From Helicobacter aurati (GTDB lineage Bacteria; Campylobacterota; Campylobacteria; Campylobacterales; Helicobacteraceae), in contig NZ_NXLW01000001.1 in NCBI RefSeq assembly GCF_003364265.1, positions 124,001 through 188,000 on the forward strand: a stretch of DNA of 64,000 nucleotides. The letters run 5' to 3'. The notes under the pieces are model-generated. The model had not been told where the DNA came from, did not search any database, and saw only the letters and a list, made by a program, of their open reading frames with translations. Position 1 is the first letter of the stretch. Each line of letters begins with the position of its first letter. Below are positions 1 through 64,000 of the stretch, in pieces. The position numbers and the translations under genes were made by a program.

Positions 1-707
1 AAAATACAATGCTGTATCCCCATAACAAGCTCCGCCATCAATCACAAAATCGCCCTCTTCTGCGTAGATTAAATGCCTATAAGCATACTGCTCTAAAATG
101 CAATTAACAAATACACCGTATAAGCTATAATAGAATTTATATGTTCCTAAATTACAAATTTTGCTATGTGATAAGTCAATATAATACAGAGTTCCACTAT
201 CCGAAGTAAGAGTTTTTGTTGTATCCACACAAGAAGCAAGTAAATAATAATACTTCCAAATATGTTCATAAAAGTGAATAAAATAAAGCCCCTGAAAGCT
301 TGAATGTCTCTTTAAAAGAGAGCTTAATAGAATCATTTTACTATATTCATCAGATAGAAATTCTAAAGTTTTATTAATCTTTTGCACGTCGTATCGCACA
401 TAAAATTCCAAGAGGACTTGCTGCCCCCCCCCCCCGTAACATTACGTGCTTCATTTATACCTTGAAAAATATTTTCCTTTGTATCAGGCAACCTATATAT
501 CTCATATTCTGAATATTGATAGGCTCGTGAAAGCTGCACAATAGCTAACAGACGTTTATACAAAACAGTGCGCCTTATAAACAACAAAGGCAATGGAGCA
601 AGGATATTGATAATGCGATCTCTGGCTTGCCGCCTTACTGTCTTCACTGGAATACAGCAGGTAAAAATTTTAGCGACATGAATAAGCAATTTATAAGCAA
701 ATTTCAT
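1..707 (-). CDS. FkbM-family methyltransferase, phase-variable, out of frame here, partial
   Basis: The start ATG at 707 follows a good ribosome site (AAAAGGAATATT). The N-terminus (MKFAYKLLIHVAKIFTCC) looks like the lead of Helicobacter and Campylobacter surface-glycan enzymes. After about 95 residues the reading frame enters a G12 tract (C12 on the plus strand, 424-435). In the present length it ends at 363 as a 114-residue product. Translating beyond the tract in the frame that 10 or 13 G would give yields an open frame to the window edge. That frame contains VIDGGACYGDTALYF, the SAM-binding motif I of FkbM methyltransferases. FkbM enzymes O-methylate sugars of LPS or capsule. The gene is therefore a contingency locus in the OFF state, with its C-terminus outside the window. 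The family call rests on that one motif. Confidence 0.75.
424..435. repeat. C12 homopolymer, phase-variation tract
   Basis: Twelve consecutive C on the plus strand read as G12 inside the minus-strand FkbM gene. Slippage by +1 or -2 would join the 114-residue N-terminus to the FkbM domain; the present length does not. Long C/G tracts in coding sequence are the usual switches of surface-glycan genes in Helicobacter and Campylobacter. Confidence 0.9.
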
Positions 708-823
708 AATATTCCTTTTGATGTTACACAGTGATATATTATCACGTAGTCTTGAACATAACGCATTATGTCTTTTCAGATTATTTTACCCATAATGATA
801 CAACTATGAAAGAATCTCAATGA

Positions 824-866
824 ATAACTGATTTGATTCAATGTAAAACATTGCCAAATCAGTTAT
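824..866. repeat. Two-tier perfect inverted repeat (hairpin)
   Basis: The outer arms ATAACTGATTTG (824-835) and CAAATCAGTTAT (855-866) are exact reverse complements. Nested inside, CAATGT (839-844) and ACATTG (848-853) are also exact complements around an AAA loop. Only a 3/1-nt internal bulge breaks the stem. Neither side carries a T-tract, so it is not a typical Rho-independent terminator. It lies between divergent genes. Confidence 0.8.
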
Positions 867-1062
867 CAAACAAATAAAATCATACGGCTCGAATTATGCA
901 GCAACTCACACATTATTATCTTGTACGTTACTGCACAGCAACCTTCAAACTCAAAAGCTTATTGTTTTGTGTTCTTATTTCTCACTATATTCTAAAAAGC
1001 CCAGTAAGGTAACACTGATATTAAATATTTGAAGTTTAACAAAACAATAAGTCCAAATACTA

Positions 1063-1068
1063 TATAAT
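1063..1068 (+). promoter_or_regulatory. -10 box (TATAAT) of the exporter/murC/pseB group
   Basis: A perfect TATAAT lies about 25 bp before the exporter start. No convincing -35 is seen, which is usual for Helicobacter vegetative promoters. Confidence 0.55.
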
Positions 1069-1092
1069 GTAATTTTCACAAAAAGGGAAGTG

Positions 1093-3492
1093 ATGATTCG
1101 TTTTGTCAACGTGCTATGCTTGTTTTTGGGACTTAGTATAATTTTTCTTTTTTTTTACAAAGGAAAAATCACAATTACCCAAGAAGTCCTTGATTTATTT
1201 CCCGTAACAGAAGAGAGAAAAATCGTTGATGTTTATCAGAAATTTTCCCACTCTCGCTTTGTTATGGTTGCTATCAAAGGATTCTCACAAGAAGCAAGCG
1301 AAAAATTAGATTCTTTTTTAACAGAAATCTCTAAGCTCGATAATGTCGCGTATGTTGAAAGAGAAAGAAAACCTAGCAACAAACTACAAAATTTTATCAA
1401 TGAATATTACTATCTTATCGCCACACCCAACTCTGCAGAATCCAATCAAGATTCTCAAGATTTTTATACGCCAAAACTACTCACACAAGCACAGATAACC
1501 AACAAACTGCAAACAGGCATAACAAGCCTCATAAACACTCAAACCAATTCTACAACTTCACATCCCGCACAATCAAGCGAAGATTCTAATTTACCGTTCA
1601 ATCCTTTAGACCCTCTTAATTTTTTTACCTTACAGCAAGATTCTCTCAAAAATCTCATAATTCAAGATTACGTCTATATGGCACTAGTAGAGCTAAAAAG
1701 TCTCGATAGCAAGGCAATTACAGCAACCCTAGAAGAATTTGAACGAATCAATAAGCAATATCCAGAGATACGTTTCTTCTCATCTCATTTTATGAGTGTC
1801 AAAAATCTTTCATTGATTCTTTCAGAAGTAAACTATCTCTTAAGTTTTTCGTCATTAATCTTCGTAGTGTTCTATTTCCTTATCATCCGTATCCCGCTCT
1901 TAACCATTAACACTATTTGTACTTTAATTTTCTCAAACACCATTGCTATATTGATTGTTTCCTATGTCTATCCTAAAGTAACAATTATGGCACTTAGCTT
2001 TGGTATGGGTATTAGCAACATTGCCATTGATTACATGATGCATCATAATTTCTTTAGCCTCTATGCACAAAAAAAGCCTGTATTTAATAAACCCGTATTC
2101 TATGGCTATATAACGACACTTGTAGGTTTTGGAGTGTGTTTATTTATCCCCTTCCCGCTACTCTCACAGCTTGCTTTATATGCCATCATTTCTCTTAGTA
2201 TAAGTTATGTATTCTTTGCGTTTGTTTATCCGAGAATAGGCTTTAGCGAACCTAGATTGTTTATGCGAATGTCAAATCTACGATTCCCGAGTATTTCTAG
2301 TTATGTATTTTTAGTCATCTCATTGATTTTTTTTACTATCGGAATAACAAATCTCAAGCTTGATTTTGACCTCTCCAAATTAGATTATCAAAATAAAGAA
2401 ATGCTACAAGAACAAGCTTTCTTTGATAGAGCCTTGAGACAGGACAATCTTGATATTCTCTTGAGCAGTAGTAGCGTTGACGGGCTGATTACTTTAAGCA
2501 AAATCCTACAAAAAACATTAGATTTGCATCATTCCAAATTCCATAAACAAGATTCTATGCGCGACTTCATTCCTTTATCAATACTCCCTACACAAAGGCA
2601 AATTACGCAGAATGTAGCTTTCTTACAATCTAAGGAAATGCAACAAAACAAAGCTATCTTGCAACAAATTATTCCACAAATGCAAAAAACCCTACAAAAG
2701 CGCAACAACACAAATGATATAAACGTTCTCCTCAACCTCATCGCTACAAGCTATGAAGTAAAAGAGATTCCAACTCTCGATAAAAACTTCTTAACAGATT
2801 TAGGATTCAATATCGTTGCAGATACCAAAGACGACATTGCGACACGCGCGAATGAAACACAATCTTCGCAAGATTCTACAACATATCACTATTTAGTATC
2901 AATTCCTAAAACATATCTCCCATTTATTCAAGAAATACGTAAAAATATCCAAGAATCAGAATTTACATCAACAGATTCTCTTACCTTACAAGAAAAAGAA
3001 TTATTAACAACACAACATGCTAATATCGAAACACGTTCCTTGCAAAGTATTATAAATTCTATCACAGAGAAAATCTATGAACCTATGCTTATCATCTTAG
3101 CAGTTGCCTTCTGTCTTATGACTTTGACTTTACTCTGGACGGCTAAAGGCGCGTTTCTTGATTCATATATATTTATTCTCTTTCCGCTATCGAGTGCTCT
3201 TTTTGTTGTATCAACGCACGGAACGCTTAATCTTATGCACTTATTTGCTTTGCTTATTCTAGTTGTTGTAAGTGTAGATTATGGAATCTATTCTGTCAAA
3301 GAAGGCAATAATCCTCGCACCGCACATGCTATATTTTTCTCTAGCATTACCACAGGTTTGTCTTTTGGTATTTTGATTGTTTCACAAACAAAGGCTCTCA
3401 ACTCCTTTGGTGAAATCGTCTTTGTTGGTATGAGCTGTGTACTTCTTTTGCTTGTTTTTCACAAACCAATTCATAAACAACTAAGCTTTTAG
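1093..3492 (+). CDS. RND/MMPL-like inner-membrane exporter
   Basis: This large integral membrane protein (799 aa) has the RND-half layout. There is one N-terminal membrane segment (residues 8-22), a long extracytoplasmic domain, a cluster of about five segments (about 245-430), a second periplasmic domain, and a final cluster (about 660-795). The best fit is the 'predicted exporter' group of the RND superfamily; the substrate is unknown. ATG 1093 is preferred over GTG 1090 because AAGGGA sits 4 bp before it. A T9 run lies in the first membrane segment. Residues about 110-175 are a Q/S/T/N/D-rich insert. murC starts 20 bp downstream and pseB 32 bp after murC, so the three are probably co-transcribed. 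Confidence 0.7.
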   Translation: MIRFVNVLCLFLGLSIIFLFFYKGKITITQEVLDLFPVTEERKIVDVYQKFSHSRFVMVAIKGFSQEASEKLDSFLTEISKLDNVAYVERERKPSNKLQNFINEYYYLIATPNSAESNQDSQDFYTPKLLTQAQITNKLQTGITSLINTQTNSTTSHPAQSSEDSNLPFNPLDPLNFFTLQQDSLKNLIIQDYVYMALVELKSLDSKAITATLEEFERINKQYPEIRFFSSHFMSVKNLSLILSEVNYLLSFSSLIFVVFYFLIIRIPLLTINTICTLIFSNTIAILIVSYVYPKVTIMALSFGMGISNIAIDYMMHHNFFSLYAQKKPVFNKPVFYGYITTLVGFGVCLFIPFPLLSQLALYAIISLSISYVFFAFVYPRIGFSEPRLFMRMSNLRFPSISSYVFLVISLIFFTIGITNLKLDFDLSKLDYQNKEMLQEQAFFDRALRQDNLDILLSSSSVDGLITLSKILQKTLDLHHSKFHKQDSMRDFIPLSILPTQRQITQNVAFLQSKEMQQNKAILQQIIPQMQKTLQKRNNTNDINVLLNLIATSYEVKEIPTLDKNFLTDLGFNIVADTKDDIATRANETQSSQDSTTYHYLVSIPKTYLPFIQEIRKNIQESEFTSTDSLTLQEKELLTTQHANIETRSLQSIINSITEKIYEPMLIILAVAFCLMTLTLLWTAKGAFLDSYIFILFPLSSALFVVSTHGTLNLMHLFALLILVVVSVDYGIYSVKEGNNPRTAHAIFFSSITTGLSFGILIVSQTKALNSFGEIVFVGMSCVLLLLVFHKPIHKQLSF

Positions 3493-3511
3493 ATTCAATA
3501 AAGGGTTATCA

Positions 3512-5071
3512 ATGGATTTCATAAATATCAAAGTGCATGTTATAGGTATCGGCGGTATCGGCGTAAGCGGTTTAGCGAGATTCCTTAAAGCACAAGGTGC
3601 GATTCTTAGTGGCTCTGATATTGCCCACACAACCATTACGAAAGGACTAGAACAAGAAGGAATAACCATTAATATTCCCCATGCAAAAGAAATTATTGCT
3701 GATAAAGACATCATTATCCATTCCGCTATCATTAAAGATTCTAATATTGAGATTCAAGAATCCAAAAGACTTGGCAAAATGATTCTCTCCAGAAAAGAGG
3801 CTCTAAAAATCCTCTTGAAAAACAAACAAGTATTAAGTATCTGCGCTGCACATGGGAAATCAAGCACAAGCGCAATTCTTAGCGCAATCATGAAAAACAG
3901 CGGCGCAATTATTGGAGCAATTAGCAAGGAATTTCATTCTAACGTCCGAGTGAGTACCGATAAATTACTTGTTTTTGAGGCAGATGAAAGCGATAAAAGT
4001 TTCCTGAATTCTAACCCCTACAAAAGCATAGTCATAAACGCGGAAGCTGAACATTTAGAAAGTTATGAATATAATTTTGAGAATCTAAAAAACGCCTATA
4101 AAGAATTTATTTGTTTAGCTAAGCAAGCGATTGTCAATATGGAATGTGAAACTTTGCAAGAAATCATAAAAAGTATAGAATCCACACAAAATAGCACGCA
4201 AACCTCTGCGCAAGATTCCCATAGTACAGACATTATAAAATTCTACCCTAGCAAAGATATTCGTGATATTTCTTATAGTTTGCAAGACAATCTCCCCTAT
4301 ACAAATTTCAGTTTGCGTGATTTGGGAAGATTCCAAGTCTATGGTATAGGCTTACACAATGCAATTAACGCAAGTCTAGCAATTCTTAGCGCGCTTGATA
4401 TTATACCTCTTGCAACCATCAAAGAAAATTTATTGAACTTCACAGGAATTAAAAAGAGATTTGATGTTTTGCAATATTTCATGCGAGATATGAATGTTTC
4501 AGATTCTGATACTTTCACTCTTCAAAACATACAACAGCCAGCACAAAATGCCACACAAAAAGAACTTGACTTTTCTACACAACAACCTTGCATTATCGAT
4601 GATTATGCGCACCATCCCACAGAGATTAAGGCTACCTTAAGTGCCGCGAGAATCTATGCGGATTTACTCTACAAACAAGCTCATGCGCATATCATACCGC
4701 AAACAAAGGATACTATTTATCACAACTATGATACCCACAATAACAAACATCGTTTGCGAATCACTGCTATTTTTCAACCGCACAAATATTCACGATTGCG
4801 AGATAACCTAGAAGACTTTAGAACATGTTTTACTGATTGTGATTCTCTTGTGATTTTACCCGTATGGGCGGCAGGAGAAGAAAAAATCGATTTTGATTTT
4901 GCAAAACTCTTTAGCCATTATCAGCCTATTTTTGCAAAGAGAATCCAACGTATAGGCAAACAAATCGCGCTAATTAACAATCAAGATTCCTTGATGGATA
5001 TACTCGATAGTGATATTATCATCGGACTTGGTGCTGGCGATATTACCTATCAATTACGAGGAGAAAAATAA
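3512..5071 (+). CDS. murC: UDP-N-acetylmuramate--L-alanine ligase
   Basis: MurC adds L-alanine to UDP-MurNAc in the cytoplasm, the first amino acid of the peptidoglycan stem. The sequence shows the Rossmann motif GIGGIGVSG (12-20), an ATP-loop AHGKSST (about 113-119), the acidic segment FEADESD, and the C-terminal signature IDDYAHHPTEI (about 360-370), then AGDITYQLRGE at the end. All match the H. pylori-type MurC. At 519 aa it is about 70 residues longer than the usual 450. The extra length is in polar low-complexity inserts, notably around residues 225-245 and 325-355. The start follows AAAGGG at a good distance. Confidence 0.95.
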   Translation: MDFINIKVHVIGIGGIGVSGLARFLKAQGAILSGSDIAHTTITKGLEQEGITINIPHAKEIIADKDIIIHSAIIKDSNIEIQESKRLGKMILSRKEALKILLKNKQVLSICAAHGKSSTSAILSAIMKNSGAIIGAISKEFHSNVRVSTDKLLVFEADESDKSFLNSNPYKSIVINAEAEHLESYEYNFENLKNAYKEFICLAKQAIVNMECETLQEIIKSIESTQNSTQTSAQDSHSTDIIKFYPSKDIRDISYSLQDNLPYTNFSLRDLGRFQVYGIGLHNAINASLAILSALDIIPLATIKENLLNFTGIKKRFDVLQYFMRDMNVSDSDTFTLQNIQQPAQNATQKELDFSTQQPCIIDDYAHHPTEIKATLSAARIYADLLYKQAHAHIIPQTKDTIYHNYDTHNNKHRLRITAIFQPHKYSRLRDNLEDFRTCFTDCDSLVILPVWAAGEEKIDFDFAKLFSHYQPIFAKRIQRIGKQIALINNQDSLMDILDSDIIIGLGAGDITYQLRGEK

Positions 5072-5094
5072 TTCTTCATTCATTTAGATTCTAA

Positions 5095-6096
<1,002 letters not shown>

Positions 6097-6352
6097 CCCT
6101 TTGTCGCAATGCAGTTGCAATAAATGTAGATTCAAGATAATATCTGTAATAGATTCTTTCTTAATGCGAAAGAAATGCAATTTACGCCGCTTAACTCTTT
6201 AGCCTATTCCCAATTAAACTTAGACGCTCAAAGAATCATCGCTTAATTGTAGTTTGTAGGTTTCCGTTTAAGTGCGAGTCCTACTCATTGAATATAGCCA
6301 AACGCATTAACGACAAAAGAAACGGTTGGTTATATGTGTCGTAAGACTATTC

Positions 6353-6691
6353 TTAACCAAAGTGTGCATCTAATTTCTTTTTAGCCAACAAATGAAAGTG
6401 TAAATGCGGCACTTCCTGTCCGCTATCTGGTCCAATATTTGTAACAAGTCGATAACCGCTCTCTCTTACTCCCAATACATCAACAACGCGCAAAATAAAT
6501 TCGCTCATCGCACCCATAAGCTGCGAATCCACTCCATTAAAATCCTTGACCCATTTTTTGGGAATGATAAGAACATGCACGGGTGCTTTTGGTGCTATAT
6601 CATGAAAAGCTAAAAAATCAGAATCTTCTAAAACAACTCTTGATGGAATCTCTTTATCTACAATTTTCTCAAAAATAGTTTTCTCTCTCAT
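6353..6691 (-). CDS. HIT-family nucleotide hydrolase (HinT-like)
   Basis: This small (112 aa) cytoplasmic protein carries the histidine-triad signature HLHFHLL near the C-terminus (about 97-103) and the N-terminal start TIFEKIVDKEIPS typical of HinT purine nucleoside phosphoramidases. It is transcribed away from pheS. In H. pylori a HIT gene also neighbours pheS, so the context is conserved. The 256-bp gap to pseB contains a short 7-bp hairpin (6154-6174) but no T-tract. Confidence 0.9.
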   Translation of the reverse strand: MREKTIFEKIVDKEIPSRVVLEDSDFLAFHDIAPKAPVHVLIIPKKWVKDFNGVDSQLMGAMSEFILRVVDVLGVRESGYRLVTNIGPDSGQEVPHLHFHLLAKKKLDAHFG

Positions 6692-6805
6692 AATATTCCT
6701 TCTTAATATAAATTATTTCCAAATCGTCTAGTGTCTATACCATTTTATCAAAAAATAGCAGTTTTTGGATAAAATTAACTCTTTAAATATCCATAAGGAA
6801 AGACT

Positions 6806-7819
6806 ATGCAACAACAAATAGCATTGATAGAAGATTCTCTGAAACAACTTCACATGGTGCAAGATAAAGAATCCTTAGAATCTTTACGCATTTCGCTTAT
6901 AGGCAAAAAAGGCTTAATCACGCAAGCCTTTGCGCAATTAACAAACATAGACAAAGATTCTAAAAAGCAAGTTGCCGCACAAATAAATCAACTAAGAAAA
7001 ACTTTTGAACAAGATTTTGCAAGAAAAAAAGAAGAAATAACATTAAAAGAACTAGAAATACGGCTTAAAAAAGAGAAAATTGATAGCAGTCTCTTTCGAG
7101 CCAACGGATTCACAAGCAACGGACATCCTCTCTCTCAAATGCGCGATATGATAGTTGATTATTTCGTAGAGCTCAATTTTTCTTTGCAAGACGGTCCTCT
7201 TATCGAAGATGACTTTCATAATTTTGAAGCACTCAACATGCCAAAATTTCACCCTGCAAGGAATATGCAAGATACTTTTTATTTTCGAGATTCCATGTTG
7301 CTTAGAACACATACTTCTCCTACGCAAATTCGCACTATGCAAACTAGCGAACTGCCCATTCGTATGATTTGTGCAGGACCTACTTTTCGACGAGATTACG
7401 ATGTAACACATTCTCCTATGTTTCACCAATGCGAAGGGTTAGTAGTAGAATCTGGGGATCACATAAGTTTCGCTCATCTGAAACATATCCTAGAAGATTT
7501 TGTCAAATATATTTTTGGAGAAAATATCAATGTACGCTTTAGATCCTCATTTTTCCCTTTCACTGAACCTAGTGCTGAAGTTGATGTGAGCTGTATGTTT
7601 TGTGAAGCAAAAGGTTGCAAAGTCTGCTCACATACAGGATACTTAGAAGTATTGGGATGTGGAGTTGTAGATGGCAATGTCTTTAAAGCCGTAGGGTTAG
7701 AAGGAGTAAGCGGTTATGCTTTTGGCATGGGTATCGAAAGATTGACTATGTTGAAATGGGGAATTAATGATTTACGCAGTTTTTATGAAACAGACTTAAG
7801 AATTTTGGAGCAATTTTAA
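6806..7819 (+). CDS. pheS: Phenylalanine--tRNA ligase alpha subunit
   Basis: PheS is the catalytic subunit of the alpha2-beta2 enzyme that charges tRNA-Phe. An N-terminal coiled-coil (about 1-90) binds tRNA. Class II motifs follow: motif 2 around GPTFRRDYDVTHSPMFHQ and motif 3 in GYAFGMGIERLTML. A cysteine cluster (CMFCEAKGCKVC) precedes motif 3, as in many bacterial PheS. The 337-aa length is standard. AAGGA precedes the ATG. The stop overlaps the pheT start by one base, so the subunits are translationally coupled. Confidence 0.97.
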   Translation: MQQQIALIEDSLKQLHMVQDKESLESLRISLIGKKGLITQAFAQLTNIDKDSKKQVAAQINQLRKTFEQDFARKKEEITLKELEIRLKKEKIDSSLFRANGFTSNGHPLSQMRDMIVDYFVELNFSLQDGPLIEDDFHNFEALNMPKFHPARNMQDTFYFRDSMLLRTHTSPTQIRTMQTSELPIRMICAGPTFRRDYDVTHSPMFHQCEGLVVESGDHISFAHLKHILEDFVKYIFGENINVRFRSSFFPFTEPSAEVDVSCMFCEAKGCKVCSHTGYLEVLGCGVVDGNVFKAVGLEGVSGYAFGMGIERLTMLKWGINDLRSFYETDLRILEQF

Positions 7820-10233
7820 TGATAATTACAAGTGAAGTTCTCTCGCAATTTATTGCAATAAACGAAATTGATACGACAATTCTCGCAAAAACGCTCAATA
7901 CTATCGGATTAGAAGTTGAAAAACAATACTTTATAGAGATTCCTAAAAAAGTCATCGTAGCAAAGATTGTAAAAAAAACGCAACATCCAAACGCCGATAA
8001 ATTGAGTATATGCGAGGTGGATACAGGAAAGGAAGTGCTACAAATTGTCTGCGGTGCAAAAAACGTCAGTACGAATCAATTTGTAGCACTTGCACTAGAT
8101 GGAGCAATGCTGCCTTTTAGTAAGACAGACCCTAAAAGCAACTTTACAACCATTACGCACAATGAAATACGAGGGGTAATGAGCTACGGTATGCTATGCT
8201 CTAGCACAGAACTAGGCTTACCTCAACTCAATGATGGAATCATGGAATTGGATTCGAGCATTGGAGAATTGATTCTAGGAAAAGAACTATCCGAATATAA
8301 TATTTTTCAACAATTTGTTATGGAATTAAGTATCACGCCAAATCGCGGGGACTGCTTAAGTGTATTGGGCATAGCAAGAGATATAGCGAGTGTTTTTAAC
8401 CTTATCATCACAAATATTACTGCCAAAGAACCCAATATAGCATTGGGCGTAGGTAGATTTCTGCAAGTCGTGCCAAACGGTGATTTACACTCTTCTCTTA
8501 TGTATCGTATTGTTGAAATTAAAGAATCTTATACGCCGCTATTTATCGCACTCACACTTGCTATCATAGGGAAATATAAAAACGACTTTATGGCTGATTT
8601 ACTTGAATACGCAAGCTATATGAGTGGCGTACTATTTAACGCGTATCCTATGGATTCTAAACAAATCTCTCATAACGCAACGGAAGCAAAACTGATTATC
8701 CAACATAATGAAGAGGGACTAGAAAGCGTCTATGCCGAAACCAAAGATGGTAATAATTCCCACGCATTGCATGCACTTAGTGTAATAGGCGTTGCTCCTT
8801 ACCACATAGAATCACATAATTACCCTAGAACTTTTATTCTTGAAGCAAGCTTCATCGAGGCAGAAGAAATCGCTATTAAACTTTATGGTAAAGAAAAAGC
8901 TCGCTTTGACGACAACACTATGCAACGTTCCACACATGGAAGTAACCCGAACTTAGAAGTAGGAATGAATATCTTATGCGCTACTCTCAACAAACTAGAT
9001 TCTATGTTATATTCAGGTACGCAGGAAATAAGCAGAAGCGACGAACCTACAAATATCCATATTACCTTTAGTTATATCTGCGATTGTATAGGCAATACAA
9101 TTTCTAAAGAGGAAATCGCCTTTATCCTTAAACGTCTGCATTTTAGAATCCAAGCCACTTATGATGAAAATTTTTTTATTGTGCAACCGCCAAATTTCAG
9201 AAATGACATTAAAAATCGACAAGACATAGCAGAAGAAGTATTGAGACTTTATGGCATTGATAAAGTTGTGCCAAAGAATCTAATAATTTCCCCGACCAAT
9301 CAGAGGACGCAAGCCTATAAAGATTATATTAAAATACGTGATTTGCGTAAAAAGGCTCTTGCACATGGTTATATAGAATGCGTACATTATCTTTTTGATG
9401 ATTTAGCAAAGCTAGAAGATCTTGGGTTTGAGACACTTAAACCAGAAAAGGCGCTACTTAATCCTATCACGACAGAGCTTAACACATTGCGACCTTCTCT
9501 TTTGCCGCATCTTCTTGAATCGATTCACAAAAACAAACAACTCGGTTATGAGGCAATCAAACTTTTTGAAATCGGTTATGTTTATGATTCAGACAGGAAG
9601 CCTTCATTGCAATTAGCGTTGATGATAAGTGATTTTTCCGCTGCTCCAAGCTATCCATATCCAAAAGGCATAGAACCAGATTTCTATACTTTCGCACAGC
9701 AAATCAACAATATTATTGGAAATTTCACATGCAGTAATATTGCACAATCTTTTATTAAAAATAAGCTTATTCACCCTTATCAAAGTGGTAATGTCATTAA
9801 AGACAATGAATCCATTGGTATCATCTCTAAGCTTCATCCAAATATCGCTAGACATTACAAACTTGATTCTGTCTTTTTTTGCGAAATCAACCTTTCGCTT
9901 TTGCTGCATAAAATAAGCCAACACAAACAAGCAAAAAACTTCTCAAAGTATCAAGCCAATAAGCGCGATATAACGATTTTAATTGACAAAAATATCAGTT
10001 TTAATGCGATTCGCACTGAAATAGAACATACGTTAAGAGAAGAACAAATAGAAATTATAAAAACCTTTTATCCCTTAGATACTTTTACTGAAAATGATTC
10101 CTTATGCGCTCTTAGCATTCGTTTTGTATTCCAGTCTATGTCTGGCACATTAAACGAATCGCAAATGCAAAATGTATTAGAGAAACTTTTAGATAAACTA
10201 GCAGCAAAATTTCAGATTACCTTGAAAGTATAA
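7819..10233 (+). CDS. pheT: Phenylalanine--tRNA ligase beta subunit
   Basis: The beta subunit of PheRS binds tRNA and edits mischarged Tyr. It has an N-terminal tRNA-binding OB fold (about 40-150, with HPNADKLSICEVDTG), a B3/B4 editing region, a B5 domain (about 405-475), and a C-terminal ferredoxin-fold anticodon-binding domain (about 710-804, RDITILIDKNISFNAIR). The 804-aa length is normal. It is co-transcribed with pheS through a TAATG overlap. The 236-bp gap to the next, convergent gene shows no clear terminator. Confidence 0.97.
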   Translation: MIITSEVLSQFIAINEIDTTILAKTLNTIGLEVEKQYFIEIPKKVIVAKIVKKTQHPNADKLSICEVDTGKEVLQIVCGAKNVSTNQFVALALDGAMLPFSKTDPKSNFTTITHNEIRGVMSYGMLCSSTELGLPQLNDGIMELDSSIGELILGKELSEYNIFQQFVMELSITPNRGDCLSVLGIARDIASVFNLIITNITAKEPNIALGVGRFLQVVPNGDLHSSLMYRIVEIKESYTPLFIALTLAIIGKYKNDFMADLLEYASYMSGVLFNAYPMDSKQISHNATEAKLIIQHNEEGLESVYAETKDGNNSHALHALSVIGVAPYHIESHNYPRTFILEASFIEAEEIAIKLYGKEKARFDDNTMQRSTHGSNPNLEVGMNILCATLNKLDSMLYSGTQEISRSDEPTNIHITFSYICDCIGNTISKEEIAFILKRLHFRIQATYDENFFIVQPPNFRNDIKNRQDIAEEVLRLYGIDKVVPKNLIISPTNQRTQAYKDYIKIRDLRKKALAHGYIECVHYLFDDLAKLEDLGFETLKPEKALLNPITTELNTLRPSLLPHLLESIHKNKQLGYEAIKLFEIGYVYDSDRKPSLQLALMISDFSAAPSYPYPKGIEPDFYTFAQQINNIIGNFTCSNIAQSFIKNKLIHPYQSGNVIKDNESIGIISKLHPNIARHYKLDSVFFCEINLSLLLHKISQHKQAKNFSKYQANKRDITILIDKNISFNAIRTEIEHTLREEQIEIIKTFYPLDTFTENDSLCALSIRFVFQSMSGTLNESQMQNVLEKLLDKLAAKFQITLKV

Positions 10234-10469
10234 GTTCTAAGAGAATATAAGAATCCAATTTCCTATAAGAATTGTGAAGAATCGCATTCTAGTTCCAAAG
10301 CATGATTGATACAAGAATGCAACGAAATATAATCGCTTTAATACACGCTTGACTTTGTATCAAACAAATTTCAACAATGGCAATTTTCATGTTTGTTTCT
10401 TTTCCTCTCCTCTTTTCCCTAAGAAATGAAGAAACAACCTTGCACTATCTAATCAGGTATTTAAAAAAA

Positions 10470-12077
10470 TTAGAAAAAATAAAATGCTCGTAATTTTGCA
10501 CTTCTTGACCTTGGGTTATTACGTATTTCTTCATGACTTGCAACTAAAGGCTTTTTATAGAGAATCACACCTTTTGCGTGATTGTTGCCACATTCGCATT
10601 TCATGCTATCCTCTGCGCAAATACAGCTTTTAGCCCACTTTTTCATAGATTCTTTTATCATTCTATCCTCCAATGAATGAAAAGAAATCAAACACACTAT
10701 AGCTTTACGAATCTTGCTGCAAGATTCTAATAGTTTTGCTAATTGCCCTAATTCATCATTAACCTCAATACGTAACGCCTGATAAATCAAAGTAGCGGGG
10801 TGAATCCTTTTTTTGCAAGAAAGTTTAAGCGCAATGTTTTGCAAAACTTCGCCTGTAATCCTGCCCTTTTGTCGCGCGCTGACAATCAAACTTGCAAGTT
10901 TTTTATAAGAAGCAATTTCCCCGTAATCACGAAAAATCCTCTCTAAATCATAGCCACTATAAGAATGAAGAATTTGTGCAGCATGCAAACTTTGTGTTGT
11001 ATCCATGCGCATATCGAGCTCTGTCGCTTGAAAATTAAACCCTCGATTAGTGCAATCAAACTGATGAGAGCTTACTCCTATGTCTGCGAGAATACCTTTG
11101 AATTTATTAGGATACAAGTCGCAAATTTCCAATATTTCAGGTAATGCGCTAGCAAAATCCCCTTGATGTAAATAGATTCTGTTAGGAAATGTTTCTTGCA
11201 ACGACTGATTGGCATTGATTGCTTCACTATCTCTATCAATACCAATAATACTTATATCTTGATAACGACTAAGAAGAGCACTGCTCATTCCACCAAACCC
11301 CAATGTACAATCAATAATACACGAAGTAGAGTCTGCGATGAATTGTTGTATCGTCTGTTTATTGATATTGCTTTGCATAGAATCAACAAAGGAATGTTGA
11401 GCATTACACGATGAAAGAGAGAGGTTATCGTTCGCTATTTTTGACGGATAAGAAAGTTGCATTTCAGAAAAAACAGAATCAAATGTGTGTAAAACTTCTT
11501 GCAAAAGCACGGGAACATGCACCTCAAATTGTGTAGAATCAAGTGGATTATCCTGCGATATAGAAGAAAGGGATAAATTAATTGGTTGTTCCTGTGTAGA
11601 GGGGAAATGGGCAATCTCTTGTGTTACTTGCGTTTTATTCAATAGAGAATCTCTATATCGCTCAAGAATGATACAAGCACTAAGACTATCAATTTGTCCA
11701 TTTTTGCGCGCCTGTCTCCTTGCCTTATAGCCCCTATGCTGCAATCTCTCCTGTGCCTCTTTACTGCTATTTGATTCGTTGACAAAAACGATTTTTCCGT
11801 TAAATTCTATGAGATTCAAAAAACGTAAAACTTGGTTTTTTGTAATATGTGAAGAATCTGACAAAGTAGAATCTGTATTAGGCAATCCAACAACCAACAA
11901 AATTTCTTTTTCGTTTTTTTGATGAATGGAGTGCTCTTGTAAGATTCTAGCCAACTCTTTACTTGCTTGATGTTTGTTTGTACGAATAATTGGAGGTAAA
12001 GGTAAAGCGATTTCTCCAACAAGCTTGGCTACCCCGATACGTTTTGTACCAAAATCTAATCCAAATACCATTAGCAT
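10470..12077 (-). CDS. RuvX (YqgF) - RsmH fusion: RNase H-fold protein joined to 16S rRNA m4C1402 methyltransferase
   Basis: One uninterrupted 535-residue frame joins two normally separate proteins. Residues 1 to about 145 are RuvX/YqgF: FGLDFGTKRIGVAK at the start, FVNESNSS, and QIDSLSACIILERY, all matching the H. pylori RuvX pattern. A linker (about 146-180) is rich in Q, S, D and T. Residues from about 182 are RsmH: HVPVLLQEVL, a SAM motif CTLGFGG (about 253-260), GIDRDSEAI, the substrate motif GILADIGVSSHQFD, then RIEVNDELGQL and SFHSLEDRMIK. A second polar insert of about 50 residues splits HVPVLLQEVL from the SAM motif, where RsmH normally has about 15. An internal GTG before HVPVLL could also start a free RsmH, but no good ribosome site precedes it. 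The ATG overlaps the mtaB stop (TAATG). Confidence 0.9.
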   Translation of the reverse strand: MLMVFGLDFGTKRIGVAKLVGEIALPLPPIIRTNKHQASKELARILQEHSIHQKNEKEILLVVGLPNTDSTLSDSSHITKNQVLRFLNLIEFNGKIVFVNESNSSKEAQERLQHRGYKARRQARKNGQIDSLSACIILERYRDSLLNKTQVTQEIAHFPSTQEQPINLSLSSISQDNPLDSTQFEVHVPVLLQEVLHTFDSVFSEMQLSYPSKIANDNLSLSSCNAQHSFVDSMQSNINKQTIQQFIADSTSCIIDCTLGFGGMSSALLSRYQDISIIGIDRDSEAINANQSLQETFPNRIYLHQGDFASALPEILEICDLYPNKFKGILADIGVSSHQFDCTNRGFNFQATELDMRMDTTQSLHAAQILHSYSGYDLERIFRDYGEIASYKKLASLIVSARQKGRITGEVLQNIALKLSCKKRIHPATLIYQALRIEVNDELGQLAKLLESCSKIRKAIVCLISFHSLEDRMIKESMKKWAKSCICAEDSMKCECGNNHAKGVILYKKPLVASHEEIRNNPRSRSAKLRAFYFF

Positions 12078-13474
12078 TACTTCAATACAAAGCTTTTAAC
12101 AATATTGGCATTTACATAGTTAGATAATATGTAATCACTCGTTTCTATCCAATCACCTTTAGATAACTGATGTGATGATTCCATAATTCTATGCGGAATA
12201 AAAACACGATTAAAATACTGATCTAATCCTGTATAGCAAGATTCTATCATTTCATTGTCTTTGATTGTGTCGTGATGGCGACTTGCATGTGATATTTCCT
12301 GATGTGTGGATTCTAAATCCAGCTTATCAAATAATACTTGCTTTTGTCCATCAATAAGAATCTGTAACGGAATTTTTTGTTGCGCAATTCGCATTCGAAA
12401 ATCTTTATTTTTTTGATTCACAATATTTTGAATAGTTTTTAGACGTTTTTTGGCAACTCCCCCATGAACAGATTCTAATTGTTCTTTATTTTGAGCAGAT
12501 TTTGTCCCAACTCTAGGACTATAAATAAAAGGATGAATATGCGTAAGTGGCAACTTCTCTAAATTACATAAAGCCTCCGCAAATATTGCTTCACTCTCAC
12601 CATAATGTCCAACAATATAATCCGTACCCAAACTAAAGCCCTTAGCCGCAATATGTGCAAACAACTCAAGGTCTCTCTCAAAAGTATTTTTGCGATTCAT
12701 AATTCTTAGCATAACAGGACTTGTATGCTGCAAAGCTATATGTAAATGTTTTTCTAACTTTGGAAGACACAGAATCTGCAAGAATACAGAATCTATTTGG
12801 CTAGGCTCAAGCGAACCCAACCGAATCCGTTTAATGCCCGCAATATCATGTATCTTTGCAATAAGCTCTGCTATATGCGTACCCGTGTCTAGCCCATAGC
12901 TACCAATGTTTGTGCCCGTTAGGATAACTTCACTAATCCCATTTTCAGAAAGGATTCTTATTTGCTCTAAAATATGCGCTTGAGTAAAACTTCTTGCTAC
13001 CCCACGCACGCTTGGGATAATGCAATAACTACATGAGAAATTGCACCCCTCTTGAATCTTAATAAATGCGCGAACCCTACCTACAATATTTGGCAAGATT
13101 ACAGAATCTGTATGTTTATGCTTACTTTCCTTAGAGAGAAAAACTCTTTGCTGCGTAGAGAGGATATTTGAAATGTTTTCTTTATGGCTATGTGCAAAAA
13201 CACTAAAAGCAAGGTTTTGCTTATAAAGAGATTCGCCTAAATGTTTGACACCGCAACCTGTAAAAATAACTTTTTTACCCAATAGACTATATTTCCTTGC
13301 ATAGCTTCGCACTTCTCTATCTGCCTTATTGGTAACAGTGCAAGAATTAATCACAATAATATCAGCCTCCAAGGGCTCTTCTATTAAAGAATAACCCTTA
13401 AGACTGCTTATCATCACCTGTGTATCATATAAATTACTACGACAACCAAAAGTTTTAAAAAACACCTTTAGCAA
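12077..13474 (-). CDS. mtaB: tRNA t6A37 methylthiotransferase
   Basis: MtaB adds a methylthio group to t6A37 of ANN-decoding tRNAs. It is a radical-SAM enzyme with an N-terminal UPF0004 domain (FFKTFGCRSN, INSCTVTN, FTGCG supply the auxiliary-cluster cysteines), the radical-SAM motif CNFSCSYC (about 143-150) and a C-terminal TRAM-like part. The GCRSN and VRGVARS signatures favour MtaB over MiaB or RimO. The start is TTG with AAGGGA 5 bp upstream. It is the first gene of a two-gene unit with the ruvX-rsmH fusion. The rimO paralogue is at the right window edge. Confidence 0.92.
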   Translation of the reverse strand: MLKVFFKTFGCRSNLYDTQVMISSLKGYSLIEEPLEADIIVINSCTVTNKADREVRSYARKYSLLGKKVIFTGCGVKHLGESLYKQNLAFSVFAHSHKENISNILSTQQRVFLSKESKHKHTDSVILPNIVGRVRAFIKIQEGCNFSCSYCIIPSVRGVARSFTQAHILEQIRILSENGISEVILTGTNIGSYGLDTGTHIAELIAKIHDIAGIKRIRLGSLEPSQIDSVFLQILCLPKLEKHLHIALQHTSPVMLRIMNRKNTFERDLELFAHIAAKGFSLGTDYIVGHYGESEAIFAEALCNLEKLPLTHIHPFIYSPRVGTKSAQNKEQLESVHGGVAKKRLKTIQNIVNQKNKDFRMRIAQQKIPLQILIDGQKQVLFDKLDLESTHQEISHASRHHDTIKDNEMIESCYTGLDQYFNRVFIPHRIMESSHQLSKGDWIETSDYILSNYVNANIVKSFVLK

Positions 13475-13540
13475 CTTAGTCCCTTAATTCAATATTATAA
13501 AACGTAGTATCTAAGCAACAATGCCTGCAAATATGGGCTG

Positions 13541-14602
13541 TCATAATACTTCAATATCTGCCGCAATAGCACCGCTTCTCTTCATGGTTTCAAGAATGGA
13601 AATGACACTTTGAGGGCTAGCACCTAACCTCTGCAATGCGCGAACAACACTCGCTACTGTTGGTGTTTTACCGTTACTACTTAATGTATTTGTTTTCGGA
13701 TCAAGTGTCATAGAATCTATTGGAGTACTTTCATTATTGGTGTCAAAATCTCTCGTAATTTTCAATGTTAAATCACCGTGTGTAAGCACGATAGGTTGCA
13801 CGCTAATTTCTAATCCCGAAACAATAGTGCCGGATTTCTCATCAATCACAATACGTTCTCTCGAAGTGTAAGGAATATCCACTTCTTGCACTAATGCCAA
13901 AAACTCTACCATACTAAGATTAGCTGGCTTGTTGATTTTTATAGTCCTAGAATCAAGGGCTTGTGCACTTGTGTCGCCAAATACTTCATTAATTTTGTTT
14001 TGTACCTTTATGGCATTTTGAAAATCAGACTTCTTAAGGCTTAGTATTGTGCTATTTTGATTTGCTAAACTAAAGCTTACTTCTTTCTCAATAGTCGCTC
14101 CACCATTGATTGTTCCACTTACAAGGCTATCTCCCTTACCTATGCTTATCGTGCCTTGTGCAACTGCATATATTTGCCCATCAACCGCATTAAGTGGTGT
14201 CATAATCAAAGTGCCGCCCTGCAATGATTTCGCATCGCCTATACTCGATATTTTTATGTCGATTCTATCCCCTTGTCTTGCAAATGGTGGTAATGACGCG
14301 GTTACCATAACAGCGGCTACATTTTTGGACTTAATATCATTCGCGCTTAATTTCACATTCATTGTTTCAAGCATATTCGCCATAGATTGCGCTGTGAATT
14401 GCGAACCTCCCTTATCGCCTGTCCCGTTAAGCCCAATTACAATGCCATATCCCATTAATTGGTTATCTCGCACGCCTGCTATATTGCTCAAATCTCCTAT
14501 CTTTTCTGCCCAAACAATAGAGCTACAACAACCTATCACAAATATCGCTCTGCAAATAGAACGTATAAACTGCCATAGTTTGCCTGATTGTTTACTTCGC
14601 AT
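13541..14602 (-). CDS. flgI: Flagellar P-ring protein FlgI
   Basis: FlgI forms the P-ring around the flagellar rod in the periplasm. A signal peptide (about 1-33, ending VWA-EKIGDL) precedes the characteristic start of the mature protein (IGDLSNIAGVRDNQLMGYGIVIGLNGTGDK). The C-terminus ALQRLGASPQSVISILE is also diagnostic. ATG 14602 is preferred over an upstream start 11 codons earlier because AAAGGA lies 6 bp before it and a sigma-54 promoter ends about 40 bp upstream. The length (353 aa) fits the family. Confidence 0.96.
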   Translation of the reverse strand: MRSKQSGKLWQFIRSICRAIFVIGCCSSIVWAEKIGDLSNIAGVRDNQLMGYGIVIGLNGTGDKGGSQFTAQSMANMLETMNVKLSANDIKSKNVAAVMVTASLPPFARQGDRIDIKISSIGDAKSLQGGTLIMTPLNAVDGQIYAVAQGTISIGKGDSLVSGTINGGATIEKEVSFSLANQNSTILSLKKSDFQNAIKVQNKINEVFGDTSAQALDSRTIKINKPANLSMVEFLALVQEVDIPYTSRERIVIDEKSGTIVSGLEISVQPIVLTHGDLTLKITRDFDTNNESTPIDSMTLDPKTNTLSSNGKTPTVASVVRALQRLGASPQSVISILETMKRSGAIAADIEVL

Positions 14603-14640
14603 TACAAATCCTTTTGTTGTTATCCTTAAATACACTTATA

Positions 14641-14658
14641 AAGCAAAAGAAATGCCAA
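14641..14658 (-). promoter_or_regulatory. Sigma-54 promoter of flgI
   Basis: On the minus strand the sequence reads TTGGCATTTCTTTTGCTT. This has the -24 GG and -12 GC separated by exactly 10 nt, in TTGGCA-N6-TTGC context. Transcription would begin near 14631, giving a leader of about 30 nt before the flgI ATG. RpoN drives rod, ring and hook genes in Campylobacterota. Confidence 0.8.
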
Positions 14659-14791
14659 CTTATCCAATCGCTATGCTTGTCTTACAATAAAATTCCGATA
14701 TATCATGATGATCTGTGTTTTTCCTAAAGAAAATTACAATGCCAATTTTAACCTCTTTAGCCTCACACAATTTCTTTCTTGAAGGGAGATA

Positions 14792-15778
14792 ATGCAACAA
14801 GACAACTTTACAAAGTATCTCCTACTGCTATGTGCCCTATTTGTTATGATAGGAATTGTAGGCTTTGGTTATTGGCTCTACAACCAACAAGATACACAAA
14901 ACAATAATTTTCTATTATCAGAATTATCGCAAATAAACCATACACAGCCTTTGATTGATTTGGATTACAAAGAAACTCAACCAACAAAATCCCCGAAAGA
15001 TTCCATATATTCTAAGGATTCTCAAGAGACAATCATTCGTAACTTACCACCAAAACCGCAACACTCTGCGCAAATCAAGCCACCCATACAAGGCAATAAA
15101 TCTATCAAGCCGAAAGTAGCAATTATCATCGACGATTTGGCAGTGCCAAAAGATATAGAATCATTTCGGTCCTTAGGCTTAAAACTAAATCTGTCTTTAT
15201 TTCCCAAACATACCTTTAGCCAATATAATCCAGAAATTGCAAAAACACTTGATTTCTACATGATTCATCTCCCGCTAGAAGCAATGAATTTTAAACAAGA
15301 AAAAGTAAGAGTACTGCATACAGGAGATTCTCTAAAGGAAATTCAAAGCTATATTGCTACAATCAAACAGGATTTTCCGCGTCTAAAATATATCAACAAT
15401 CATACAGGAAGCCGCTACACATCAAGTAAAAACGACATGCAAAAATTGCTTCGCGTATTGGATATGTATAACATTACCTTTGTAGATTCTAAAACTTCAA
15501 CTAGCACAGTAATAAAAGATATCTATGCAACAAGGCAACAAATCTACTTGAAACGTGATATTTTTTTAGACAATCAATCTGATACGAAGTATATCGCCAA
15601 CCAACTAGAAAAAGCATTGCATCTAGCAGATAAAAATGGTTTCGTAATTGCAATAGGTCATCCTAAGCAAGCTACTTTACAGGTGTTAAAGCAATACAAA
15701 AAGAGACTAAAACAACATTATGAATTAGTCTATATGAATGAATTAGAGGAATTTTTAAAAACAACACGTCGAGAATGA
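14792..15778 (+). CDS. Divergent polysaccharide deacetylase (YibQ family)
   Basis: This 328-aa protein has an N-terminal membrane anchor (about 8-30), a polar linker, and a domain from about residue 108. The domain holds KVAIIIDDLAVPK, IHLPLEAM, NNHTGSRYT and FVIAIGHPK, the pattern of the divergent polysaccharide deacetylase family (PF04748). It probably acts in the periplasm on cell-wall or envelope glycans, but no substrate is established. A strong AAGGGAG ribosome site precedes the ATG. It is divergent from flgI. Confidence 0.85.
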   Translation: MQQDNFTKYLLLLCALFVMIGIVGFGYWLYNQQDTQNNNFLLSELSQINHTQPLIDLDYKETQPTKSPKDSIYSKDSQETIIRNLPPKPQHSAQIKPPIQGNKSIKPKVAIIIDDLAVPKDIESFRSLGLKLNLSLFPKHTFSQYNPEIAKTLDFYMIHLPLEAMNFKQEKVRVLHTGDSLKEIQSYIATIKQDFPRLKYINNHTGSRYTSSKNDMQKLLRVLDMYNITFVDSKTSTSTVIKDIYATRQQIYLKRDIFLDNQSDTKYIANQLEKALHLADKNGFVIAIGHPKQATLQVLKQYKKRLKQHYELVYMNELEEFLKTTRRE

Positions 15779-15915
15779 TTCTAAAATGATTCCAACCTAC
15801 CACGATTCTAGTCTGTCTAGTCTACTGCTGCAACTATATGATTTTTGATTTTATACTTCTATAATTTATACCTATTTATATCTGCAAATCTAAAATAGCA
15901 CAAAGCAGCCTACTC

Positions 15916-17172
15916 TCATCCACCAATAATTTTCTCTAAGAATCCATATTTAGCGGCAATACTAAAAAGTGTCGCAAGTAAATATACGCAAATAATTGTA
16001 AGTTTTACAACCCAGCTTGTAAGAATATTCGGAACTTGCCAACCACTTTGCTGGTCTCCATACTTTCGTGCGTTTTGTAAAATAAGAATTGGGAAAAAGC
16101 TCAAAATTAATGCACCCACAACACCCGGCCAATACAAAGCATCGTCAATAGTGGCGACAAAATTAAACAATACAAGCACAAGAGGAGGCACAGCAACAAA
16201 CAATAGAATCAAAAATCGAATTCGCAGATTATTATCTGCATCTTTATTAATCTGGTCAGCAACATTAGTAATAAACATACCACCAAGCCCCCAATAGGAA
16301 GTAAGAATCGCAAATAACCCAAAGAGATTAGCGATTACAAATGCCCAATCTCCAATAGCCCTACCCCAAGAAACAGTTACAACATTGGAAATATTTTGTA
16401 ATCCTTCCAACACAATAGCCGACAAGGGCACAAGAGCCAACATACAAAAAGTAATTACATTGCCTAGAATTACGGCTTTGGGCAACATTTCTGGCTTATG
16501 TGAAAACCCACGTGCCATCTCTGGCACGATATATTGCGAAGAATAGACAAACACTACGGTATTAAAAATAGGGATAATAGCTACCCAATTCCAATGCGTC
16601 TCAAGAGCATTTGCAAAGTCAATATGCGCTTTAAAAAATGTCGAAACAATCAAAACTATAAGAATGACAAACATGATTCCAATGACTTGCTTCTCACCTC
16701 GACCAATAGCCTTTAATCCAAGCCAAAGCACACCAGCTGCAGGGATAAAAAAGATAATACTCCCCCATTTGTCAGGGATTCCAAATATTGCATAAATAAT
16801 TTCTCCGCTTGCTTTTTCGTAGGCAATAAGTGCACCAATAGCGGTAACTGCGACAGATATAAACATAAGAATCTTTGCAATAGGACCAATATATTTAACA
16901 GATAAGCCCGTAAGTTGCAGATGATCTTTTGTCCGCAAACTTGCCTCTGCGATATAGAGCATTGTAATAGTCGAAAGAATCCCGCCAATTACCAACCAAA
17001 AAAGTAAGGGAAAGAATCCTGCATGTTTTGCAGTATGGGCAATACTTAAGATTCCAATACCAATATTCGTACCAACCAACATCGCCACACCCTCAACAAA
17101 TGTAAGCTTTTTTGTTTTTGGATGTCCTTTAAGTTCTGAAATAAATTCTTGTTCTATTTCTTTGAGTTTCAT
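15916..17172 (-). CDS. Amino-acid permease (aromatic amino acid / HAAAP type)
   Basis: This 418-aa protein has about 11 predicted membrane segments and the family opening VEGVAMLVGTNIGIGILSIAH, with a conserved EMARG loop. It is of the hydroxy/aromatic amino-acid permease type. It lies 105 bp downstream of gabD on the same strand, so import of GABA or a related amine-acid for the GabT-GabD pathway is a reasonable inference; the family alone would suggest an aromatic or other amino acid. AAAGGATAAATT precedes the ATG. Confidence 0.8.
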   Translation of the reverse strand: MKLKEIEQEFISELKGHPKTKKLTFVEGVAMLVGTNIGIGILSIAHTAKHAGFFPLLFWLVIGGILSTITMLYIAEASLRTKDHLQLTGLSVKYIGPIAKILMFISVAVTAIGALIAYEKASGEIIYAIFGIPDKWGSIIFFIPAAGVLWLGLKAIGRGEKQVIGIMFVILIVLIVSTFFKAHIDFANALETHWNWVAIIPIFNTVVFVYSSQYIVPEMARGFSHKPEMLPKAVILGNVITFCMLALVPLSAIVLEGLQNISNVVTVSWGRAIGDWAFVIANLFGLFAILTSYWGLGGMFITNVADQINKDADNNLRIRFLILLFVAVPPLVLVLFNFVATIDDALYWPGVVGALILSFFPILILQNARKYGDQQSGWQVPNILTSWVVKLTIICVYLLATLFSIAAKYGFLEKIIGG

Positions 17173-17277
17173 AATTTATCCTTTTTAAATTACCTTGACG
17201 CTGCAGAGAGTTAATATTGCAATGAATATGCTTACTCTACAAAATAACCTTAACAAGAATTTATACTTGCATTTTCG

Positions 17278-18723
17278 TTAATCACTAAGATTTAAACAGA
17301 CATACTTGATTTCCAGATAATCCTCTATTCCGTATTTTGACCCTTCTCTACCAAGTCCGCTTTGCTTCACGCCACCAAATGGAGCGACTTCCGTAGAGAT
17401 AATTCCTGTATTAATGCCCACAATGCCGTATTCAAGCGATTCGCTAATTCTCCATTGTCTTGCCGCATTATTAGTATAAACATAAGCTGCCAAGCCAAAT
17501 TCCGTATTGTTTGCCATAGCAATCACATCGCATTCACTTTCAAAACGAAATAATGGGGCTAAAGGACCAAAAGTCTCCTCTTTAGCAACAGCCATATCCT
17601 GCGTAACTCCTGTAAGAATCGTAGGTTCAAAAAAGCTAAATCCCTTTGAATGTGGATTGCCACCGCTTAGAATCTTTGCCCCCTTAGAAGTCGCATCGGC
17701 TATATGCTCTTGCACTTTTGCTACCGCCTTTGTATCGATTAATGGTCCTTGTGTAATGCCCTCTTGCATACCATTGCCAACCTGAAGCTTTTCAACTTCG
17801 GCTTTGAGAGCCTCTGCGACTTTATCATAGACTCCACTTTGGATATAGATTCTATTTGCACACACGCAAGTTTGCCCGCTATTTCTAAACTTCGATGCAA
17901 GAATGCCCCTGACAGCGCCATCAATATTTGCATCATCAAATACAATAAAAGGTGCATTGCCGCCAAGCTCCAAAGAAAGCTTTTTAATGGTGTTTGCACT
18001 CTGTGCCATGAGCTTTCTACCAACTTCTGTCGAGCCCGTGAAAGTAATCTTTTGGACAATATCACTCTCACATAAGGTTTTGCTAATCATTGAGGCTTTA
18101 CCTGTAACGACCTGCAACACATCTTGCGGAATCCCCGCCCTATGTGCTAAAACCAACAAAGCATAAGCACTAAGAGGCGTTTGAGTAGCGGGCTTAACAA
18201 TCATAGAGCAGCCAGAAGCTAGAGCGGGAGCGACTTTACGCGTAATCATGGCAGAGGGAAAATTCCAAGGAGTAATCGCACCGCACACGCCAATAGGCTG
18301 CTTCAAAACAAGAAGTTTTTGATTATGTTGTATGGGTTGGAGAATATCACCATCAATACGTCTACACTCTTCAGCAAACCATCGAATAAAATTCGCCGCA
18401 TAGGTAATCTCACCTAAGGCTTCATTCAGAGGCTTTCCCATTTCTAAAGTAAGGATTTCTGCTAGAATCTGCTTATTTTTTAGCATTAAATCATACCATT
18501 GCAAAAGGATATTTGCACGTTCTAGTGGCAAAAGTGCAGCCCATTGCTTAAAAGCCACTTGCGACTTTTGAATCATTTCTTCTAATTCTTGCTCTGAAAT
18601 ATCATAAACAAAAGCTATATCTTCCCCTGTGGCAGGATTATTAACCGAAATAAACCCTTCTTTTTTTGTTAAAGAAACAAACTTATGCTCTAAAAGTGAG
18701 GAATGTGCGGATGAAAGGCTCAT
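17278..18723 (-). CDS. gabD: Succinate-semialdehyde dehydrogenase
   Basis: This 481-aa NAD(P)-dependent aldehyde dehydrogenase shows the cofactor region TPWNFPSAMI, TFTGSTEVGR, the general base Glu in LELGGNAP (about 252) and the catalytic Cys in GQTCVCANR (about 286). The ending PFGGVKQSGLGREGSKYGIEDY is typical of the GabD group. It oxidises succinate semialdehyde to succinate. Its ATG overlaps the gabT stop (ATGA), so the two are translationally coupled, which supports GabD over other aldehyde dehydrogenases. Confidence 0.9.
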   Translation of the reverse strand: MSLSSAHSSLLEHKFVSLTKKEGFISVNNPATGEDIAFVYDISEQELEEMIQKSQVAFKQWAALLPLERANILLQWYDLMLKNKQILAEILTLEMGKPLNEALGEITYAANFIRWFAEECRRIDGDILQPIQHNQKLLVLKQPIGVCGAITPWNFPSAMITRKVAPALASGCSMIVKPATQTPLSAYALLVLAHRAGIPQDVLQVVTGKASMISKTLCESDIVQKITFTGSTEVGRKLMAQSANTIKKLSLELGGNAPFIVFDDANIDGAVRGILASKFRNSGQTCVCANRIYIQSGVYDKVAEALKAEVEKLQVGNGMQEGITQGPLIDTKAVAKVQEHIADATSKGAKILSGGNPHSKGFSFFEPTILTGVTQDMAVAKEETFGPLAPLFRFESECDVIAMANNTEFGLAAYVYTNNAARQWRISESLEYGIVGINTGIISTEVAPFGGVKQSGLGREGSKYGIEDYLEIKYVCLNLSD

Positions 18724-19976
18724 TTGACTGCCTCCGCAATAACTTCTTTAAGAATCTCCAAAGCTTTTTGAAATTGCGTTTCAGGGATAGTAAGAGGGTA
18801 TAAAAAGCGAATGACATTGCCATAGCTACCACAAGTTAGCAATAATAATCCCTTTTGCATCGCGAGCATTTGGATTTTTTTGGTGATATTGCTATCGGGC
18901 TTATTGTCTCTAAAAAACTCTACTGCCACCATAGAGCCTAAGCCTCTTACTTCGGCAATCTCCTTATGTCCTAAGCCCTTAAGAAATTCTTGTAACCTAT
19001 TACCAAGTGTATTTGCCTTCTCTAAGAGATTCTCTTCTTTAATGATTTTTAATACTTCTAACGCAGCAGTAGTGCCAAGAGGACTACCCGCATAAGTACC
19101 GCCCATACCACCGGGATTTATAGAATCCATAATCTCTGCCTTGCCTACAATCCCAGAAATAGGGAATCCGCCGCCAAGACTTTTTGCCATACAGATAATA
19201 TCAGGCGAGATTCCAAAATGCTCCATAGCAAACATCTTACCTGTCCTACCAAAGCCTGTTTGCACTTCATCAGCAATAAGCACGATACCATAAGTATCAG
19301 CGAATTTGCGTAACCCCTCTACAAACTCCTTACAAGCAGGATTGAATCCGCCCTCACCTTGTACTGGTTCAAAAATAATAGCAGCAACATCATAAGGCGA
19401 AATGGAACTTCTACAAATATGCTCTAGGCTTTTTAGAGAATCTTCAACGCTTACACCATGTAATTTATTAGGATAAAGCCCATGATAGATTCCTACCATT
19501 CCTATGCCTATCTCTGCTTTATAAGGCACAACCTTGCCTGTCATACCCACTGCTGCAGCCGTCCTCCCATGAAAAGAGCCACCGAAAGCAATAACGCCAT
19601 AACGTTTGGTGTGTGCCTTGGCTAATTTGATAGCATTTTCGGTAGCTTCGCCACCTGTGGTGAAAAAACAAGTCTTTTTCTTGCCATCTAGTGGTGCTAA
19701 CTCATTAATTTGCTCGGCTAATTCAACATAGCTTTCATAAGGTGTTACTTGATAAGCCGTATGTGTGAATGCGTGAAGCTGCTTTTCTACTACTTGCAAA
19801 ACTCTAGGATGACAATGACCAACATTAAGCACTGCAATGCCTGCGGCAAAATCAATAAACTCTCTATTTTGCGTATCCCACAAAGTCGCATTTTGTGCCT
19901 TTGTAGCAAACCAATCGCATAATACCCCAATCCCCTTAGGAGTAGCTTCCTCTCTGCGTTTATTTAAATCTTTCAA
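18720..19976 (-). CDS. gabT: 4-aminobutyrate aminotransferase
   Basis: This class-III PLP aminotransferase converts GABA and 2-oxoglutarate to succinate semialdehyde and glutamate. Visible marks are FTTGGEATENAIKLAK, FGGSFHGRT, FEPVQGEGGF, IADEVQTGFGRTG and the PLP lysine in MAKSLGGGFP (about 264). Acetylornithine aminotransferase is a relative, but the coupling to gabD favours GabT. I place the start at TTG 19976, with AAGGA 6 bp upstream. An upstream TTG at 19982 abuts the ribosome site. A TATATT -10-like box lies on the minus strand near 20035. Confidence 0.9.
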   Translation of the reverse strand: MKDLNKRREEATPKGIGVLCDWFATKAQNATLWDTQNREFIDFAAGIAVLNVGHCHPRVLQVVEKQLHAFTHTAYQVTPYESYVELAEQINELAPLDGKKKTCFFTTGGEATENAIKLAKAHTKRYGVIAFGGSFHGRTAAAVGMTGKVVPYKAEIGIGMVGIYHGLYPNKLHGVSVEDSLKSLEHICRSSISPYDVAAIIFEPVQGEGGFNPACKEFVEGLRKFADTYGIVLIADEVQTGFGRTGKMFAMEHFGISPDIICMAKSLGGGFPISGIVGKAEIMDSINPGGMGGTYAGSPLGTTAALEVLKIIKEENLLEKANTLGNRLQEFLKGLGHKEIAEVRGLGSMVAVEFFRDNKPDSNITKKIQMLAMQKGLLLLTCGSYGNVIRFLYPLTIPETQFQKALEILKEVIAEAVK

Positions 19977-20285
19977 ATGCAATCCTTTTACTTAAAATAC
20001 CGCGCCACTAAACGCTTTAGTAATAAGAATAACACAATATAAAATGAACAAATGATAAATAAAAAGAAATTAGAAGAATTGCATGCAATATGTTACTTTT
20101 ATAGACAAATTATTCCACATTTATAAATATTGGCTTGAATCTATTGGCAAGTACCGATAATAAAATAGTCATTTATTGAGAAATAAACCATTTATGTTGG
20201 AGAAATGATACTAAACACTACATAGTAACTTAATAAAGTTTCATATATTCCCAAATATTAATGAAATCCTCACTGGCTATCACAA
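19977..20285. other. Intergenic region upstream of gabT
   Basis: This AT-rich gap of about 310 bp lies between the 3' end of the alpha-2-macroglobulin gene and gabT. It must carry the gabT promoter (a TATATT-like -10 near 20035 on the minus strand). A minor 6-bp hairpin is present near 20175-20190. I see no gene or RNA. Confidence 0.4.
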
Positions 20286-23200
20286 TCATCTTGCTTTAAC
20301 AACAACTTTCATACCAGAAGTTGTCGCTTGATACCTATCGCTATACATAGATTCAGCAAGACTTGGTGGTAGAATATATTCTCCGGGTGTAACTGCAGTC
20401 AATTTCACAAAAAATTCTTGTTTTCTATTCGAACGCGCATTATAATCAAAAAACCACATGATTCTATCATCGCGAATATCCGTATAGGTAATTCTATGTA
20501 ATTGCCTTTGTGAAATGAATGCGGGTAAGGTATCGTTATTTAAACGCAAATTTTCAATTTCCCATCCGCTAGGTAAAGCCTGCGTTAATGCGACATTTTT
20601 GATACTAATATCGTTATTGATACCAGAAAGTGTAAGTTTAAGATAAAAACTAGTCCCAGAAACTACACTTCTCGGGTCAATGCTTTTCCCTTTTTCATCA
20701 AAAAATTGTTGTTCAAGAATGATATTTTTAGAAATTTTCGGAAAATTCTCTTCAAGTGGGATACCCTCCCAAATATAACTCACATACAAATCCTGTTTAG
20801 AATTTGAAACAATCTCTGCCTTTTCATTATCAAATTCAAATGAGAGATATGGAGCAGTTTGGTAAAAATTCTGTTTTATCTTGGACGTAGTAATCGTTCC
20901 AGAAATAACAGAATCTTGCGAATCTTCCTTAATTTGTGCTAACGCCATAAGAGAATAACCTAACTCTTGAGTAGAAAACCATTTATCGGATTCTAATTCC
21001 GATAATAAAGAATCAACAAGCTTTGTGGGTATTGTCTGATAAATTTGATAGTAAGCTTGCAATATCATTGCGCTATTGCGAAGAGAAGAGCCGTAGCTAG
21101 ACTCATAATAAGTAGAATCTTGATCTATTAAAGCAAGATTCTGCGTGATTTTTTGTGCAACATCTGGCATACCTGCCATTTGATAAGCGGCGGCTAAAAG
21201 CCACTTCTGTGTAACTGAAAGTTTAGGCAAATATTCCTCATACAGAGTATTCATGATTCCTAGCTGCGGTTCTTTAGCAAGTGCCAAAAGATACAAAGAA
21301 TAGACTCTATCAAAGGAATTTTCACTATTAGATTTCACTTGTGCAATTTGGTATTGAATCCACTGCTTCAATAAGCCATCTGGAATATGATACCCTTGTT
21401 GTTTGGCAAGCACAAGAAAATGCCCAGCATAGTTACTGCCATAACTATCTGCTCTACCTTCTCCCTGCCAATACGAAAAACCGCCACTTGGAACTTGGAA
21501 TCCTTGTATGCGCGAAATCGCAGCATTAATATTGTACACAAGCTGTTGTTTATTGATGAACTTTGCGGTACTTAATCTATCAATAAAAAGCTGTGGTAAT
21601 ACACTTGAGGTGGTTTGCTCAATGCAGCCATACGGATAACGAATGAGCCAACGTAATCTATGATCAATAGCGAAAATTGGCATATTTGAAAGGGTAATAA
21701 ATCCCTGATTCGAACCACGTATAAAATTAGTAGGAGCAGTAATTTCCAATGTTTTATCTGGTTGTAAAATATATTTTTGTGTCATAGTCATATAGGGATT
21801 AATCGGCTTTATATCGATTTGGGTAGAATCTACAATTTGAAAATCCTTGTGCGACAAAACAATCTCAATATTTTCTACGCCTATCGCATTGCTAACTTTG
21901 CCATTAAAAAGAAGTGTTTGCGGTTTTGCATCTTTAAAATGCACTGTAACTTCTTTTTTATCAAAACGAATGAAATCATTTTTTGCTCGCAGCGATAATG
22001 TTGCGCTTCTAGCTTTTGGACTGACTGGAAAAACCTCGATAGGCAAGCTAAAACTATCACCATTCTTTAAACTTCTAGGTAAAGTAGGAAGCATAACTAC
22101 GGGGGCTGTAACTGCAATATCTGTTTGCGCTGAACCTATAGAATCTTGATTGGACGCAACTGCCATAACACGTACTTTGCCTATGTAACTAGGCATGGTG
22201 AACTCTATTGTTGCGTTGCCTTTAGAATCTGTACTTGTAGGAGGGACAAAAAACACAACAGGCTTAAATCTTTCAGCATGTTCATTATCCTTATTCCTTG
22301 AACGCTCGAACTTGGATATACCATAGTCTCCTCCAGCTCGTAAAACATCATGTACTTTCCCAAAAGTTTTAGAGATAATCAAATCGTATGTATCAAAAAC
22401 CTGCAAGGCAAGTGCTAATTTAGCAAAGAAATACTGATAAGGATTAGGAGTTTCGAAGCTATTGAGGCTAAGTAACCCCTCATCAACTATGGCTAAAGTG
22501 TAAGTAGCGCGCTGTTTCTTTTCATTGCTAAGTTGAATACGTAATGTACTGCCCGGCAAAACTTCCTTAGGAGATTGGATAGCTAATTTAAGAAAATTAC
22601 TATCATCTTGCACATTCAAAGGGACAACGCCATACAGCCGCAATGGTCTATCATTATCTGTACTATTATAATCCTGCAAAAGAGAAACACTCACATAAGC
22701 ATTCGGTAGAAAGTTCTTGTCTAATGGTATTTCTATGCTTGTTTGCAAATCTTTCGTATTAATCCAAAATCTTTTTAGAATCTTGCCATCTTTATTGACA
22801 GTAACTAATGCCTTCGCTCCAGCAGCACTCTCAAAACTTACTTTAGCACTTTCTCCTACATGATATTGTTTTTTATCGGTTTGAATCTTTAATGTAGTGA
22901 TCTTTTTTGCATCCAAAGGTGCGCCCCAATCTCTTACATAGAGGATCATCTGACTTGTTGCACCATTTAAGGAATCGCTAACTTCAACAAGGAACTCTCC
23001 ACTATCCTCAAATATATGCTTCAATAAAATAGGCTTATCTTGACTGACTAGCTCACCTTCTGCGATAATCTCTGTGTATTTATCTGTTTTCATTGAACGT
23101 AAAAAATCATCTCTACTATCATAATCAAGCCACCATGAATACTTGTTGCGATAGATTCTATATTGCAATTTCCTGCCAGCAAGCAACTTAGAATCATCAC

Positions 23201-25880
23201 TTGCTACAACAATCACAGGAATACGAATCTCTTTATGAAGCTCAATAGCAGAATCATCAACAACACCTATTCCTACAAAACTATCATATTTTTTTAGCAA
23301 TACACGTTTATAGGCTTTAACCGCTCTACCGCTCTTCTCAAAAACTTTCGCTACAAGTGAAGCTTCCAGATTCTGCTTAATATTTATTATGCGGGAAATA
23401 TCAAACTGTGTTTGCATAAATCCCTTAGAATCCAACTTCCCGTTGTTTCTATCGTTATAATTATAAGACAAATTAGAATAATTAGAAAATATATAATTTT
23501 TATATTTATTACTTACAAATTTTTTAGTAGTAACAAACATACTGACTTGATATTGTAAATCACTAGCAGGAGCACCAAACAAATAATCGCCTTGCAAAGA
23601 CAAGGCAAGATTCTTGGATTTAGTCAAATCAATTTCTTTTTGTGCGTTAATAGTAACTTTGATTCTATCTGGGACAATGGTTTCTATCGATAAATTATGC
23701 GTGAAAGTATTGTTGCCAACTTGAAATGTAGCAGTCCAAACGCCCGTTGGGGCATTCTTAGGAATAGAAAAAGCATAGTAATATAACCCGTCAGTATTTG
23801 GCTTCACTGATTTTAAAGTGTTTTGACTAGATGCTACTTCTGTAGTGTGGTTAGAATCCAACAAGCTAGTTTTTGTATTCGCGCTTGTTAAGAGGATGGC
23901 TTGAGTTTGTGGTTGTTGAATCGGACTTGGGTATAAAACATGCTGATTAAGAGTAATCTTGCCTCTAGGATCAGTCAAAGTAAGTTTTATGGGATGGGTT
24001 AGAGGGATATTGTTGTTACGAACAATTGCGCTAAGATGTAAGGTGTCTCCTGGTCTATACACTCCTCTATCTGTATAAATAAACGTCCTACCCCCAGAGC
24101 TAGGCATTTCCCCGCCTACATCAAAACCATCATCAGAGAGCCTTTGTGAATCTAATTTCAGCATAGCAATATCACCATGCGACTCGGCTAAAATATAAAA
24201 AACTTGCGCATTCTTATTGGCAACGTTAAGAGTGGCATTCCCCTCTGCATCCGTGCGAGCCTTTACTATCGTTTGATTCTTACGATCAATAGCCTCTACA
24301 TTCACTCCACTTAAGGGGGTGCTATCCTCTACATTCAATGCAGTAACCAAGATATTTTCCTTGTCTTTTGTGCTACCCCTTTGTGCGATGAGTGCTATTT
24401 TTGAAAAAACCAAATGTTTCGCTATATTTGCTTGATAGTTAAAAAACCTCCTCACCTCCCAACTATCAATCGGACTATCAAAAACATAATCTATACCATT
24501 CCTGTCAAAGCTCAACTGAACAATAAAAATGCCTTTTGTGTCTTTGATATTACTTAAATCAATCTCATTTTGCACCCACGTATTTTTCTCACTCTCAATA
24601 GTGAACTCTTGCTGCAATACTTCATCGCCCAAACGTTGCACATCATCATAGATATACGATTTATAAGGACTCTGATTATTCCCATAGACTAAATTATTTG
24701 TAGAAAAAAATTGTGTCAAATTATTAGGATAAATCTTATAGAGGCTAAGCTTTACTTTTTTAACATTTATACTCTTAAAAGCGATTTTCTTCTTGGCACT
24801 TTGAGGGAGAAAAATACCCGTACTTGAAAAAGCAATGCTAGGCAGCAAATCTTTTATCACAACATCACGCGTAACGCTCTTTTGCAATACTGCGTTGCTA
24901 TCTGCTTTGACTCCTTTTAATACAGAAACTTGATAATGAGTGTTTGTGTTGAATTTCCCTTTCAAGTAAGCCATATTATTCGCCTGCGCTACACTAAAAT
25001 CTAGTTTTGGCGTAATTTGAATATAGTCTTTTAAATTGACATTTTTAGCAAGTTCGGAAGAGAATCTGATAATAATACCGGGATCGTTTCCTTGCTTTGG
25101 CAATATATCTATGACTTTCATCTCTGTGTTTTTACGTAAGGTTACAGGGGTCGTTATAGAATCTGTTAAACCTAAAAAGGTAGAATCAAACACAAGGCTA
25201 AACTCTCTATCCTTATCTTTAGGAAGAGTAAGAATTTCAGATTCTAAGAGAAAAGCATCATTGTCTTTGGACTTGACATTTAAAGTTATATCTTTATTGT
25301 CAGAATCTTTAAGAGTAATAGCTTGCACTAAAACTTTTTTATCAACAGGATAGAGCAAAGTAATATCCGCTTTTAATCGCGTAGTGTCATGATTGATAGC
25401 ATAAAAATTAAGATTTGCAATCTTAACATTGTTGGGCTGTGTCGTAAATTTAAGCCTCAAAAGATTTGCCATAATAGTCGCTTGAAGCTTATCATTAATA
25501 GTTTGTGTGGGAATCTCTAACTTATACGAAGTATTGGGAGTAAGTAGCTTGGGAAAGAAAATCAAGAGTTTGTTGCGCTCTGTAAAGGAGACTCTAACGT
25601 TAATGGATTCTCCATTTAATGTGGCTGGAACATCTTGAATAAGCTTAAGACTAGAGCTAGGCACAATATCTTGTTTAAACTGCACAAAGGGCTCAATATC
25701 TGGCGCAACCTTGCCTCTTGTCATAGAATCGATTTGACTATCAAATCTCTCACAAGCACTAAATAAAACCACCAATAAAAGTAGGGTATTTCTGAACCAA
25801 AAAAGCAAAGTCCTATAGCCAAATCGGAAGTTTAATATACCCATGATTCTATTATTAAGATTGTAGCAATTCCACCTCAT
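20286..25880 (-). CDS. Bacterial alpha-2-macroglobulin lipoprotein
   Basis: This 1,864-residue protease trap of the bacterial A2M (YfhM-like) family is probably anchored in the periplasm. The N-terminus has a hydrophobic stretch ending VLFSAC, a lipobox-like site. MG repeats follow, including the hallmark YTDRGVYRPGDTLHLSA. The reactive thioester motif GCIEQ is intact (Cys about 1419), followed by the alpha-helical thioester domain (WLIRYPYG...) and a receptor-like C-terminal domain. The family covalently traps attacking proteases. ATG 25880 is chosen because GGGGAGGAG lies just before it. No pbpC (PBP1C), the usual partner, is adjacent; neighbours are pnp upstream and gabT downstream. Confidence 0.9.
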   Translation of the reverse strand: MRWNCYNLNNRIMGILNFRFGYRTLLFWFRNTLLLLVVLFSACERFDSQIDSMTRGKVAPDIEPFVQFKQDIVPSSSLKLIQDVPATLNGESINVRVSFTERNKLLIFFPKLLTPNTSYKLEIPTQTINDKLQATIMANLLRLKFTTQPNNVKIANLNFYAINHDTTRLKADITLLYPVDKKVLVQAITLKDSDNKDITLNVKSKDNDAFLLESEILTLPKDKDREFSLVFDSTFLGLTDSITTPVTLRKNTEMKVIDILPKQGNDPGIIIRFSSELAKNVNLKDYIQITPKLDFSVAQANNMAYLKGKFNTNTHYQVSVLKGVKADSNAVLQKSVTRDVVIKDLLPSIAFSSTGIFLPQSAKKKIAFKSINVKKVKLSLYKIYPNNLTQFFSTNNLVYGNNQSPYKSYIYDDVQRLGDEVLQQEFTIESEKNTWVQNEIDLSNIKDTKGIFIVQLSFDRNGIDYVFDSPIDSWEVRRFFNYQANIAKHLVFSKIALIAQRGSTKDKENILVTALNVEDSTPLSGVNVEAIDRKNQTIVKARTDAEGNATLNVANKNAQVFYILAESHGDIAMLKLDSQRLSDDGFDVGGEMPSSGGRTFIYTDRGVYRPGDTLHLSAIVRNNNIPLTHPIKLTLTDPRGKITLNQHVLYPSPIQQPQTQAILLTSANTKTSLLDSNHTTEVASSQNTLKSVKPNTDGLYYYAFSIPKNAPTGVWTATFQVGNNTFTHNLSIETIVPDRIKVTINAQKEIDLTKSKNLALSLQGDYLFGAPASDLQYQVSMFVTTKKFVSNKYKNYIFSNYSNLSYNYNDRNNGKLDSKGFMQTQFDISRIINIKQNLEASLVAKVFEKSGRAVKAYKRVLLKKYDSFVGIGVVDDSAIELHKEIRIPVIVVASDDSKLLAGRKLQYRIYRNKYSWWLDYDSRDDFLRSMKTDKYTEIIAEGELVSQDKPILLKHIFEDSGEFLVEVSDSLNGATSQMILYVRDWGAPLDAKKITTLKIQTDKKQYHVGESAKVSFESAAGAKALVTVNKDGKILKRFWINTKDLQTSIEIPLDKNFLPNAYVSVSLLQDYNSTDNDRPLRLYGVVPLNVQDDSNFLKLAIQSPKEVLPGSTLRIQLSNEKKQRATYTLAIVDEGLLSLNSFETPNPYQYFFAKLALALQVFDTYDLIISKTFGKVHDVLRAGGDYGISKFERSRNKDNEHAERFKPVVFFVPPTSTDSKGNATIEFTMPSYIGKVRVMAVASNQDSIGSAQTDIAVTAPVVMLPTLPRSLKNGDSFSLPIEVFPVSPKARSATLSLRAKNDFIRFDKKEVTVHFKDAKPQTLLFNGKVSNAIGVENIEIVLSHKDFQIVDSTQIDIKPINPYMTMTQKYILQPDKTLEITAPTNFIRGSNQGFITLSNMPIFAIDHRLRWLIRYPYGCIEQTTSSVLPQLFIDRLSTAKFINKQQLVYNINAAISRIQGFQVPSGGFSYWQGEGRADSYGSNYAGHFLVLAKQQGYHIPDGLLKQWIQYQIAQVKSNSENSFDRVYSLYLLALAKEPQLGIMNTLYEEYLPKLSVTQKWLLAAAYQMAGMPDVAQKITQNLALIDQDSTYYESSYGSSLRNSAMILQAYYQIYQTIPTKLVDSLLSELESDKWFSTQELGYSLMALAQIKEDSQDSVISGTITTSKIKQNFYQTAPYLSFEFDNEKAEIVSNSKQDLYVSYIWEGIPLEENFPKISKNIILEQQFFDEKGKSIDPRSVVSGTSFYLKLTLSGINNDISIKNVALTQALPSGWEIENLRLNNDTLPAFISQRQLHRITYTDIRDDRIMWFFDYNARSNRKQEFFVKLTAVTPGEYILPPSLAESMYSDRYQATTSGMKVVVKAR

Positions 25881-26187
25881 AAATCTCCTCCCCAAAACCA
25901 AATTACTATTTTTAGTAAAGCAAAATTATTTAAATAAAAACAAAAAATCTACCAATTAACTTAACATTTCCTAGACTCTTAGGGTATTTATAAAGGTTAT
26001 GACTCACTATTTAATTCGTAACAATCCATAATCCATAATAAGATTAAGAAATGTCAAGCATTCCAAACTATTTCACTTTGGGCTAAATTGCTATTCTATT
26101 TAGGAAAGGCGCAAATAATACAAAAGCTGATGTAAAACATAACAAAGTTACTGCTACTTACTAGAAGAATTAGAGGATACCGCGTAG
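25881..26187. other. Intergenic region between pnp and A2M
   Basis: This gap of about 307 bp is AT-rich. It must carry the A2M promoter and the strong GGAGGAG ribosome site (25886-25892, minus strand). No clear pnp terminator, coding sequence or RNA structure was recognised. Confidence 0.4.
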
Positions 26188-28212
26188 CTATTCATTGGGA
26201 AATGAATCTAGTTTGTGGGATTCTTTACGTTCTTTCTTTTTTAGAATCTCAATGATATAATCCTTTGCTTGACACAATACATGTTGTGAAGCACCATAAA
26301 GGATTACTATACCTTTTTCCTTATTGAAATCAATATGTATTTTGAACTTTGCAATAATCTCTTTAATAGTTTTTCCGCCTTGCCCAATAATCTCTGCAAT
26401 ACGTAAAGGATTAATAGTGAAATCCAAGCTTTGTGGCAATACATCATAGTTAGGAGTAATAACAACTTGCCTCATAGATTCTAAAATACTTTGTAATCCC
26501 TCTTGCGCTTGCGTCAAAGTCTGTGCAAGAATTTCTTGAGTAATGCAATCTATTTTTACATCAAGCTGCAAGGCAGTAAAACCCTGTTCATTCCCAGCAA
26601 CTTTCAAATCCATATCTCCATGATAATCCTCTGCGCCAGTAATATCACTAAGAATACTATAATTGTAAATATCCCTATAAACAAGCCCCATAGCAATGCC
26701 CGCTACCATATTGTGCATCCCAACGTCTGCGCCAAGTATTGCTAATGTAGCTCCACATACACTTGCCATAGAGCTCGAACCATTTGATTGCAAAATTTCT
26801 GAAACAATGCGAAGAGTAGAAGGAATATCGCGCACATTAGATTCTATTGCTTTCAATGCGAGGTTACCATGCCCTATCTCTCGTCTGTTGCTAGCCCCAA
26901 TAGGTGCGACTTCACCCACACAAAAAGGAGGAAAGTTATAATGAAAAAAAATCTTTTTCTTTTTCTGCATAAGAATCGTATCTTCAATCTTGGCGTCATT
27001 TTGTGAACCCAACGTACAAGTAACCAAAGCTTGTGTTTCACCACGACTAAAGCATGCGCTGCCATGCGCAAAAGGAAGTGGATTAGATTCTATCGATAAG
27101 GGTCTAATCTGTTTAAGACTTCTCCCATCAACTCGAATCTTTTGTTCTAAAATCATTTGCCGCGTCATTTCTCGCTTGCTATTGTCTATGCAAGATTCTA
27201 TTTTGCGATAGGTTTCTTGATCCTGTGATAGATTATAATGCGTTGCAATTTGTTTGAGTAATGTGTCAAAATGACTTTTTCGTTCACTTTTAGAATCTGC
27301 TAACATATATTGTTGTATTTGCATTCCAAATTCGCTAGCAATTTGCTGTTGCAAATTAAGTTGCACGTTACTATCGATTCCTAAGGAATGTTTCGGTTTC
27401 ACAAAAGACCGAAAAGACTGTGTATAAAGCTTAGAAATCGTTGCAATATGCTTTCTCGCTAGCAATAAAGAATGGAGCAATAATGCTTGAGGGATTTCAT
27501 TGCTGTGCTCTATTAAATGATATTCATCGCACGCACTCTGTTCTTGTGTCTGATAATCAAATGTTGCAGGAACTTGTGTGAATGTCTTAAGCACATGCAT
27601 TTCTATCATAGTAAGCTGCGCAATAAGATCGATATTATCCTTTTGCGATTCAGTATAAACGCCACTTACAAATAAATCCAAGCTAGAATCCTGCAAACTC
27701 ATAAGATTATGCCCTAAAGAAAAAGAATCTCTTCCATTATCATTGTGGCGCACTATACGAACACCGATAGGAACATAATTACAAGAAAGAGGAATGCTTG
27801 AGCAAAATAAGCTTATCCCAGCAAGATTTAAAGCATCTCTGCATATATCACTCTTGCCATCATAGCTTAATACTAGAAGACTGATTTGTACAGGGTAAGG
27901 AAAATGTTTAGGAAACAACGGGCGTAGACTTCTGTCAATCAAACGTGAAACAAGAATTTCAGATTCGCTAGGCTTGCCTTCTTTTTTAATAAATCCTTGC
28001 GGAATCTTTCCTATCGCGTACATCTTTTCAATATATTGAACAGTAAGCGGTAAGAAACTCTCATTGAGTGGATTATAATAATCAACACATATCGTGCATA
28101 AAATCATACTTCCACCAACTTTCTGCATGACACTTATGTCGCTTGATTGTGCATATTTATTGAATGTATAGCTTTCTTGTTGTCCTCCATTATCTATCTT
28201 TAATGTCTTCAT
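26188..28212 (-). CDS. pnp: Polyribonucleotide nucleotidyltransferase (PNPase), without S1 domain
   Basis: PNPase degrades RNA 3' to 5' using phosphate. Two RNase PH-like cores are visible: the first about 5-220 and the second about 300-530, with FSRGETQALVTCTLG and the catalytic GAEDYHGDMDLKVAG. A KH domain follows (LRIAEIIGQGGKTIKEI, about 575-635). The protein then ends after a short charged tail (KKKERKES), so the C-terminal S1 domain of the E. coli enzyme is absent. ATG 28212 is chosen because AAGG lies 6 bp before it; the ATG two codons upstream abuts the site. Length is 674 aa. Confidence 0.94.
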   Translation of the reverse strand: MKTLKIDNGGQQESYTFNKYAQSSDISVMQKVGGSMILCTICVDYYNPLNESFLPLTVQYIEKMYAIGKIPQGFIKKEGKPSESEILVSRLIDRSLRPLFPKHFPYPVQISLLVLSYDGKSDICRDALNLAGISLFCSSIPLSCNYVPIGVRIVRHNDNGRDSFSLGHNLMSLQDSSLDLFVSGVYTESQKDNIDLIAQLTMIEMHVLKTFTQVPATFDYQTQEQSACDEYHLIEHSNEIPQALLLHSLLLARKHIATISKLYTQSFRSFVKPKHSLGIDSNVQLNLQQQIASEFGMQIQQYMLADSKSERKSHFDTLLKQIATHYNLSQDQETYRKIESCIDNSKREMTRQMILEQKIRVDGRSLKQIRPLSIESNPLPFAHGSACFSRGETQALVTCTLGSQNDAKIEDTILMQKKKKIFFHYNFPPFCVGEVAPIGASNRREIGHGNLALKAIESNVRDIPSTLRIVSEILQSNGSSSMASVCGATLAILGADVGMHNMVAGIAMGLVYRDIYNYSILSDITGAEDYHGDMDLKVAGNEQGFTALQLDVKIDCITQEILAQTLTQAQEGLQSILESMRQVVITPNYDVLPQSLDFTINPLRIAEIIGQGGKTIKEIIAKFKIHIDFNKEKGIVILYGASQHVLCQAKDYIIEILKKKERKESHKLDSFPNE

Positions 28213-28350
28213 TACCATCCTTACATCTTCGCAAAATAAAATTGTTATTATATAATTTTTTGATTAAGCTTTATTTTCTTTTTAGAGATTTTAGATTACA
28301 ATCAACCTTTTCATAAAATAAATATCTCCCGTAACGTTTTGGTGTCATCT

Positions 28351-30915
28351 ATGCAATCTGCTTCTCCTCCTTCGTGTTGTAATCATTGCAAACAAGAATA
28401 TCCCCCTAACACATTACAATTAACGTTAATAGACGACAAAGAATATTACTTTTGCTGTAACGGCTGTAAGTTAGCCTTTAGCCTCTTAAAGGAAAACAAC
28501 TTAGAATCTTTTTATCACAAACTAGGGAATAATTCCTTACAAACCAAAACCATACATGAGCAACAAAGCAACATTGATTACAATGCGCCTAGTTTCCAAG
28601 CGCAATACATCAAGCAAAAAGGCGAATATCATGAAGTATGCTTCATTATCGAGGGTGTAGTTTGCGCGGCATGTATATGGCTTAACGAAAAAATCTTACA
28701 AAAGATACAAGGCGTTCGCGAAGTCGCTATTAATTACACAAACTATAAAGCAAAAATCCTCTTTAATCCTAATCAAACTAACTTGCAAGAAATAATGGAT
28801 ACAATCCAAAAAATTGGGTACAAAGCCATTATTTACGACCCTGCAAAACAAAACAAATTCCTTGCAACGGTAGATTCCAATATGTACGCCAAGCTTATCG
28901 TAGCAATATTCTGTACAATGAATATCATGTGGGTTAATGTCGGGCAATATAGTGGGCATTTTCTGGGTATTGACAATATCTCGAGCAATATTATGAATCT
29001 TGCAAGCTTTATTCTTGCTACCCCCACACTTTTCTATTGTGCAAGCCATTTTTATACACAAGCCTACAAAGGACTAAGAAACAGAATCATCGGCATGGAA
29101 ATGTTAGTGATTACAGGCACAACCCTTGTTTATTGCTACTCAATATTTGCTTGGCTTCATCAGAGTGGACATACCTATTTTGAATCTGTCTGCATGATTA
29201 TTCTCTTTGTATTAAGCGCGAAATTTCTAGAATCCCTTAGCCGCAAAAAAGCAAGGGACAATCTCGATAAATTAAGCAATATATTGCCGCTTGAAGCAAG
29301 ACTAGAGAATGGCAAAACTATTCCCGTCCATAATGTTAAGAAGCAAGATAAACTACTTGTGTTGCCGGGCGAAATGATTTGCTGCGATGGAATCCTTATT
29401 AGTGAGCATGCTCTATGTGATTGCAAAAACATTACAGGAGAAAGTGAAGAAGTCTATAAGCAAAAAGGAGAATCGCTTATAGCCGGATCTATTGCATTGC
29501 ACAAGCCTCTACTCTATGAAGCACAAAAAGAATTTGCGGATTCTAGCATTAGCAAGCTAGCAAAGCTCTTAGAACAAAGCGAATTTAGCACTCCTCCGAT
29601 TGCAACTACCGCTTTCAAAATTGCCGGACACTTTAGTAAAATCGTGTTAAGCATTGCTTTTTTAGGATTTATCTATCATTTTTTTATTGCTAAAAGTGCT
29701 TTTGAGGAAGCATTGCTGATTGCTGTATCAGTGATTGTGATTGCTTGCCCTTGCGCTTTAGCATTGGCAACTCCTATTGCTAGTATCGTTGGACTAAATG
29801 TTGGTTTCAAGAATCATAGTATTTTTACTCAAGCAAAGTTCCTTGAATCTTTAGCGCGCGCGGATACAGTGGTTTTTGATAAAACGGGCACACTCACACA
29901 AGGCAATATGAAAGTACAGCTTGTAGAACAATTTAGCACATTGGATTCTTTACCTGTATCGTTTTTTCAAGATTCCTCTTGGCAGGATTTACTTGCCTTG
30001 CGTCTTATTGCTGGACGAGGATTCCATGCCAAAATAGACAATATAGAGATAATAGCTGGTAGTGAACAATTCTTTGAAGAACATGGTATCAAGCATCAAG
30101 CTAATACCCAAGACAGAAGACTTATACAATCTTTCAATGCAATGCAATCAAACTTTGTAGGCATAGATTCTCATGATTCCAAGATAATTTGCAAACTTAT
30201 GCAGCAAAACCCACATCCTATATCCGAAGCTATTACAAAGTTTTTGCAACAAGATTCCATAAATAAGAAAAAATCACCTAGAGATACTCCCACATATAAC
30301 GAAGAATACTTAAAAGCAAGCAGTACAAGATTCTATCTCGCCTATAAATGCAAAGAATCCGCTCAATATCAACTCGCCTATATCTTTTATTTACAAGATT
30401 CTCTAAAGACTGAAGCCAAGCAGCTTATTGCAACACTCAATTCACTCAATAAAAAAAGCATGATTCTAAGCGGCGATAGAGAAAGTGTAGTTTCATATAT
30501 CGCTACAAGTTTAGGTATAGAATCTCATCATGCCAATCAAACTCCAGAACAAAAGGCGCAGGTAATACAAAAATTGATTCAAGAAGGTAAGCAAGTCGTC
30601 ATGATAGGCGATGGTTTAAATGATTCATTGGCTTTGAAACGCGCTCACGTTGGCATTGCTATGGGGAATGGAAGCGAAATCGCTATCGCAAATAGCGACA
30701 TAATCATTCTTGATTCTAAATTGCATACTTTAATAAAAGCCTTTAGAATCGCACAAACAACATTACTTCGCATTAAACAGAATCTCGCAATAAGTCTTGC
30801 TTACAACGTTTTGGCGATTCCTTTTGCTCTGTGTGGATTTGTCATTCCTCTTTTTGCGGCAATCTTTATGAGTTTTAGCTCTATCACTGTGGTACTCAAC
30901 TCATTACGACAATAA
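28351..30915 (+). CDS. ccoI: Copper-exporting P1B-ATPase for cbb3 oxidase assembly (CcoI/FixI type)
   Basis: This integral-membrane ATPase moves copper for cytochrome cbb3 oxidase assembly. The N-terminus carries a cysteine-rich metal-binding domain (CCNHCKQEY, FCCNGCKLAF), specific to the FixI/CcoI subgroup, then an HMA-type domain with CAAC (about 105). Next are the membrane CPC motif in CPCALALATP (about 465), the phosphorylation site DKTGTLT (about 508), the HP motif in NPHPISEA, and GDGLNDSLAL. The frame opens at TTG 28339, but ATG 28351 is the most natural start; no strong ribosome site decides. Other cbb3 genes are not in the window. Confidence 0.88.
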   Translation: MQSASPPSCCNHCKQEYPPNTLQLTLIDDKEYYFCCNGCKLAFSLLKENNLESFYHKLGNNSLQTKTIHEQQSNIDYNAPSFQAQYIKQKGEYHEVCFIIEGVVCAACIWLNEKILQKIQGVREVAINYTNYKAKILFNPNQTNLQEIMDTIQKIGYKAIIYDPAKQNKFLATVDSNMYAKLIVAIFCTMNIMWVNVGQYSGHFLGIDNISSNIMNLASFILATPTLFYCASHFYTQAYKGLRNRIIGMEMLVITGTTLVYCYSIFAWLHQSGHTYFESVCMIILFVLSAKFLESLSRKKARDNLDKLSNILPLEARLENGKTIPVHNVKKQDKLLVLPGEMICCDGILISEHALCDCKNITGESEEVYKQKGESLIAGSIALHKPLLYEAQKEFADSSISKLAKLLEQSEFSTPPIATTAFKIAGHFSKIVLSIAFLGFIYHFFIAKSAFEEALLIAVSVIVIACPCALALATPIASIVGLNVGFKNHSIFTQAKFLESLARADTVVFDKTGTLTQGNMKVQLVEQFSTLDSLPVSFFQDSSWQDLLALRLIAGRGFHAKIDNIEIIAGSEQFFEEHGIKHQANTQDRRLIQSFNAMQSNFVGIDSHDSKIICKLMQQNPHPISEAITKFLQQDSINKKKSPRDTPTYNEEYLKASSTRFYLAYKCKESAQYQLAYIFYLQDSLKTEAKQLIATLNSLNKKSMILSGDRESVVSYIATSLGIESHHANQTPEQKAQVIQKLIQEGKQVVMIGDGLNDSLALKRAHVGIAMGNGSEIAIANSDIIILDSKLHTLIKAFRIAQTTLLRIKQNLAISLAYNVLAIPFALCGFVIPLFAAIFMSFSSITVVLNSLRQ

Positions 30916-30984
30916 CGTATCATTCCATTAAGCTCCAACAAAGAAAGGCGGGCTGATTGTTCGGAAATATTACCTTTATTTGAT

Positions 30985-30990
30985 TATAAT
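30985..30990 (+). promoter_or_regulatory. -10 box (TATAAT) of bamA
   Basis: A perfect TATAAT lies 32 bp before the bamA ATG, between ccoI and bamA. A GGAG ribosome site follows it. Confidence 0.55.
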
Positions 30991-31022
30991 TTAGAATCCT
31001 CATCTAAGTAGTTTGGAGTATT

Positions 31023-33686
31023 ATGAATCTATCTGTAATTACAAAACTATCATTTTTTTTCTTATCATTTTTTTTCTTACAAATATTAGAATCTGCGCCA
31101 CTAGGAAGCTCACACAAAACGGACACTCCAATTATTCAATCTATTAAACTAGAAAATCTTACTTATATGTCAGAATCTCTTGCAAAAGATTTACTTGGTA
31201 TCAAAGAAGGTGAACATCTCGATAAAGCTAAACTCAACAAGGCAATTTTAAATTTATATAAACAAGGGTACTTTAGCGATATATATGCAACATTAGATGA
31301 TGGAATCTTGACTTTTATTGTAGAAGAAAAGCCAGCCATAGCAAGTGTAGAAATTAAAGGATATGGGACAGAAAGCGAAAGAGATACACTCTATGGACAA
31401 TTAGGAATAAAAAAGGGCGATACCTATGATGAATTAAAATTAGAAAAAGCACTCGATACTTTAAAGCAAATGCTTGAATACAAAGGATATTATGGGAGTG
31501 TTGTAGAGCCAGAAATCCAACAGCTAGCCAATGGTAAAGCTCTAGCTATCATCCTTAATGTCAATAGAGGAAACTCTATCATTATAGAAAAAAGTTATTA
31601 TGAGGGGGCGCAGAAGCTAAAAAAACGTAAAATAGAATCTTTAAGTGCCAATAAACAGAGGGATTTTATGGGCTGGATGTGGGGGCTAAATAATGGCAAG
31701 CTAATGCTCAACGAATTGGAATTAGACCCTTTGAGGATTCAAGATTCTTATATGCGTAATGGATTCTTAGATGCGAATGTCTCTAATCCCCTGCTCTCTG
31801 TGAATATGTCCAACCATAAAGCAGAACTCTACTATAACATTAAAGAAGGCAGTCAATATATACTCAAAGACATAGAATTTGTTATTGATGATGAACACAA
31901 AGATTTAATCAGTGAAAAAGAATTGAAAAAAAATCTCACGGCAAAGATTGACAATTTCCTTAATATTCAAAATGTGCGCGATGATTCTCAAATTATCAAA
32001 CTCAAAATCGCAGACTTAGGTTATGCGTATGTAGCTGTCAATCCAGATTTACGTAAAAATGCAGAAAAACAAGAAGTAGTTATTGTGTACTACATAGACT
32101 TCGGAAAAAAGGTACACATTAATGATGTAATCATCTCGGGCAATACAAGAACTGGTGATAGAATCATCAGACGTGAAATATTGATTGCCCCAGGTGATAT
32201 TTATTCGTTAGGTAAGATTCAAAATAGCGAGATAGCTCTTAAACGTATCGGGTACTTTGAGAATGTCCGTATTGACGAAAAACGTGTCGGTGATGACGCT
32301 ATGGACTTAATAATAAACGTCACAGAGGGACGAACAGGCGAATTGACTTTTGGCATTGGCTATGGAAGCTTCTATGGGCTCATGGTTAATGGTAGCGTGA
32401 ATGAACGTAATCTCTTCGGTAGTGGCTTTGGAGCAAGCTTGTATGCTAATGTAAGCTTTGGTGGAGATTTTTCTTATTATCGTGGCAACAATAGCTTTTT
32501 CACAGCCACACAACAAGCCTTTAATCTTAGCCTTACAAACCCTCGCATTCTAGATTCTAAATGGAGTTTAGCTCTTAACATATATTATAGTCGCTACCTC
32601 AACTATGTCTATACGCAGCAAACCGTTGGTGGCGGATTCACAGTCGGCAGACTATTAGCTCCTACCTTGCGATTAAATGTCGGCTATGATATTAACAAAA
32701 CTGATACATTTGGATTCTTCAATCTCTATACGGGACAGGCACAACCCCAATATCAAAAGTATTATGATACAGGTAATATTGACTACACGATAGATAATCC
32801 CAACTTTCAGTCGAATATAACCGGTGCTATGCCCAATGGAGTCTGTGATGCTACTACCAATCCATCTGCGTGCGCAAATGATACCACTAACGGACAAATA
32901 CGTCTTCGCACGCAAGGTTTATGGGATAGAAGTTATTCAGGATGGGCTAATGCCCCTGTGAAAAGCTCCATTACCCCGAGTCTTGTCTTTGACAATACTG
33001 ATGACTACTATTTCCCTAAGAATGGAAACTCTACTAATATATCACTTAACATTGCGGGGATTGGTGGCGATGTTTTTTATACTAAAGTGTACGCAAAAAC
33101 AGGATTCTATTTCGACTTAAGTAAATGGATAAAACTTGATTTCATTGCACGTTATAAAGCACAGGGTGGGTATCTCTTCCGCTATGGTGAAAATCATTTT
33201 CTCCCACTTAATGATACGTTCTATATGGGTGGCGTAGGAACTATTCGCGGCTATTCTAGCTATTCAATTACCCCTCTTGATAGCGATAATTTACGTGTGG
33301 GAGGCGATGGAATCTTCACTAATTCGTTTGAACTTAGCTATGGACTTATCCCGAGCGCAAAAATGCGAGTCTCATTGTATGTAGATTATGGAATCCTCAC
33401 ATATCACGGCGCAAACGGTGCTGCAAATTTCAAACAATATGGCACAGTTGTCGGACAAACAAGCTACCTACAAAGAGGAGCGGCTGGAATATCTATTGAA
33501 TGGGTATCACCTATGGGACCCATAGTCTTAGTTTTCCCTATGTTATGGTATGGACCAACCGACCCGAATGGAACAGGATCCAACAAAATATTCTCATATA
33601 GCACAGCGAATAATATTCGTGCAAGCGGCGGATTTCTTACTAACTACCCAAGCTTTTTTGAATTTACTATGGGAACACGATTCTAA
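31023..33686 (+). CDS. bamA: Outer-membrane protein assembly factor BamA
   Basis: BamA inserts beta-barrel proteins into the outer membrane. A signal peptide (1 to about 25) precedes POTRA repeats (about 35-440; for example ILNLYKQGYFSDIYATLDDG and RRIGYFENV-like ends), then the 16-strand barrel (about 450-887). The lid-loop motif IRGY (GVGTIRGYSSYS) and the C-terminal aromatic residue (FTMGTRF) are present. Length (887 aa) is close to H. pylori BamA. The signal peptide is encoded by two near-identical T8-containing units (31048-31077). An Asn/Cys-rich barrel insert lies around residues 565-640. Confidence 0.95.
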   Translation: MNLSVITKLSFFFLSFFFLQILESAPLGSSHKTDTPIIQSIKLENLTYMSESLAKDLLGIKEGEHLDKAKLNKAILNLYKQGYFSDIYATLDDGILTFIVEEKPAIASVEIKGYGTESERDTLYGQLGIKKGDTYDELKLEKALDTLKQMLEYKGYYGSVVEPEIQQLANGKALAIILNVNRGNSIIIEKSYYEGAQKLKKRKIESLSANKQRDFMGWMWGLNNGKLMLNELELDPLRIQDSYMRNGFLDANVSNPLLSVNMSNHKAELYYNIKEGSQYILKDIEFVIDDEHKDLISEKELKKNLTAKIDNFLNIQNVRDDSQIIKLKIADLGYAYVAVNPDLRKNAEKQEVVIVYYIDFGKKVHINDVIISGNTRTGDRIIRREILIAPGDIYSLGKIQNSEIALKRIGYFENVRIDEKRVGDDAMDLIINVTEGRTGELTFGIGYGSFYGLMVNGSVNERNLFGSGFGASLYANVSFGGDFSYYRGNNSFFTATQQAFNLSLTNPRILDSKWSLALNIYYSRYLNYVYTQQTVGGGFTVGRLLAPTLRLNVGYDINKTDTFGFFNLYTGQAQPQYQKYYDTGNIDYTIDNPNFQSNITGAMPNGVCDATTNPSACANDTTNGQIRLRTQGLWDRSYSGWANAPVKSSITPSLVFDNTDDYYFPKNGNSTNISLNIAGIGGDVFYTKVYAKTGFYFDLSKWIKLDFIARYKAQGGYLFRYGENHFLPLNDTFYMGGVGTIRGYSSYSITPLDSDNLRVGGDGIFTNSFELSYGLIPSAKMRVSLYVDYGILTYHGANGAANFKQYGTVVGQTSYLQRGAAGISIEWVSPMGPIVLVFPMLWYGPTDPNGTGSNKIFSYSTANNIRASGGFLTNYPSFFEFTMGTRF

Positions 33687-33923
33687 AGATTCTAAAGATA
33701 GAGATTCTTTAATAAGCTTGCATTTATTAATGGTTTCTTGGTTGTTTTTCAAGTTCCAAATAAAACCCTAGAGCCTAGCATTCATTACCAAGATTTAGAG
33801 ATAGTCATTAACTACCAACATTACTCTATGCAAATTACTGCCACAATACGTTATATGGTATTTATTGCCTCTAGTATTTACAATCTAAAAATTTACAAAT
33901 AACTTTTCAACATAAAACAATCG

Positions 33924-34502
33924 TCATAATACAATTTGCAAAACCTTATCTAACAACACCATACAAATCGCAACGCTTAATCCGCTAAGAATCCCATTGA
34001 GAACACTCCCTAAAACAAACCCTAAGATTCTATCCTTTTCAAATGTATAAAGTTTGGACATAATGCTAGGCTTATAATAATCATATAGCCTAATCAGCAC
34101 ACAAGCAAACAACGCCTTGAATAGAAAATCTTGCCAATCTGTAAATATCACTAAACAGGCACAAAATAAACCAGCGATACATTGCCCTACAACCAACGAA
34201 TCTAACTCAAGAGAATCTTGCTGCGTAGCACGATTAAACTGAACATTATCTGAAGAAGAATCCACGTAAAAATTATCTTCTTGTGAAGAGAAAGGATTTT
34301 GCGCATTTGTTGTTTTCTGCAAGGTTTTATACACAAAAGCTGCAAAAAAGAGTGCTAACAAGAACGTAGTCTCGCGATTATAGAGTATCAACAAATAAGC
34401 GGCAACTAAACCAACAAGGCTAGCAAGAATCTTACGTAGCCATAGCTTTGGAACTATTCCCAAAATAAAAAGATTGCCTAATGTCATATTGTGCTTTTTC
34501 AT
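33924..34502 (-). CDS. PgpA-like membrane protein (phosphatidylglycerophosphatase A family, altered motifs)
   Basis: This 192-aa membrane protein has four or five hydrophobic segments. Its C-terminal half aligns by eye with PgpA: LVVGQCIAG, LIRLYDYYKPSIM (the family R-x-x-D-x-x-K-P motif), then GFVLGSVLNGILSGL. PgpA dephosphorylates phosphatidylglycerophosphate to phosphatidylglycerol. The usual acidic pairs (DE before VVG, DD in the last motif) are not both kept here. A 40-residue polar insert lies at about 65-105. It sits 19 bp after a small lipoprotein gene on the same strand. Activity is uncertain. Confidence 0.6.
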   Translation of the reverse strand: MKKHNMTLGNLFILGIVPKLWLRKILASLVGLVAAYLLILYNRETTFLLALFFAAFVYKTLQKTTNAQNPFSSQEDNFYVDSSSDNVQFNRATQQDSLELDSLVVGQCIAGLFCACLVIFTDWQDFLFKALFACVLIRLYDYYKPSIMSKLYTFEKDRILGFVLGSVLNGILSGLSVAICMVLLDKVLQIVL

Positions 34503-34521
34503 ACAACCTCACTACTAAAAA

Positions 34522-35049
34522 TTAAAGATCCGATGGGATAACTTTATAGGAAAAATCATAACTCGCATTGCCAAAATGGGCTATTGACAGATCAATGACA
34601 ATGTGTTTTTGTAAAAAAATAGATGGTTTTTGAAAGGCAATCAAATATCCTTTGCCATAGTTATTCTCCAGCACCAATATATCATCTAATTCTTCCGATG
34701 ATATATAACGTATCCATACGGGCTTTTTACCGAACATCGTTATTTGCAAAGAATCTGGAATCACAACTTCATCTGAATCATTAAAAATTTCTAAGAAAAA
34801 ATATTCCCTATTGTTATAAGCTAAATTATCCAAATCATTAAGATAAGTTAATCTTGCAGCAATTTTAAGCTCATTTTTATCAGATATGAAAAAAGCCATC
34901 CGACTGCTTTGTGAAAGAGTTTGTGGAGATATTTTTACGTGTTTTATTTCAGAAAAATACGAAGAACAACCATAGAAAAAACTCAACAAAAATGTGATAA
35001 ATACAATTACCCCGAATAATCTCAACATAACGCGTAAGACACAATACAT
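34522..35049 (-). CDS. Putative lipoprotein of unknown function
   Basis: This protein is about 175 aa. A hydrophobic N-terminus (LRLFGVIVFITFLLSFFYGC) ends in a lipobox-like YGC, so lipidation is likely. The rest is polar with no family I recognise. It is upstream of, and probably co-transcribed with, the PgpA-like gene. ATG 35049 is used; GTG 35052 and an inner ATG at 35028 are alternatives, none with a strong ribosome site. It may be a Helicobacter-specific envelope protein. Confidence 0.6.
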   Translation of the reverse strand: MYCVLRVMLRLFGVIVFITFLLSFFYGCSSYFSEIKHVKISPQTLSQSSRMAFFISDKNELKIAARLTYLNDLDNLAYNNREYFFLEIFNDSDEVVIPDSLQITMFGKKPVWIRYISSEELDDILVLENNYGKGYLIAFQKPSIFLQKHIVIDLSIAHFGNASYDFSYKVIPSDL

Positions 35050-35181
35050 CACTTAACTCGCAAACAAGATATGAATAAATTTTAGCAAATTTGATACAAT
35101 AATAGGTTGAGGAAAAAGACAGTGTTATTAACAATTCACTGATTTTAAGAAGTTTATTTGACACTGATTAAGGACACAAAC

Positions 35182-36129
35182 ATGCGCATTAGGCATTTAA
35201 TACGAACCACTGACTTACAACTTGATGAAATCGAAAAAATTTTTCGGCATGCGGATTCACTCTGTGTAAATACAACTCCACCAAATAAAACCCTGCAAAA
35301 CAAACGTTTTATTACAATTTTCTTTGAAAATTCTACACGCACGTTAAGCAGCTTTGAGATTGCTATCAAAAACTTAGGGGGAGAAGTAATAAGGTTGGAT
35401 ATTGCAAAAAGCTCCACTACAAAAGGAGAAAGCATAGCTGATACTGCCGCTACACTTAATGCAATGCAACCACATGGAATCATCACTAGACACAACAGCG
35501 CAGGAGCTTCAAATTTTTTAGCAAAATTTACTTCATGCCCTATTATCAATGGAGGAGACGGCGCGCATGCACATCCCACTCAAGCTCTTTTAGACCTCTA
35601 TACAATAAGACAACACTTCTGGCAAAAACAGCAATCTGGAATCACACATGACAATATGCGCCGCACTACAATCCCAGACACACTGGACATTATCAGAAAC
35701 AAACGAATTGCTATTGTGGGAGACATAAAAAATTCACGTGTTGCTAACAGCAATATTGAATTACTTTCACGTCTAGGAGTCGACATAACGCTTGTATCTC
35801 CACCGCATTTCCTCTACAAAACAAGATTTAAAACTTCCTATAACTTACATGAAATAATTGACCAAATTGACATTATCATGGCATTACGAACGCAAACAGA
35901 ACGTCATAATAATCAAATCTATGGTAGCCTTAAAGATTATGCAAATAGATTCTGTATTACCAAAGAATTGCTAGGCAATAGAGATATTATCGTCTTGCAT
36001 CCAGGACCTGTACATCGCAATATTGACATAGACGATGAGACATTAAGCGATCCACGTTGCAAAATATTACAACAGGTTGGTAATGGGGTAAAGATACGTA
36101 TGGCTGTCATGGAATTTCTTTGCGCATAG
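35182..36129 (+). CDS. pyrB: Aspartate carbamoyltransferase catalytic chain
   Basis: PyrB makes carbamoyl-aspartate in pyrimidine synthesis. The carbamoyl-phosphate loop STRT (51-54 in [13 protein letters not shown]), the 80s loop KSSTTKGES, and the aspartate-side HPGPVHR are all present. Start ATG 35182 follows AAGGA at 8 bp; an in-frame TTG eight codons earlier has no such site. The length is 315 aa. A TACAAT -10 box lies about 90 bp upstream. An ABC ATPase gene follows after 61 bp. Confidence 0.96.
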
Positions 36130-36190
36130 CAATAAAAATCTTTTTGCTTGATTACAAACCAAAACATAGTTACGGACTAAAAGGAAATTT

Positions 36191-36850
36191 ATGCAAGCTT
36201 ACAATTATCTGCTTGAAGTCAATAATCTTTCTCATAAATTTGATACATTATTATATAGTGAAGTGCATTTTCAGCTCTACCCACAAGAAAGTCTTGCTAT
36301 CTTAGGGACAAGCGGTAGTGGCAAAAGCACTATTCTTAATCATCTCTCAACACTTTTACCGCCTCAACACGGCTCTATATCATTGGCACAATATCATGAT
36401 ATTTACCAACTCAAAGAAAAAGATTTGCTTTTCTTACGACAAAAAATTCTTGGTATTATTTTTCAGTCGCATTATCTGTTTCGTGGATTCAATGTATTGG
36501 AAAATTTACGTATTGCAGAACTCATCTCCAATCTACAATACAACGAAAAACTCTTAGAGCATTTTGGTATAGCCAATACTCTCAAACAACAAATTGGACA
36601 ATTAAGTGGGGGACAACAACAACGATTAAGTATTGCAAGGATTCTGACTAAGCAACCACGTATTGTGTTAGCAGATGAACCAACGGGGAATCTTGATAAA
36701 GACACAGCCATGAATATTATGAAGTATCTTTTTGAATACATTCAAACACAAAATGCCACTTTAGTTTTAGCAACGCATGATAACAGCCTAGCAGAAAATT
36801 GTACGAAAATTATGTTGTTAGAAAACAAGAAACTTAGAATCTTAAAATAA
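36191..36850 (+). CDS. ABC transporter ATP-binding protein (LolD/MacB-like)
   Basis: This single ATPase domain (219 aa) has Walker A GTSGSGKST (about 38-46), signature LSGGQQQR, Walker B IVLADEPTGNLD and the switch His in ATHD. The DEPTGNLD form and short length place it with the LolD/FtsE/MacB type. No permease gene is adjacent, so its membrane partner must be encoded elsewhere. It follows pyrB on the same strand with AAGG before the ATG. Confidence 0.85.
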   Translation: MQAYNYLLEVNNLSHKFDTLLYSEVHFQLYPQESLAILGTSGSGKSTILNHLSTLLPPQHGSISLAQYHDIYQLKEKDLLFLRQKILGIIFQSHYLFRGFNVLENLRIAELISNLQYNEKLLEHFGIANTLKQQIGQLSGGQQQRLSIARILTKQPRIVLADEPTGNLDKDTAMNIMKYLFEYIQTQNATLVLATHDNSLAENCTKIMLLENKKLRILK

Positions 36851-36969
36851 CGTTGTAGCTACCCTATAATTGATTCTTATAATAATTTCACGCAAAATAA
36901 TAGGTAATTATCTATCTGATTTATCAATAATTGCATAGTTTGCATAAGAATCGCACTCACTTCGTCAAA

Positions 36970-38961
36970 TTAATTAGCATTTTTTGCAATTTTTATAATT
37001 TGCTCCACAACATTAGGGTCTTCTAATGTGCTTATATCCTGTGTTACTTGTTCGTCTCTTGCAATTGATTTCAAGACTCTGCGCATAATTTTACCACTGC
37101 GCGTTTTGGGTAACCCGGGGACAAAAAGAGCCGCACCAAGTTTTGCAATATTCCCGATGTCCTTGCTAAGTATGCTATTAATTTCTTTCATAATTTCAAG
37201 CTCTTCTGCAGTACTATCAGAGACTCCATCGTGCAAAACAATATAAGCAAATAGACTTTCTCCCGTAATAGGATCGAGCCTACTAACACAAGCACTTTCG
37301 GCAACACTTGGATGTTTTGCAATAGCAGATTCTATCTCTGCAGTACCAATTCTATGCCCGCTTACATTCACAACATCATCTGTACGACCAGTAATAGTAA
37401 TGTAACCTTTAGAATCTACAATGGCACCGTCTCCAGAAAAATATACGGGTTTTCCATTTCTTTTCACTTGCGAAAAGTAACTTTCCTCATATCGTTTAGA
37501 ATCTCCCCAGATTCCACGAATCATAGAAGGCCAGGGCTTTGTAATACAGAGCAAACCTTGTTCTCCCGCTTTTACAGAAGTCCCATCTTCGTGTAAAACT
37601 TCAGCAATAATCCCGGGTAAAGGCAAAGTGGCACAACCCGGTTGAATAGGCGTAGCACCTGGCAATGGGGTAATCATATTCCCGCCTGTCTCGGTCTGCC
37701 ACCAAGTATCTACAATCGGGCATCTACTCCCACCAATTTCTTCATAAAACCATTTCCATGCAGTCGGATTAATGGGCTCGCCCACAGTGCCCAAAACTTT
37801 AAGTGAGCTTAAATCATAGTTTTTTGGTTCATGTTCCGCATGAGAATGCAGCATGCGAATAGCAGTTGGGGAAGTATAGAATTTATCTATCTTATATTCT
37901 TCTATCATTTGCCACCAACGACCATAATTGGGATAAGCAAGCGTTCCCTCATAAATCACCGTAGTAGCACCACACGCTAAAGGACCATAAATTAAATAAG
38001 TATGCCCTGTAATCCAACCTACATCTGCCGTACACCAATAATTATCTGAATCTTTAATATCAAAAACCCATTCCATAGTGAGTTGAGCATGTAAAATATA
38101 TCCTGCTGTGCTGTGTTGCACTCCTTTTGGTTTGCCTGTGCTGCCGCTTGTATAAAGAAGGAACAAAGTGTCTTCAGAATCCATTAATTCTGGCTCAAAA
38201 ATACTGCTCTCATGTACGACCATCTCATTATAAGAATAATCTCTGCCTCGCACATATTCTATGTCTTCATTGTTTCTTGTTACGATAAGCACCTTTTTCA
38301 CACTTGGACAAGCATTATTCTCTAAAGCTTTATCTACAGCTGGTTTCAACATATAAGGTTTACCTTTCCTGAATGCGCCATCGGCAGTAATGACCAATTT
38401 TGCCTCCGCATCTTGGATTCTATCCCTTAAAGCCTCTGGGCTAAAACCACCAAAAACCACGCTATGAATAGCCCCCACTCTAGCGCAGGCAAGCATAACA
38501 ATAGCAACTTCTGGAATCATTGGCATATAGAGCACAACCCTATCGCCTTTCTTAATATCAAAATGGTTTTTTAAGAGATTGGCAGTCTTATTAACTTCAG
38601 CATGTAATTTACGATAGGTAATTACCTTATAATCTCCCATTTCACCTTCAAAAATAATAGCCACTTTATTTTTTTTATCTTTCAAATGTCTATCAATACA
38701 TTGATAAGAAACATTAAGCTTGCCCCCCTCAAACCACTTATAAAAAGGAACATTATCCTCATTGAGAACGCGTTTAAAAGGTTCAAACCAATGAATTTTT
38801 TGTTTGGCTAAATCGCCCCAAAATTTCTCATAGTCATGATTCGCCTCATAACATAAATCTTCGTATTCACACATATTTTTAATACGTGCAGATTTAGCAA
38901 AATCACGATTAGGCTTAAAAGTCTTCTGCGAAAACTCTTTATCGTTATCTATATTTTTCAT
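36970..38961 (-). CDS. acs: Acetyl-CoA synthetase
   Basis: Acs activates acetate to acetyl-CoA through acetyl-AMP. The adenylate-forming signature [12 protein letters not shown], the substrate region WWQTETGG and the C-terminal catalytic lysine in TRSGKIMRR (about 620; the site acetylated in other bacteria) are present. The length (663 aa) is standard. ATG 38961 is used because AAGGAG lies 7 bp before it, although the frame opens at a TTG further upstream. It is a single gene, convergent with the ABC ATPase. Confidence 0.96.
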
Positions 38962-39269
38962 TAATATTGCTCCTTCAAACAATTTCTAAACTATTAAATT
39001 CTTACTAATATAATATGAATTATAAAAGATTATGTGAATTATCAATTTAATGAAGAAAAAAATAAAAGTCCTGTTACTTTTTTTACATGCAGACTTTGTA
39101 ATAACACCTATATTACTCTTGTGCCATAAGCGATATTGCAAAAAACGTCATTGTGTCAATATGCAAACTCTACCCGCATTAGTGTTCTATTGAATCTCAA
39201 AAAATCGTTTAAAAATATTGTAAAATATAGTAACTTAATTTTCATACTTAAATATTTTTAGGTGAGACT
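38962..39269. other. Divergent intergenic region, acs / Sel1 gene
   Basis: This AT-rich gap of about 308 bp between divergent genes should carry both promoters. A TATAGT box at 39226-39231 and an AGGTGAG ribosome site serve the Sel1 gene. The acs ribosome site is AAGGAG. No coding sequence or clear RNA structure was seen. Confidence 0.4.
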
Positions 39270-39962
39270 ATGAAAATACTTGCAATTCTCGTATGTATCT
39301 TTATTCAAATAGCCTTAACAAAAACACATGAAAAATATCACATCAGAATCAATAAAGAAAATTCAATACCTCAAGATTTCTGGGAAATAAGCCTAGAAGA
39401 ATGTCTCGCAAAAAAAGTCAAATCCTGCGAAATCATCATAAAAGACGGATTAAAAACATTGCAAGAATGCTCACCTAAGAAACAATGCTCTCTGATTGGT
39501 GAAATATATTTCTACGCAAGTTCCACCGAAATTTCAAAACCTTTCTTTGAAAAAGCCTGTGAGAATAAAGATATGCAAGGTTGCTACTATATTGGAATCT
39601 ATTACGAAAAACAAAAAGATTATCAAGAGGCGAAAGCTTTTTATCAAAAAGCATGCAATAAACACAATATTAATAGCTGCTTTAAAATGGGTTGGCTATA
39701 TCATCACGGCAAGGGAGTGAGACAGGACTACGAAATAACTAATAATTTTTATAAAAAAGCCTGTAAACACCGACAACCAGAAGCATGCTATCAATTAGGA
39801 TTACTGCATGAAAGTGGAGAAGGATTATTGCATGATATGTCTTTGGCAAAGGAATTTTATGGTAAGGCTTGCGACTTAGGTTATCAACAAGGATGCGATA
39901 AATACAGAGAACTTAACCAATCTGGTATTCCATCTCTCTATCAGAAAAAAAATGTTTTTTAA
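39270..39962 (+). CDS. Cysteine-rich Sel1-repeat protein (Hcp-like)
   Basis: This 230-aa protein has an N-terminal signal-like segment (MKILAILVCIFIQIALT) and about four Sel1-like repeats from about residue 88. They are of the form (A)-x-x-F-x-x-KAC-x(6-8)-C-x-x-(I/L/M)-G-x-x-Y. Regular KAC and GCY/SCF/ACY pairs suggest one disulfide per repeat, as in the Helicobacter cysteine-rich proteins. These are secreted or periplasmic helical-repeat proteins, some bound by the host immune system. The exact partner is unknown. It has its own promoter; a second Sel1 protein is at 50896. Confidence 0.85.
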   Translation: MKILAILVCIFIQIALTKTHEKYHIRINKENSIPQDFWEISLEECLAKKVKSCEIIIKDGLKTLQECSPKKQCSLIGEIYFYASSTEISKPFFEKACENKDMQGCYYIGIYYEKQKDYQEAKAFYQKACNKHNINSCFKMGWLYHHGKGVRQDYEITNNFYKKACKHRQPEACYQLGLLHESGEGLLHDMSLAKEFYGKACDLGYQQGCDKYRELNQSGIPSLYQKKNVF

Positions 39963-40329
39963 CCCTATTGAATATTTAATATGTTGGAATATTAATATCA
40001 AGATTCAATCAACATTTCAATATTTACTATTCTTTAGTATCTAATATTCAATATTCCTCCCTCGATGCTTTTACTTTTTTGCTTTATCTTAAAATGCACA
40101 AACCTAATAATGCTTAATAATGCACGAATCTAAGCTAAGGAATCATGAAATAAAACTAAGAATACCTTAAGAACATTTCATTCTAAAGGATATTTAACTT
40201 TAAGTACTCTCAAATCTCCCCACAAGATTCCAAGCTGATTTTAATTCCAGAGCTCCCAAAATTCCAATCAATAAATCAATAATAGAGAATCTAACTTCCT
40301 ATTCATTCATAGCTTTTTAACAAGCTTTC
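39963..40329. other. Convergent intergenic region with AATATT dyads
   Basis: This 367-bp gap lies between two converging genes. Its first 100 bp contain inverted copies of short words: ATTGAATATT (39967-39976) against AATATTCAAT (40043-40052), and GGAATATT against AATATTCC nearby. TACTA/TAGTA is nested between them. These may act as a weak two-way terminator. The rest shows nothing recognisable. Confidence 0.5.
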
Positions 40330-41370
40330 TTACCGCTTATGCAATACTCCACTTTCAATGCGATAATTATTCAACCATGCTCCAAGTAACTCATCGTTAG
40401 TCCCTTGTTGCAACTCTTTAATAGCCCTAAGCAAAGTAAATCCCGTTTTATATCTATTTGTAAAAGAAAAAATAAGTGTTTTAACACGAGAATCTGGTAT
40501 CAATAACATAGAATCTTTTATATTCTTCAACAATTTAAGCAATGAGTCTTTTGTTCTTTTATTCAGATTGTCATTTGCATAAACACTGCCAATAGCAAAT
40601 CCATACAACCGTCCAACAATCATGCTATCAAAATATTGATAAAAATCGCGACATTCTTCACTGCCTAAACGGTTGGTATTCGCTTTATTGCAAAGATTAG
40701 TGTAGTCAAATGTAAGCGAAACATCAAGCTTGTGCATCGTCAAACCAGTTTCTTGCAAGAAACTCAAAATAATAGGCACTGCAAAGCTGTCTCTATCGTC
40801 TATTAAATCCGCAAAATGTCCTCGAAGTGTCGTTAAGAGCTTTTTAGTCAGAGTTGTTTTCTTGCCATCAATAGTATCTGTTGTGCTAGTGTGCAATCGA
40901 AATTTGAGTGCATAGTTAAGGTTATTATTCATAATTTGACATGAGAGATAATCATGCACTATGTTTTTGTTGGTTTTAAGGCTAGTTACTTCTTGACATT
41001 CAAACGATTGAGGAAAAAACAATTCTGTTGTTTTATCATCAGACTCATCAGAAGAAAAAGCAAACTTGCCGTTTACATGCTCAATAATGCGGCTATCCAG
41101 ATAATTCACAGTGTAACGTAAATCACGTAGCATAAGACCGTCTGCAATGTCCTCAAGACTATATGATGGTGTTGTGCAAATTGCAGAACGATTGTCGCCT
41201 TCACATTCAAGTTGCGCGCTGTTTGTTAATGTGTTTTCAATGGTGTAACGAATATAGTCCTCCGCTTTACCTTTAGCATAACTCATTGAAAAGCCCATAC
41301 TCAACACAATAAATACCCCTACCAACTTATTCCTAAACGACAATAAGCTGTATTTTTTATTATTCACCAT
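40330..41370 (-). CDS. Secreted protein of unknown function
   Basis: This 346-aa protein has a clear signal peptide (KLVGVFIVLSMGFSMSYA, cut near residue 32) and a soluble, largely helical body with six or more cysteines (LECEG, FECQE, LSCQI, DLCNK, EECRD) that may form disulfides in the periplasm. I do not recognise a family. ATG 41370 is preferred to the frame's first start because AAGGA lies 7 bp before it. It stands alone on the minus strand, divergent from fliW. Confidence 0.7.
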   Translation of the reverse strand: MVNNKKYSLLSFRNKLVGVFIVLSMGFSMSYAKGKAEDYIRYTIENTLTNSAQLECEGDNRSAICTTPSYSLEDIADGLMLRDLRYTVNYLDSRIIEHVNGKFAFSSDESDDKTTELFFPQSFECQEVTSLKTNKNIVHDYLSCQIMNNNLNYALKFRLHTSTTDTIDGKKTTLTKKLLTTLRGHFADLIDDRDSFAVPIILSFLQETGLTMHKLDVSLTFDYTNLCNKANTNRLGSEECRDFYQYFDSMIVGRLYGFAIGSVYANDNLNKRTKDSLLKLLKNIKDSMLLIPDSRVKTLIFSFTNRYKTGFTLLRAIKELQQGTNDELLGAWLNNYRIESGVLHKR

Positions 41371-41491
41371 AATATTCCTTACTATTAAAATACTAAATTC
41401 CAAATGGAAATTATTATACTCAAATCTTTAATTAATAAACAACAAAACAAACTCCAATTAATAGAATCTACATAACAATTTTTTTCTAAAA

Positions 41492-41505
41492 GGCACATAT
41501 TTTGC
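41492..41505 (+). promoter_or_regulatory. Sigma-54 promoter of fliW
   Basis: The sequence AAGGCACATATTTTGCT has GG (41492-41493) and GC (41504-41505) exactly 10 nt apart, matching the RpoN pattern GGCAC-N5-TTGC. Transcription would start near 41517, about 22 nt before the fliW ATG. This ties the gene to the flagellar regulon. Confidence 0.75.
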
Positions 41506-41538
41506 TTGCTCTTAAGAATTTATCGCAACGGATATACC

Positions 41539-42273
41539 ATGAAAACTCTATATTCTCTTAAATCAAATATTAATAACGGTCATCGTATCATGCACCAAAA
41601 CAATAAAGTAATTTTAGAAAAAGTAGATTCTGTATTTGCAAAACTTTTCTATTCAAATAGCCCTGATTTAGTGCTACATAAAGAATCAGATCTGAATCCA
41701 CTTTCCTGTAATCAAACAACCCACACTATAAATTATAGCCACGATGAAGCAATTAAACAGCAGAATCAAAGCACAAATATTCAAAATCCCACTACAAATA
41801 AAAAGCTAGCCAATAACTTTGCCAAAGAAATCCCTCATACAGATAATTACACTGCAACAAACATTAACAATCCATTAAAGATTCTAGAATCCTTGGGGTT
41901 AAACTCTTCTTATGTCGCAGATACCACAAAGGCATCTCATCGTAATTTCATCATCACAGATATAGAATGCAATCACGCATCCAGCAAAACAATACAACAA
42001 GAAAACATGGAATTAATCCTTGTTAATCCCTACAAACTACGAGATTATTCTTTTACGATACCAGAATACATTACAATGATTCTCCACATTACAACCAAAA
42101 GTAAAATTCTAGTGTATTGCCCGCTTGATTTAAATAATCCTTTAGAATCTTCGGAAATTAATTATTTATTTCCTATTATTTTTAATACACAAACCAAATT
42201 AGCAGCACAAATCCCCCTCTCTATTATGGATTATCCAGAATTCACTAAACAAACATTGCGCCTTTACCTTTAA
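41539..42273 (+). CDS. fliW: Flagellar assembly factor FliW with large low-complexity insert
   Basis: FliW binds flagellin and CsrA and so couples flagellin export to translation. Residues from about 156 (MELILVNPYKLRDYSFTIP, then SEINYLFPIIFNTQTKLAAQ and DYPEF) match the FliW core of Campylobacter and Helicobacter. Residues 1 to about 38 (ending KVILEKVDSVFAKL) match the FliW N-terminus. Between them lie about 115 residues rich in N, T, S, Q and H with no homology I can see. The protein is 244 aa where FliW is usually about 130. ATG 41539 is chosen from the sigma-54 promoter position and GGA 6 bp upstream; an upstream in-frame TTG would lie on the promoter. Confidence 0.85.
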   Translation: MKTLYSLKSNINNGHRIMHQNNKVILEKVDSVFAKLFYSNSPDLVLHKESDLNPLSCNQTTHTINYSHDEAIKQQNQSTNIQNPTTNKKLANNFAKEIPHTDNYTATNINNPLKILESLGLNSSYVADTTKASHRNFIITDIECNHASSKTIQQENMELILVNPYKLRDYSFTIPEYITMILHITTKSKILVYCPLDLNNPLESSEINYLFPIIFNTQTKLAAQIPLSIMDYPEFTKQTLRLYL

Positions 42274-42437
42274 CAAATACAACATTTCATTCAAAAACTT
42301 CTAAACTTAATTCCAAAGCAAAACAGCAGGATAATAATCCATAAGAGTTTGCAGAATCGTAATTTTACATTAACTCTCAAATCTTAAAAGGGAATTAAGG
42401 ATTTATGAGATAAAATTCTGCTCTTTAAGGAGAGTGT

Positions 42438-44912
42438 ATGGACCAGTTTGACAATACTATCATTAAACAAGTTCGCATTGATGATTCTATAAAAGAGAGT
42501 TACTTAGACTATTCCATGAGTGTTATTGTTGGCAGGGCATTGCCTCATGCAAGAGACGGCTTAAAGCCAGTACATAGACGAATTTTATATGCAATGAAAC
42601 ATAACTTGGGGCTTACCCATAACAAAAAATATATAAAAAGTGCCAATATCGTAGGCGAGGTTATGGGGAAATATCATCCACATGGAGATAGTGCTATCTA
42701 TGATGCTCTTGTGCGCATGGCGCAAGATTTTTCTATGCGTTTAGAGCTTGTGGATGGACAGGGCAATTTCGGCTCTGTTGATGGCGATAAAGCCGCCGCA
42801 TACAGATATACCGAAGCTCGTCCAACACTCGCTGCAGATATGATGCTTGCAGATATAGAAAAAGACACTGTAGATTTTATTCCTAATTATGACGGACAAA
42901 GACAAGAGCCTACGCTTTTGCCAACAAGAATACCCAATCTCCTGATTAACGGCTCCAACGGTATAGCCGTTGGTATGGCAACTTCCATTCCACCGCATCG
43001 AATCGATGAAATTATTGATGCTCTTATTTATCGCATTGATAATCCTGAATCGGAGATTCAGAATATCTTGCAGTTTGTTGATGGTCCAGATTTCCCTACA
43101 GGGGGTATCATTTATGGCAAGCAGGGTATTATAGAAGCTTACAAAACAGGACGTGGAAGAATTAGAATCCGTGCAAAAGTACATATCGAAAAAACAAAAA
43201 CAAAAGACATAATCGTTATAGATGAAATCCCATATCAAGTCAATAAGGCGCGTCTCTTTGAACAAATCGATTCTCTTGCAAAAGAAAAAATTATAGAAGG
43301 AATCTCCGAAGTGCGCGATGAATCGGATAAAGATGGTATGCGCTTGGTTATTGAACTAAAAAAAGAAGCTATGAGTGAAATCGTACTAAACCATCTCTAC
43401 AAATCAAGTGCTATGGAAACGACTTTTGGGATTATACTCCTTGCTATCGAGGGAAAAGAACCTAAAATTTTTACGCTTTTAGAACTTTTGGATGTTTTTA
43501 TCTCACATCGCAAAACAATCGTTATACGACGCATTATTTTTGACTTAGAAAAAGCAAGGGCACGAGCACATATCCTAGAAGGCTATAAAATTGCACTTGA
43601 ACACATTGAGGCGATTATCAAACTAATACGCGGGAGTGAAAGCCCTAGCATTGCCCAAAAGGAGCTCATTACACAATATAATTTATCTGAGATTCAAAGC
43701 AAAGCAATCCTTGAAATGCCGCTACAAAGATTAACTGGCTTGGAACGTGAGAAAATCGAAAAAGAATATCGCGAGCTTATGCAACTTATTATTGAGCTTG
43801 AATCCATTCTAAAGAGCGAAACAAAACTCAATAATATTATTAAAGAAGAATTACTCGAAATAAAGAAACAATTCACAAGTCCGCGCAGAACAGCCATAGA
43901 AGAAAATTATGATTCCATTGATATGGAAGACTTAATCCCCAATGAATCGGTTGTAGTCACCATAAGCCATAGAGGTTATGTAAAACGTGTTTTGCTAAAA
44001 ACCTATGAAAAACAGAATCGTGGTGGCAAAGGTAAAATTAGTGGAAACACTCATGATGATGACTTCATACAATCTTTTTTCGTTGCAAACACTCATGATA
44101 CTATTATGTTCATCACCAACAGAGGGCAGCTTTATTGGTTAAAAGTCTATAAAATCCCAGAGGCAGGGAGGACAGCTATCGGAAAGGCTATTGTCAATCT
44201 GATTGATTTGCAAGAAGGGGAGAAGATTATGACAACCATCACAACAAGCGATTTCAATGAAGATAAATCGCTTGTCTTTTTCACAAAAAACGGTATTGTC
44301 AAACGTACGAATCTTAGCGAATATAAAAATATACGCAATAATGGCGTACGAGCGATTAATCTCTTAGAAAATGATGAGCTCATAGGGGCGAATATTGTTG
44401 ATTTCAATGTACGCGAGCTCTTTATTGCGACAAAAGAAGGACAATGTATTCGTTTCAGTGCTGATTCTATCCGCGATATTGGGAGGGCTGCCAAAGGTGT
44501 TACTGGTATTCGTTTTAAAATGCCAAATGATAGCGTGATTGCGGCAACAACAATTAAAAACGATGAAGACAAATTGCTTAGCATTAGCGAGCTAGGTATT
44601 GGTAAACAAACAATGGCTGGAAGTTACAGCATCGTCAATCGAGGAGGCAAAGGCGTAATAGCTATGCGACTTACCGATAAAACGGGGAAGCTTGTCAGCG
44701 TATTAAGCATTAATGATTCTAATCAAGATTTAATGGTGCTTACCTCGTCTGGCAAAATGATTCGCGTACCATTGGATTCTATTCGAAAGGCTGGGCGAAA
44801 TACAAGCGGCGTAAAAATCGTCAGTTTAGGCAGTAAGGATAAAGTCGTCTTTGCAAGTATTTGCAACAAAGAAGAATCAGAACAAAGCGATACTGGTACA
44901 ATTGAATCCTAG
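42438..44912 (+). CDS. gyrA: DNA gyrase subunit A
   Basis: GyrA cuts and rejoins DNA for negative supercoiling. The N-terminus has the quinolone region [12 protein letters not shown], with Ser85 and Asp89 matching the susceptible residues Ser83 and Asp87 of E. coli. The catalytic Tyr124 is in AYRYTEARP. The C-terminal beta-pinwheel includes the GyrA-box-like QNRGGKGK. Length is 824 aa. AAGGAG precedes the ATG and a TAAAAT -10 box lies about 20 bp before that. An 8-bp inverted repeat (44898-44922) spans the stop codon. Confidence 0.97.
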
Positions 44913-45315
44913 TCTCAATTGTTATAGTATCGCTCTAATATTCATCGCGCAAATCTCGAGTTGCACAATTAATGTAATTAAGATGTATAGGAATAGCTCT
45001 TTATTCCATCAATCCAACATGGCAATAATCCCTTATGTGCTATGTGTGCTCTAACTTAAATAATTATTCTGCCTCTAATATAACACTTTCTCAATAAAAG
45101 TCTAAAATATAAATCGCGCACGAAACAAAATTCATTTTGTATTTATGAAGTGAAGCTATCTATTCTCTGATTGCATTTCTTATAACCTCAACGTAAATAA
45201 TAAAAAGCTTAACAAGTCCCGATGTACAATCCACCAAAATATCGCGAACGATTTATTTATCTTGGAATCTCAAGTAACGTTGTAATGCCACCAGTAGAAC
45301 AATCGAGTTCAGAAT
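44913..45315. other. Convergent intergenic region, gyrA / queA
   Basis: This 403-bp gap between converging genes begins with the end of a short inverted repeat over the gyrA stop (44898-44905 with 44915-44922). I see no coding sequence, RNA or T-rich terminator in the rest. Short open frames here have neither ribosome sites nor recognisable proteins. Confidence 0.4.
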
Positions 45316-46476
45316 CTACACAATCAGCATACCGTCCCCATAAGAATAGAATCTATATTCTTTTTGAATGGCTTCAGCGTAAATTCTTAACATTTCTTCT
45401 CTGCCAATCAAACTACTCACCAACAAGAGGAGACTAGATTGCGGCAAATGAAAATTTGTGAGTAAAGCCCTCACAACACGAGGACGATTAAAAGGATGCA
45501 AGAATAATGTATTTTCCCCTGACAACTGCCAATCGCTATATTTCATTGAATGCAAAACATTCTTATCCAATGAAAGTCCATTGAGATTAGCAAACCACTC
45601 CACACAACGAAGCGCAGTTGTGCCGACACATAAGATATTGTTATGCTGCATAATTTTTTGCGCGCTCTCTTGTGTGAGATTGCAATATTCACTGTGAATC
45701 TTGTGTTCCAAAATAGACGAAACCTGAAGCGGGGCAAATGTCCCAGCACCAACATGCAAAGTAACAAATGTATAATTGTAATGCTGCTGTAAAAATGTCA
45801 ACATAGATTCTGAAAAATGCAAACTTGCGGTTGGCGCAGCAATAGAGCCATTTATATCCGCAAAGATACTTTGATAATCTTTATAATCCTGCCTTGTTAC
45901 TTTTCGCTTGATATAAGGAGGGAGAGGAATTTTCCCATATCGCTGTAAAAATGCCATCACTTCAGAATCTTGCATAATGGTTTTATTCTGCAAATTAGTT
46001 AAAAACTCCCGAGAATCAACACGTAATGTGGTAACATGGGCAGGCATTTTATAGAACACTACTTCCCTATATCCATCATCGCATACCCGTGATAATTCTA
46101 TGAGAGTTTGCAAATCGTTAGCAAGAAAGAGATTCTGAACACTCGCCCTACCCCTTATCTGTACTAAGTGTTTAGTATTTCCAAGCGATTTGTGATAAAG
46201 AAACTCTTTTGATGTGTTTTGCATTTGAATTGTAGATTGATTAGCGAGCTTAGACGCATAGAATCTTGCATGAATAACTTTCGTATTATTCAACACAATC
46301 AAATAATCACGTGGAACAAAATCAAACAAATATTCAAAATACGTATGCGTTATCTTTTGTGTATCCTTATGATAGACGAGAAGCCTAGCTGATTCCTTAG
46401 GATACACAGGCGTTGTTGCAATAAGATTCTTAGGAAGAGAAAAACAATAAGAACTCAACAACAAATCTTTATTCAT
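45316..46476 (-). CDS. queA: S-adenosylmethionine:tRNA ribosyltransferase-isomerase
   Basis: QueA transfers ribose from SAM to preQ1-tRNA, the penultimate step toward queuosine. Diagnostic segments are the N-terminal FSLPKNLIATTP, GSIAAPTASLHF, LHVGAGTFAPL, LLTNFHLPQSSLLLLVS and the C-terminal FYSYGDGMLI. At 386 aa it is slightly longer than usual, with a polar stretch around 80-95. AAGAGG precedes the ATG. It lies 115 bp downstream of leuC and may share its transcript. Confidence 0.95.
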   Translation of the reverse strand: MNKDLLLSSYCFSLPKNLIATTPVYPKESARLLVYHKDTQKITHTYFEYLFDFVPRDYLIVLNNTKVIHARFYASKLANQSTIQMQNTSKEFLYHKSLGNTKHLVQIRGRASVQNLFLANDLQTLIELSRVCDDGYREVVFYKMPAHVTTLRVDSREFLTNLQNKTIMQDSEVMAFLQRYGKIPLPPYIKRKVTRQDYKDYQSIFADINGSIAAPTASLHFSESMLTFLQQHYNYTFVTLHVGAGTFAPLQVSSILEHKIHSEYCNLTQESAQKIMQHNNILCVGTTALRCVEWFANLNGLSLDKNVLHSMKYSDWQLSGENTLFLHPFNRPRVVRALLTNFHLPQSSLLLLVSSLIGREEMLRIYAEAIQKEYRFYSYGDGMLIV

Positions 46477-46591
46477 GACCTCTTAATCTCTACGAATGAC
46501 ACAACCAAACAACAAACACACTTTATACGAACTATAATTTTGACCCACAAATATTCACTTTTATGAATCTCTAAAAGATTCCAAATAGCAA

Positions 46592-47869
46592 TCATTTTCT
46601 TGGATCTGCAATTACCCCTTCAATGGCACTTTGAGCAACCACGGCGGCATTGGCTAGATAAACTTCCGAGCTTCTCGCACCCATTCTACCGACAAAATTT
46701 CGATTTGTGGTAGAAATGCACCTTTCATTATCCCCCAAAATTCCCATATATCCGCCAAGACAAGCTCCACAAGTCGGATTGCTCACAAGCGCGCCAGCAT
46801 CTAAAATCGTCTGAATATAACCTGCTTCGTAGGCAAGTTTATAGATTCTTTGTGTACCCGGAGTTACAATTAGTCGCACACGCTTATCAATCTTTTTACC
46901 TTTTAGAATCTCGCTTGCAATTTTCAAATCGCTCAAACGTCCATTTGTGCAAGATCCGATAAATGCCTGTTGTATAGCGATTTTGTCTCTACTCGACTCT
47001 GAAATACTTTTCCCATTACTAGGAAGAAAAGGATAAGCAACCACAGGTTCAAGCGTATGTAAATCAATAATAATATGCTTGATATAATGGGCAAGCGCAT
47101 CGCTATAATGGAAAATAGGCTCACTTCGCAATCCGTTATTGAGTGTTCGCATTTCTTCTAAAAATGCCTTTGTAATAGAATCTGCAGCAATAATGCCATT
47201 CTTTGCGCCAGCTTCAATTGCCATATTACAAAGTGAGAATCTATCGTCCATACTAAGAGATTCTATGCCTTCTCCACAAAATTCTAATGCCCTATACAAA
47301 GCACCATCTACACCTAAGATACGTATTACTTCGAGAATCAAATCTTTGCCGCTAACCATTTTTTGTAACTTACCAGTAAATTCAACTTTAATACTTTGGG
47401 GAACTTTAAACCAATTTTTCCCCGTAATCATTGCATACGCCAAGTCAGTACTTCCCATGCCTGTGCTAAATGCGCCAAGTGCACCATGAGTGCAAGTATG
47501 AGAATCTGCTCCGATGATAACATCACCGCTTACCACTAATCCCTTTTCAGGCATGAGCGCATGTTCGATTCCCATATCACGTTCATCAAAAAAGTATTGC
47601 AAATCATGCTTTAATGCAAAATCTCGACTAATACGCGCCTGATTGGCAGAAGCAATATCTTTAGCTGGAATAAAATGATCCATGACAATAGAAAAATTAT
47701 TCGGTTTTGCAAGCTTCTTTGCGCCAACATTTTCAAATTCTCTAATAGAAATAGGGGTTGTAATATCATTTCCAATAACCATATCAATATCAGATTCTAC
47801 AATTTCATCAGCATATACCTTACGTCCTATATGGTAGCTAAATATTTTTTCAGTGATAGTTTGGGGCAT
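46592..47869 (-). CDS. leuC: 3-isopropylmalate dehydratase large subunit
   Basis: LeuC, with LeuD, isomerises isopropylmalate in leucine synthesis. It is an aconitase-family 4Fe-4S protein. Ligand cysteines appear in IGSCTNGR and NPTCGACLGG, and active-site residues in GADSHTCTHGALG. The 425-aa length and sequence style are of the archaeal/short LeuC group. AAGGACATAAA precedes the ATG. The expected partner leuD and the other leu genes are not adjacent. Confidence 0.92.
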   Translation of the reverse strand: MPQTITEKIFSYHIGRKVYADEIVESDIDMVIGNDITTPISIREFENVGAKKLAKPNNFSIVMDHFIPAKDIASANQARISRDFALKHDLQYFFDERDMGIEHALMPEKGLVVSGDVIIGADSHTCTHGALGAFSTGMGSTDLAYAMITGKNWFKVPQSIKVEFTGKLQKMVSGKDLILEVIRILGVDGALYRALEFCGEGIESLSMDDRFSLCNMAIEAGAKNGIIAADSITKAFLEEMRTLNNGLRSEPIFHYSDALAHYIKHIIIDLHTLEPVVAYPFLPSNGKSISESSRDKIAIQQAFIGSCTNGRLSDLKIASEILKGKKIDKRVRLIVTPGTQRIYKLAYEAGYIQTILDAGALVSNPTCGACLGGYMGILGDNERCISTTNRNFVGRMGARSSEVYLANAAVVAQSAIEGVIADPRK

Positions 47870-48048
47870 TTTATGTCCTTAATTTGGGTTTCACAAAGCA
47901 GAATGCTGTAATTGTAATATATTTATTTTAGTTCTTTGTTTTTTCTAATAAATATTTTGATTGAGTTAGTCAAGCCATATTAAAAGCTTAAAAACTATTT
48001 AACACAAACCGTGATACAATGATAACAATTATTTATTAAGGAATATAT

Positions 48049-49293
48049 TTGCGCTACGCCATACTCCTTTGGTGTTGTGTTGTATGTATTGGTATAACGT
48101 TTCTGCCATTTATATGGGAAAATACCCACAAGCAGCAAGTAACAATCAATCAAATCGAGGCTTTGCCAACAGAATCCCATAGCACTATAACGCAACAAGA
48201 ACCATTAAAACAATTAAGTCTCATTATGGGTGGCGATGCCTTGCTGCATACGCCAGTATATTTAGATGCTCAAAAGTCAGAGCCGATATTAGAAGATTCT
48301 AAAAAAGATTCTAGGCAAACCAATAAGCCTAAACTCACTTATGACTTCAGTAATATGCTGGCTCTATTAACGCCAATTATCCATGCGCACGATTTAGCAT
48401 TCTATAATCAAGAAAGCTCATTAGGCGGCATTGAGCTTGGATTAAGTAGCTACCCGACATTTAATTCTCCGCAAGAGTTTGGGGATTCTATGTTGCAAGC
48501 AGGCTTTAATCTCATCTCATTAGCCAACAACCATACGCTTGATAAAGGCGAAAAGGGCGTACGTGCTTCATTGCAATATTGGAAAAAACAATCACAAGAC
48601 AACCCCATCTTAACCGCTGGAAGCTATGAATCTTTTGAAGACAGAAACACCCCTAGAATCTTAGAAAGAAATGGGATTACCTATACCCTCCTCGCTTATA
48701 CTTACGGCATAAATGGCATACCCATTCCGAAAGGCAAAGAACATCTCGTTAATGTATACACTAAAGAGATGCTGCGACAAGATATTGCTAGCATTCGCGA
48801 AAAAGTGGATTTATTGATTGTTTCTATGCATTGGGGCATAGAATATACCTTTACTCCCACACAAGAACAAAAAGAAATAGCCACTTTATTAGCAGAGTTA
48901 GGAGTAAATATTGTGATTGGCAATCATCCACATGTTATTCAACCTATTGAAAGCATAAACGATTGTTTGGTTATCTACTCATTAGGCAATATGCTTTCAG
49001 GACAACAAGGGCTTGAACGCAAAATTGGTATGTTGGTTAGCGTGCATATTGTGAAAAACAAAGCAGAAAATTCACATAGAGAATCTGCATTCGCGAAAAA
49101 CATTACATTACAAGATATAAAAGTAGAACTCATTTATACTTATCACGACAAGAAAAAAAGAAACTTCAAAATTATCCCATTTAGCAAGTTAGACGAGATT
49201 ACACTGCCCAAAGCTAACGAGATTAAAAATAAATATCTTAAGACTATAGGATTAGATAGACAAACGGACATTACAATAGGTATCAATCATTAA
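48049..49293 (+). CDS. CapA-family putative metallophosphoesterase
   Basis: This 414-aa protein has an N-terminal signal or anchor (about 5-22) followed by a PGA_cap/CapA domain: LIMGGDALLHTP, AFYNQESSLGG, ISLANNHTLDKGEKGV, MHWGIEYTFTPTQEQ, GNHPHVIQPIE and SLGNMLS. The family, named for poly-gamma-glutamate capsule protein CapA, has a calcineurin-like fold. Here no capsule genes are adjacent, so its role is open. The start is TTG with AAGGA 6 bp upstream; a TACAAT -10 lies at about 48015. The 3' end overlaps the convergent glycosyltransferase gene by 11 bp. Confidence 0.85.
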   Translation: MRYAILLWCCVVCIGITFLPFIWENTHKQQVTINQIEALPTESHSTITQQEPLKQLSLIMGGDALLHTPVYLDAQKSEPILEDSKKDSRQTNKPKLTYDFSNMLALLTPIIHAHDLAFYNQESSLGGIELGLSSYPTFNSPQEFGDSMLQAGFNLISLANNHTLDKGEKGVRASLQYWKKQSQDNPILTAGSYESFEDRNTPRILERNGITYTLLAYTYGINGIPIPKGKEHLVNVYTKEMLRQDIASIREKVDLLIVSMHWGIEYTFTPTQEQKEIATLLAELGVNIVIGNHPHVIQPIESINDCLVIYSLGNMLSGQQGLERKIGMLVSVHIVKNKAENSHRESAFAKNITLQDIKVELIYTYHDKKKRNFKIIPFSKLDEITLPKANEIKNKYLKTIGLDRQTDITIGINH

Positions 49294-50341
49294 TCTCATA
49301 TTGTTTAATGGTGCGAATAGCCTTATTCTCAAGTAAAGATTCTAAATTCTGCAAAACTTGCTGAATAATACTATCAGAATGTTGCAAATCCAAAGTGTCT
49401 TTTGTTTTGTCTATAATTACATAACGTTTGTCGCGAGTTCCCCATTTAATTGTGTCTTTTTGAGAATAAAGTCCAAGTGTAGGAATGCCTAAATTAGAAG
49501 CAACATGGATAGTACCTGTGCTAGGAGAAATAACTAGACTCACACGTGAAAGAATTTCAACAAGATTAAGAACATCATCAGTATTTTGGAAAACAATCAA
49601 TTCAGAATCCAAATCATTACCGAATTTTTGTACCTGCTTTATAAAGTCGTCATGCACTGCGGGATAAGTAATAACTAATACTTTGCAAGAAGCAATCTGC
49701 GAAATAGCATACATTAATTTCAACCAAGCTAGCAAAGGCAATGTATGTTGACTAGTAATCGCAAAGGGGTTTACAGCAATAAGGTAAGAACAGGTCTTGC
49801 TAGCAAAAGCTCGTTGCAAGAAAGAAGTAATGAATACTTTATGTTCTAGGCTGGTTTGTATTTTACATAAATCCAATAAGGACTGCATAGTCATACAGGC
49901 AAGCTGCTTATGAAATTCATAAACAAAAGGATTAATTTTTCTAACCAAGCTACACAATTTTTCTGCACCGCCCATTCTACGATATGTAGGCAATAACGAC
50001 AAAGGAACGGTCTTACAATAACGAGAAAATAACGAAGAAAACTTGGTTCCAGTAATAACCTGCGTATCACACACAGCCAAATCCCTAATATAACCACTTT
50101 TTGGATTAGTCAAAAGAATATAGTTGCATCGATATTCTTTGATACGCAATGCGGATTCTTTAGTCAAGACATGAATATTTACCACCTCATCGACAAAAGA
50201 GCAATATTGCAATAAACGTTGCATGAGCGCATTACCGAAGACAATTAACTTACAGTTATAGAATCTCTTACATTCATACATAGCTTGAAAGCTCAATATA
50301 TTATCGCCTAATCCATAATGATGGATAAAACCTACAACCAT
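49283..50341 (-). CDS. Glycosyltransferase family 9 (heptosyltransferase-like)
   Basis: This 352-aa GT-B glycosyltransferase has the N-terminal FIHHYGLGDNILSFQAM and the GT9 donor-binding motif SPSTGTIHVASNLGIPTLGLY near residue 285. GT9 enzymes usually add heptose or a related sugar to LPS core. The acceptor here is unknown. ATG 50341 is used because AAGGAG lies 6 bp before it, rather than the frame's first start 16 codons earlier. It overlaps the convergent CapA gene by 11 bp. Confidence 0.85.
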   Translation of the reverse strand: MVVGFIHHYGLGDNILSFQAMYECKRFYNCKLIVFGNALMQRLLQYCSFVDEVVNIHVLTKESALRIKEYRCNYILLTNPKSGYIRDLAVCDTQVITGTKFSSLFSRYCKTVPLSLLPTYRRMGGAEKLCSLVRKINPFVYEFHKQLACMTMQSLLDLCKIQTSLEHKVFITSFLQRAFASKTCSYLIAVNPFAITSQHTLPLLAWLKLMYAISQIASCKVLVITYPAVHDDFIKQVQKFGNDLDSELIVFQNTDDVLNLVEILSRVSLVISPSTGTIHVASNLGIPTLGLYSQKDTIKWGTRDKRYVIIDKTKDTLDLQHSDSIIQQVLQNLESLLENKAIRTIKQYEIND

Positions 50342-50454
50342 TCGTTTCTCCTTGAATATTTTGTCTCCCGACTCAATTTGCAAAAGCATAACATGAAAAT
50401 CTCAAACATCAATTTTGCTTCTTTCAATCATCTTTAATCAATGGCGCAAGTCAT

Positions 50455-50490
50455 TAATAGGTAATAAATAATAAAATTTATTACCTATTA
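50455..50490. promoter_or_regulatory. Perfect 15-bp inverted repeat, possible operator
   Basis: TAATAGGTAATAAAT (50455-50469) and its exact reverse complement (50476-50490) are separated by 6 nt. The unit ATTACCT is repeated directly after the dyad. It lies about 115 bp upstream of the GT9 start on one side and 43 bp before the sRNA -35 on the other. No T-run follows on the plus strand, so an operator is at least as likely as a terminator. Confidence 0.6.
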
Positions 50491-50532
50491 CCTAAAAAAC
50501 AGCAAAATGTAAACTTTTTCTTTACATTTTTC

Positions 50533-50562
50533 TTGACAGATAACAACAAAATGTTTTATAAT
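50533..50562 (+). promoter_or_regulatory. Consensus sigma-70 promoter of the small RNA
   Basis: TTGACA (50533-50538) and TATAAT (50557-50562) are both perfect and 18 bp apart. Helicobacter promoters normally lack a good -35, so this pair is unusually strong. It points into a non-coding stretch; the expected start is near G50569. Confidence 0.85.
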
Positions 50563-50568
50563 TTTCTT

Positions 50569-50722
50569 GCGTTTTTAAAACGTAGGTTATTTATTCTTAA
50601 GGTTACCCCTCCAATTCCTTAAAGATAAAAGCCTTTTTTCAAAATCTTTGCCTACCCCACATGTAAAGATTTTGTTACTCTCCACTCCTTTTATATGCTC
50701 CTTAGGTTTTTGGGAGCTTTTT
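50569..50722 (+). ncRNA. Predicted small regulatory RNA with C-rich hairpin loops
   Basis: Between the promoter and a terminator lies about 150 nt with no open frame of note but strong structure. Hairpin 1 is CGTTTT/AAAACG at the 5' end (about 50570-50582). Hairpin 2 has TTAAGG (50597-50602) pairing with CCTTAA (50617-50622) around the loop TTACCCCTCCAATT. Hairpin 3 has a 10-bp perfect stem (50640-50649 with 50665-50674) around GCCTACCCCACATGT. A single-stranded CTCTCCACTCC follows, then the terminator. Loop CCUCC mimics the 16S anti-Shine-Dalgarno core, as in sRNAs that block ribosome sites. I cannot name the RNA; 6S RNA is unlikely because the fold is not one long rod. Confidence 0.7.
50697..50722 (+). 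terminator. Rho-independent terminator of the small RNA
   Basis: GCTCC (50697-50701) pairs with GGAGC (50713-50717), followed directly by TTTTT (50718-50722). The loop is 11 nt. Confidence 0.75.
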
Positions 50723-50760
50723 ATTTTCATTTTACTCCTTTGTTTTATTTAAGATTTAGT

Positions 50761-50793
50761 CTCTTTGAGTTAAAAAGCTCAAAGGGGGTTTTT
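50761..50793 (+). terminator. Second terminator-like hairpin
   Basis: CTCTTTGAG (50761-50769) pairs with CTCAAAGGG (50778-50786), with one G-T wobble, followed by GG and TTTTT (50789-50793). It lies about 40 nt after the sRNA terminator and could stop read-through or end a longer form of the RNA. Confidence 0.65.
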
Positions 50794-50895
50794 GTATTTC
50801 TTAATTTTCTTCTTAGAATCCTAGTTTATAAATGACAAATAAAAGAATTTAAGCTATACTAAAATATTTTTACAACTTTCTTAAGAAGGCATTGT

Positions 50896-51804
50896 ATGAA
50901 AGCAACAAAAACGTTACAGAAATATATTTCTCAATCTCTACTAGGAATATTTATTATGTGTTTCACCGCTTCTTGTGCAAAACAAGATGCAGCTCAATAT
51001 GATGATCCGAATATAAGTACTGACGAAATTGTCGCACTACACCAAACCATGAATGAAAAACATGGATTAACTACTAGCTATTTCGCAAGTATTGCATTAG
51101 CCAATGACGAATATGATAAAGCCTACAAGCTTTACTACCAAGAATGCGCCAAAGGCTCGACAATAGATTGTTTGAATGCTTATTATATAGGTGAAGAACG
51201 AGCACTTGCAGAATACAATAGCCAAATATTTGCAAGGCAACTTGCAAAAAGTATTCAACAAAACCTTAAAGCATGTAAAAATGATATTAGCCTTGGTTGT
51301 GTGAATACATTCTTTGCCTTTGAGGCACTTGACGATAATGAAGAATTTCTCACAAATACTATTTTTCCTGTACTAGAAAAAATCAATGACGAACATATAG
51401 CCGATAAAACGTTGAATCTCACACAAAAAGAATGTGAAGATGATGACGGTACTTCTTGTTTTTATCATGCACGAGTTCTAAGGGTTATTGATAACTATGC
51501 AGATGTAGAATATTACATTGATAAGGGCTTAAAATTAGGTTACGCGCTAGCACCTTTTGTACAATTGCCATTACAATCGCCACAAACTATTGGATACTTT
51601 AAGGAATCATGCCAACTTAATGAAGCTCTGTCTTGTAGATATGTAGGATATTGGTTGGACAAATATGAAAATGACCAAGCACATGCCAAGAGTTTCTACC
51701 AAAAAGCATGTAAATTGGGCTTAGAATCCGCTTGTATAGAAAGCCATAAATCACCTCAAATCCCAAAAGATGAGCTAGGCTCACCTGTCATTCCTCGCAG
51801 ATAA
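50896..51804 (+). CDS. Sel1-like cysteine-rich lipoprotein
   Basis: This 302-aa protein has an N-terminal hydrophobic stretch ending in a good lipobox (FTASC, Cys about 27). The body contains degenerate Sel1-type helical pairs with cysteine pairs (YYQECAKGSTIDCLNAY; NLKACKNDISLGCVNTF; FKESCQLNEALSCRYVGYW; FYQKACKLGLESAC). Only the last two or three are close to consensus. It is probably an outer-membrane or periplasmic scaffold related to the Hcp group. A TATACT -10 (50855-50860) and AAGG precede the ATG. The PP-loop gene follows after 55 bp. Confidence 0.8.
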   Translation: MKATKTLQKYISQSLLGIFIMCFTASCAKQDAAQYDDPNISTDEIVALHQTMNEKHGLTTSYFASIALANDEYDKAYKLYYQECAKGSTIDCLNAYYIGEERALAEYNSQIFARQLAKSIQQNLKACKNDISLGCVNTFFAFEALDDNEEFLTNTIFPVLEKINDEHIADKTLNLTQKECEDDDGTSCFYHARVLRVIDNYADVEYYIDKGLKLGYALAPFVQLPLQSPQTIGYFKESCQLNEALSCRYVGYWLDKYENDQAHAKSFYQKACKLGLESACIESHKSPQIPKDELGSPVIPRR

Positions 51805-51859
51805 TAACCAGCGACATTTTCAATTCTACATTAACATTATATAAATTGGGGAGATTCTA

Positions 51860-52927
51860 ATGAAAAACACACAACCAATAAGTGCCGTAGCCCTTTTTAG
51901 CGGTGGTTTAGATTCTATGATTTCCATGCAGCTTTTAGCTGAACAAGGCATCAAAGTCTATGCCCTTAATTTCAATATTGGTTTTGGTAGCAACAAAGAT
52001 AAAAGCGAATATTTTTACAATGCAGCAAAGCAAGTAGGCGCAGAGCTTATCCAAATTGATATTGCTAAACAATTCTTTGATAACATTCTTTTTAAACCAA
52101 AATTTGGTTATGGTAGATTTTTTAATCCTTGTATTGATTGCCATGCAAATATGTTTTCGCATGCTTTCGCCAAAATGCTAGAACTCAAGGCAAACTTTGC
52201 TATTAGCGGTGAAGTGTTAGGACAAAGACCCAAAAGTCAGAGGCGAGAGGCTTTAGATCAAGTTCGGCAGCTAGTACGAAAGATAGGTGAAAATCCTCTC
52301 TATGATTCTATTCTTAGCCGTGATGGCAGCGATACTACAAAACCAAAAACATTAGATGAACTTATTGTGCGACCTATGAGCGCAAGACTTCTGCCTGAAA
52401 CTTTCCCTGAAAAAATGGGGTGGATACAAAGAGAAAAACTTCTAGACGTAAGCGGTAGAAGCAGGCAAACACAGCTTGCACTATTAAAAAAATACGGCTG
52501 GAAATATCATGAAAAGCCAGGCGGAGGATGTTTGCTTACGGATACCTCAGTGGCACTAAAAATTAAAGATATGGTATCGCATAGACAAGTTGTCTTTGAG
52601 GACTTGGCAATCTTTAAAACAGGTCGCTACATGGTACTAGACAATGGTGCAAGATTAATTGTTGCACGTAATGAGGAAGAAAATAAGAAACTTGATATTA
52701 CCCATGATAAGATGGACAAAATTATCGCAAAGGATGCTAAAGGACCGTTGGCTTTACTTAATAAAACCGCCACAGATTCTGAAAAAATGCTTGCTGGACG
52801 TATCGTGCTTGGATACTGCAAAACAGACTCTAATCAATCATATAATGTACAAGTTGGGGAGAGCCATTTTGATTTGATTCCTTATTCCAAAGAAGAATCA
52901 AGCAAATACCTTTTGCTGCATTCATAA
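51860..52927 (+). CDS. PP-loop ATPase, probable tRNA thiolation-type enzyme
   Basis: This 355-aa cytoplasmic protein has the PP-loop SGGLDS (about 14-19), which binds ATP and adenylates a substrate, then NPCIDCHANMF with a Cys pair that could carry sulfur. It recalls the MnmA and ThiI type of tRNA sulfurtransferases. The C-terminal part (about 225-345: GGGCLLTD, FKTGRYMVLDNGARLIVARNEEEN) looks like an NFACT-R (DUF814)-type domain, an RNA-related module. A role in tRNA modification is inferred, not shown. The ATG follows GGGGAG. Confidence 0.65.
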   Translation: MKNTQPISAVALFSGGLDSMISMQLLAEQGIKVYALNFNIGFGSNKDKSEYFYNAAKQVGAELIQIDIAKQFFDNILFKPKFGYGRFFNPCIDCHANMFSHAFAKMLELKANFAISGEVLGQRPKSQRREALDQVRQLVRKIGENPLYDSILSRDGSDTTKPKTLDELIVRPMSARLLPETFPEKMGWIQREKLLDVSGRSRQTQLALLKKYGWKYHEKPGGGCLLTDTSVALKIKDMVSHRQVVFEDLAIFKTGRYMVLDNGARLIVARNEEENKKLDITHDKMDKIIAKDAKGPLALLNKTATDSEKMLAGRIVLGYCKTDSNQSYNVQVGESHFDLIPYSKEESSKYLLLHS

Positions 52928-53036
52928 GATTCTTTTATTATTCAAACTATTCGCCCCATTTCACTAATTCTTTGTTATTAAGAGACAAGTTTCTCTAGGA
53001 AGATAAAACTCAAACTAAAAGCAATTTATTGAGAAT

Positions 53037-55907
53037 CTAATATTTATATCCCACTTGTAACCAAAATTGACGTCCAACTTCATAGGTAGGTGTAAGTGCT
53101 GCCGTAGTAAAATTTGTTGTAGCTAGAGCTACATTTTTTGTATCAAGAACATTAAAAATATCCAGATTCATAAAAAAAGTATTGCTTTTGTAAACAATAA
53201 CTTCAAAACCTATCCGCATATCCCACGTAAAACTACCAGGCAACTTCATAGCTCTAAAAGCCTGAACAATAGGCGTACCATCAGGTGCTAAGATATTAGG
53301 AATATTATTATTGCCAGAACTAGCAATAGCATAGTATCCCGCACGGTAACGAAAAAAATTATTCCACAAACATTTAATTTTTCCTATATGGAAGCTATGT
53401 ATAGTGGTGAGTCGCAATGTCCAAGGTCGTACAAAGTTATCAGGCGGTCTTTGACTCCAACGAATAATTTGCGCGCTTTTGCCGTCATCCCATAAAATCC
53501 AATCATCTTCTAATTCCCCTGCGCTTGCCGCACTAGCATAATCATTGAAATTTCGCTTAATATTAGTCCAATCAAATGCAAAAAACACAAAATTACTAAT
53601 ACCGCAGAACTCTAAAGCTTCGTCATTACTAAAGGTAATAGTAAGAACATTTGTCCAAGATTTACCCTCATTAGTAAAGAAATAATAGTTGGTTGTATAA
53701 CTAGAATCTGCCGGCAAACCCGCATAATCTCTACGCGTATAGCGAATATCATCTTTACCCTCACGATAAATATACTTTGCTGCCAAACTCCAATCCCAAA
53801 ATTTTTGCACAAAACCTATCACAAACTCATCAACATAAGGTACTTTAAGCTGTGAAAATTTCACAGAGTTTTGATTGGTAACTAGACAATTATCATTGTA
53901 TCTTCTTATGCCCGTATCAGAATCTGTAATCATACTACCACTGCACATTTTCCCGCTCGCTAGTACATCATAAAAATCTATATCTGGACTCATACGATAG
54001 ATAGTAGTGAGCATGGAGTTTAAATCAGCTCGTAATCTATAACTAAAAATATTGCGACCATAATAACGATTTGCTCCACCAATAAATGTCGTACCAAAAT
54101 CACTAGAAAGATTCCATGGTGCTTCAAGACTTATGCTGAATCGAGGAGCAAAAGTAACCTTACCCATGTAAGAATCCGTATCAATACGAATACCTTGCCT
54201 TATATTAAGCATCGCCTGCGCAATAGGAATAGCAATATCATCTTCGGCAAATGTCGCAAGGATTGTATTATCAATCATTGTAGCACCGCTGTAAAAATTT
54301 GCCATATGGAAATACTGCCCATTGTTCCAAGTCTCAAGAGTGTAGTAATAATTCGGTCTTGTACCATTTTGTTTAACATAATAAGTCTTAGAGCTATCAC
54401 ACCATTCATTGTTGCATTTACCCACATCGGAATCTTGAATCTTTATCGTGTTTTGCGCTCGTATATATTCCGCAGTATAAGCAAAGTTCGCATGCTGATA
54501 GCCTAATTCCAAACCTAATTGCATTTTATGTAAAGTGCCTAAAACATTAAATGGCTTAAAATCTTGAATACATTTATTACTTAATGTATGTTGCATAGAT
54601 TCACTAGGAGCATATCCGCCTTCTCTTGCCTGTCCAGCCCAATTTGCCCAATTTTTAGAATCTGAAATCCGCCAATACTTCGTGTGCTCAAAATTATGTA
54701 TAACCGTGGAGCTCTCCAAATAGGAATAACTCAATATATTCGTCATTTTGCCTAAAGCATTCGTCCAAATAGTTTTGAATCCTATATCATGTCCGCCATT
54801 TATCCAATCATAACTTTGTCCCGGTTTCCCACCCAAGAGAAAGCGATTATTATAGTCTGGCGCATAGGTATAACTCAATTCAAAGCCTAGATTCTCGGAA
54901 TAGTCATAATGTACTTTCATAAAATAATTATAAATCTTGCGTGCTTGCGTTTGTTTCGCTTGTCCATTTTCATCTTGCACAATACCTGCAGGGATAGGAT
55001 AACGCGTGGTATTAAGATAATCATTATCCACTCTACGAAGAGGGATAAAACTCTGTGTTGTAGCAAAAGAAGCGATAAAACCAAAATTATCGCTGAATTT
55101 AGATTCGATACTTGCACGAACGAGATGCTTAATAAACACAGGTGAATTTGTTGTGCCTTCCGAATTAGAATAAGCATTAACAAAGTTATCTAAAGCAGCA
55201 TTATCACCGTAGATATGATAATTCGTCATTGAAAACTTCTTTGGGGCAGCATTGCCTTGCGTCATTTGATAGCTAATATTCGCTCCAAACTTCCTTTTTG
55301 CCTTGCGCGTAATGGCTTCCACAATACCCCCTGTAAATCCGCCATAAGCAGCCCCAATATTAGAATCTTGCACATTGATAGATTCTAAAAGACTTGTATC
55401 AATAGCCAATCCCTGAGAACGACTAGGCGCCGTGCTAGTCCAAGTAGAACCATTTTGTGCTGGATTCAAATCATTATTCATACCACGTCCATCGAGAGTA
55501 AAAAGATTTTGATAATGCAATCCTCCGCTAATAGAAATCTTAGCTGGGTCAATTTCACCAGGTGTAGTACTTCTAAGCTGTGCGTTATCGTATTGTACAT
55601 TAGGTAGGATTCTAAGTATAGAACCAATGTCGCCATTTCCACTAGGATTCGATTCCAATATTTGCGAATTGATACTATTACCGCTCTGATAAATTTCTTT
55701 AGACTTGAGAGTATCACTATTTGTAGTAGCAGTAACGGCATTAAGCATATAAGATTTCGGTTCATCATTAGCTTGTCTAAGTTGATCTTCATGAAATGAT
55801 TGTGTTGTTTTATTAACTTCAGAAGTGTCTGGTTGTGTTGTGTTTTCCTGTATTACAGCGCGTAATTCATACCAAAATAATGCAATAAATAAAATATATC
55901 TTATCAT
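53037..55907 (-). CDS. TonB-dependent outer-membrane receptor
   Basis: This 956-aa protein has a signal peptide (1 to about 17) and an extended polar N-terminus. A plug domain (about 80-200: IGSILRILPNVQYDN, GGLHYQNLFTLDGRGMNND, GAAYGGFTGGIVEA) precedes a long beta-barrel ending in an aromatic residue (LQVGYKY). Such receptors import iron complexes, haem, nickel or cobalamin using TonB energy; the ligand is unknown. A Fur-like box 26 bp upstream favours a metal. No TonB, ExbB or ABC genes are adjacent. Confidence 0.9.
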   Translation of the reverse strand: MIRYILFIALFWYELRAVIQENTTQPDTSEVNKTTQSFHEDQLRQANDEPKSYMLNAVTATTNSDTLKSKEIYQSGNSINSQILESNPSGNGDIGSILRILPNVQYDNAQLRSTTPGEIDPAKISISGGLHYQNLFTLDGRGMNNDLNPAQNGSTWTSTAPSRSQGLAIDTSLLESINVQDSNIGAAYGGFTGGIVEAITRKAKRKFGANISYQMTQGNAAPKKFSMTNYHIYGDNAALDNFVNAYSNSEGTTNSPVFIKHLVRASIESKFSDNFGFIASFATTQSFIPLRRVDNDYLNTTRYPIPAGIVQDENGQAKQTQARKIYNYFMKVHYDYSENLGFELSYTYAPDYNNRFLLGGKPGQSYDWINGGHDIGFKTIWTNALGKMTNILSYSYLESSTVIHNFEHTKYWRISDSKNWANWAGQAREGGYAPSESMQHTLSNKCIQDFKPFNVLGTLHKMQLGLELGYQHANFAYTAEYIRAQNTIKIQDSDVGKCNNEWCDSSKTYYVKQNGTRPNYYYTLETWNNGQYFHMANFYSGATMIDNTILATFAEDDIAIPIAQAMLNIRQGIRIDTDSYMGKVTFAPRFSISLEAPWNLSSDFGTTFIGGANRYYGRNIFSYRLRADLNSMLTTIYRMSPDIDFYDVLASGKMCSGSMITDSDTGIRRYNDNCLVTNQNSVKFSQLKVPYVDEFVIGFVQKFWDWSLAAKYIYREGKDDIRYTRRDYAGLPADSSYTTNYYFFTNEGKSWTNVLTITFSNDEALEFCGISNFVFFAFDWTNIKRNFNDYASAASAGELEDDWILWDDGKSAQIIRWSQRPPDNFVRPWTLRLTTIHSFHIGKIKCLWNNFFRYRAGYYAIASSGNNNIPNILAPDGTPIVQAFRAMKLPGSFTWDMRIGFEVIVYKSNTFFMNLDIFNVLDTKNVALATTNFTTAALTPTYEVGRQFWLQVGYKY

Positions 55908-55932
55908 AAGTAATACCTAGTTTAAAAATAAA

Positions 55933-55947
55933 TAATAAATATTATCA
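55933..55947 (-). promoter_or_regulatory. Fur-box-like operator before the TonB receptor
   Basis: TAATAAATATTATCA matches the TAATAATnATTATTA Fur consensus at 12 of 14 informative positions. It lies 26 bp before the receptor ATG, over the likely -10 region (GATAAT on the minus strand). Repression by iron-bound Fur is inferred. Confidence 0.55.
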
Positions 55948-56093
55948 TAATTTATATTTATACAGTATCTTTATAGTTCATAACAATGACTTTGCCCTAG
56001 ATTTATAATTTTATCAAAAGGCAATGTATTGAATTAATTTTAAACTTCATTATTTGTTATAATTTTGTAAATTATCGAAAAAGACATTTTGTT

Positions 56094-56888
56094 ATGGAAT
56101 ATATTTCTTTGGCTATATTAGGCATTATCACAGGTGCTATTTCGGCTCTATTTGGTATTGGCGGCGGTATGATTATTGTGCCGTGTATGCTATATATCCA
56201 TTATCTAGTTCCAAGTTTGGATTTTTCTAGTCATGCTGCTGTGGGAATTTCTGTGATGCAAATGGTTTTTTCTTCATTTTTTGGCAGCTTTCTGAATGTT
56301 TTCAAGAAGAAGAATATTGACTTAAAAGAAGCTCTATTCTTAGGATTAGGGGGTAGTATTGGTGCTTCTTTTAGTGGTTTTATCCTCGCTGTTATTTCCT
56401 CTAAGAATCTAATGACAATCTTTTTGTTAGTAAGCTGCTACACATTTTATAAATTTCTCGCACGACCCAAACCAAAATATCACGATGCTTCAATATCCAC
56501 ACAAAAGAAATATATTATCTTAGTTATCATTGGTGCTTTGACAGGCGTATTCGCGATTTCATTAGGTATCGGTGGAGGTGTAATAATGACACCTTTACTT
56601 GCCTATTACTTAAAATTTGCCACAAAAAAAATTGTAGCACTCTCATTATTCTTTATTGCTTGCGCGTCTTGTACTGGGAGTTTATCATTTCTTTCTCACG
56701 GCATTATGACAGAATCTGTTTATAAAGCTGGAATTGTTTTAGGCGCATTTTCGCTAATAGGGGTGTTAATTGGTTCTAAACTCATTGAATCTATTTCTCT
56801 AAAATTGCATAGACAAATCTTAATTTGTCTTTACTTGGTATCCATTCTAGCCACTTTACACAAAGTATTATCCTATCACGGTTTGTAA
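56094..56888 (+). CDS. TauE/SafE-family permease
   Basis: This 264-aa integral membrane protein has about eight hydrophobic segments and the duplicated signature of the family: ISALFGIGGGMIIVPCML in the first half and FAISLGIGGGVIMTPLLAY in the second. TauE/SafE (formerly DUF81) proteins export sulfite, sulfoacetate or related organic anions; the substrate here is unknown. The M23-like gene starts 11 bp downstream and is likely co-transcribed. A TATAAT box lies about 35 bp upstream. Confidence 0.88.
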   Translation: MEYISLAILGIITGAISALFGIGGGMIIVPCMLYIHYLVPSLDFSSHAAVGISVMQMVFSSFFGSFLNVFKKKNIDLKEALFLGLGGSIGASFSGFILAVISSKNLMTIFLLVSCYTFYKFLARPKPKYHDASISTQKKYIILVIIGALTGVFAISLGIGGGVIMTPLLAYYLKFATKKIVALSLFFIACASCTGSLSFLSHGIMTESVYKAGIVLGAFSLIGVLIGSKLIESISLKLHRQILICLYLVSILATLHKVLSYHGL

Positions 56889-56899
56889 GCGAGACCACT

Positions 56900-58351
56900 A
56901 TGCAAAGAGTTGTTTTAACTATCATTTGTGCCACAATGATTTGGCTTTATTATTTCTCTCTTAATGCAACAAGTTTTGAACGTATAGCCCCCAATGTAGA
57001 ACTTTTTGTTGTCAAAGATAGAAAAAATATTTACAGCCTTAACACTCCATTCTTTAATCCTGCAAATAGCATTAAACTGCAGGCTTTTGACTCTAGCGGA
57101 TTATTAAGCTATACGGTACATATAGCAAAGAATGACGGGACAGTGTTATTAGATAAACATGAAATCCTGACAAAGAAGCAAGAATCAATTGACGTTATGC
57201 TCCCACAACTATCAGACTATAATCTACAAGATGGTGATGAGATTATCTATACAGTAAGCGTACGTGATTGGAGCAATGCTCATTTTTTTCGAGGAAATAA
57301 AACCACCATCACCAAAAAGCTAATTATTAATACGCAACCACCTAAAATACAAATAGTTGCTACTTCAGAAAGGATAGTACACGGCGGTAGCGCGCTTATT
57401 GCATTTTATATTGAGGAATTGGCAATTTACAATAAGATTAAACAATCTGGTATCTACAAAGTCTTTTTGCGTAATGGTAAATATGACTTCGCCGTCTATC
57501 CCTATACTAACAAACATGGCAAAGTTATTTATCTCTGTCTGGTCCCATGGACACTTGATAGCAATTTCTTTGATGGAGAAATTCACGTTATTGATAAAGC
57601 AATGAATGAACAAGTGATGAAAATTCCCTTATACGCAAATATCAATAGTGTCCGAAAGAAAATCAACATTACAACCTACATTAGCGATAAATATCTTAAT
57701 ACAATGATTGCCGCATTGGATTCTACTATTGCGTTTCCTGATAATATTACCTCGAACATTGAGAAATTCCAATTCCTGACTGAATCTTTAAGGCACGAAG
57801 ATAATAGAAATATTATCAATTTCTCCAAAATCACTCCTGTCAACTTTCTCATAGACAAGCAACAACAAATACAGCCAACGGAATTTACTAACTTTATGCC
57901 TATTCATTTTAGTGATAGTTCTGGTCATTTTGGTAACATACGCACTTTTAATTATCACAAAGAGAACATTGGTTCTTCCACAAGACTGGGCATTGACTTA
58001 TTGGATGTGGCAGGAAACAATGTAATCGCTAGCAATGAGGGCAAGCTTGCTTTTGCAGGGAGATTTAGTTCATACGGTAATTCAATTATCTTACATCATG
58101 CTTTTGGACTAAGCTCTGTTTATGCTCATTTGCAAGAAATATCACAACTAGATACCATAGTTCACAAATATTCAATTCTTGGCAAAACAGGAAACAGTGG
58201 GCTGAATTTTGTCAATGGGGTGCATTTTATGCTACTCATTCAAGGGCATTTCGTTGACCCTAAAGAATGGGTTAATAAAAAATGGGTAGACACTAATATT
58301 AATCAAGTATTGAATATGGCAGATAATTTTGGCAAAACAATCCCGAATTAA
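56900..58351 (+). CDS. M23-family (LytM) envelope protein with degenerate zinc site
   Basis: This 483-aa protein has an N-terminal membrane anchor (about 3-19), a long beta-rich periplasmic region and a C-terminal LytM fold (about 345-460). The fold is recognisable from RLGIDLLDVAGNNVIASNEGKL, YGNSIILHH, VYAHLQEI, ILGKTGNSG and VHFMLLIQG. In active M23 peptidases the first zinc His is in H-x-G-x-D; here it is Arg (RLGID). The HxH pair is reduced to G-V-H. So it is probably an inactive scaffold, as described for H. pylori Csd2. The ATG at 56900 is chosen to keep the anchor and avoid overlap with the permease gene. Confidence 0.8.
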   Translation: MQRVVLTIICATMIWLYYFSLNATSFERIAPNVELFVVKDRKNIYSLNTPFFNPANSIKLQAFDSSGLLSYTVHIAKNDGTVLLDKHEILTKKQESIDVMLPQLSDYNLQDGDEIIYTVSVRDWSNAHFFRGNKTTITKKLIINTQPPKIQIVATSERIVHGGSALIAFYIEELAIYNKIKQSGIYKVFLRNGKYDFAVYPYTNKHGKVIYLCLVPWTLDSNFFDGEIHVIDKAMNEQVMKIPLYANINSVRKKINITTYISDKYLNTMIAALDSTIAFPDNITSNIEKFQFLTESLRHEDNRNIINFSKITPVNFLIDKQQQIQPTEFTNFMPIHFSDSSGHFGNIRTFNYHKENIGSSTRLGIDLLDVAGNNVIASNEGKLAFAGRFSSYGNSIILHHAFGLSSVYAHLQEISQLDTIVHKYSILGKTGNSGLNFVNGVHFMLLIQGHFVDPKEWVNKKWVDTNINQVLNMADNFGKTIPN

Positions 58352-58478
58352 TCATGATTGATTCGGTGTTTGACCGTAAAATTGCGGTGCGATTCTATAA
58401 GATTTACTTTAACGGGTTATTATCCTAAAACTTAGCTTTAAGTAAGCTGAGCGACTTTATAATGTAAAAAGGATTATT

Positions 58479-59048
58479 ATGAGTAAATTGCTAAGTGTAG
58501 TTGTAGCTGGGGCATTAAGTGTTAATTGGTTATTTGGAGCGGCTTATCAAATTGATGCAACCCATTCTAGTGTGAATTTTCATGTTTCACACATGACTGT
58601 TTCAAAAGTAGATGGTAATTTTCCAGAATTTAACGGTATTGTTGAAATTGATCCAAAAACCAAAAACCTTACAAAACTAGAAGGTGAGATTCAAATCGAT
58701 AAAATCAATACGCGTAACACAAAGAGAGATTCGCATTTGCTTGGTGTAGAGTATTTTGACGCAAGTAACTTCCCTAAAGGTACACTAAAAGCAACTAAAA
58801 TTACAAAAGACAAAAAGGGAATAAAAGTTGAAGCTGAATTAACATTAAGGGGTGTTACAAAAAAAGTCATTTTCACAGGACAGCTTAAAGGTCCTATCCA
58901 AAATCCTATGACAAAGAAAGAAACTTGGGGATTAAATTTGGAGGGTACAATCAACCGTAAAGATTTTAATATTGCAAAAGATACTTCAGGTGTTACAATG
59001 GGAGAGGAAGTCGCAATTTCCATTAGCTTAGAGCTACACGCACAATAA
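58479..59048 (+). CDS. YceI-family periplasmic lipid-binding protein
   Basis: This 189-aa protein has a signal peptide (1 to about 21) and a complete YceI lipocalin-like domain: YQIDATHSSVNFHVSHM, SHLLGVEYFDASNFP, LTLRGVTKKV, and WGLNLEGTINRKDFNI. YceI proteins bind isoprenoid-type lipids in the periplasm. AAGGATTATT precedes the ATG, and a TATAAT box lies at about 58457. It is a single gene, ended by the hairpin at 59079. Confidence 0.93.
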   Translation: MSKLLSVVVAGALSVNWLFGAAYQIDATHSSVNFHVSHMTVSKVDGNFPEFNGIVEIDPKTKNLTKLEGEIQIDKINTRNTKRDSHLLGVEYFDASNFPKGTLKATKITKDKKGIKVEAELTLRGVTKKVIFTGQLKGPIQNPMTKKETWGLNLEGTINRKDFNIAKDTSGVTMGEEVAISISLELHAQ

Positions 59049-59078
59049 GCTTAATAACTTTTTTGAATCCATGCTGCC

Positions 59079-59106
59079 ACAAGCCATATTTAGCAATATG
59101 GCTTGT
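59079..59106 (+). terminator. 12-bp perfect hairpin after yceI
   Basis: ACAAGCCATATT (59079-59090) and AATATGGCTTGT (59095-59106) pair perfectly around TAGC. No clean T-run follows, so termination efficiency is uncertain, but the position 30 bp after the stop fits. Confidence 0.6.
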
Positions 59107-59152
59107 ATGCTTGCTTTGACGTCAAATATTATCAAACTTAAGTTACTTGACT

Positions 59153-59959
59153 ATGAAACACAACCGCACCCCAAAGACTTCTAAGATTTGCAAAAAAACT
59201 GCACAATCTAATCAATCCAATATAAAAGCCTATAAACTTCTCTCATTACAAGAAGGGATTTCTACTAATAAAGCAAAGCAACTCATTGATAATGGTGTTG
59301 TGCAGGTTAATGGGAAAAGATTAGAAATTGCGAGATTGGCACTGCCTTATGACACAAAGTTCGTACTTATAAAACCAAAGCACCATACTATCTTTGAAGA
59401 TTCCAATCTACTTATACTTGATAAAAGCTATGGAATCGAATGCTACGCGTTAGAAAAACAATATTCTCCTTATAAACTAATTAATCGACTCGATAGAGAT
59501 ACATCAGGAGTAATTCTCATAGCAAAAAATGAAACAATCAGACAAAAGGCTATCCAAGAATTTAAGGCGCAAAAAGTAAAAAAGGTTTATTTCGCCTTAG
59601 TAGAAGGCAAAATCAGCGAAGAAATGGAAATTTCAGAAAATATTCTTGTTCAATCACAACAAACAAAAAAACGGGCATTTGTATCCAAACAAGGAATGAA
59701 AGCGCACACAATTATTACACCAGTCGCGTTAATAGGCAAGCAAACATTGCTTGAAATTTGCATTCTAACGGGCAGAACACATCAAATCAGAATCCATCTA
59801 GCCTCTATCCAACATCCAATTATAGGCGATATTATTTATAATAAAAAGTCATCTAAGCATGCCAAAAGACTCATGTTGCATTGTCATAAAACAACACTGT
59901 TCGATAAAGAATTTACAAGCTCAATAGACATTTATCAAGAATTTGGTATTCAGCCATAA
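59153..59959 (+). CDS. RluA-family pseudouridine synthase
   Basis: This 268-aa protein has an N-terminal S4 RNA-binding domain (about 30-75: GISTNKAKQLIDNGVVQVNG) and the RluA catalytic domain with the Asp in LINRLDRDTSGV (about 120), then CILTGRTHQIRIHLA and GDIIYN. It isomerises uridines in rRNA or tRNA; the target cannot be told. ATG 59153 is preferred over TTG 59147. It converges on the copper operon, from which it is separated by 28 bp. Confidence 0.9.
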   Translation: MKHNRTPKTSKICKKTAQSNQSNIKAYKLLSLQEGISTNKAKQLIDNGVVQVNGKRLEIARLALPYDTKFVLIKPKHHTIFEDSNLLILDKSYGIECYALEKQYSPYKLINRLDRDTSGVILIAKNETIRQKAIQEFKAQKVKKVYFALVEGKISEEMEISENILVQSQQTKKRAFVSKQGMKAHTIITPVALIGKQTLLEICILTGRTHQIRIHLASIQHPIIGDIIYNKKSSKHAKRLMLHCHKTTLFDKEFTSSIDIYQEFGIQP

Positions 59960-59987
59960 ATAGACATTGAGATTTAGTCTTACGCAT

Positions 59988-61097
59988 TTATTCAAACCAA
60001 CCGTTATTTTGCGCATCAGAATCCACAATAAATAAAGCGTCTTTTATGACACTTTGACCTTCTTCTAACCCGTCTATAATTTCATAAAATCTTGTCCCTA
60101 AAATTCTTCTAGCTTGTATTTCTTGAGGGATAAATTCTCCATCATCATTAAGGAACACAAAATATTTGTTGTTTTTAAAAAGCACAGCATTTTTAGGCAG
60201 AATAAGCCTTTCTTTAGGAGAAGATTCAATGGTAACTTGCGCAAAAGCATTAGGGAAAAAAGTAAAATCATTGTTAGGAAGCACAAAACGTACTCGAACA
60301 AAATTATCCACTATATTAGGATAAATTCTATCAAGCGTTACGGCTACTTTACCTTGATAGCCTTCAATTTGGACATACGTTCTATTATCATTCTGACGAA
60401 TAAACGGCAAATCCTCTTGATTAATAGAGGCTATTACCCAAAGGGTGCTAATATCTATGATTCGGAAAACCTCATCTCCTTTTTTTACACCGCTACCACG
60501 ATTAACATTTTTTGCAAAAACCACCCCATCAAAAGGTGCATAAAACGTAACAGCATTATTAATTTTACGGCTGCTCCTAAGCCTAGCAATTTCCTTAGAA
60601 TCTACACCTAGAAGTAAAAGTTTTTGCTGTGCCAAGTGCGAATGGGGCAATGTTGCAAGAAATTCGCTTTGCGCATCAACAATCTCTGGCGCATAAAAAG
60701 AAAACAAAGGCTGTTGCGCTTTCACTGGTGCATAAATCTGCGAAACAAAAAGCTTTTCAATAAAACCGTCTGCGCGAACACTAAGGCTGTACACTCTGCT
60801 TTCATCTTCTTGAATCGTTCCGTAATACCGTCTTGAATCCGCTATCGTAAGCCTACTAACTTTGATAGTGGGAAAGGAAAATATGTCTTGTTTCTTTTCT
60901 TTCTTTTGGATTTTAACAGAATATTTTTTAGAATCTTGAGCTTGAATAGAGTCTAATTGGTGAAGTTTAGTATTTGCATTTTGTACGTCATGTAAAGAAT
61001 CTGCCTCGGCATAAGCAACATAGCTTACGGCATGCAAAGAATAACCAAGCATACTACAAAAAATAAATGAGCGGCACAAATGAAAATATTGCCTCAT
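59988..61097 (-). CDS. Efflux periplasmic adaptor (CusB/CzcB-like)
   Basis: This 369-aa membrane-fusion protein has a signal peptide (about 1-30), a KKEKKQD-rich linker, and a barrel-sandwich hybrid layout: RRYYGTIQEDE, SVRADGFIEKLFV, YAPEIVDAQSEFL, FYAPFDGVVFAKNVNRGSGVKKGDEVFRI. This is the CusB pattern of heavy-metal efflux. It bridges an RND pump and a TolC-like channel. Its start overlaps the stop of the upstream channel gene (ATGA) after AAGGAG. No pump gene follows; the next gene downstream is convergent. Confidence 0.88.
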   Translation of the reverse strand: MRQYFHLCRSFIFCSMLGYSLHAVSYVAYAEADSLHDVQNANTKLHQLDSIQAQDSKKYSVKIQKKEKKQDIFSFPTIKVSRLTIADSRRYYGTIQEDESRVYSLSVRADGFIEKLFVSQIYAPVKAQQPLFSFYAPEIVDAQSEFLATLPHSHLAQQKLLLLGVDSKEIARLRSSRKINNAVTFYAPFDGVVFAKNVNRGSGVKKGDEVFRIIDISTLWVIASINQEDLPFIRQNDNRTYVQIEGYQGKVAVTLDRIYPNIVDNFVRVRFVLPNNDFTFFPNAFAQVTIESSPKERLILPKNAVLFKNNKYFVFLNDDGEFIPQEIQARRILGTRFYEIIDGLEEGQSVIKDALFIVDSDAQNNGWFE

Positions 61098-62317
61098 AAC
61101 TCTCCTTTAAGACTTTGCAAATCATAATAAGCTATAACAATATCTGATAATATTTGCAATCGCAGAATTTCAGCTTCTATTTGCTCATTAAGCGCGGTAT
61201 AAAACTCTAAAAATGCTCCACTCTGACTCGTAACATGATGTTGATACAAATCAATAATCTTTTGATTAGCTGGTATCAACAAGGAATCAATAATCGCTAG
61301 ATTATTTTGCAATGTCTTGATTTTATTAAAAAGCGTTTTGGCAGAATGCTTCACTTTATTGCTAACCTCTAAGACTTGACTTTCTTGTAGAAGATTCTGA
61401 TAATGCGCCTCTCTAACTTGCTCAGATTCTTTGCCCCAAATTGGTATCGGCATTGAGATTCCTAACGTAAACATATCTGCTCTATCAATTCGAAACATAT
61501 AAGCGAAATTTACCCCCAAATCAGGAATAAACCCTTTCTTAGCATTTCTTATAGAATCTCTACTTATTGCGTTTTGCAATTGAGTTATAGCAATCTCATA
61601 ATTACTCTGCATAATTTCATTAACAAAATCCATTTCTTGCATTTGAGTGAAATTCTGCAAAGCAGTTTTTATGTCCATAATATCCCATAACTTCCCATAA
61701 AAGGACTGCGGAAGATTCTCAAAGCTAATTTCACTTATAGCGATATGAGAATTTGCGAGTGCATTTTCTAATTCATTCTTTTTGATTTCTAAACGAGCTT
61801 TTAGCAAAATCAATTTTTGGATTTGCATCGGATTAAAATTATTAGAAGCTTGCAACCCCCTTAATAAAGTACTGATATTGCTAAGAGAATCTTCTGTAAA
61901 CTTAAGAATATGTTTATCCCTGCTTGCATTTACAATATTTTGCATGAGTGAAAAAGTGTATTGATTCTTAAGGTTTTTGAGCTCGAGAATCTTGATTTGT
62001 ACTTGCTGCTTGATGAGATTGGAACGTAATTTCCTCTTGCCATTCATATCAATATTCTGCGTGATACCAATGCCAATATTTTGCATTTCATTAGCACTAA
62101 GATTAAAGGGTTGAGGAACTTCTGCATTGCTATATGAAAGACTAATATTGGGATTATCCCACTTTGCTTGCGATTGCGCTTGGGATTCAAGTATTTGAAT
62201 TTGGTATTGAATCTGCCTTATTTTTTCATTATTTTCAAGACTTTTTTGCAACAAATCCCCAAAGGAATCACTATAAAGAGTAGAAATAAAGCAACCAAAT
62301 AGGATAAAAATTCGCAT
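61094..62317 (-). CDS. TolC-family outer-membrane efflux channel (CusC/CrdB-like)
   Basis: This 407-aa protein has a signal peptide (1 to about 16) and long coiled-coil helices in two repeats: LLQKSLENNEKIRQIQYQIQ at the start and a second half around NAKKGFIPDLGVNFAYMFR, with FTLGISMPIPIWGK. This is the outer-membrane factor of a tripartite metal efflux system. It sits 19 bp after the CrdA-like gene and is coupled to the adaptor gene by overlap. The order matches crdA-crdB-czcB of H. pylori. Confidence 0.87.
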   Translation of the reverse strand: MRIFILFGCFISTLYSDSFGDLLQKSLENNEKIRQIQYQIQILESQAQSQAKWDNPNISLSYSNAEVPQPFNLSANEMQNIGIGITQNIDMNGKRKLRSNLIKQQVQIKILELKNLKNQYTFSLMQNIVNASRDKHILKFTEDSLSNISTLLRGLQASNNFNPMQIQKLILLKARLEIKKNELENALANSHIAISEISFENLPQSFYGKLWDIMDIKTALQNFTQMQEMDFVNEIMQSNYEIAITQLQNAISRDSIRNAKKGFIPDLGVNFAYMFRIDRADMFTLGISMPIPIWGKESEQVREAHYQNLLQESQVLEVSNKVKHSAKTLFNKIKTLQNNLAIIDSLLIPANQKIIDLYQHHVTSQSGAFLEFYTALNEQIEAEILRLQILSDIVIAYYDLQSLKGEL

Positions 62318-62336
62318 ACAGAGAATCTTTCTGCAT

Positions 62337-62756
62337 TCAGAAATCTATACTGCTTTTTGCTTGATATTTTTTGTTATCCACACTAAATTGAATTCTAATC
62401 TGCCAAGTGCCGCCATGAGGAAAAACAACAACACCCTTGTAACTATTACCCCGCAAAGAAATGGTAGCAACCTCTGTCATTTTAGGCATACCGGGCATTT
62501 CTGGCATCGTAAAACTTAGCTTAAGAGCAGAATCTGCGATAAACTTTTGCCCTTGTTTAATGGTTAATTCAAACTCATTTTTACCTGATACAAAATTCTT
62601 AGGACTAGAAAGCAAAATTATAAAATCTTTATGAGGGATTTGCTTTTCAAACGCCAATGCCTTATTGCTCAACAGAAAAACCGCAATAATCGCTACAATA
62701 ACACCGATAGAATGTAATTTCTTTAGAGTAGCACAGGGCAAAGAAGTTGTCATCAT
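62337..62756 (-). CDS. CrdA-like periplasmic copper resistance protein
   Basis: This 139-aa protein has a signal peptide (about 12-35, ending ALA-FEKQ) and one beta-sandwich domain of the FixH/YtkA type: FELTIKQGQKF, the Met-rich MPEMPGMPKMTEV and GGTWQIRIQF. The Met motif suits Cu(I) binding. In H. pylori the homologous CrdA is the first gene of the copper-induced crdAB-czcBA operon, and the same order is seen here. AAGGAGG lies just before the ATG pair. Confidence 0.8.
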   Translation of the reverse strand: MMTTSLPCATLKKLHSIGVIVAIIAVFLLSNKALAFEKQIPHKDFIILLSSPKNFVSGKNEFELTIKQGQKFIADSALKLSFTMPEMPGMPKMTEVATISLRGNSYKGVVVFPHGGTWQIRIQFSVDNKKYQAKSSIDF

Positions 62757-63001
62757 GTAGCCTCCTTAAATACTACGGAATAACAAATATTACCGTTTAT
62801 TGTTCATTATGATTAGTATAATTGTAGGAAATTTTGAATAACCATTAGCAACACTAGCCAAGAATACAATCACATTCTAAACATTCGCTCGACATGATTC
62901 TATAACCAATAATCCTACACCTTACAAATAGCGACACAAATACAATCGCTGCAATACTCCAGATGAACAAGCCTAGCAGCGATAGTAAAGATTGCAAAAG
63001 A

Positions 63002-64000
63002 TTACAAAATTTCTCCAATAAGAATATTGTCTTTGCATTCCGTAATCCTCGCACGGTAATACCCTGCACCATGAAATATCCCATCGTTAATTAATATTTC
63101 ACCATCAATTTCTTTTGCCCATCTTTTATCCCTAGCACTATAAAAATATTCACTGATTTCGCTTTTGCCTTCGATAATCACATCAATTTCCTTGCCTATC
63201 ATCTCATGCAGCAGCTTGTTTTGTTGCTTGGCTACAATTTTTTTAAGAGTGTTAATACGTTTTGTGCGAATTTTTTTTGGCAATTCCTCTAATGTGCCAG
63301 CTTTCGTGCCCTCTTCTTTGGAATATTCAAAAATATTTATCCTATCAAAACCAAAAGATTCAATAAATTCACACAACAATACAAAATCATATTCTTCTTC
63401 ATTTGGATAACCCACAATGACGCTGCTACGCACAAAGCTTTGAGGAATGCTTTTCATGTAGGCTAGCAATTTCTGCACATCTTTATGACTTCTTTGCATA
63501 TCTTGTAAAATTCTAGGACTGATATGTTGAATTGGCATATCATAATAATTTTGAAAAATATCTGACATCGCAATCGCATCAACTAGCGCAAAATCAGTTG
63601 AACTAGGATAAAGATAGAGGATTCTAGCACTCTTAATAGCCCCTTGCGCATCAATAGCCTGAATAAGCTTCAATAATCCATTCTCTTCCCCTTTGTCTCT
63701 AAGATAAGAACTAGAATCTTGAGCAATGAAACTAATATCATAATAGCCATTCTTGGCAAGTAAATCAACTTCATGTAAAATAGAATCCAATGCCCTACTT
63801 TGTAGTTTTCCTTTAAAGCTAGGAATGGAACAAAACGAACATTTTTGATTGCAACCTTCACTAATTTTCACAAAAGCATGAATATTTGAGCCTGTGATAA
63901 TACGTTTCTCTTGATTATAAAGAAAGACGTTTTCTCGAACAATGCCCTTTCTTTCTGCAATCATAGAATCTATTTTGTGATAATCACTTACTCCTGTAAG
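63002..64000 (-). CDS. rimO: Ribosomal protein uS12 methylthiotransferase (partial)
   Basis: RimO adds a methylthio group to an Asp of ribosomal protein S12. The C-terminal about 333 residues are in the window; the frame stays open to the right edge, reading LTGVSDYHKIDSM upstream of the first visible ATG. The radical-SAM motif CNQKCSFC in KISEGCNQKCSFCSIPSFKG, then YDISFIAQDSSSY, MPIQHIS and a TRAM domain (about the last 65 residues) are typical of RimO. The IPSFKGKLQSR signature separates it from MiaB and MtaB. The first 110 or so residues, with the UPF0004 cysteines, lie beyond the window. Confidence 0.93.
   Translation of the reverse strand, partial: LTGVSDYHKIDSMIAERKGIVRENVFLYNQEKRIITGSNIHAFVKISEGCNQKCSFCSIPSFKGKLQSRALDSILHEVDLLAKNGYYDISFIAQDSSSYLRDKGEENGLLKLIQAIDAQGAIKSARILYLYPSSTDFALVDAIAMSDIFQNYYDMPIQHISPRILQDMQRSHKDVQKLLAYMKSIPQSFVRSSVIVGYPNEEEYDFVLLCEFIESFGFDRINIFEYSKEEGTKAGTLEELPKKIRTKRINTLKKIVAKQQNKLLHEMIGKEIDVIIEGKSEISEYFYSARDKRWAKEIDGEILINDGIFHGAGYYRARITECKDNILIGEIL

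Follow-up and report, generated by a model that had tools for sequence, protein, structure and literature searches.

Whether RuvX (YqgF) proteins are chiefly RNA or DNA enzymes is disputed, and contrasting reports are cited in PMC9601230. According to that account, processing of pre-16S rRNA is reported for E. coli YqgF, which is also said to share cleavage sites of RNase E/G, and YqgF of D. radiodurans is an RNase without resolvase activity. The same account cites reports that the H. pylori homologue, DprB, binds and resolves Holliday junctions and that the M. tuberculosis homologue acts on such junctions (PMC9601230). The methyltransferase RsmH, as described in PMC5053481, uses the assembled 30S subunit, not bare 16S rRNA, and therefore acts late. 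Here we describe a locus of Helicobacter aurati at which these two known families form a new domain combination; "the window" denotes the whole stretch of DNA that was analysed (64,000 nucleotides). A search of the literature, with coverage that leaves out most subscription journals, found no paper on a fusion of RuvX/YqgF with RsmH/MraW.

Two complete domains in one reading frame

The ruvX and rsmH sequences of the window lie in a single open reading frame of 535 codons, uninterrupted from ATG to stop (Table 1). Pfam places RuvX (PF03652) at residues 4-142 with 74.6 bits against a cut-off of 29.2, and Methyltransf_5 (PF01795) at residues 234-532 with 274.6 bits against 27. Curated NCBIfam models agree for RsmH (TIGR00006, 272.2 bits, cut-off 154.3) and for RuvX (TIGR00250, 51.8 bits, cut-off 43.25); the RuvX equivalog NF001026 reached 117.5 bits, below its cut-off of 155, though residues 3-143 were covered. 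The genome (99.5% complete, 48 contigs) contains a single match to each family, and both fall inside the fused frame. A preliminary description of this DNA had read the frame, at exactly these limits, as RuvX joined to RsmH by a polar linker with the key motifs of both proteins intact, and our analysis bears out each part of that reading. The linker has 45 residues, of which 64% are S, T, N, Q, K, E, D, R or H. We checked 32 catalytic and SAM-binding positions, picked from known motifs, and 31 are identical across the seven fusions described below, including the SAM motifs and the three RuvX carboxylates D8, E101 and D130 (7/7). On the basis of order and motif rather than an alignment, these carboxylates would be the counterparts of D22, E106 and D122 of D. 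radiodurans YqgF.

Table 1. Features of the fused locus and its upstream partner (window positions).
Feature	Position	Strand	Basis or remark
ruvX-rsmH fused ORF, 535 aa	10470..12077	-	single copy in genome
RuvX/YqgF domain, residues 4-142; carboxylates D8, E101, D130	11652..12068	-	Pfam; 7/7 fusions
Polar linker, residues 142-186, low confidence (pLDDT <50 at 159-185)	11520..11654	-	sequence and model
RsmH/MraW methyltransferase domain, residues 187-535, beginning at HxPVLL motif	10473..11519	-	Pfam, NCBIfam, fold
Polar low-confidence stretch in N-terminal part of RsmH, residues 206-235	11373..11462	-	sequence and model
Possible internal start, GTG at residue 190 after GAGGTG	11508..11525	-	no counterpart in other six fusions
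mtaB-like radical SAM gene, upstream partner	12077..13474	-	frame list and Pfam

A structure model of the fused protein (mean pLDDT 76.3, pTM 0.60; alignment of 12 sequences, with RuvX covered by only two) has two folded parts, and pLDDT falls below 50 at residues 159-185 and 206-235. Structure comparison matched the fold of the RsmH domain to 3tka, 1m6y and 1n2x (Z 28.6-31) and to METTL15 (Z about 30), the METTL15 structures including mitochondrial small-subunit assembly intermediates. Methyltransferases filled the list of matches to the fused model; the E. coli YqgF structures 1nu0 and 1nmn were matched by sequence. Unfused RsmH proteins begin near the HxPVLL motif. Separately, we observed that between HxPVLL...TFD and IDCTLG the RsmH proteins of this genus have a polar insert whose length varies (for example, window 11373-11462, or locus L043 of G037); in the seven fusions the two motifs are 37 to 91 residues apart.

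Distribution and history of the fusion

The fusion is real and confined to one Helicobacter group. RuvX was matched in 118 of 121 family genomes and RsmH in 119, and the preliminary description had pointed to the taxonomic spread of two-domain proteins as informative: RuvX and RsmH share one open frame in seven genomes, all among the 14 of the window's GTDB genus (G000, which is the window's, G037, G038, G040, G043, G046 and G047). These frames run to 528-652 codons, the longest being that of Helicobacter didelphidarum MIT 17-337 (G037; NZ_NXLQ01000032.1, L054). None of the 104 RuvX-bearing genomes from other genera of the family is fused, and the longest RuvX frame among them has 188 codons. 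Wider searches of the order (398 genomes) and the phylum (298 genomes) returned no further RuvX-RsmH fusion among the matches listed. In the phylum search, full-length matches (model 1-545 or 1-546) among those listed came from only four genomes, all of the window's genus; such a match is an imperfect detector, and the search gave the window's own fusion only as an RsmH piece. A set of 49 scattered bacterial genomes (50 of 80 loci, minus one), 47 of them with RuvX, likewise held no further fusion.

Several long frames also came up. Those with RuvX among the 49 scattered genomes belonged to H. didelphidarum (652) and to G567 (790), and in the latter RuvX only sits in a long frame opposite a gene that we take to be phosphatase-like, with a presumably MltG-like gene after it. 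A frame of 731 in G546 has a weak RuvX match under the cut-off, and G192, which the phylum search presented with a 763 aa RsmH frame, showed two separate frames on inspection. Within the family, one genome (G032, 99% complete) has RuvX and no RsmH match. In another, an intact copy of RuvX is accompanied by a further RuvX-like stretch (G114:C1:9687-10046) that contains six stop codons and may be a decayed duplicate or a foreign remnant.

We then compared gene neighbourhoods. In other genera of the family, a dprA-like frame lies directly upstream of ruvX in at least 24 of 30 loci (the best 30 of 118 by score; 22 called by a motif rule, three of these confirmed by Pfam, and two missed by the rule and confirmed by Pfam). 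In the window's genus, ruvX has left this usual neighbour. The gene directly upstream in the window, where a DprB-type locus would have dprA, is mtaB-like, a MiaB-like radical SAM gene, and its stop overlaps the ruvX start codon by one base. Judged from its start sequence, the upstream gene is mtaB-like in 13 of the 14 genus genomes, G045 being different, and Pfam confirmed this identity for the window and for G101, a genome of another genus. The gene dprA itself was found in 12 of the 14; the window's genome has it on a different contig, C48. As an aside, the mtaB-like gene (window 12077-13474 and its relatives) has an apparent TTG start in most genus genomes, ahead of a conserved KVxFKTFGCRSN.

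Unfused relatives suggest what came before. In two genus genomes, G042 and G044, the order is mtaB-ruvX-rsmH; the stop of ruvX overlaps the start of rsmH, and this rsmH start is preceded by a good Shine-Dalgarno sequence (dG -4.9 and -5.2). The same order, again with overlapping ruvX and rsmH, is found in G101 and G102, outgroup genomes from another genus, and the overlap in all four spans 4 to 11 bases. We regard this overlapping arrangement as the probable starting state. In two other genus genomes, G041 and G045, rsmH lies elsewhere and the genes are apart.

Three near relatives of the fused G040 show a natural split. In G035, G036 and G039 an insert of 1.25 kb divides the fusion within the linker, and ruvX and rsmH each remain whole. 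On either side of the insert G035 is collinear with G040, and it carries about 1.25 kb (L140 4483-5733) in place of 64 linker bases (L141 6325-6388); two small frames inside this insert matched no Pfam family. G036 and G039 show, in addition, an inversion of the rsmH part. Past the ILERY motif, the split RuvX proteins retain a tail of about 90-97 residues matching the linker of G040, and the split RsmH proteins start just ahead of HIPVLL. Because such a RuvX tail can be explained only as what is left of a linker, the joined form would have preceded the split form in these genomes.

To place these forms on a phylogeny, we built a tree from MtaB, RuvX and RsmH (888 columns, 16 genomes; G045 without MtaB); a previous tree that left out MtaB had weaker support. 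In the tree with MtaB, G042 and G044, the overlapping pair, form the sister group of G043, G047, G040 and the split genomes (support 97/98), and within the G040 group the fused genome is placed only tentatively relative to its split relatives (88/89). Holding all fused and split genomes together was rejected (p-AU 0.0106, for a group chosen by trait and with the deep forks of the genus tentative), which disfavours a single origin without reversal. If split genomes are counted as formerly fused, two changes of state suffice, and the tree is equally compatible with a pair of fusions and with a single fusion plus a return to separate genes; the clean overlap common to the outgroup favours two fusions. 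The fusion has thus probably changed state more than once.

Readings of the joined protein

We surmise the following course of events. In this Helicobacter lineage ruvX would have come to lie between mtaB and rsmH, where it overlapped rsmH by a few bases and was probably translated in coupling with it; loss of the stop, followed by growth of the linker, would then have joined the two genes. We infer that a single polypeptide is made from an RNA-modification operon, and that in it a disordered linker connects an RNase H-like nuclease (RuvX/YqgF) to a whole RsmH methyltransferase. The two independent catalytic units would be supplied in equal amounts and delivered jointly to late 30S/pre-16S particles, where RsmH would methylate C1402 and RuvX would trim or inspect precursor RNA.

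This bifunctional polypeptide, bringing RuvX and RsmH together at the late 30S/pre-16S stage, is the reading we favour, at somewhat better than even likelihood. Joint service to the late 30S is the most economical function because RsmH is specific for the 30S, its domain matches METTL15, E. coli YqgF is reported to act on pre-16S rRNA, and RuvC and RsmI are each present in 14/14 genus genomes while RNase E/G is found in 0/14. The preliminary description had seen in the fusion a physical link between 16S end maturation and decoding-site methylation. Its structural premises stand: the genes are fused, the motifs are intact and the linker is polar. The joint action itself is plausible, and we infer it from those premises and the context just given. 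In sum, the fusion suggests that RuvX and RsmH cooperate on the nascent small ribosomal subunit, though it is no proof that they do.

On whether the tether matters, a neutral origin is nearly as likely as joint service. Here overlapping neighbours would have been joined by chance loss of a stop, and the enzymes would work separately, the tether being merely tolerated co-synthesis; taken as a whole, this explanation is a substantial possibility that falls short of even likelihood. Unfused overlapping forms exist, the genes lie apart in two genomes, and the seven linkers (45-120 residues, 57-69% polar or charged) have no sequence common to the whole set. Moreover, the natural insert splits the linker with neither gene lost, and the physical tether is therefore not essential. 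Against neutrality, 7/14 genomes are fused and the tree demands at least two changes of state, and if both were gains this would point mildly to an advantage; yet one gain and one reversal fits the tree as well. The lineage, with its fused, overlapping, split and separated forms, amounts to a natural experiment in which the same pair is joined or apart in close relatives.

RuvX could have stayed a DprB-like recombination protein, with RsmH merely riding along, a reading that gains from the junction binding and resolution reported for H. pylori DprB (PMC9601230) and from the dprA-like frame that precedes ruvX in at least 24 of the 30 family loci compared above. We consider it rather improbable for the window's genus, where ruvX no longer adjoins dprA and its new neighbours are RNA-modification genes. 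The presence of RuvC throughout the genus also means that a second resolvase exists.

A bolder extension of joint service would have RuvX move from the competence pair dprA-dprB to ribosome maturation. The fusion would then be a checkpoint enzyme: RsmH would anchor it to the late 30S and methylate C1402, while the nuclease, tethered on a long flexible arm, would finish or inspect the 16S end in bacteria that lack RNase E/G. We offer this only tentatively, as a proposal with the odds clearly against it.

Separate products could also arise if RsmH were made additionally, or only, from an internal GTG at residue 190 or 186. The preliminary description had raised a second start before HVPVLL. We scored the in-frame start candidates in each linker and the first RsmH residues for anti-Shine-Dalgarno pairing. 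In the window's copy, the GTG at residue 186 has no Shine-Dalgarno sequence. The GTG at residue 190, inside the motif, has GAGGTG 9 bases before it (dG -6.9); among the window's genes, 24% of 34 gene starts are at least this strong, compared with 2.2% of 767 internal start codons. However, this signal is seen in the window's genome only and is missing from the other six fusions, including the nearest relative G038 (dG 2.9 at the corresponding start), and starting there would lose the HVP of the conserved HxPVLL. No internal start with a Shine-Dalgarno sequence is common to the seven, and a conserved internal RsmH start was accordingly rejected; one at residue 190 in the window's copy is possible but unlikely, and we rate separate synthesis as a whole as a slim prospect.

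Finally, a sequencing or assembly error joining two frames, which the preliminary description had allowed for, can be dismissed: 7/14 genus genomes are fused through differing linkers, the H. didelphidarum fusion was read from two collections, and the frame is kept over 580 variable linker codons without a stop (joint chance from base composition about 10^-20.9), whereas most other reading frames of the same linkers contain stops.

Comparison with known systems

The fused protein combines features of systems described separately. Like E. coli YqgF/RuvX and H. pylori DprB (PF03652), its N-terminal part is an RNase H-like domain with three conserved carboxylates; those proteins stand alone, whereas here the domain belongs to a two-domain protein encoded beside mtaB rather than dprA. 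Its C-terminal part is a complete methyltransferase domain, as in RsmH/MraW (PF01795, TIGR00006; Z about 31 to 1m6y/1n2x) and METTL15, and differs from them in that a RuvX domain and a linker precede it and a polar insert lies close to the RsmH N-terminus. A related arrangement is the mtaB-ruvX-rsmH locus of G042, G044, G101 and G102, which shares the gene order of the fusion but keeps ruvX and rsmH as separate overlapping genes where the fusion has one frame.

Follow-up and report, generated by a model that had tools for sequence, protein, structure and literature searches.

IsrR of Staphylococcus represses translation by pairing with Shine-Dalgarno (SD) sites (PMC9410917), and the alpha-r14 or cuckoo RNAs of the Rhizobiales, such as NfeR1, consist of hairpins that carry ultraconserved, C-rich unpaired motifs (PMC10746234). 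RepG, a small RNA (sRNA) of the Hfq-less H. pylori, pairs through a C/U-rich loop with a phase-variable G repeat (PMC8295292, PMC8322730); its host is devoid of ProQ as well (PMC8322730). In Campylobacter jejuni, CJnc230 keeps an anti-SD segment unpaired between its stem-loops (PMC11187230). For small RNAs of H. bilis, and likewise for C-rich anti-SD sRNAs of Helicobacter, a literature search returned no paper.

The DNA analysed here, a 64-kb stretch of the 1.97-Mb genome of Helicobacter aurati (hereafter, the window), holds a 506-nt intergenic gap in which an earlier note, made from the sequence alone, had proposed an undescribed sRNA. The gap is flanked on the left by a family-9 glycosyltransferase gene on the minus strand, with its start at 50389, and on the right by a plus-strand gene from 50896, which has a lipoprotein-like sequence and no Pfam match. 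The elements of the sRNA gene are the following:

50504–50530, no strand assigned: palindrome AAAATGTAAA-N7-TTTACATTTT, immediately 5′ of the −35 box; conserved in 12/13 homologues, the spacer being variable
50533–50562, plus strand: promoter TTGACA-18-TATAAT, 12/12 sigma-70 consensus; TTGACA invariant in 13/13 homologues
50569–50583, plus strand: stem-loop 1, predicted by folding; the hairpin is kept in 13/13 homologues by differing sequences, e.g., GUGCUUUAAGGAAACUUAAGCAC
50584–50634, plus strand: stem-loop 2, predicted by folding; apical loop UUACCCCUCCAAUU at 50603–50616, with a loop core CCCCUCCAA identical in 13/13
50640–50674, plus strand: stem-loop 3, predicted by folding; 12 bp, with the loop CUACCCCACAU at 50652–50662
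50675–50696, plus strand: element E3, single-stranded UUACUCUCCACUCCUUUUAUAU, within which UACUCUCCACUCCUUUU is identical in 13/13
50697–50722, plus strand: hairpin 4 and U run, predicted by folding; variable, in most homologues
50724–50757, plus strand: element E4, single-stranded UUUUCAUUUUACUCCUUUGUUUUAUUUAAGAUUU; invariant, with CATTTTACTCCTTTGTTTTATTT identical in 13/13
50760–50797, plus strand: hairpin 5 with a U run; scored best in the terminator scan, with 12 pairs and a TTTTT tail

Next but one to the sRNA gene, at 51860–52924, lies a gene that fuses an NFACT-R_2 RNA-binding domain to a HUP-type (tRNA methyltransferase/QueC-like) domain, an adjacency also kept in H. muridarum.

The claim of a consensus promoter was borne out, since the exact TTGACA-18-TATAAT arrangement matched only once within the 64 kb, where 0.12 matches were expected by chance. 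The invariance of TTGACA in all the homologues is noteworthy, because RpoD promoters of Helicobacter are usually said to have no −35 box. With regard to the adjoining palindrome, the pattern ATGTAAAN3-8TTTACAT has a single site in the H. aurati genome, the one at the sRNA promoter, and its matches in other genomes lie mostly within coding sequence or are not shared; a regulon of this palindrome was rejected on these grounds. It appears to differ from the Fur consensus and is a probable operator, its position at the promoter implying control by a repressor or an activator. The sRNA promoter reads as strong and probably regulated.

With the start site placed at about 50569 from the position of the −10 box, the RNA from 50569 to 50722 folded at −35.2 kcal/mol (z = −4.3), a value equalled by 0 of 200 shuffles. 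The C-rich loops fell where they had been claimed to lie, at 50603–50616 and 50652–50662, and a third run described as single-stranded, CUCUCCACUCC, was likewise unpaired at around 50679–50689. No conserved open reading frame was found, as start codons, frames and lengths vary among the homologues, which agrees with the earlier statement that no protein is encoded; neither a tRNA nor a tmRNA was found in the interval. The architecture of three hairpins and a terminator within about 150 nt held for the folds and the loop positions, but the RNA probably does not end solely or chiefly at 50722. E4 and a second terminator hairpin are conserved past this point in the 13 homologues (the stem of hairpin 5, 50760–50787, being kept in 13/13 through different sequences), and therefore the transcript is probably about 229 nt long, reaching approximately 50797, possibly alongside a shorter species of about 150 nt. 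Hairpin 5 with its U run is probably the main terminator, while hairpin 4 with its own would act as a weak first terminator or pause site.

The RNA is carried by 13 of the 14 genomes of the genus, among them those of H. bilis, H. rappini, H. trogontum, H. muridarum, H. saguini and H. didelphidarum, as a rule as a single copy per genome. It was detected by blastn in 12 of the 13 other genomes, and the only one without a match is an 87%-complete assembly. A covariance search, as the earlier note had suggested, was run with a model built from stem-loops 2 and 3 and the segment that follows them; it matched the H. aurati genome and the same 12 relatives with E values from 1e-12 to 1e-23, stems and loops being preserved, and by score nothing convincing was found elsewhere in 121 family genomes or 399 order genomes. 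Several individual matches were set aside as chance: two of model R1 outside the genus, one antisense to the nrdA start (L109, genus g9) and one with broken stems (L110), one of model R2 antisense to coding sequence (L169), and matches of an E3 17-mer in other phyla, where the surrounding structure is missing.

All 13 sequences, each folded individually, share one fold. In the model alignment, 96.7% of the cells were paired and 10 of the 23 pairs were changed on both sides (22 cells), values of which none was reached in 500 shuffles, and structures slid along the alignment were paired at about 50% or less; this alignment was fitted to the structure and its numbers lean towards it, while the 13 folds were made sequence by sequence. 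Both sides had changed in 8 of the 11 modelled pairs of stem-loop 2, and in stem-loop 3, whose loop CCCAC is found in 12/13, 99% of the cells were paired, with changes between UA and AU and between UA and CG. In contrast to the changing stems, four unpaired C/U-rich segments are nearly fixed (CCCCUCCAA, CCCAC, UACUCUCCACUCCUUUU and CAUUUUACUCCUUUGUUUUAUUU). The genes that flank 11 of the homologues differ between species, and therefore the RNA constitutes an independent unit. As read from these alignments, the compensatory changes show that the RNA is kept throughout the genus by selection on its stems together with its unpaired C/U-rich segments.

Rfam 15 yielded no family at the gathering score for the window and 8 homologous loci, the best sub-threshold matches being chance-like, and there was no plasmid match. 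Genus-wide covariation, changing neighbours and the missing Rfam match confirm the observation of an undescribed, free-standing sRNA at this site, and in a stronger form than first stated. The RNA has a promoter and a terminator of its own, no ORF, a free-standing location and a conserved structure with conserved unpaired seeds, as is general for trans-acting sRNAs, and the best reading of these sequence features is a new small RNA family of a known general kind, the trans-acting base-pairing sRNAs.

With IsrR, the Helicobacter RNA shares a genus-wide, free-standing design of several stem-loops and a terminator, a conserved operator (here a probable one) at the promoter, and C-rich stretches left single-stranded both in loops and next to a stem. 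It differs in that IsrR has Fur boxes and the present RNA an apparently different palindrome, in that the stems of IsrR barely covary, whereas those described here covary strongly, and in that the C-rich loops of the Helicobacter RNA are not enriched for SD pairing and an anti-SD/anti-AUG segment is added. With the alpha-r14 RNAs it has in common fixed, unpaired C-rich motifs carried by stems whose sequence varies, but the latter carry three copies of CCUCCUCCC in distant bacteria, as opposed to four unlike segments here, and CCUCCUCCC was absent from all 13 homologous sequences. By analogy, the general mode would resemble that of IsrR and the alpha-r14 RNAs.

Like RepG, it is a Helicobacter sRNA with a C/U-rich loop in an Hfq-less host. 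However, RepG is encoded between hp1043, an orphan response regulator gene, and hp1044, whereas the neighbours of the present RNA vary, and in the varied flanks of 11 homologues the displayed frames did not resemble a response regulator. Moreover, RepG pairs via its terminator loop, while the C-rich loops of the new RNA are internal, on stem-loops 2 and 3, and its terminator loop is A/U-rich; in other Helicobacter genera, the model found nothing convincing apart from one RNA of a second genus, treated below. An anti-SD stretch left unpaired among stem-loops is shared with CJnc230, which differs in its length of 98 nt, its position downstream of flgE, its dependence on RpoN and its anti-SD sequence CCUU, and for which C-rich loops are not described. 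Over the 399 genomes of the order, the model returned, beyond its own genome, one chance match only, antisense to coding sequence.

The idea that the RNA masks ribosome sites was evaluated with 1039 genes called by a simple script in 1.25 Mb of the genome. For each segment, duplex energies at start regions (−35 to +20) were set against those of mid-gene windows and of 20 shuffles of the segment, accessibility being ignored. E4 (UUUUCAUUUUACUCCUUUGUUUUAUUU), the complement of the whole unit of SD site, spacer and AUG, formed duplexes of ≤ −12 kcal/mol at 254 of the 1039 starts as against 64 of the 1039 coding windows, exceeding all 20 shuffles (71–168). The figures for E3 were 158 starts vs 94 coding windows, inside the shuffle range of 79–226. 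Pairing with ribosome sites was thus supported in part, through the single-stranded ACUCCUUUU and mainly through E4, which lies outside the interval originally noted; it was not supported for the C-rich loops as general anti-SD elements.

On balance, we consider it somewhat probable that the locus encodes a free-standing, trans-acting sRNA of about 229 nt whose 3′ segments repress several mRNAs at their starts without Hfq, whose loops recognise another conserved, G-rich partner, and whose promoter is controlled through the palindrome. In this mechanism, the RNA would be transcribed from its own promoter under a palindrome-binding repressor or activator, and the unstructured 3′ segments, CAUUUUACUCCUUUG more than ACUCCUUUU, would pair with translation start regions, with repression of several mRNAs as the presumed outcome and no involvement of Hfq. 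The two C-rich apical loops on their long stems would bind the G-rich partner, most simply specific sites in a few mRNAs, and could thereby supply the choice of targets that the generic 3′ segments lack. The conservation of the loop sequence could also reflect a protein partner.

A weak match of the model (22 bits) in the genus g10, which we believe to be the H. hepaticus/H. cinaedi group, led to an undescribed, structured intergenic RNA present in all 11 genomes of that genus (L116–L126, at around 1500–1770 in each). In the loci whose reading frames were inspected, an OmpR-type response regulator gene follows just downstream of it; the product of this gene has as its best solved-structure match 2k4j, an H. 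pylori ArsR entry, which serves as a lead to an arsR-like gene. Twelve pairs of this RNA were changed on both sides (0 of 500 shuffles). With GGUUAUCCCCCUCCAA, it presents almost the same loop as the RNA of the H. aurati genus; the apical loop, GGUUAUCCCCCUCCAACUU, nearly equals the GGUUACCCCCUCCAAUUU of most H. aurati relatives, and the terminator loop contains CCCCAC. In the 121 family genomes, the pattern GTTAN{0,2}CCCCTCCAA found both RNAs and four other places, three of them in or antisense to coding sequence. Separately, the 5′ domain of the g10 RNA, GAUGGAUUAACCCAU, is conserved, and close to the promoter of this RNA lies a palindrome that is rich in A and T (TGTTAAAT...ATTTAACA-like).

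The order of the loops is the same in both RNAs and the stem layout is different, with cross-model scores of 8–22 bits; on these sequence comparisons, kinship of the two is weakly supported, and the likeness may stem from common origin or from convergence. A near-identical loop on different scaffolds in two genera suggests a shared partner, and a loop partner common to both is likely, whichever origin holds. Tentatively, two Helicobacter genera may use differently built sRNAs with a near-same, invariant 16-nt C-rich loop that would bind, in place of a ribosome site, either a protein or a conserved G-rich RNA dedicated to it. With the anti-SD/anti-AUG tail added, such an RNA would have two parts, a generic blocker of start sites and a specific loop that steers it, and would work in bacteria that lack Hfq.

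That the C-rich loops instead modulate phase-variable genes by binding their homopolymeric G tracts, the mode described for RepG in H. pylori (PMC8295292), appears unlikely. About 35 tracts of 8–14 G occur in 1.25 Mb of the H. aurati genome, including one at 424–435 of the window, and upstream of called starts, such tracts make up several of the strongest partners of the stem-loop 2 loop (−17 to −22 kcal/mol). However, the tracts are mostly found within coding sequences or at their starts and not in 5′ leaders, the C runs are only 4–5 long, and the loop flanks (UUA...UCCAA and CUA...ACAU) mismatch the context TAC-G(n)-CA that most tracts share (contigs C1–C41 of the H. aurati genome). G10 tracts occur in 25/25 genomes of both genera, mostly in large numbers, and their presence therefore does not discriminate. 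Improbable as well is a role of the invariant loops as protein-binding sites, by which the RNA would titrate or guide a C-rich-RNA-binding protein: the loops do not vary, yet no conserved partner for them emerged among the mRNAs, and a near-same loop sits on unrelated stems in the second genus, but there is no candidate protein and the two unpaired 3′ segments resemble mRNA-pairing segments.

Still less probable is the original proposal that the CCUCC loops act as general anti-SD elements. The complementarity of CCUCC to GGAGG is plain, and starts carried GGAGG five times as often as coding windows did (34 vs 7). Nevertheless, while AAGGAG, the other site attributed to many genes of the window, was present in 135 of the 1039 start regions of the 1.25-Mb sample (AAGGA in 423), GGAGG occurred in only 3.3% and GGAGGGG in none; moreover, GGAGG start sites were not common to orthologues, with none shared and 8 unshared (5 and 3) in 181 orthologue pairs with genome G013. 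The target prediction suggested for the loops gave duplexes of ≤ −12 kcal/mol at 54 starts vs 76 coding windows for loop 2 and at 32 vs 49 for loop 3, both within the shuffle range and so no stronger than in coding sequence or with shuffled loops. On these figures, the anti-ribosome-site idea suits the 3′ segments and not the loops. Finally, a cis-acting leader, a 3′ UTR fragment, a transposon remnant or chance, to which only the location about 100 nt upstream of the same-strand gene at 50896 would lend itself in this genome, is refuted for the genus as a whole, given the RNA's own promoter and terminator, varying neighbours, usual single copy and stem covariation.

Regarding specific targets of the trans-acting sRNA favoured here, a pattern search for a universal E4 target, run on 14 genomes and allowing up to 3 mismatches, had the sRNA gene itself as its sole common match, and no conserved predicted target stood out among the 181 orthologue pairs. 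The best loop target was the start of dctQ, which encodes a TRAP transporter small permease (L310:1490–1515, reading TTTGGAGGGGAATGAAGATG); here, a perfect 9-bp complement of the stem-loop 2 loop lies over the SD site, the sole such start-site match in this genome. It was rejected as a conserved target, the complement being absent or altered in relatives, and the perfect 9-mer complement TTGGAGGGG was likewise rejected, as it was not a shared feature of starts. A lead to nrdA in genome G013 showed a loop duplex of only −15.4 kcal/mol, which is not exceptional.

Taken together, the earlier find of an sRNA holds, the main mechanism claimed for it has to be corrected, and interest centres on the invariant loops. 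To our knowledge, few trans-acting sRNAs have been described in Helicobacter, all of them from H. pylori. The present family occurs in nearly all sampled species of one enterohepatic genus, H. bilis included, and every sampled species of a second genus has an RNA with a near-same loop. With the covariance models, the candidate operator and the four pairing segments that this family supplies, the way in which an sRNA chooses its targets without Hfq would become testable in cultivable species.
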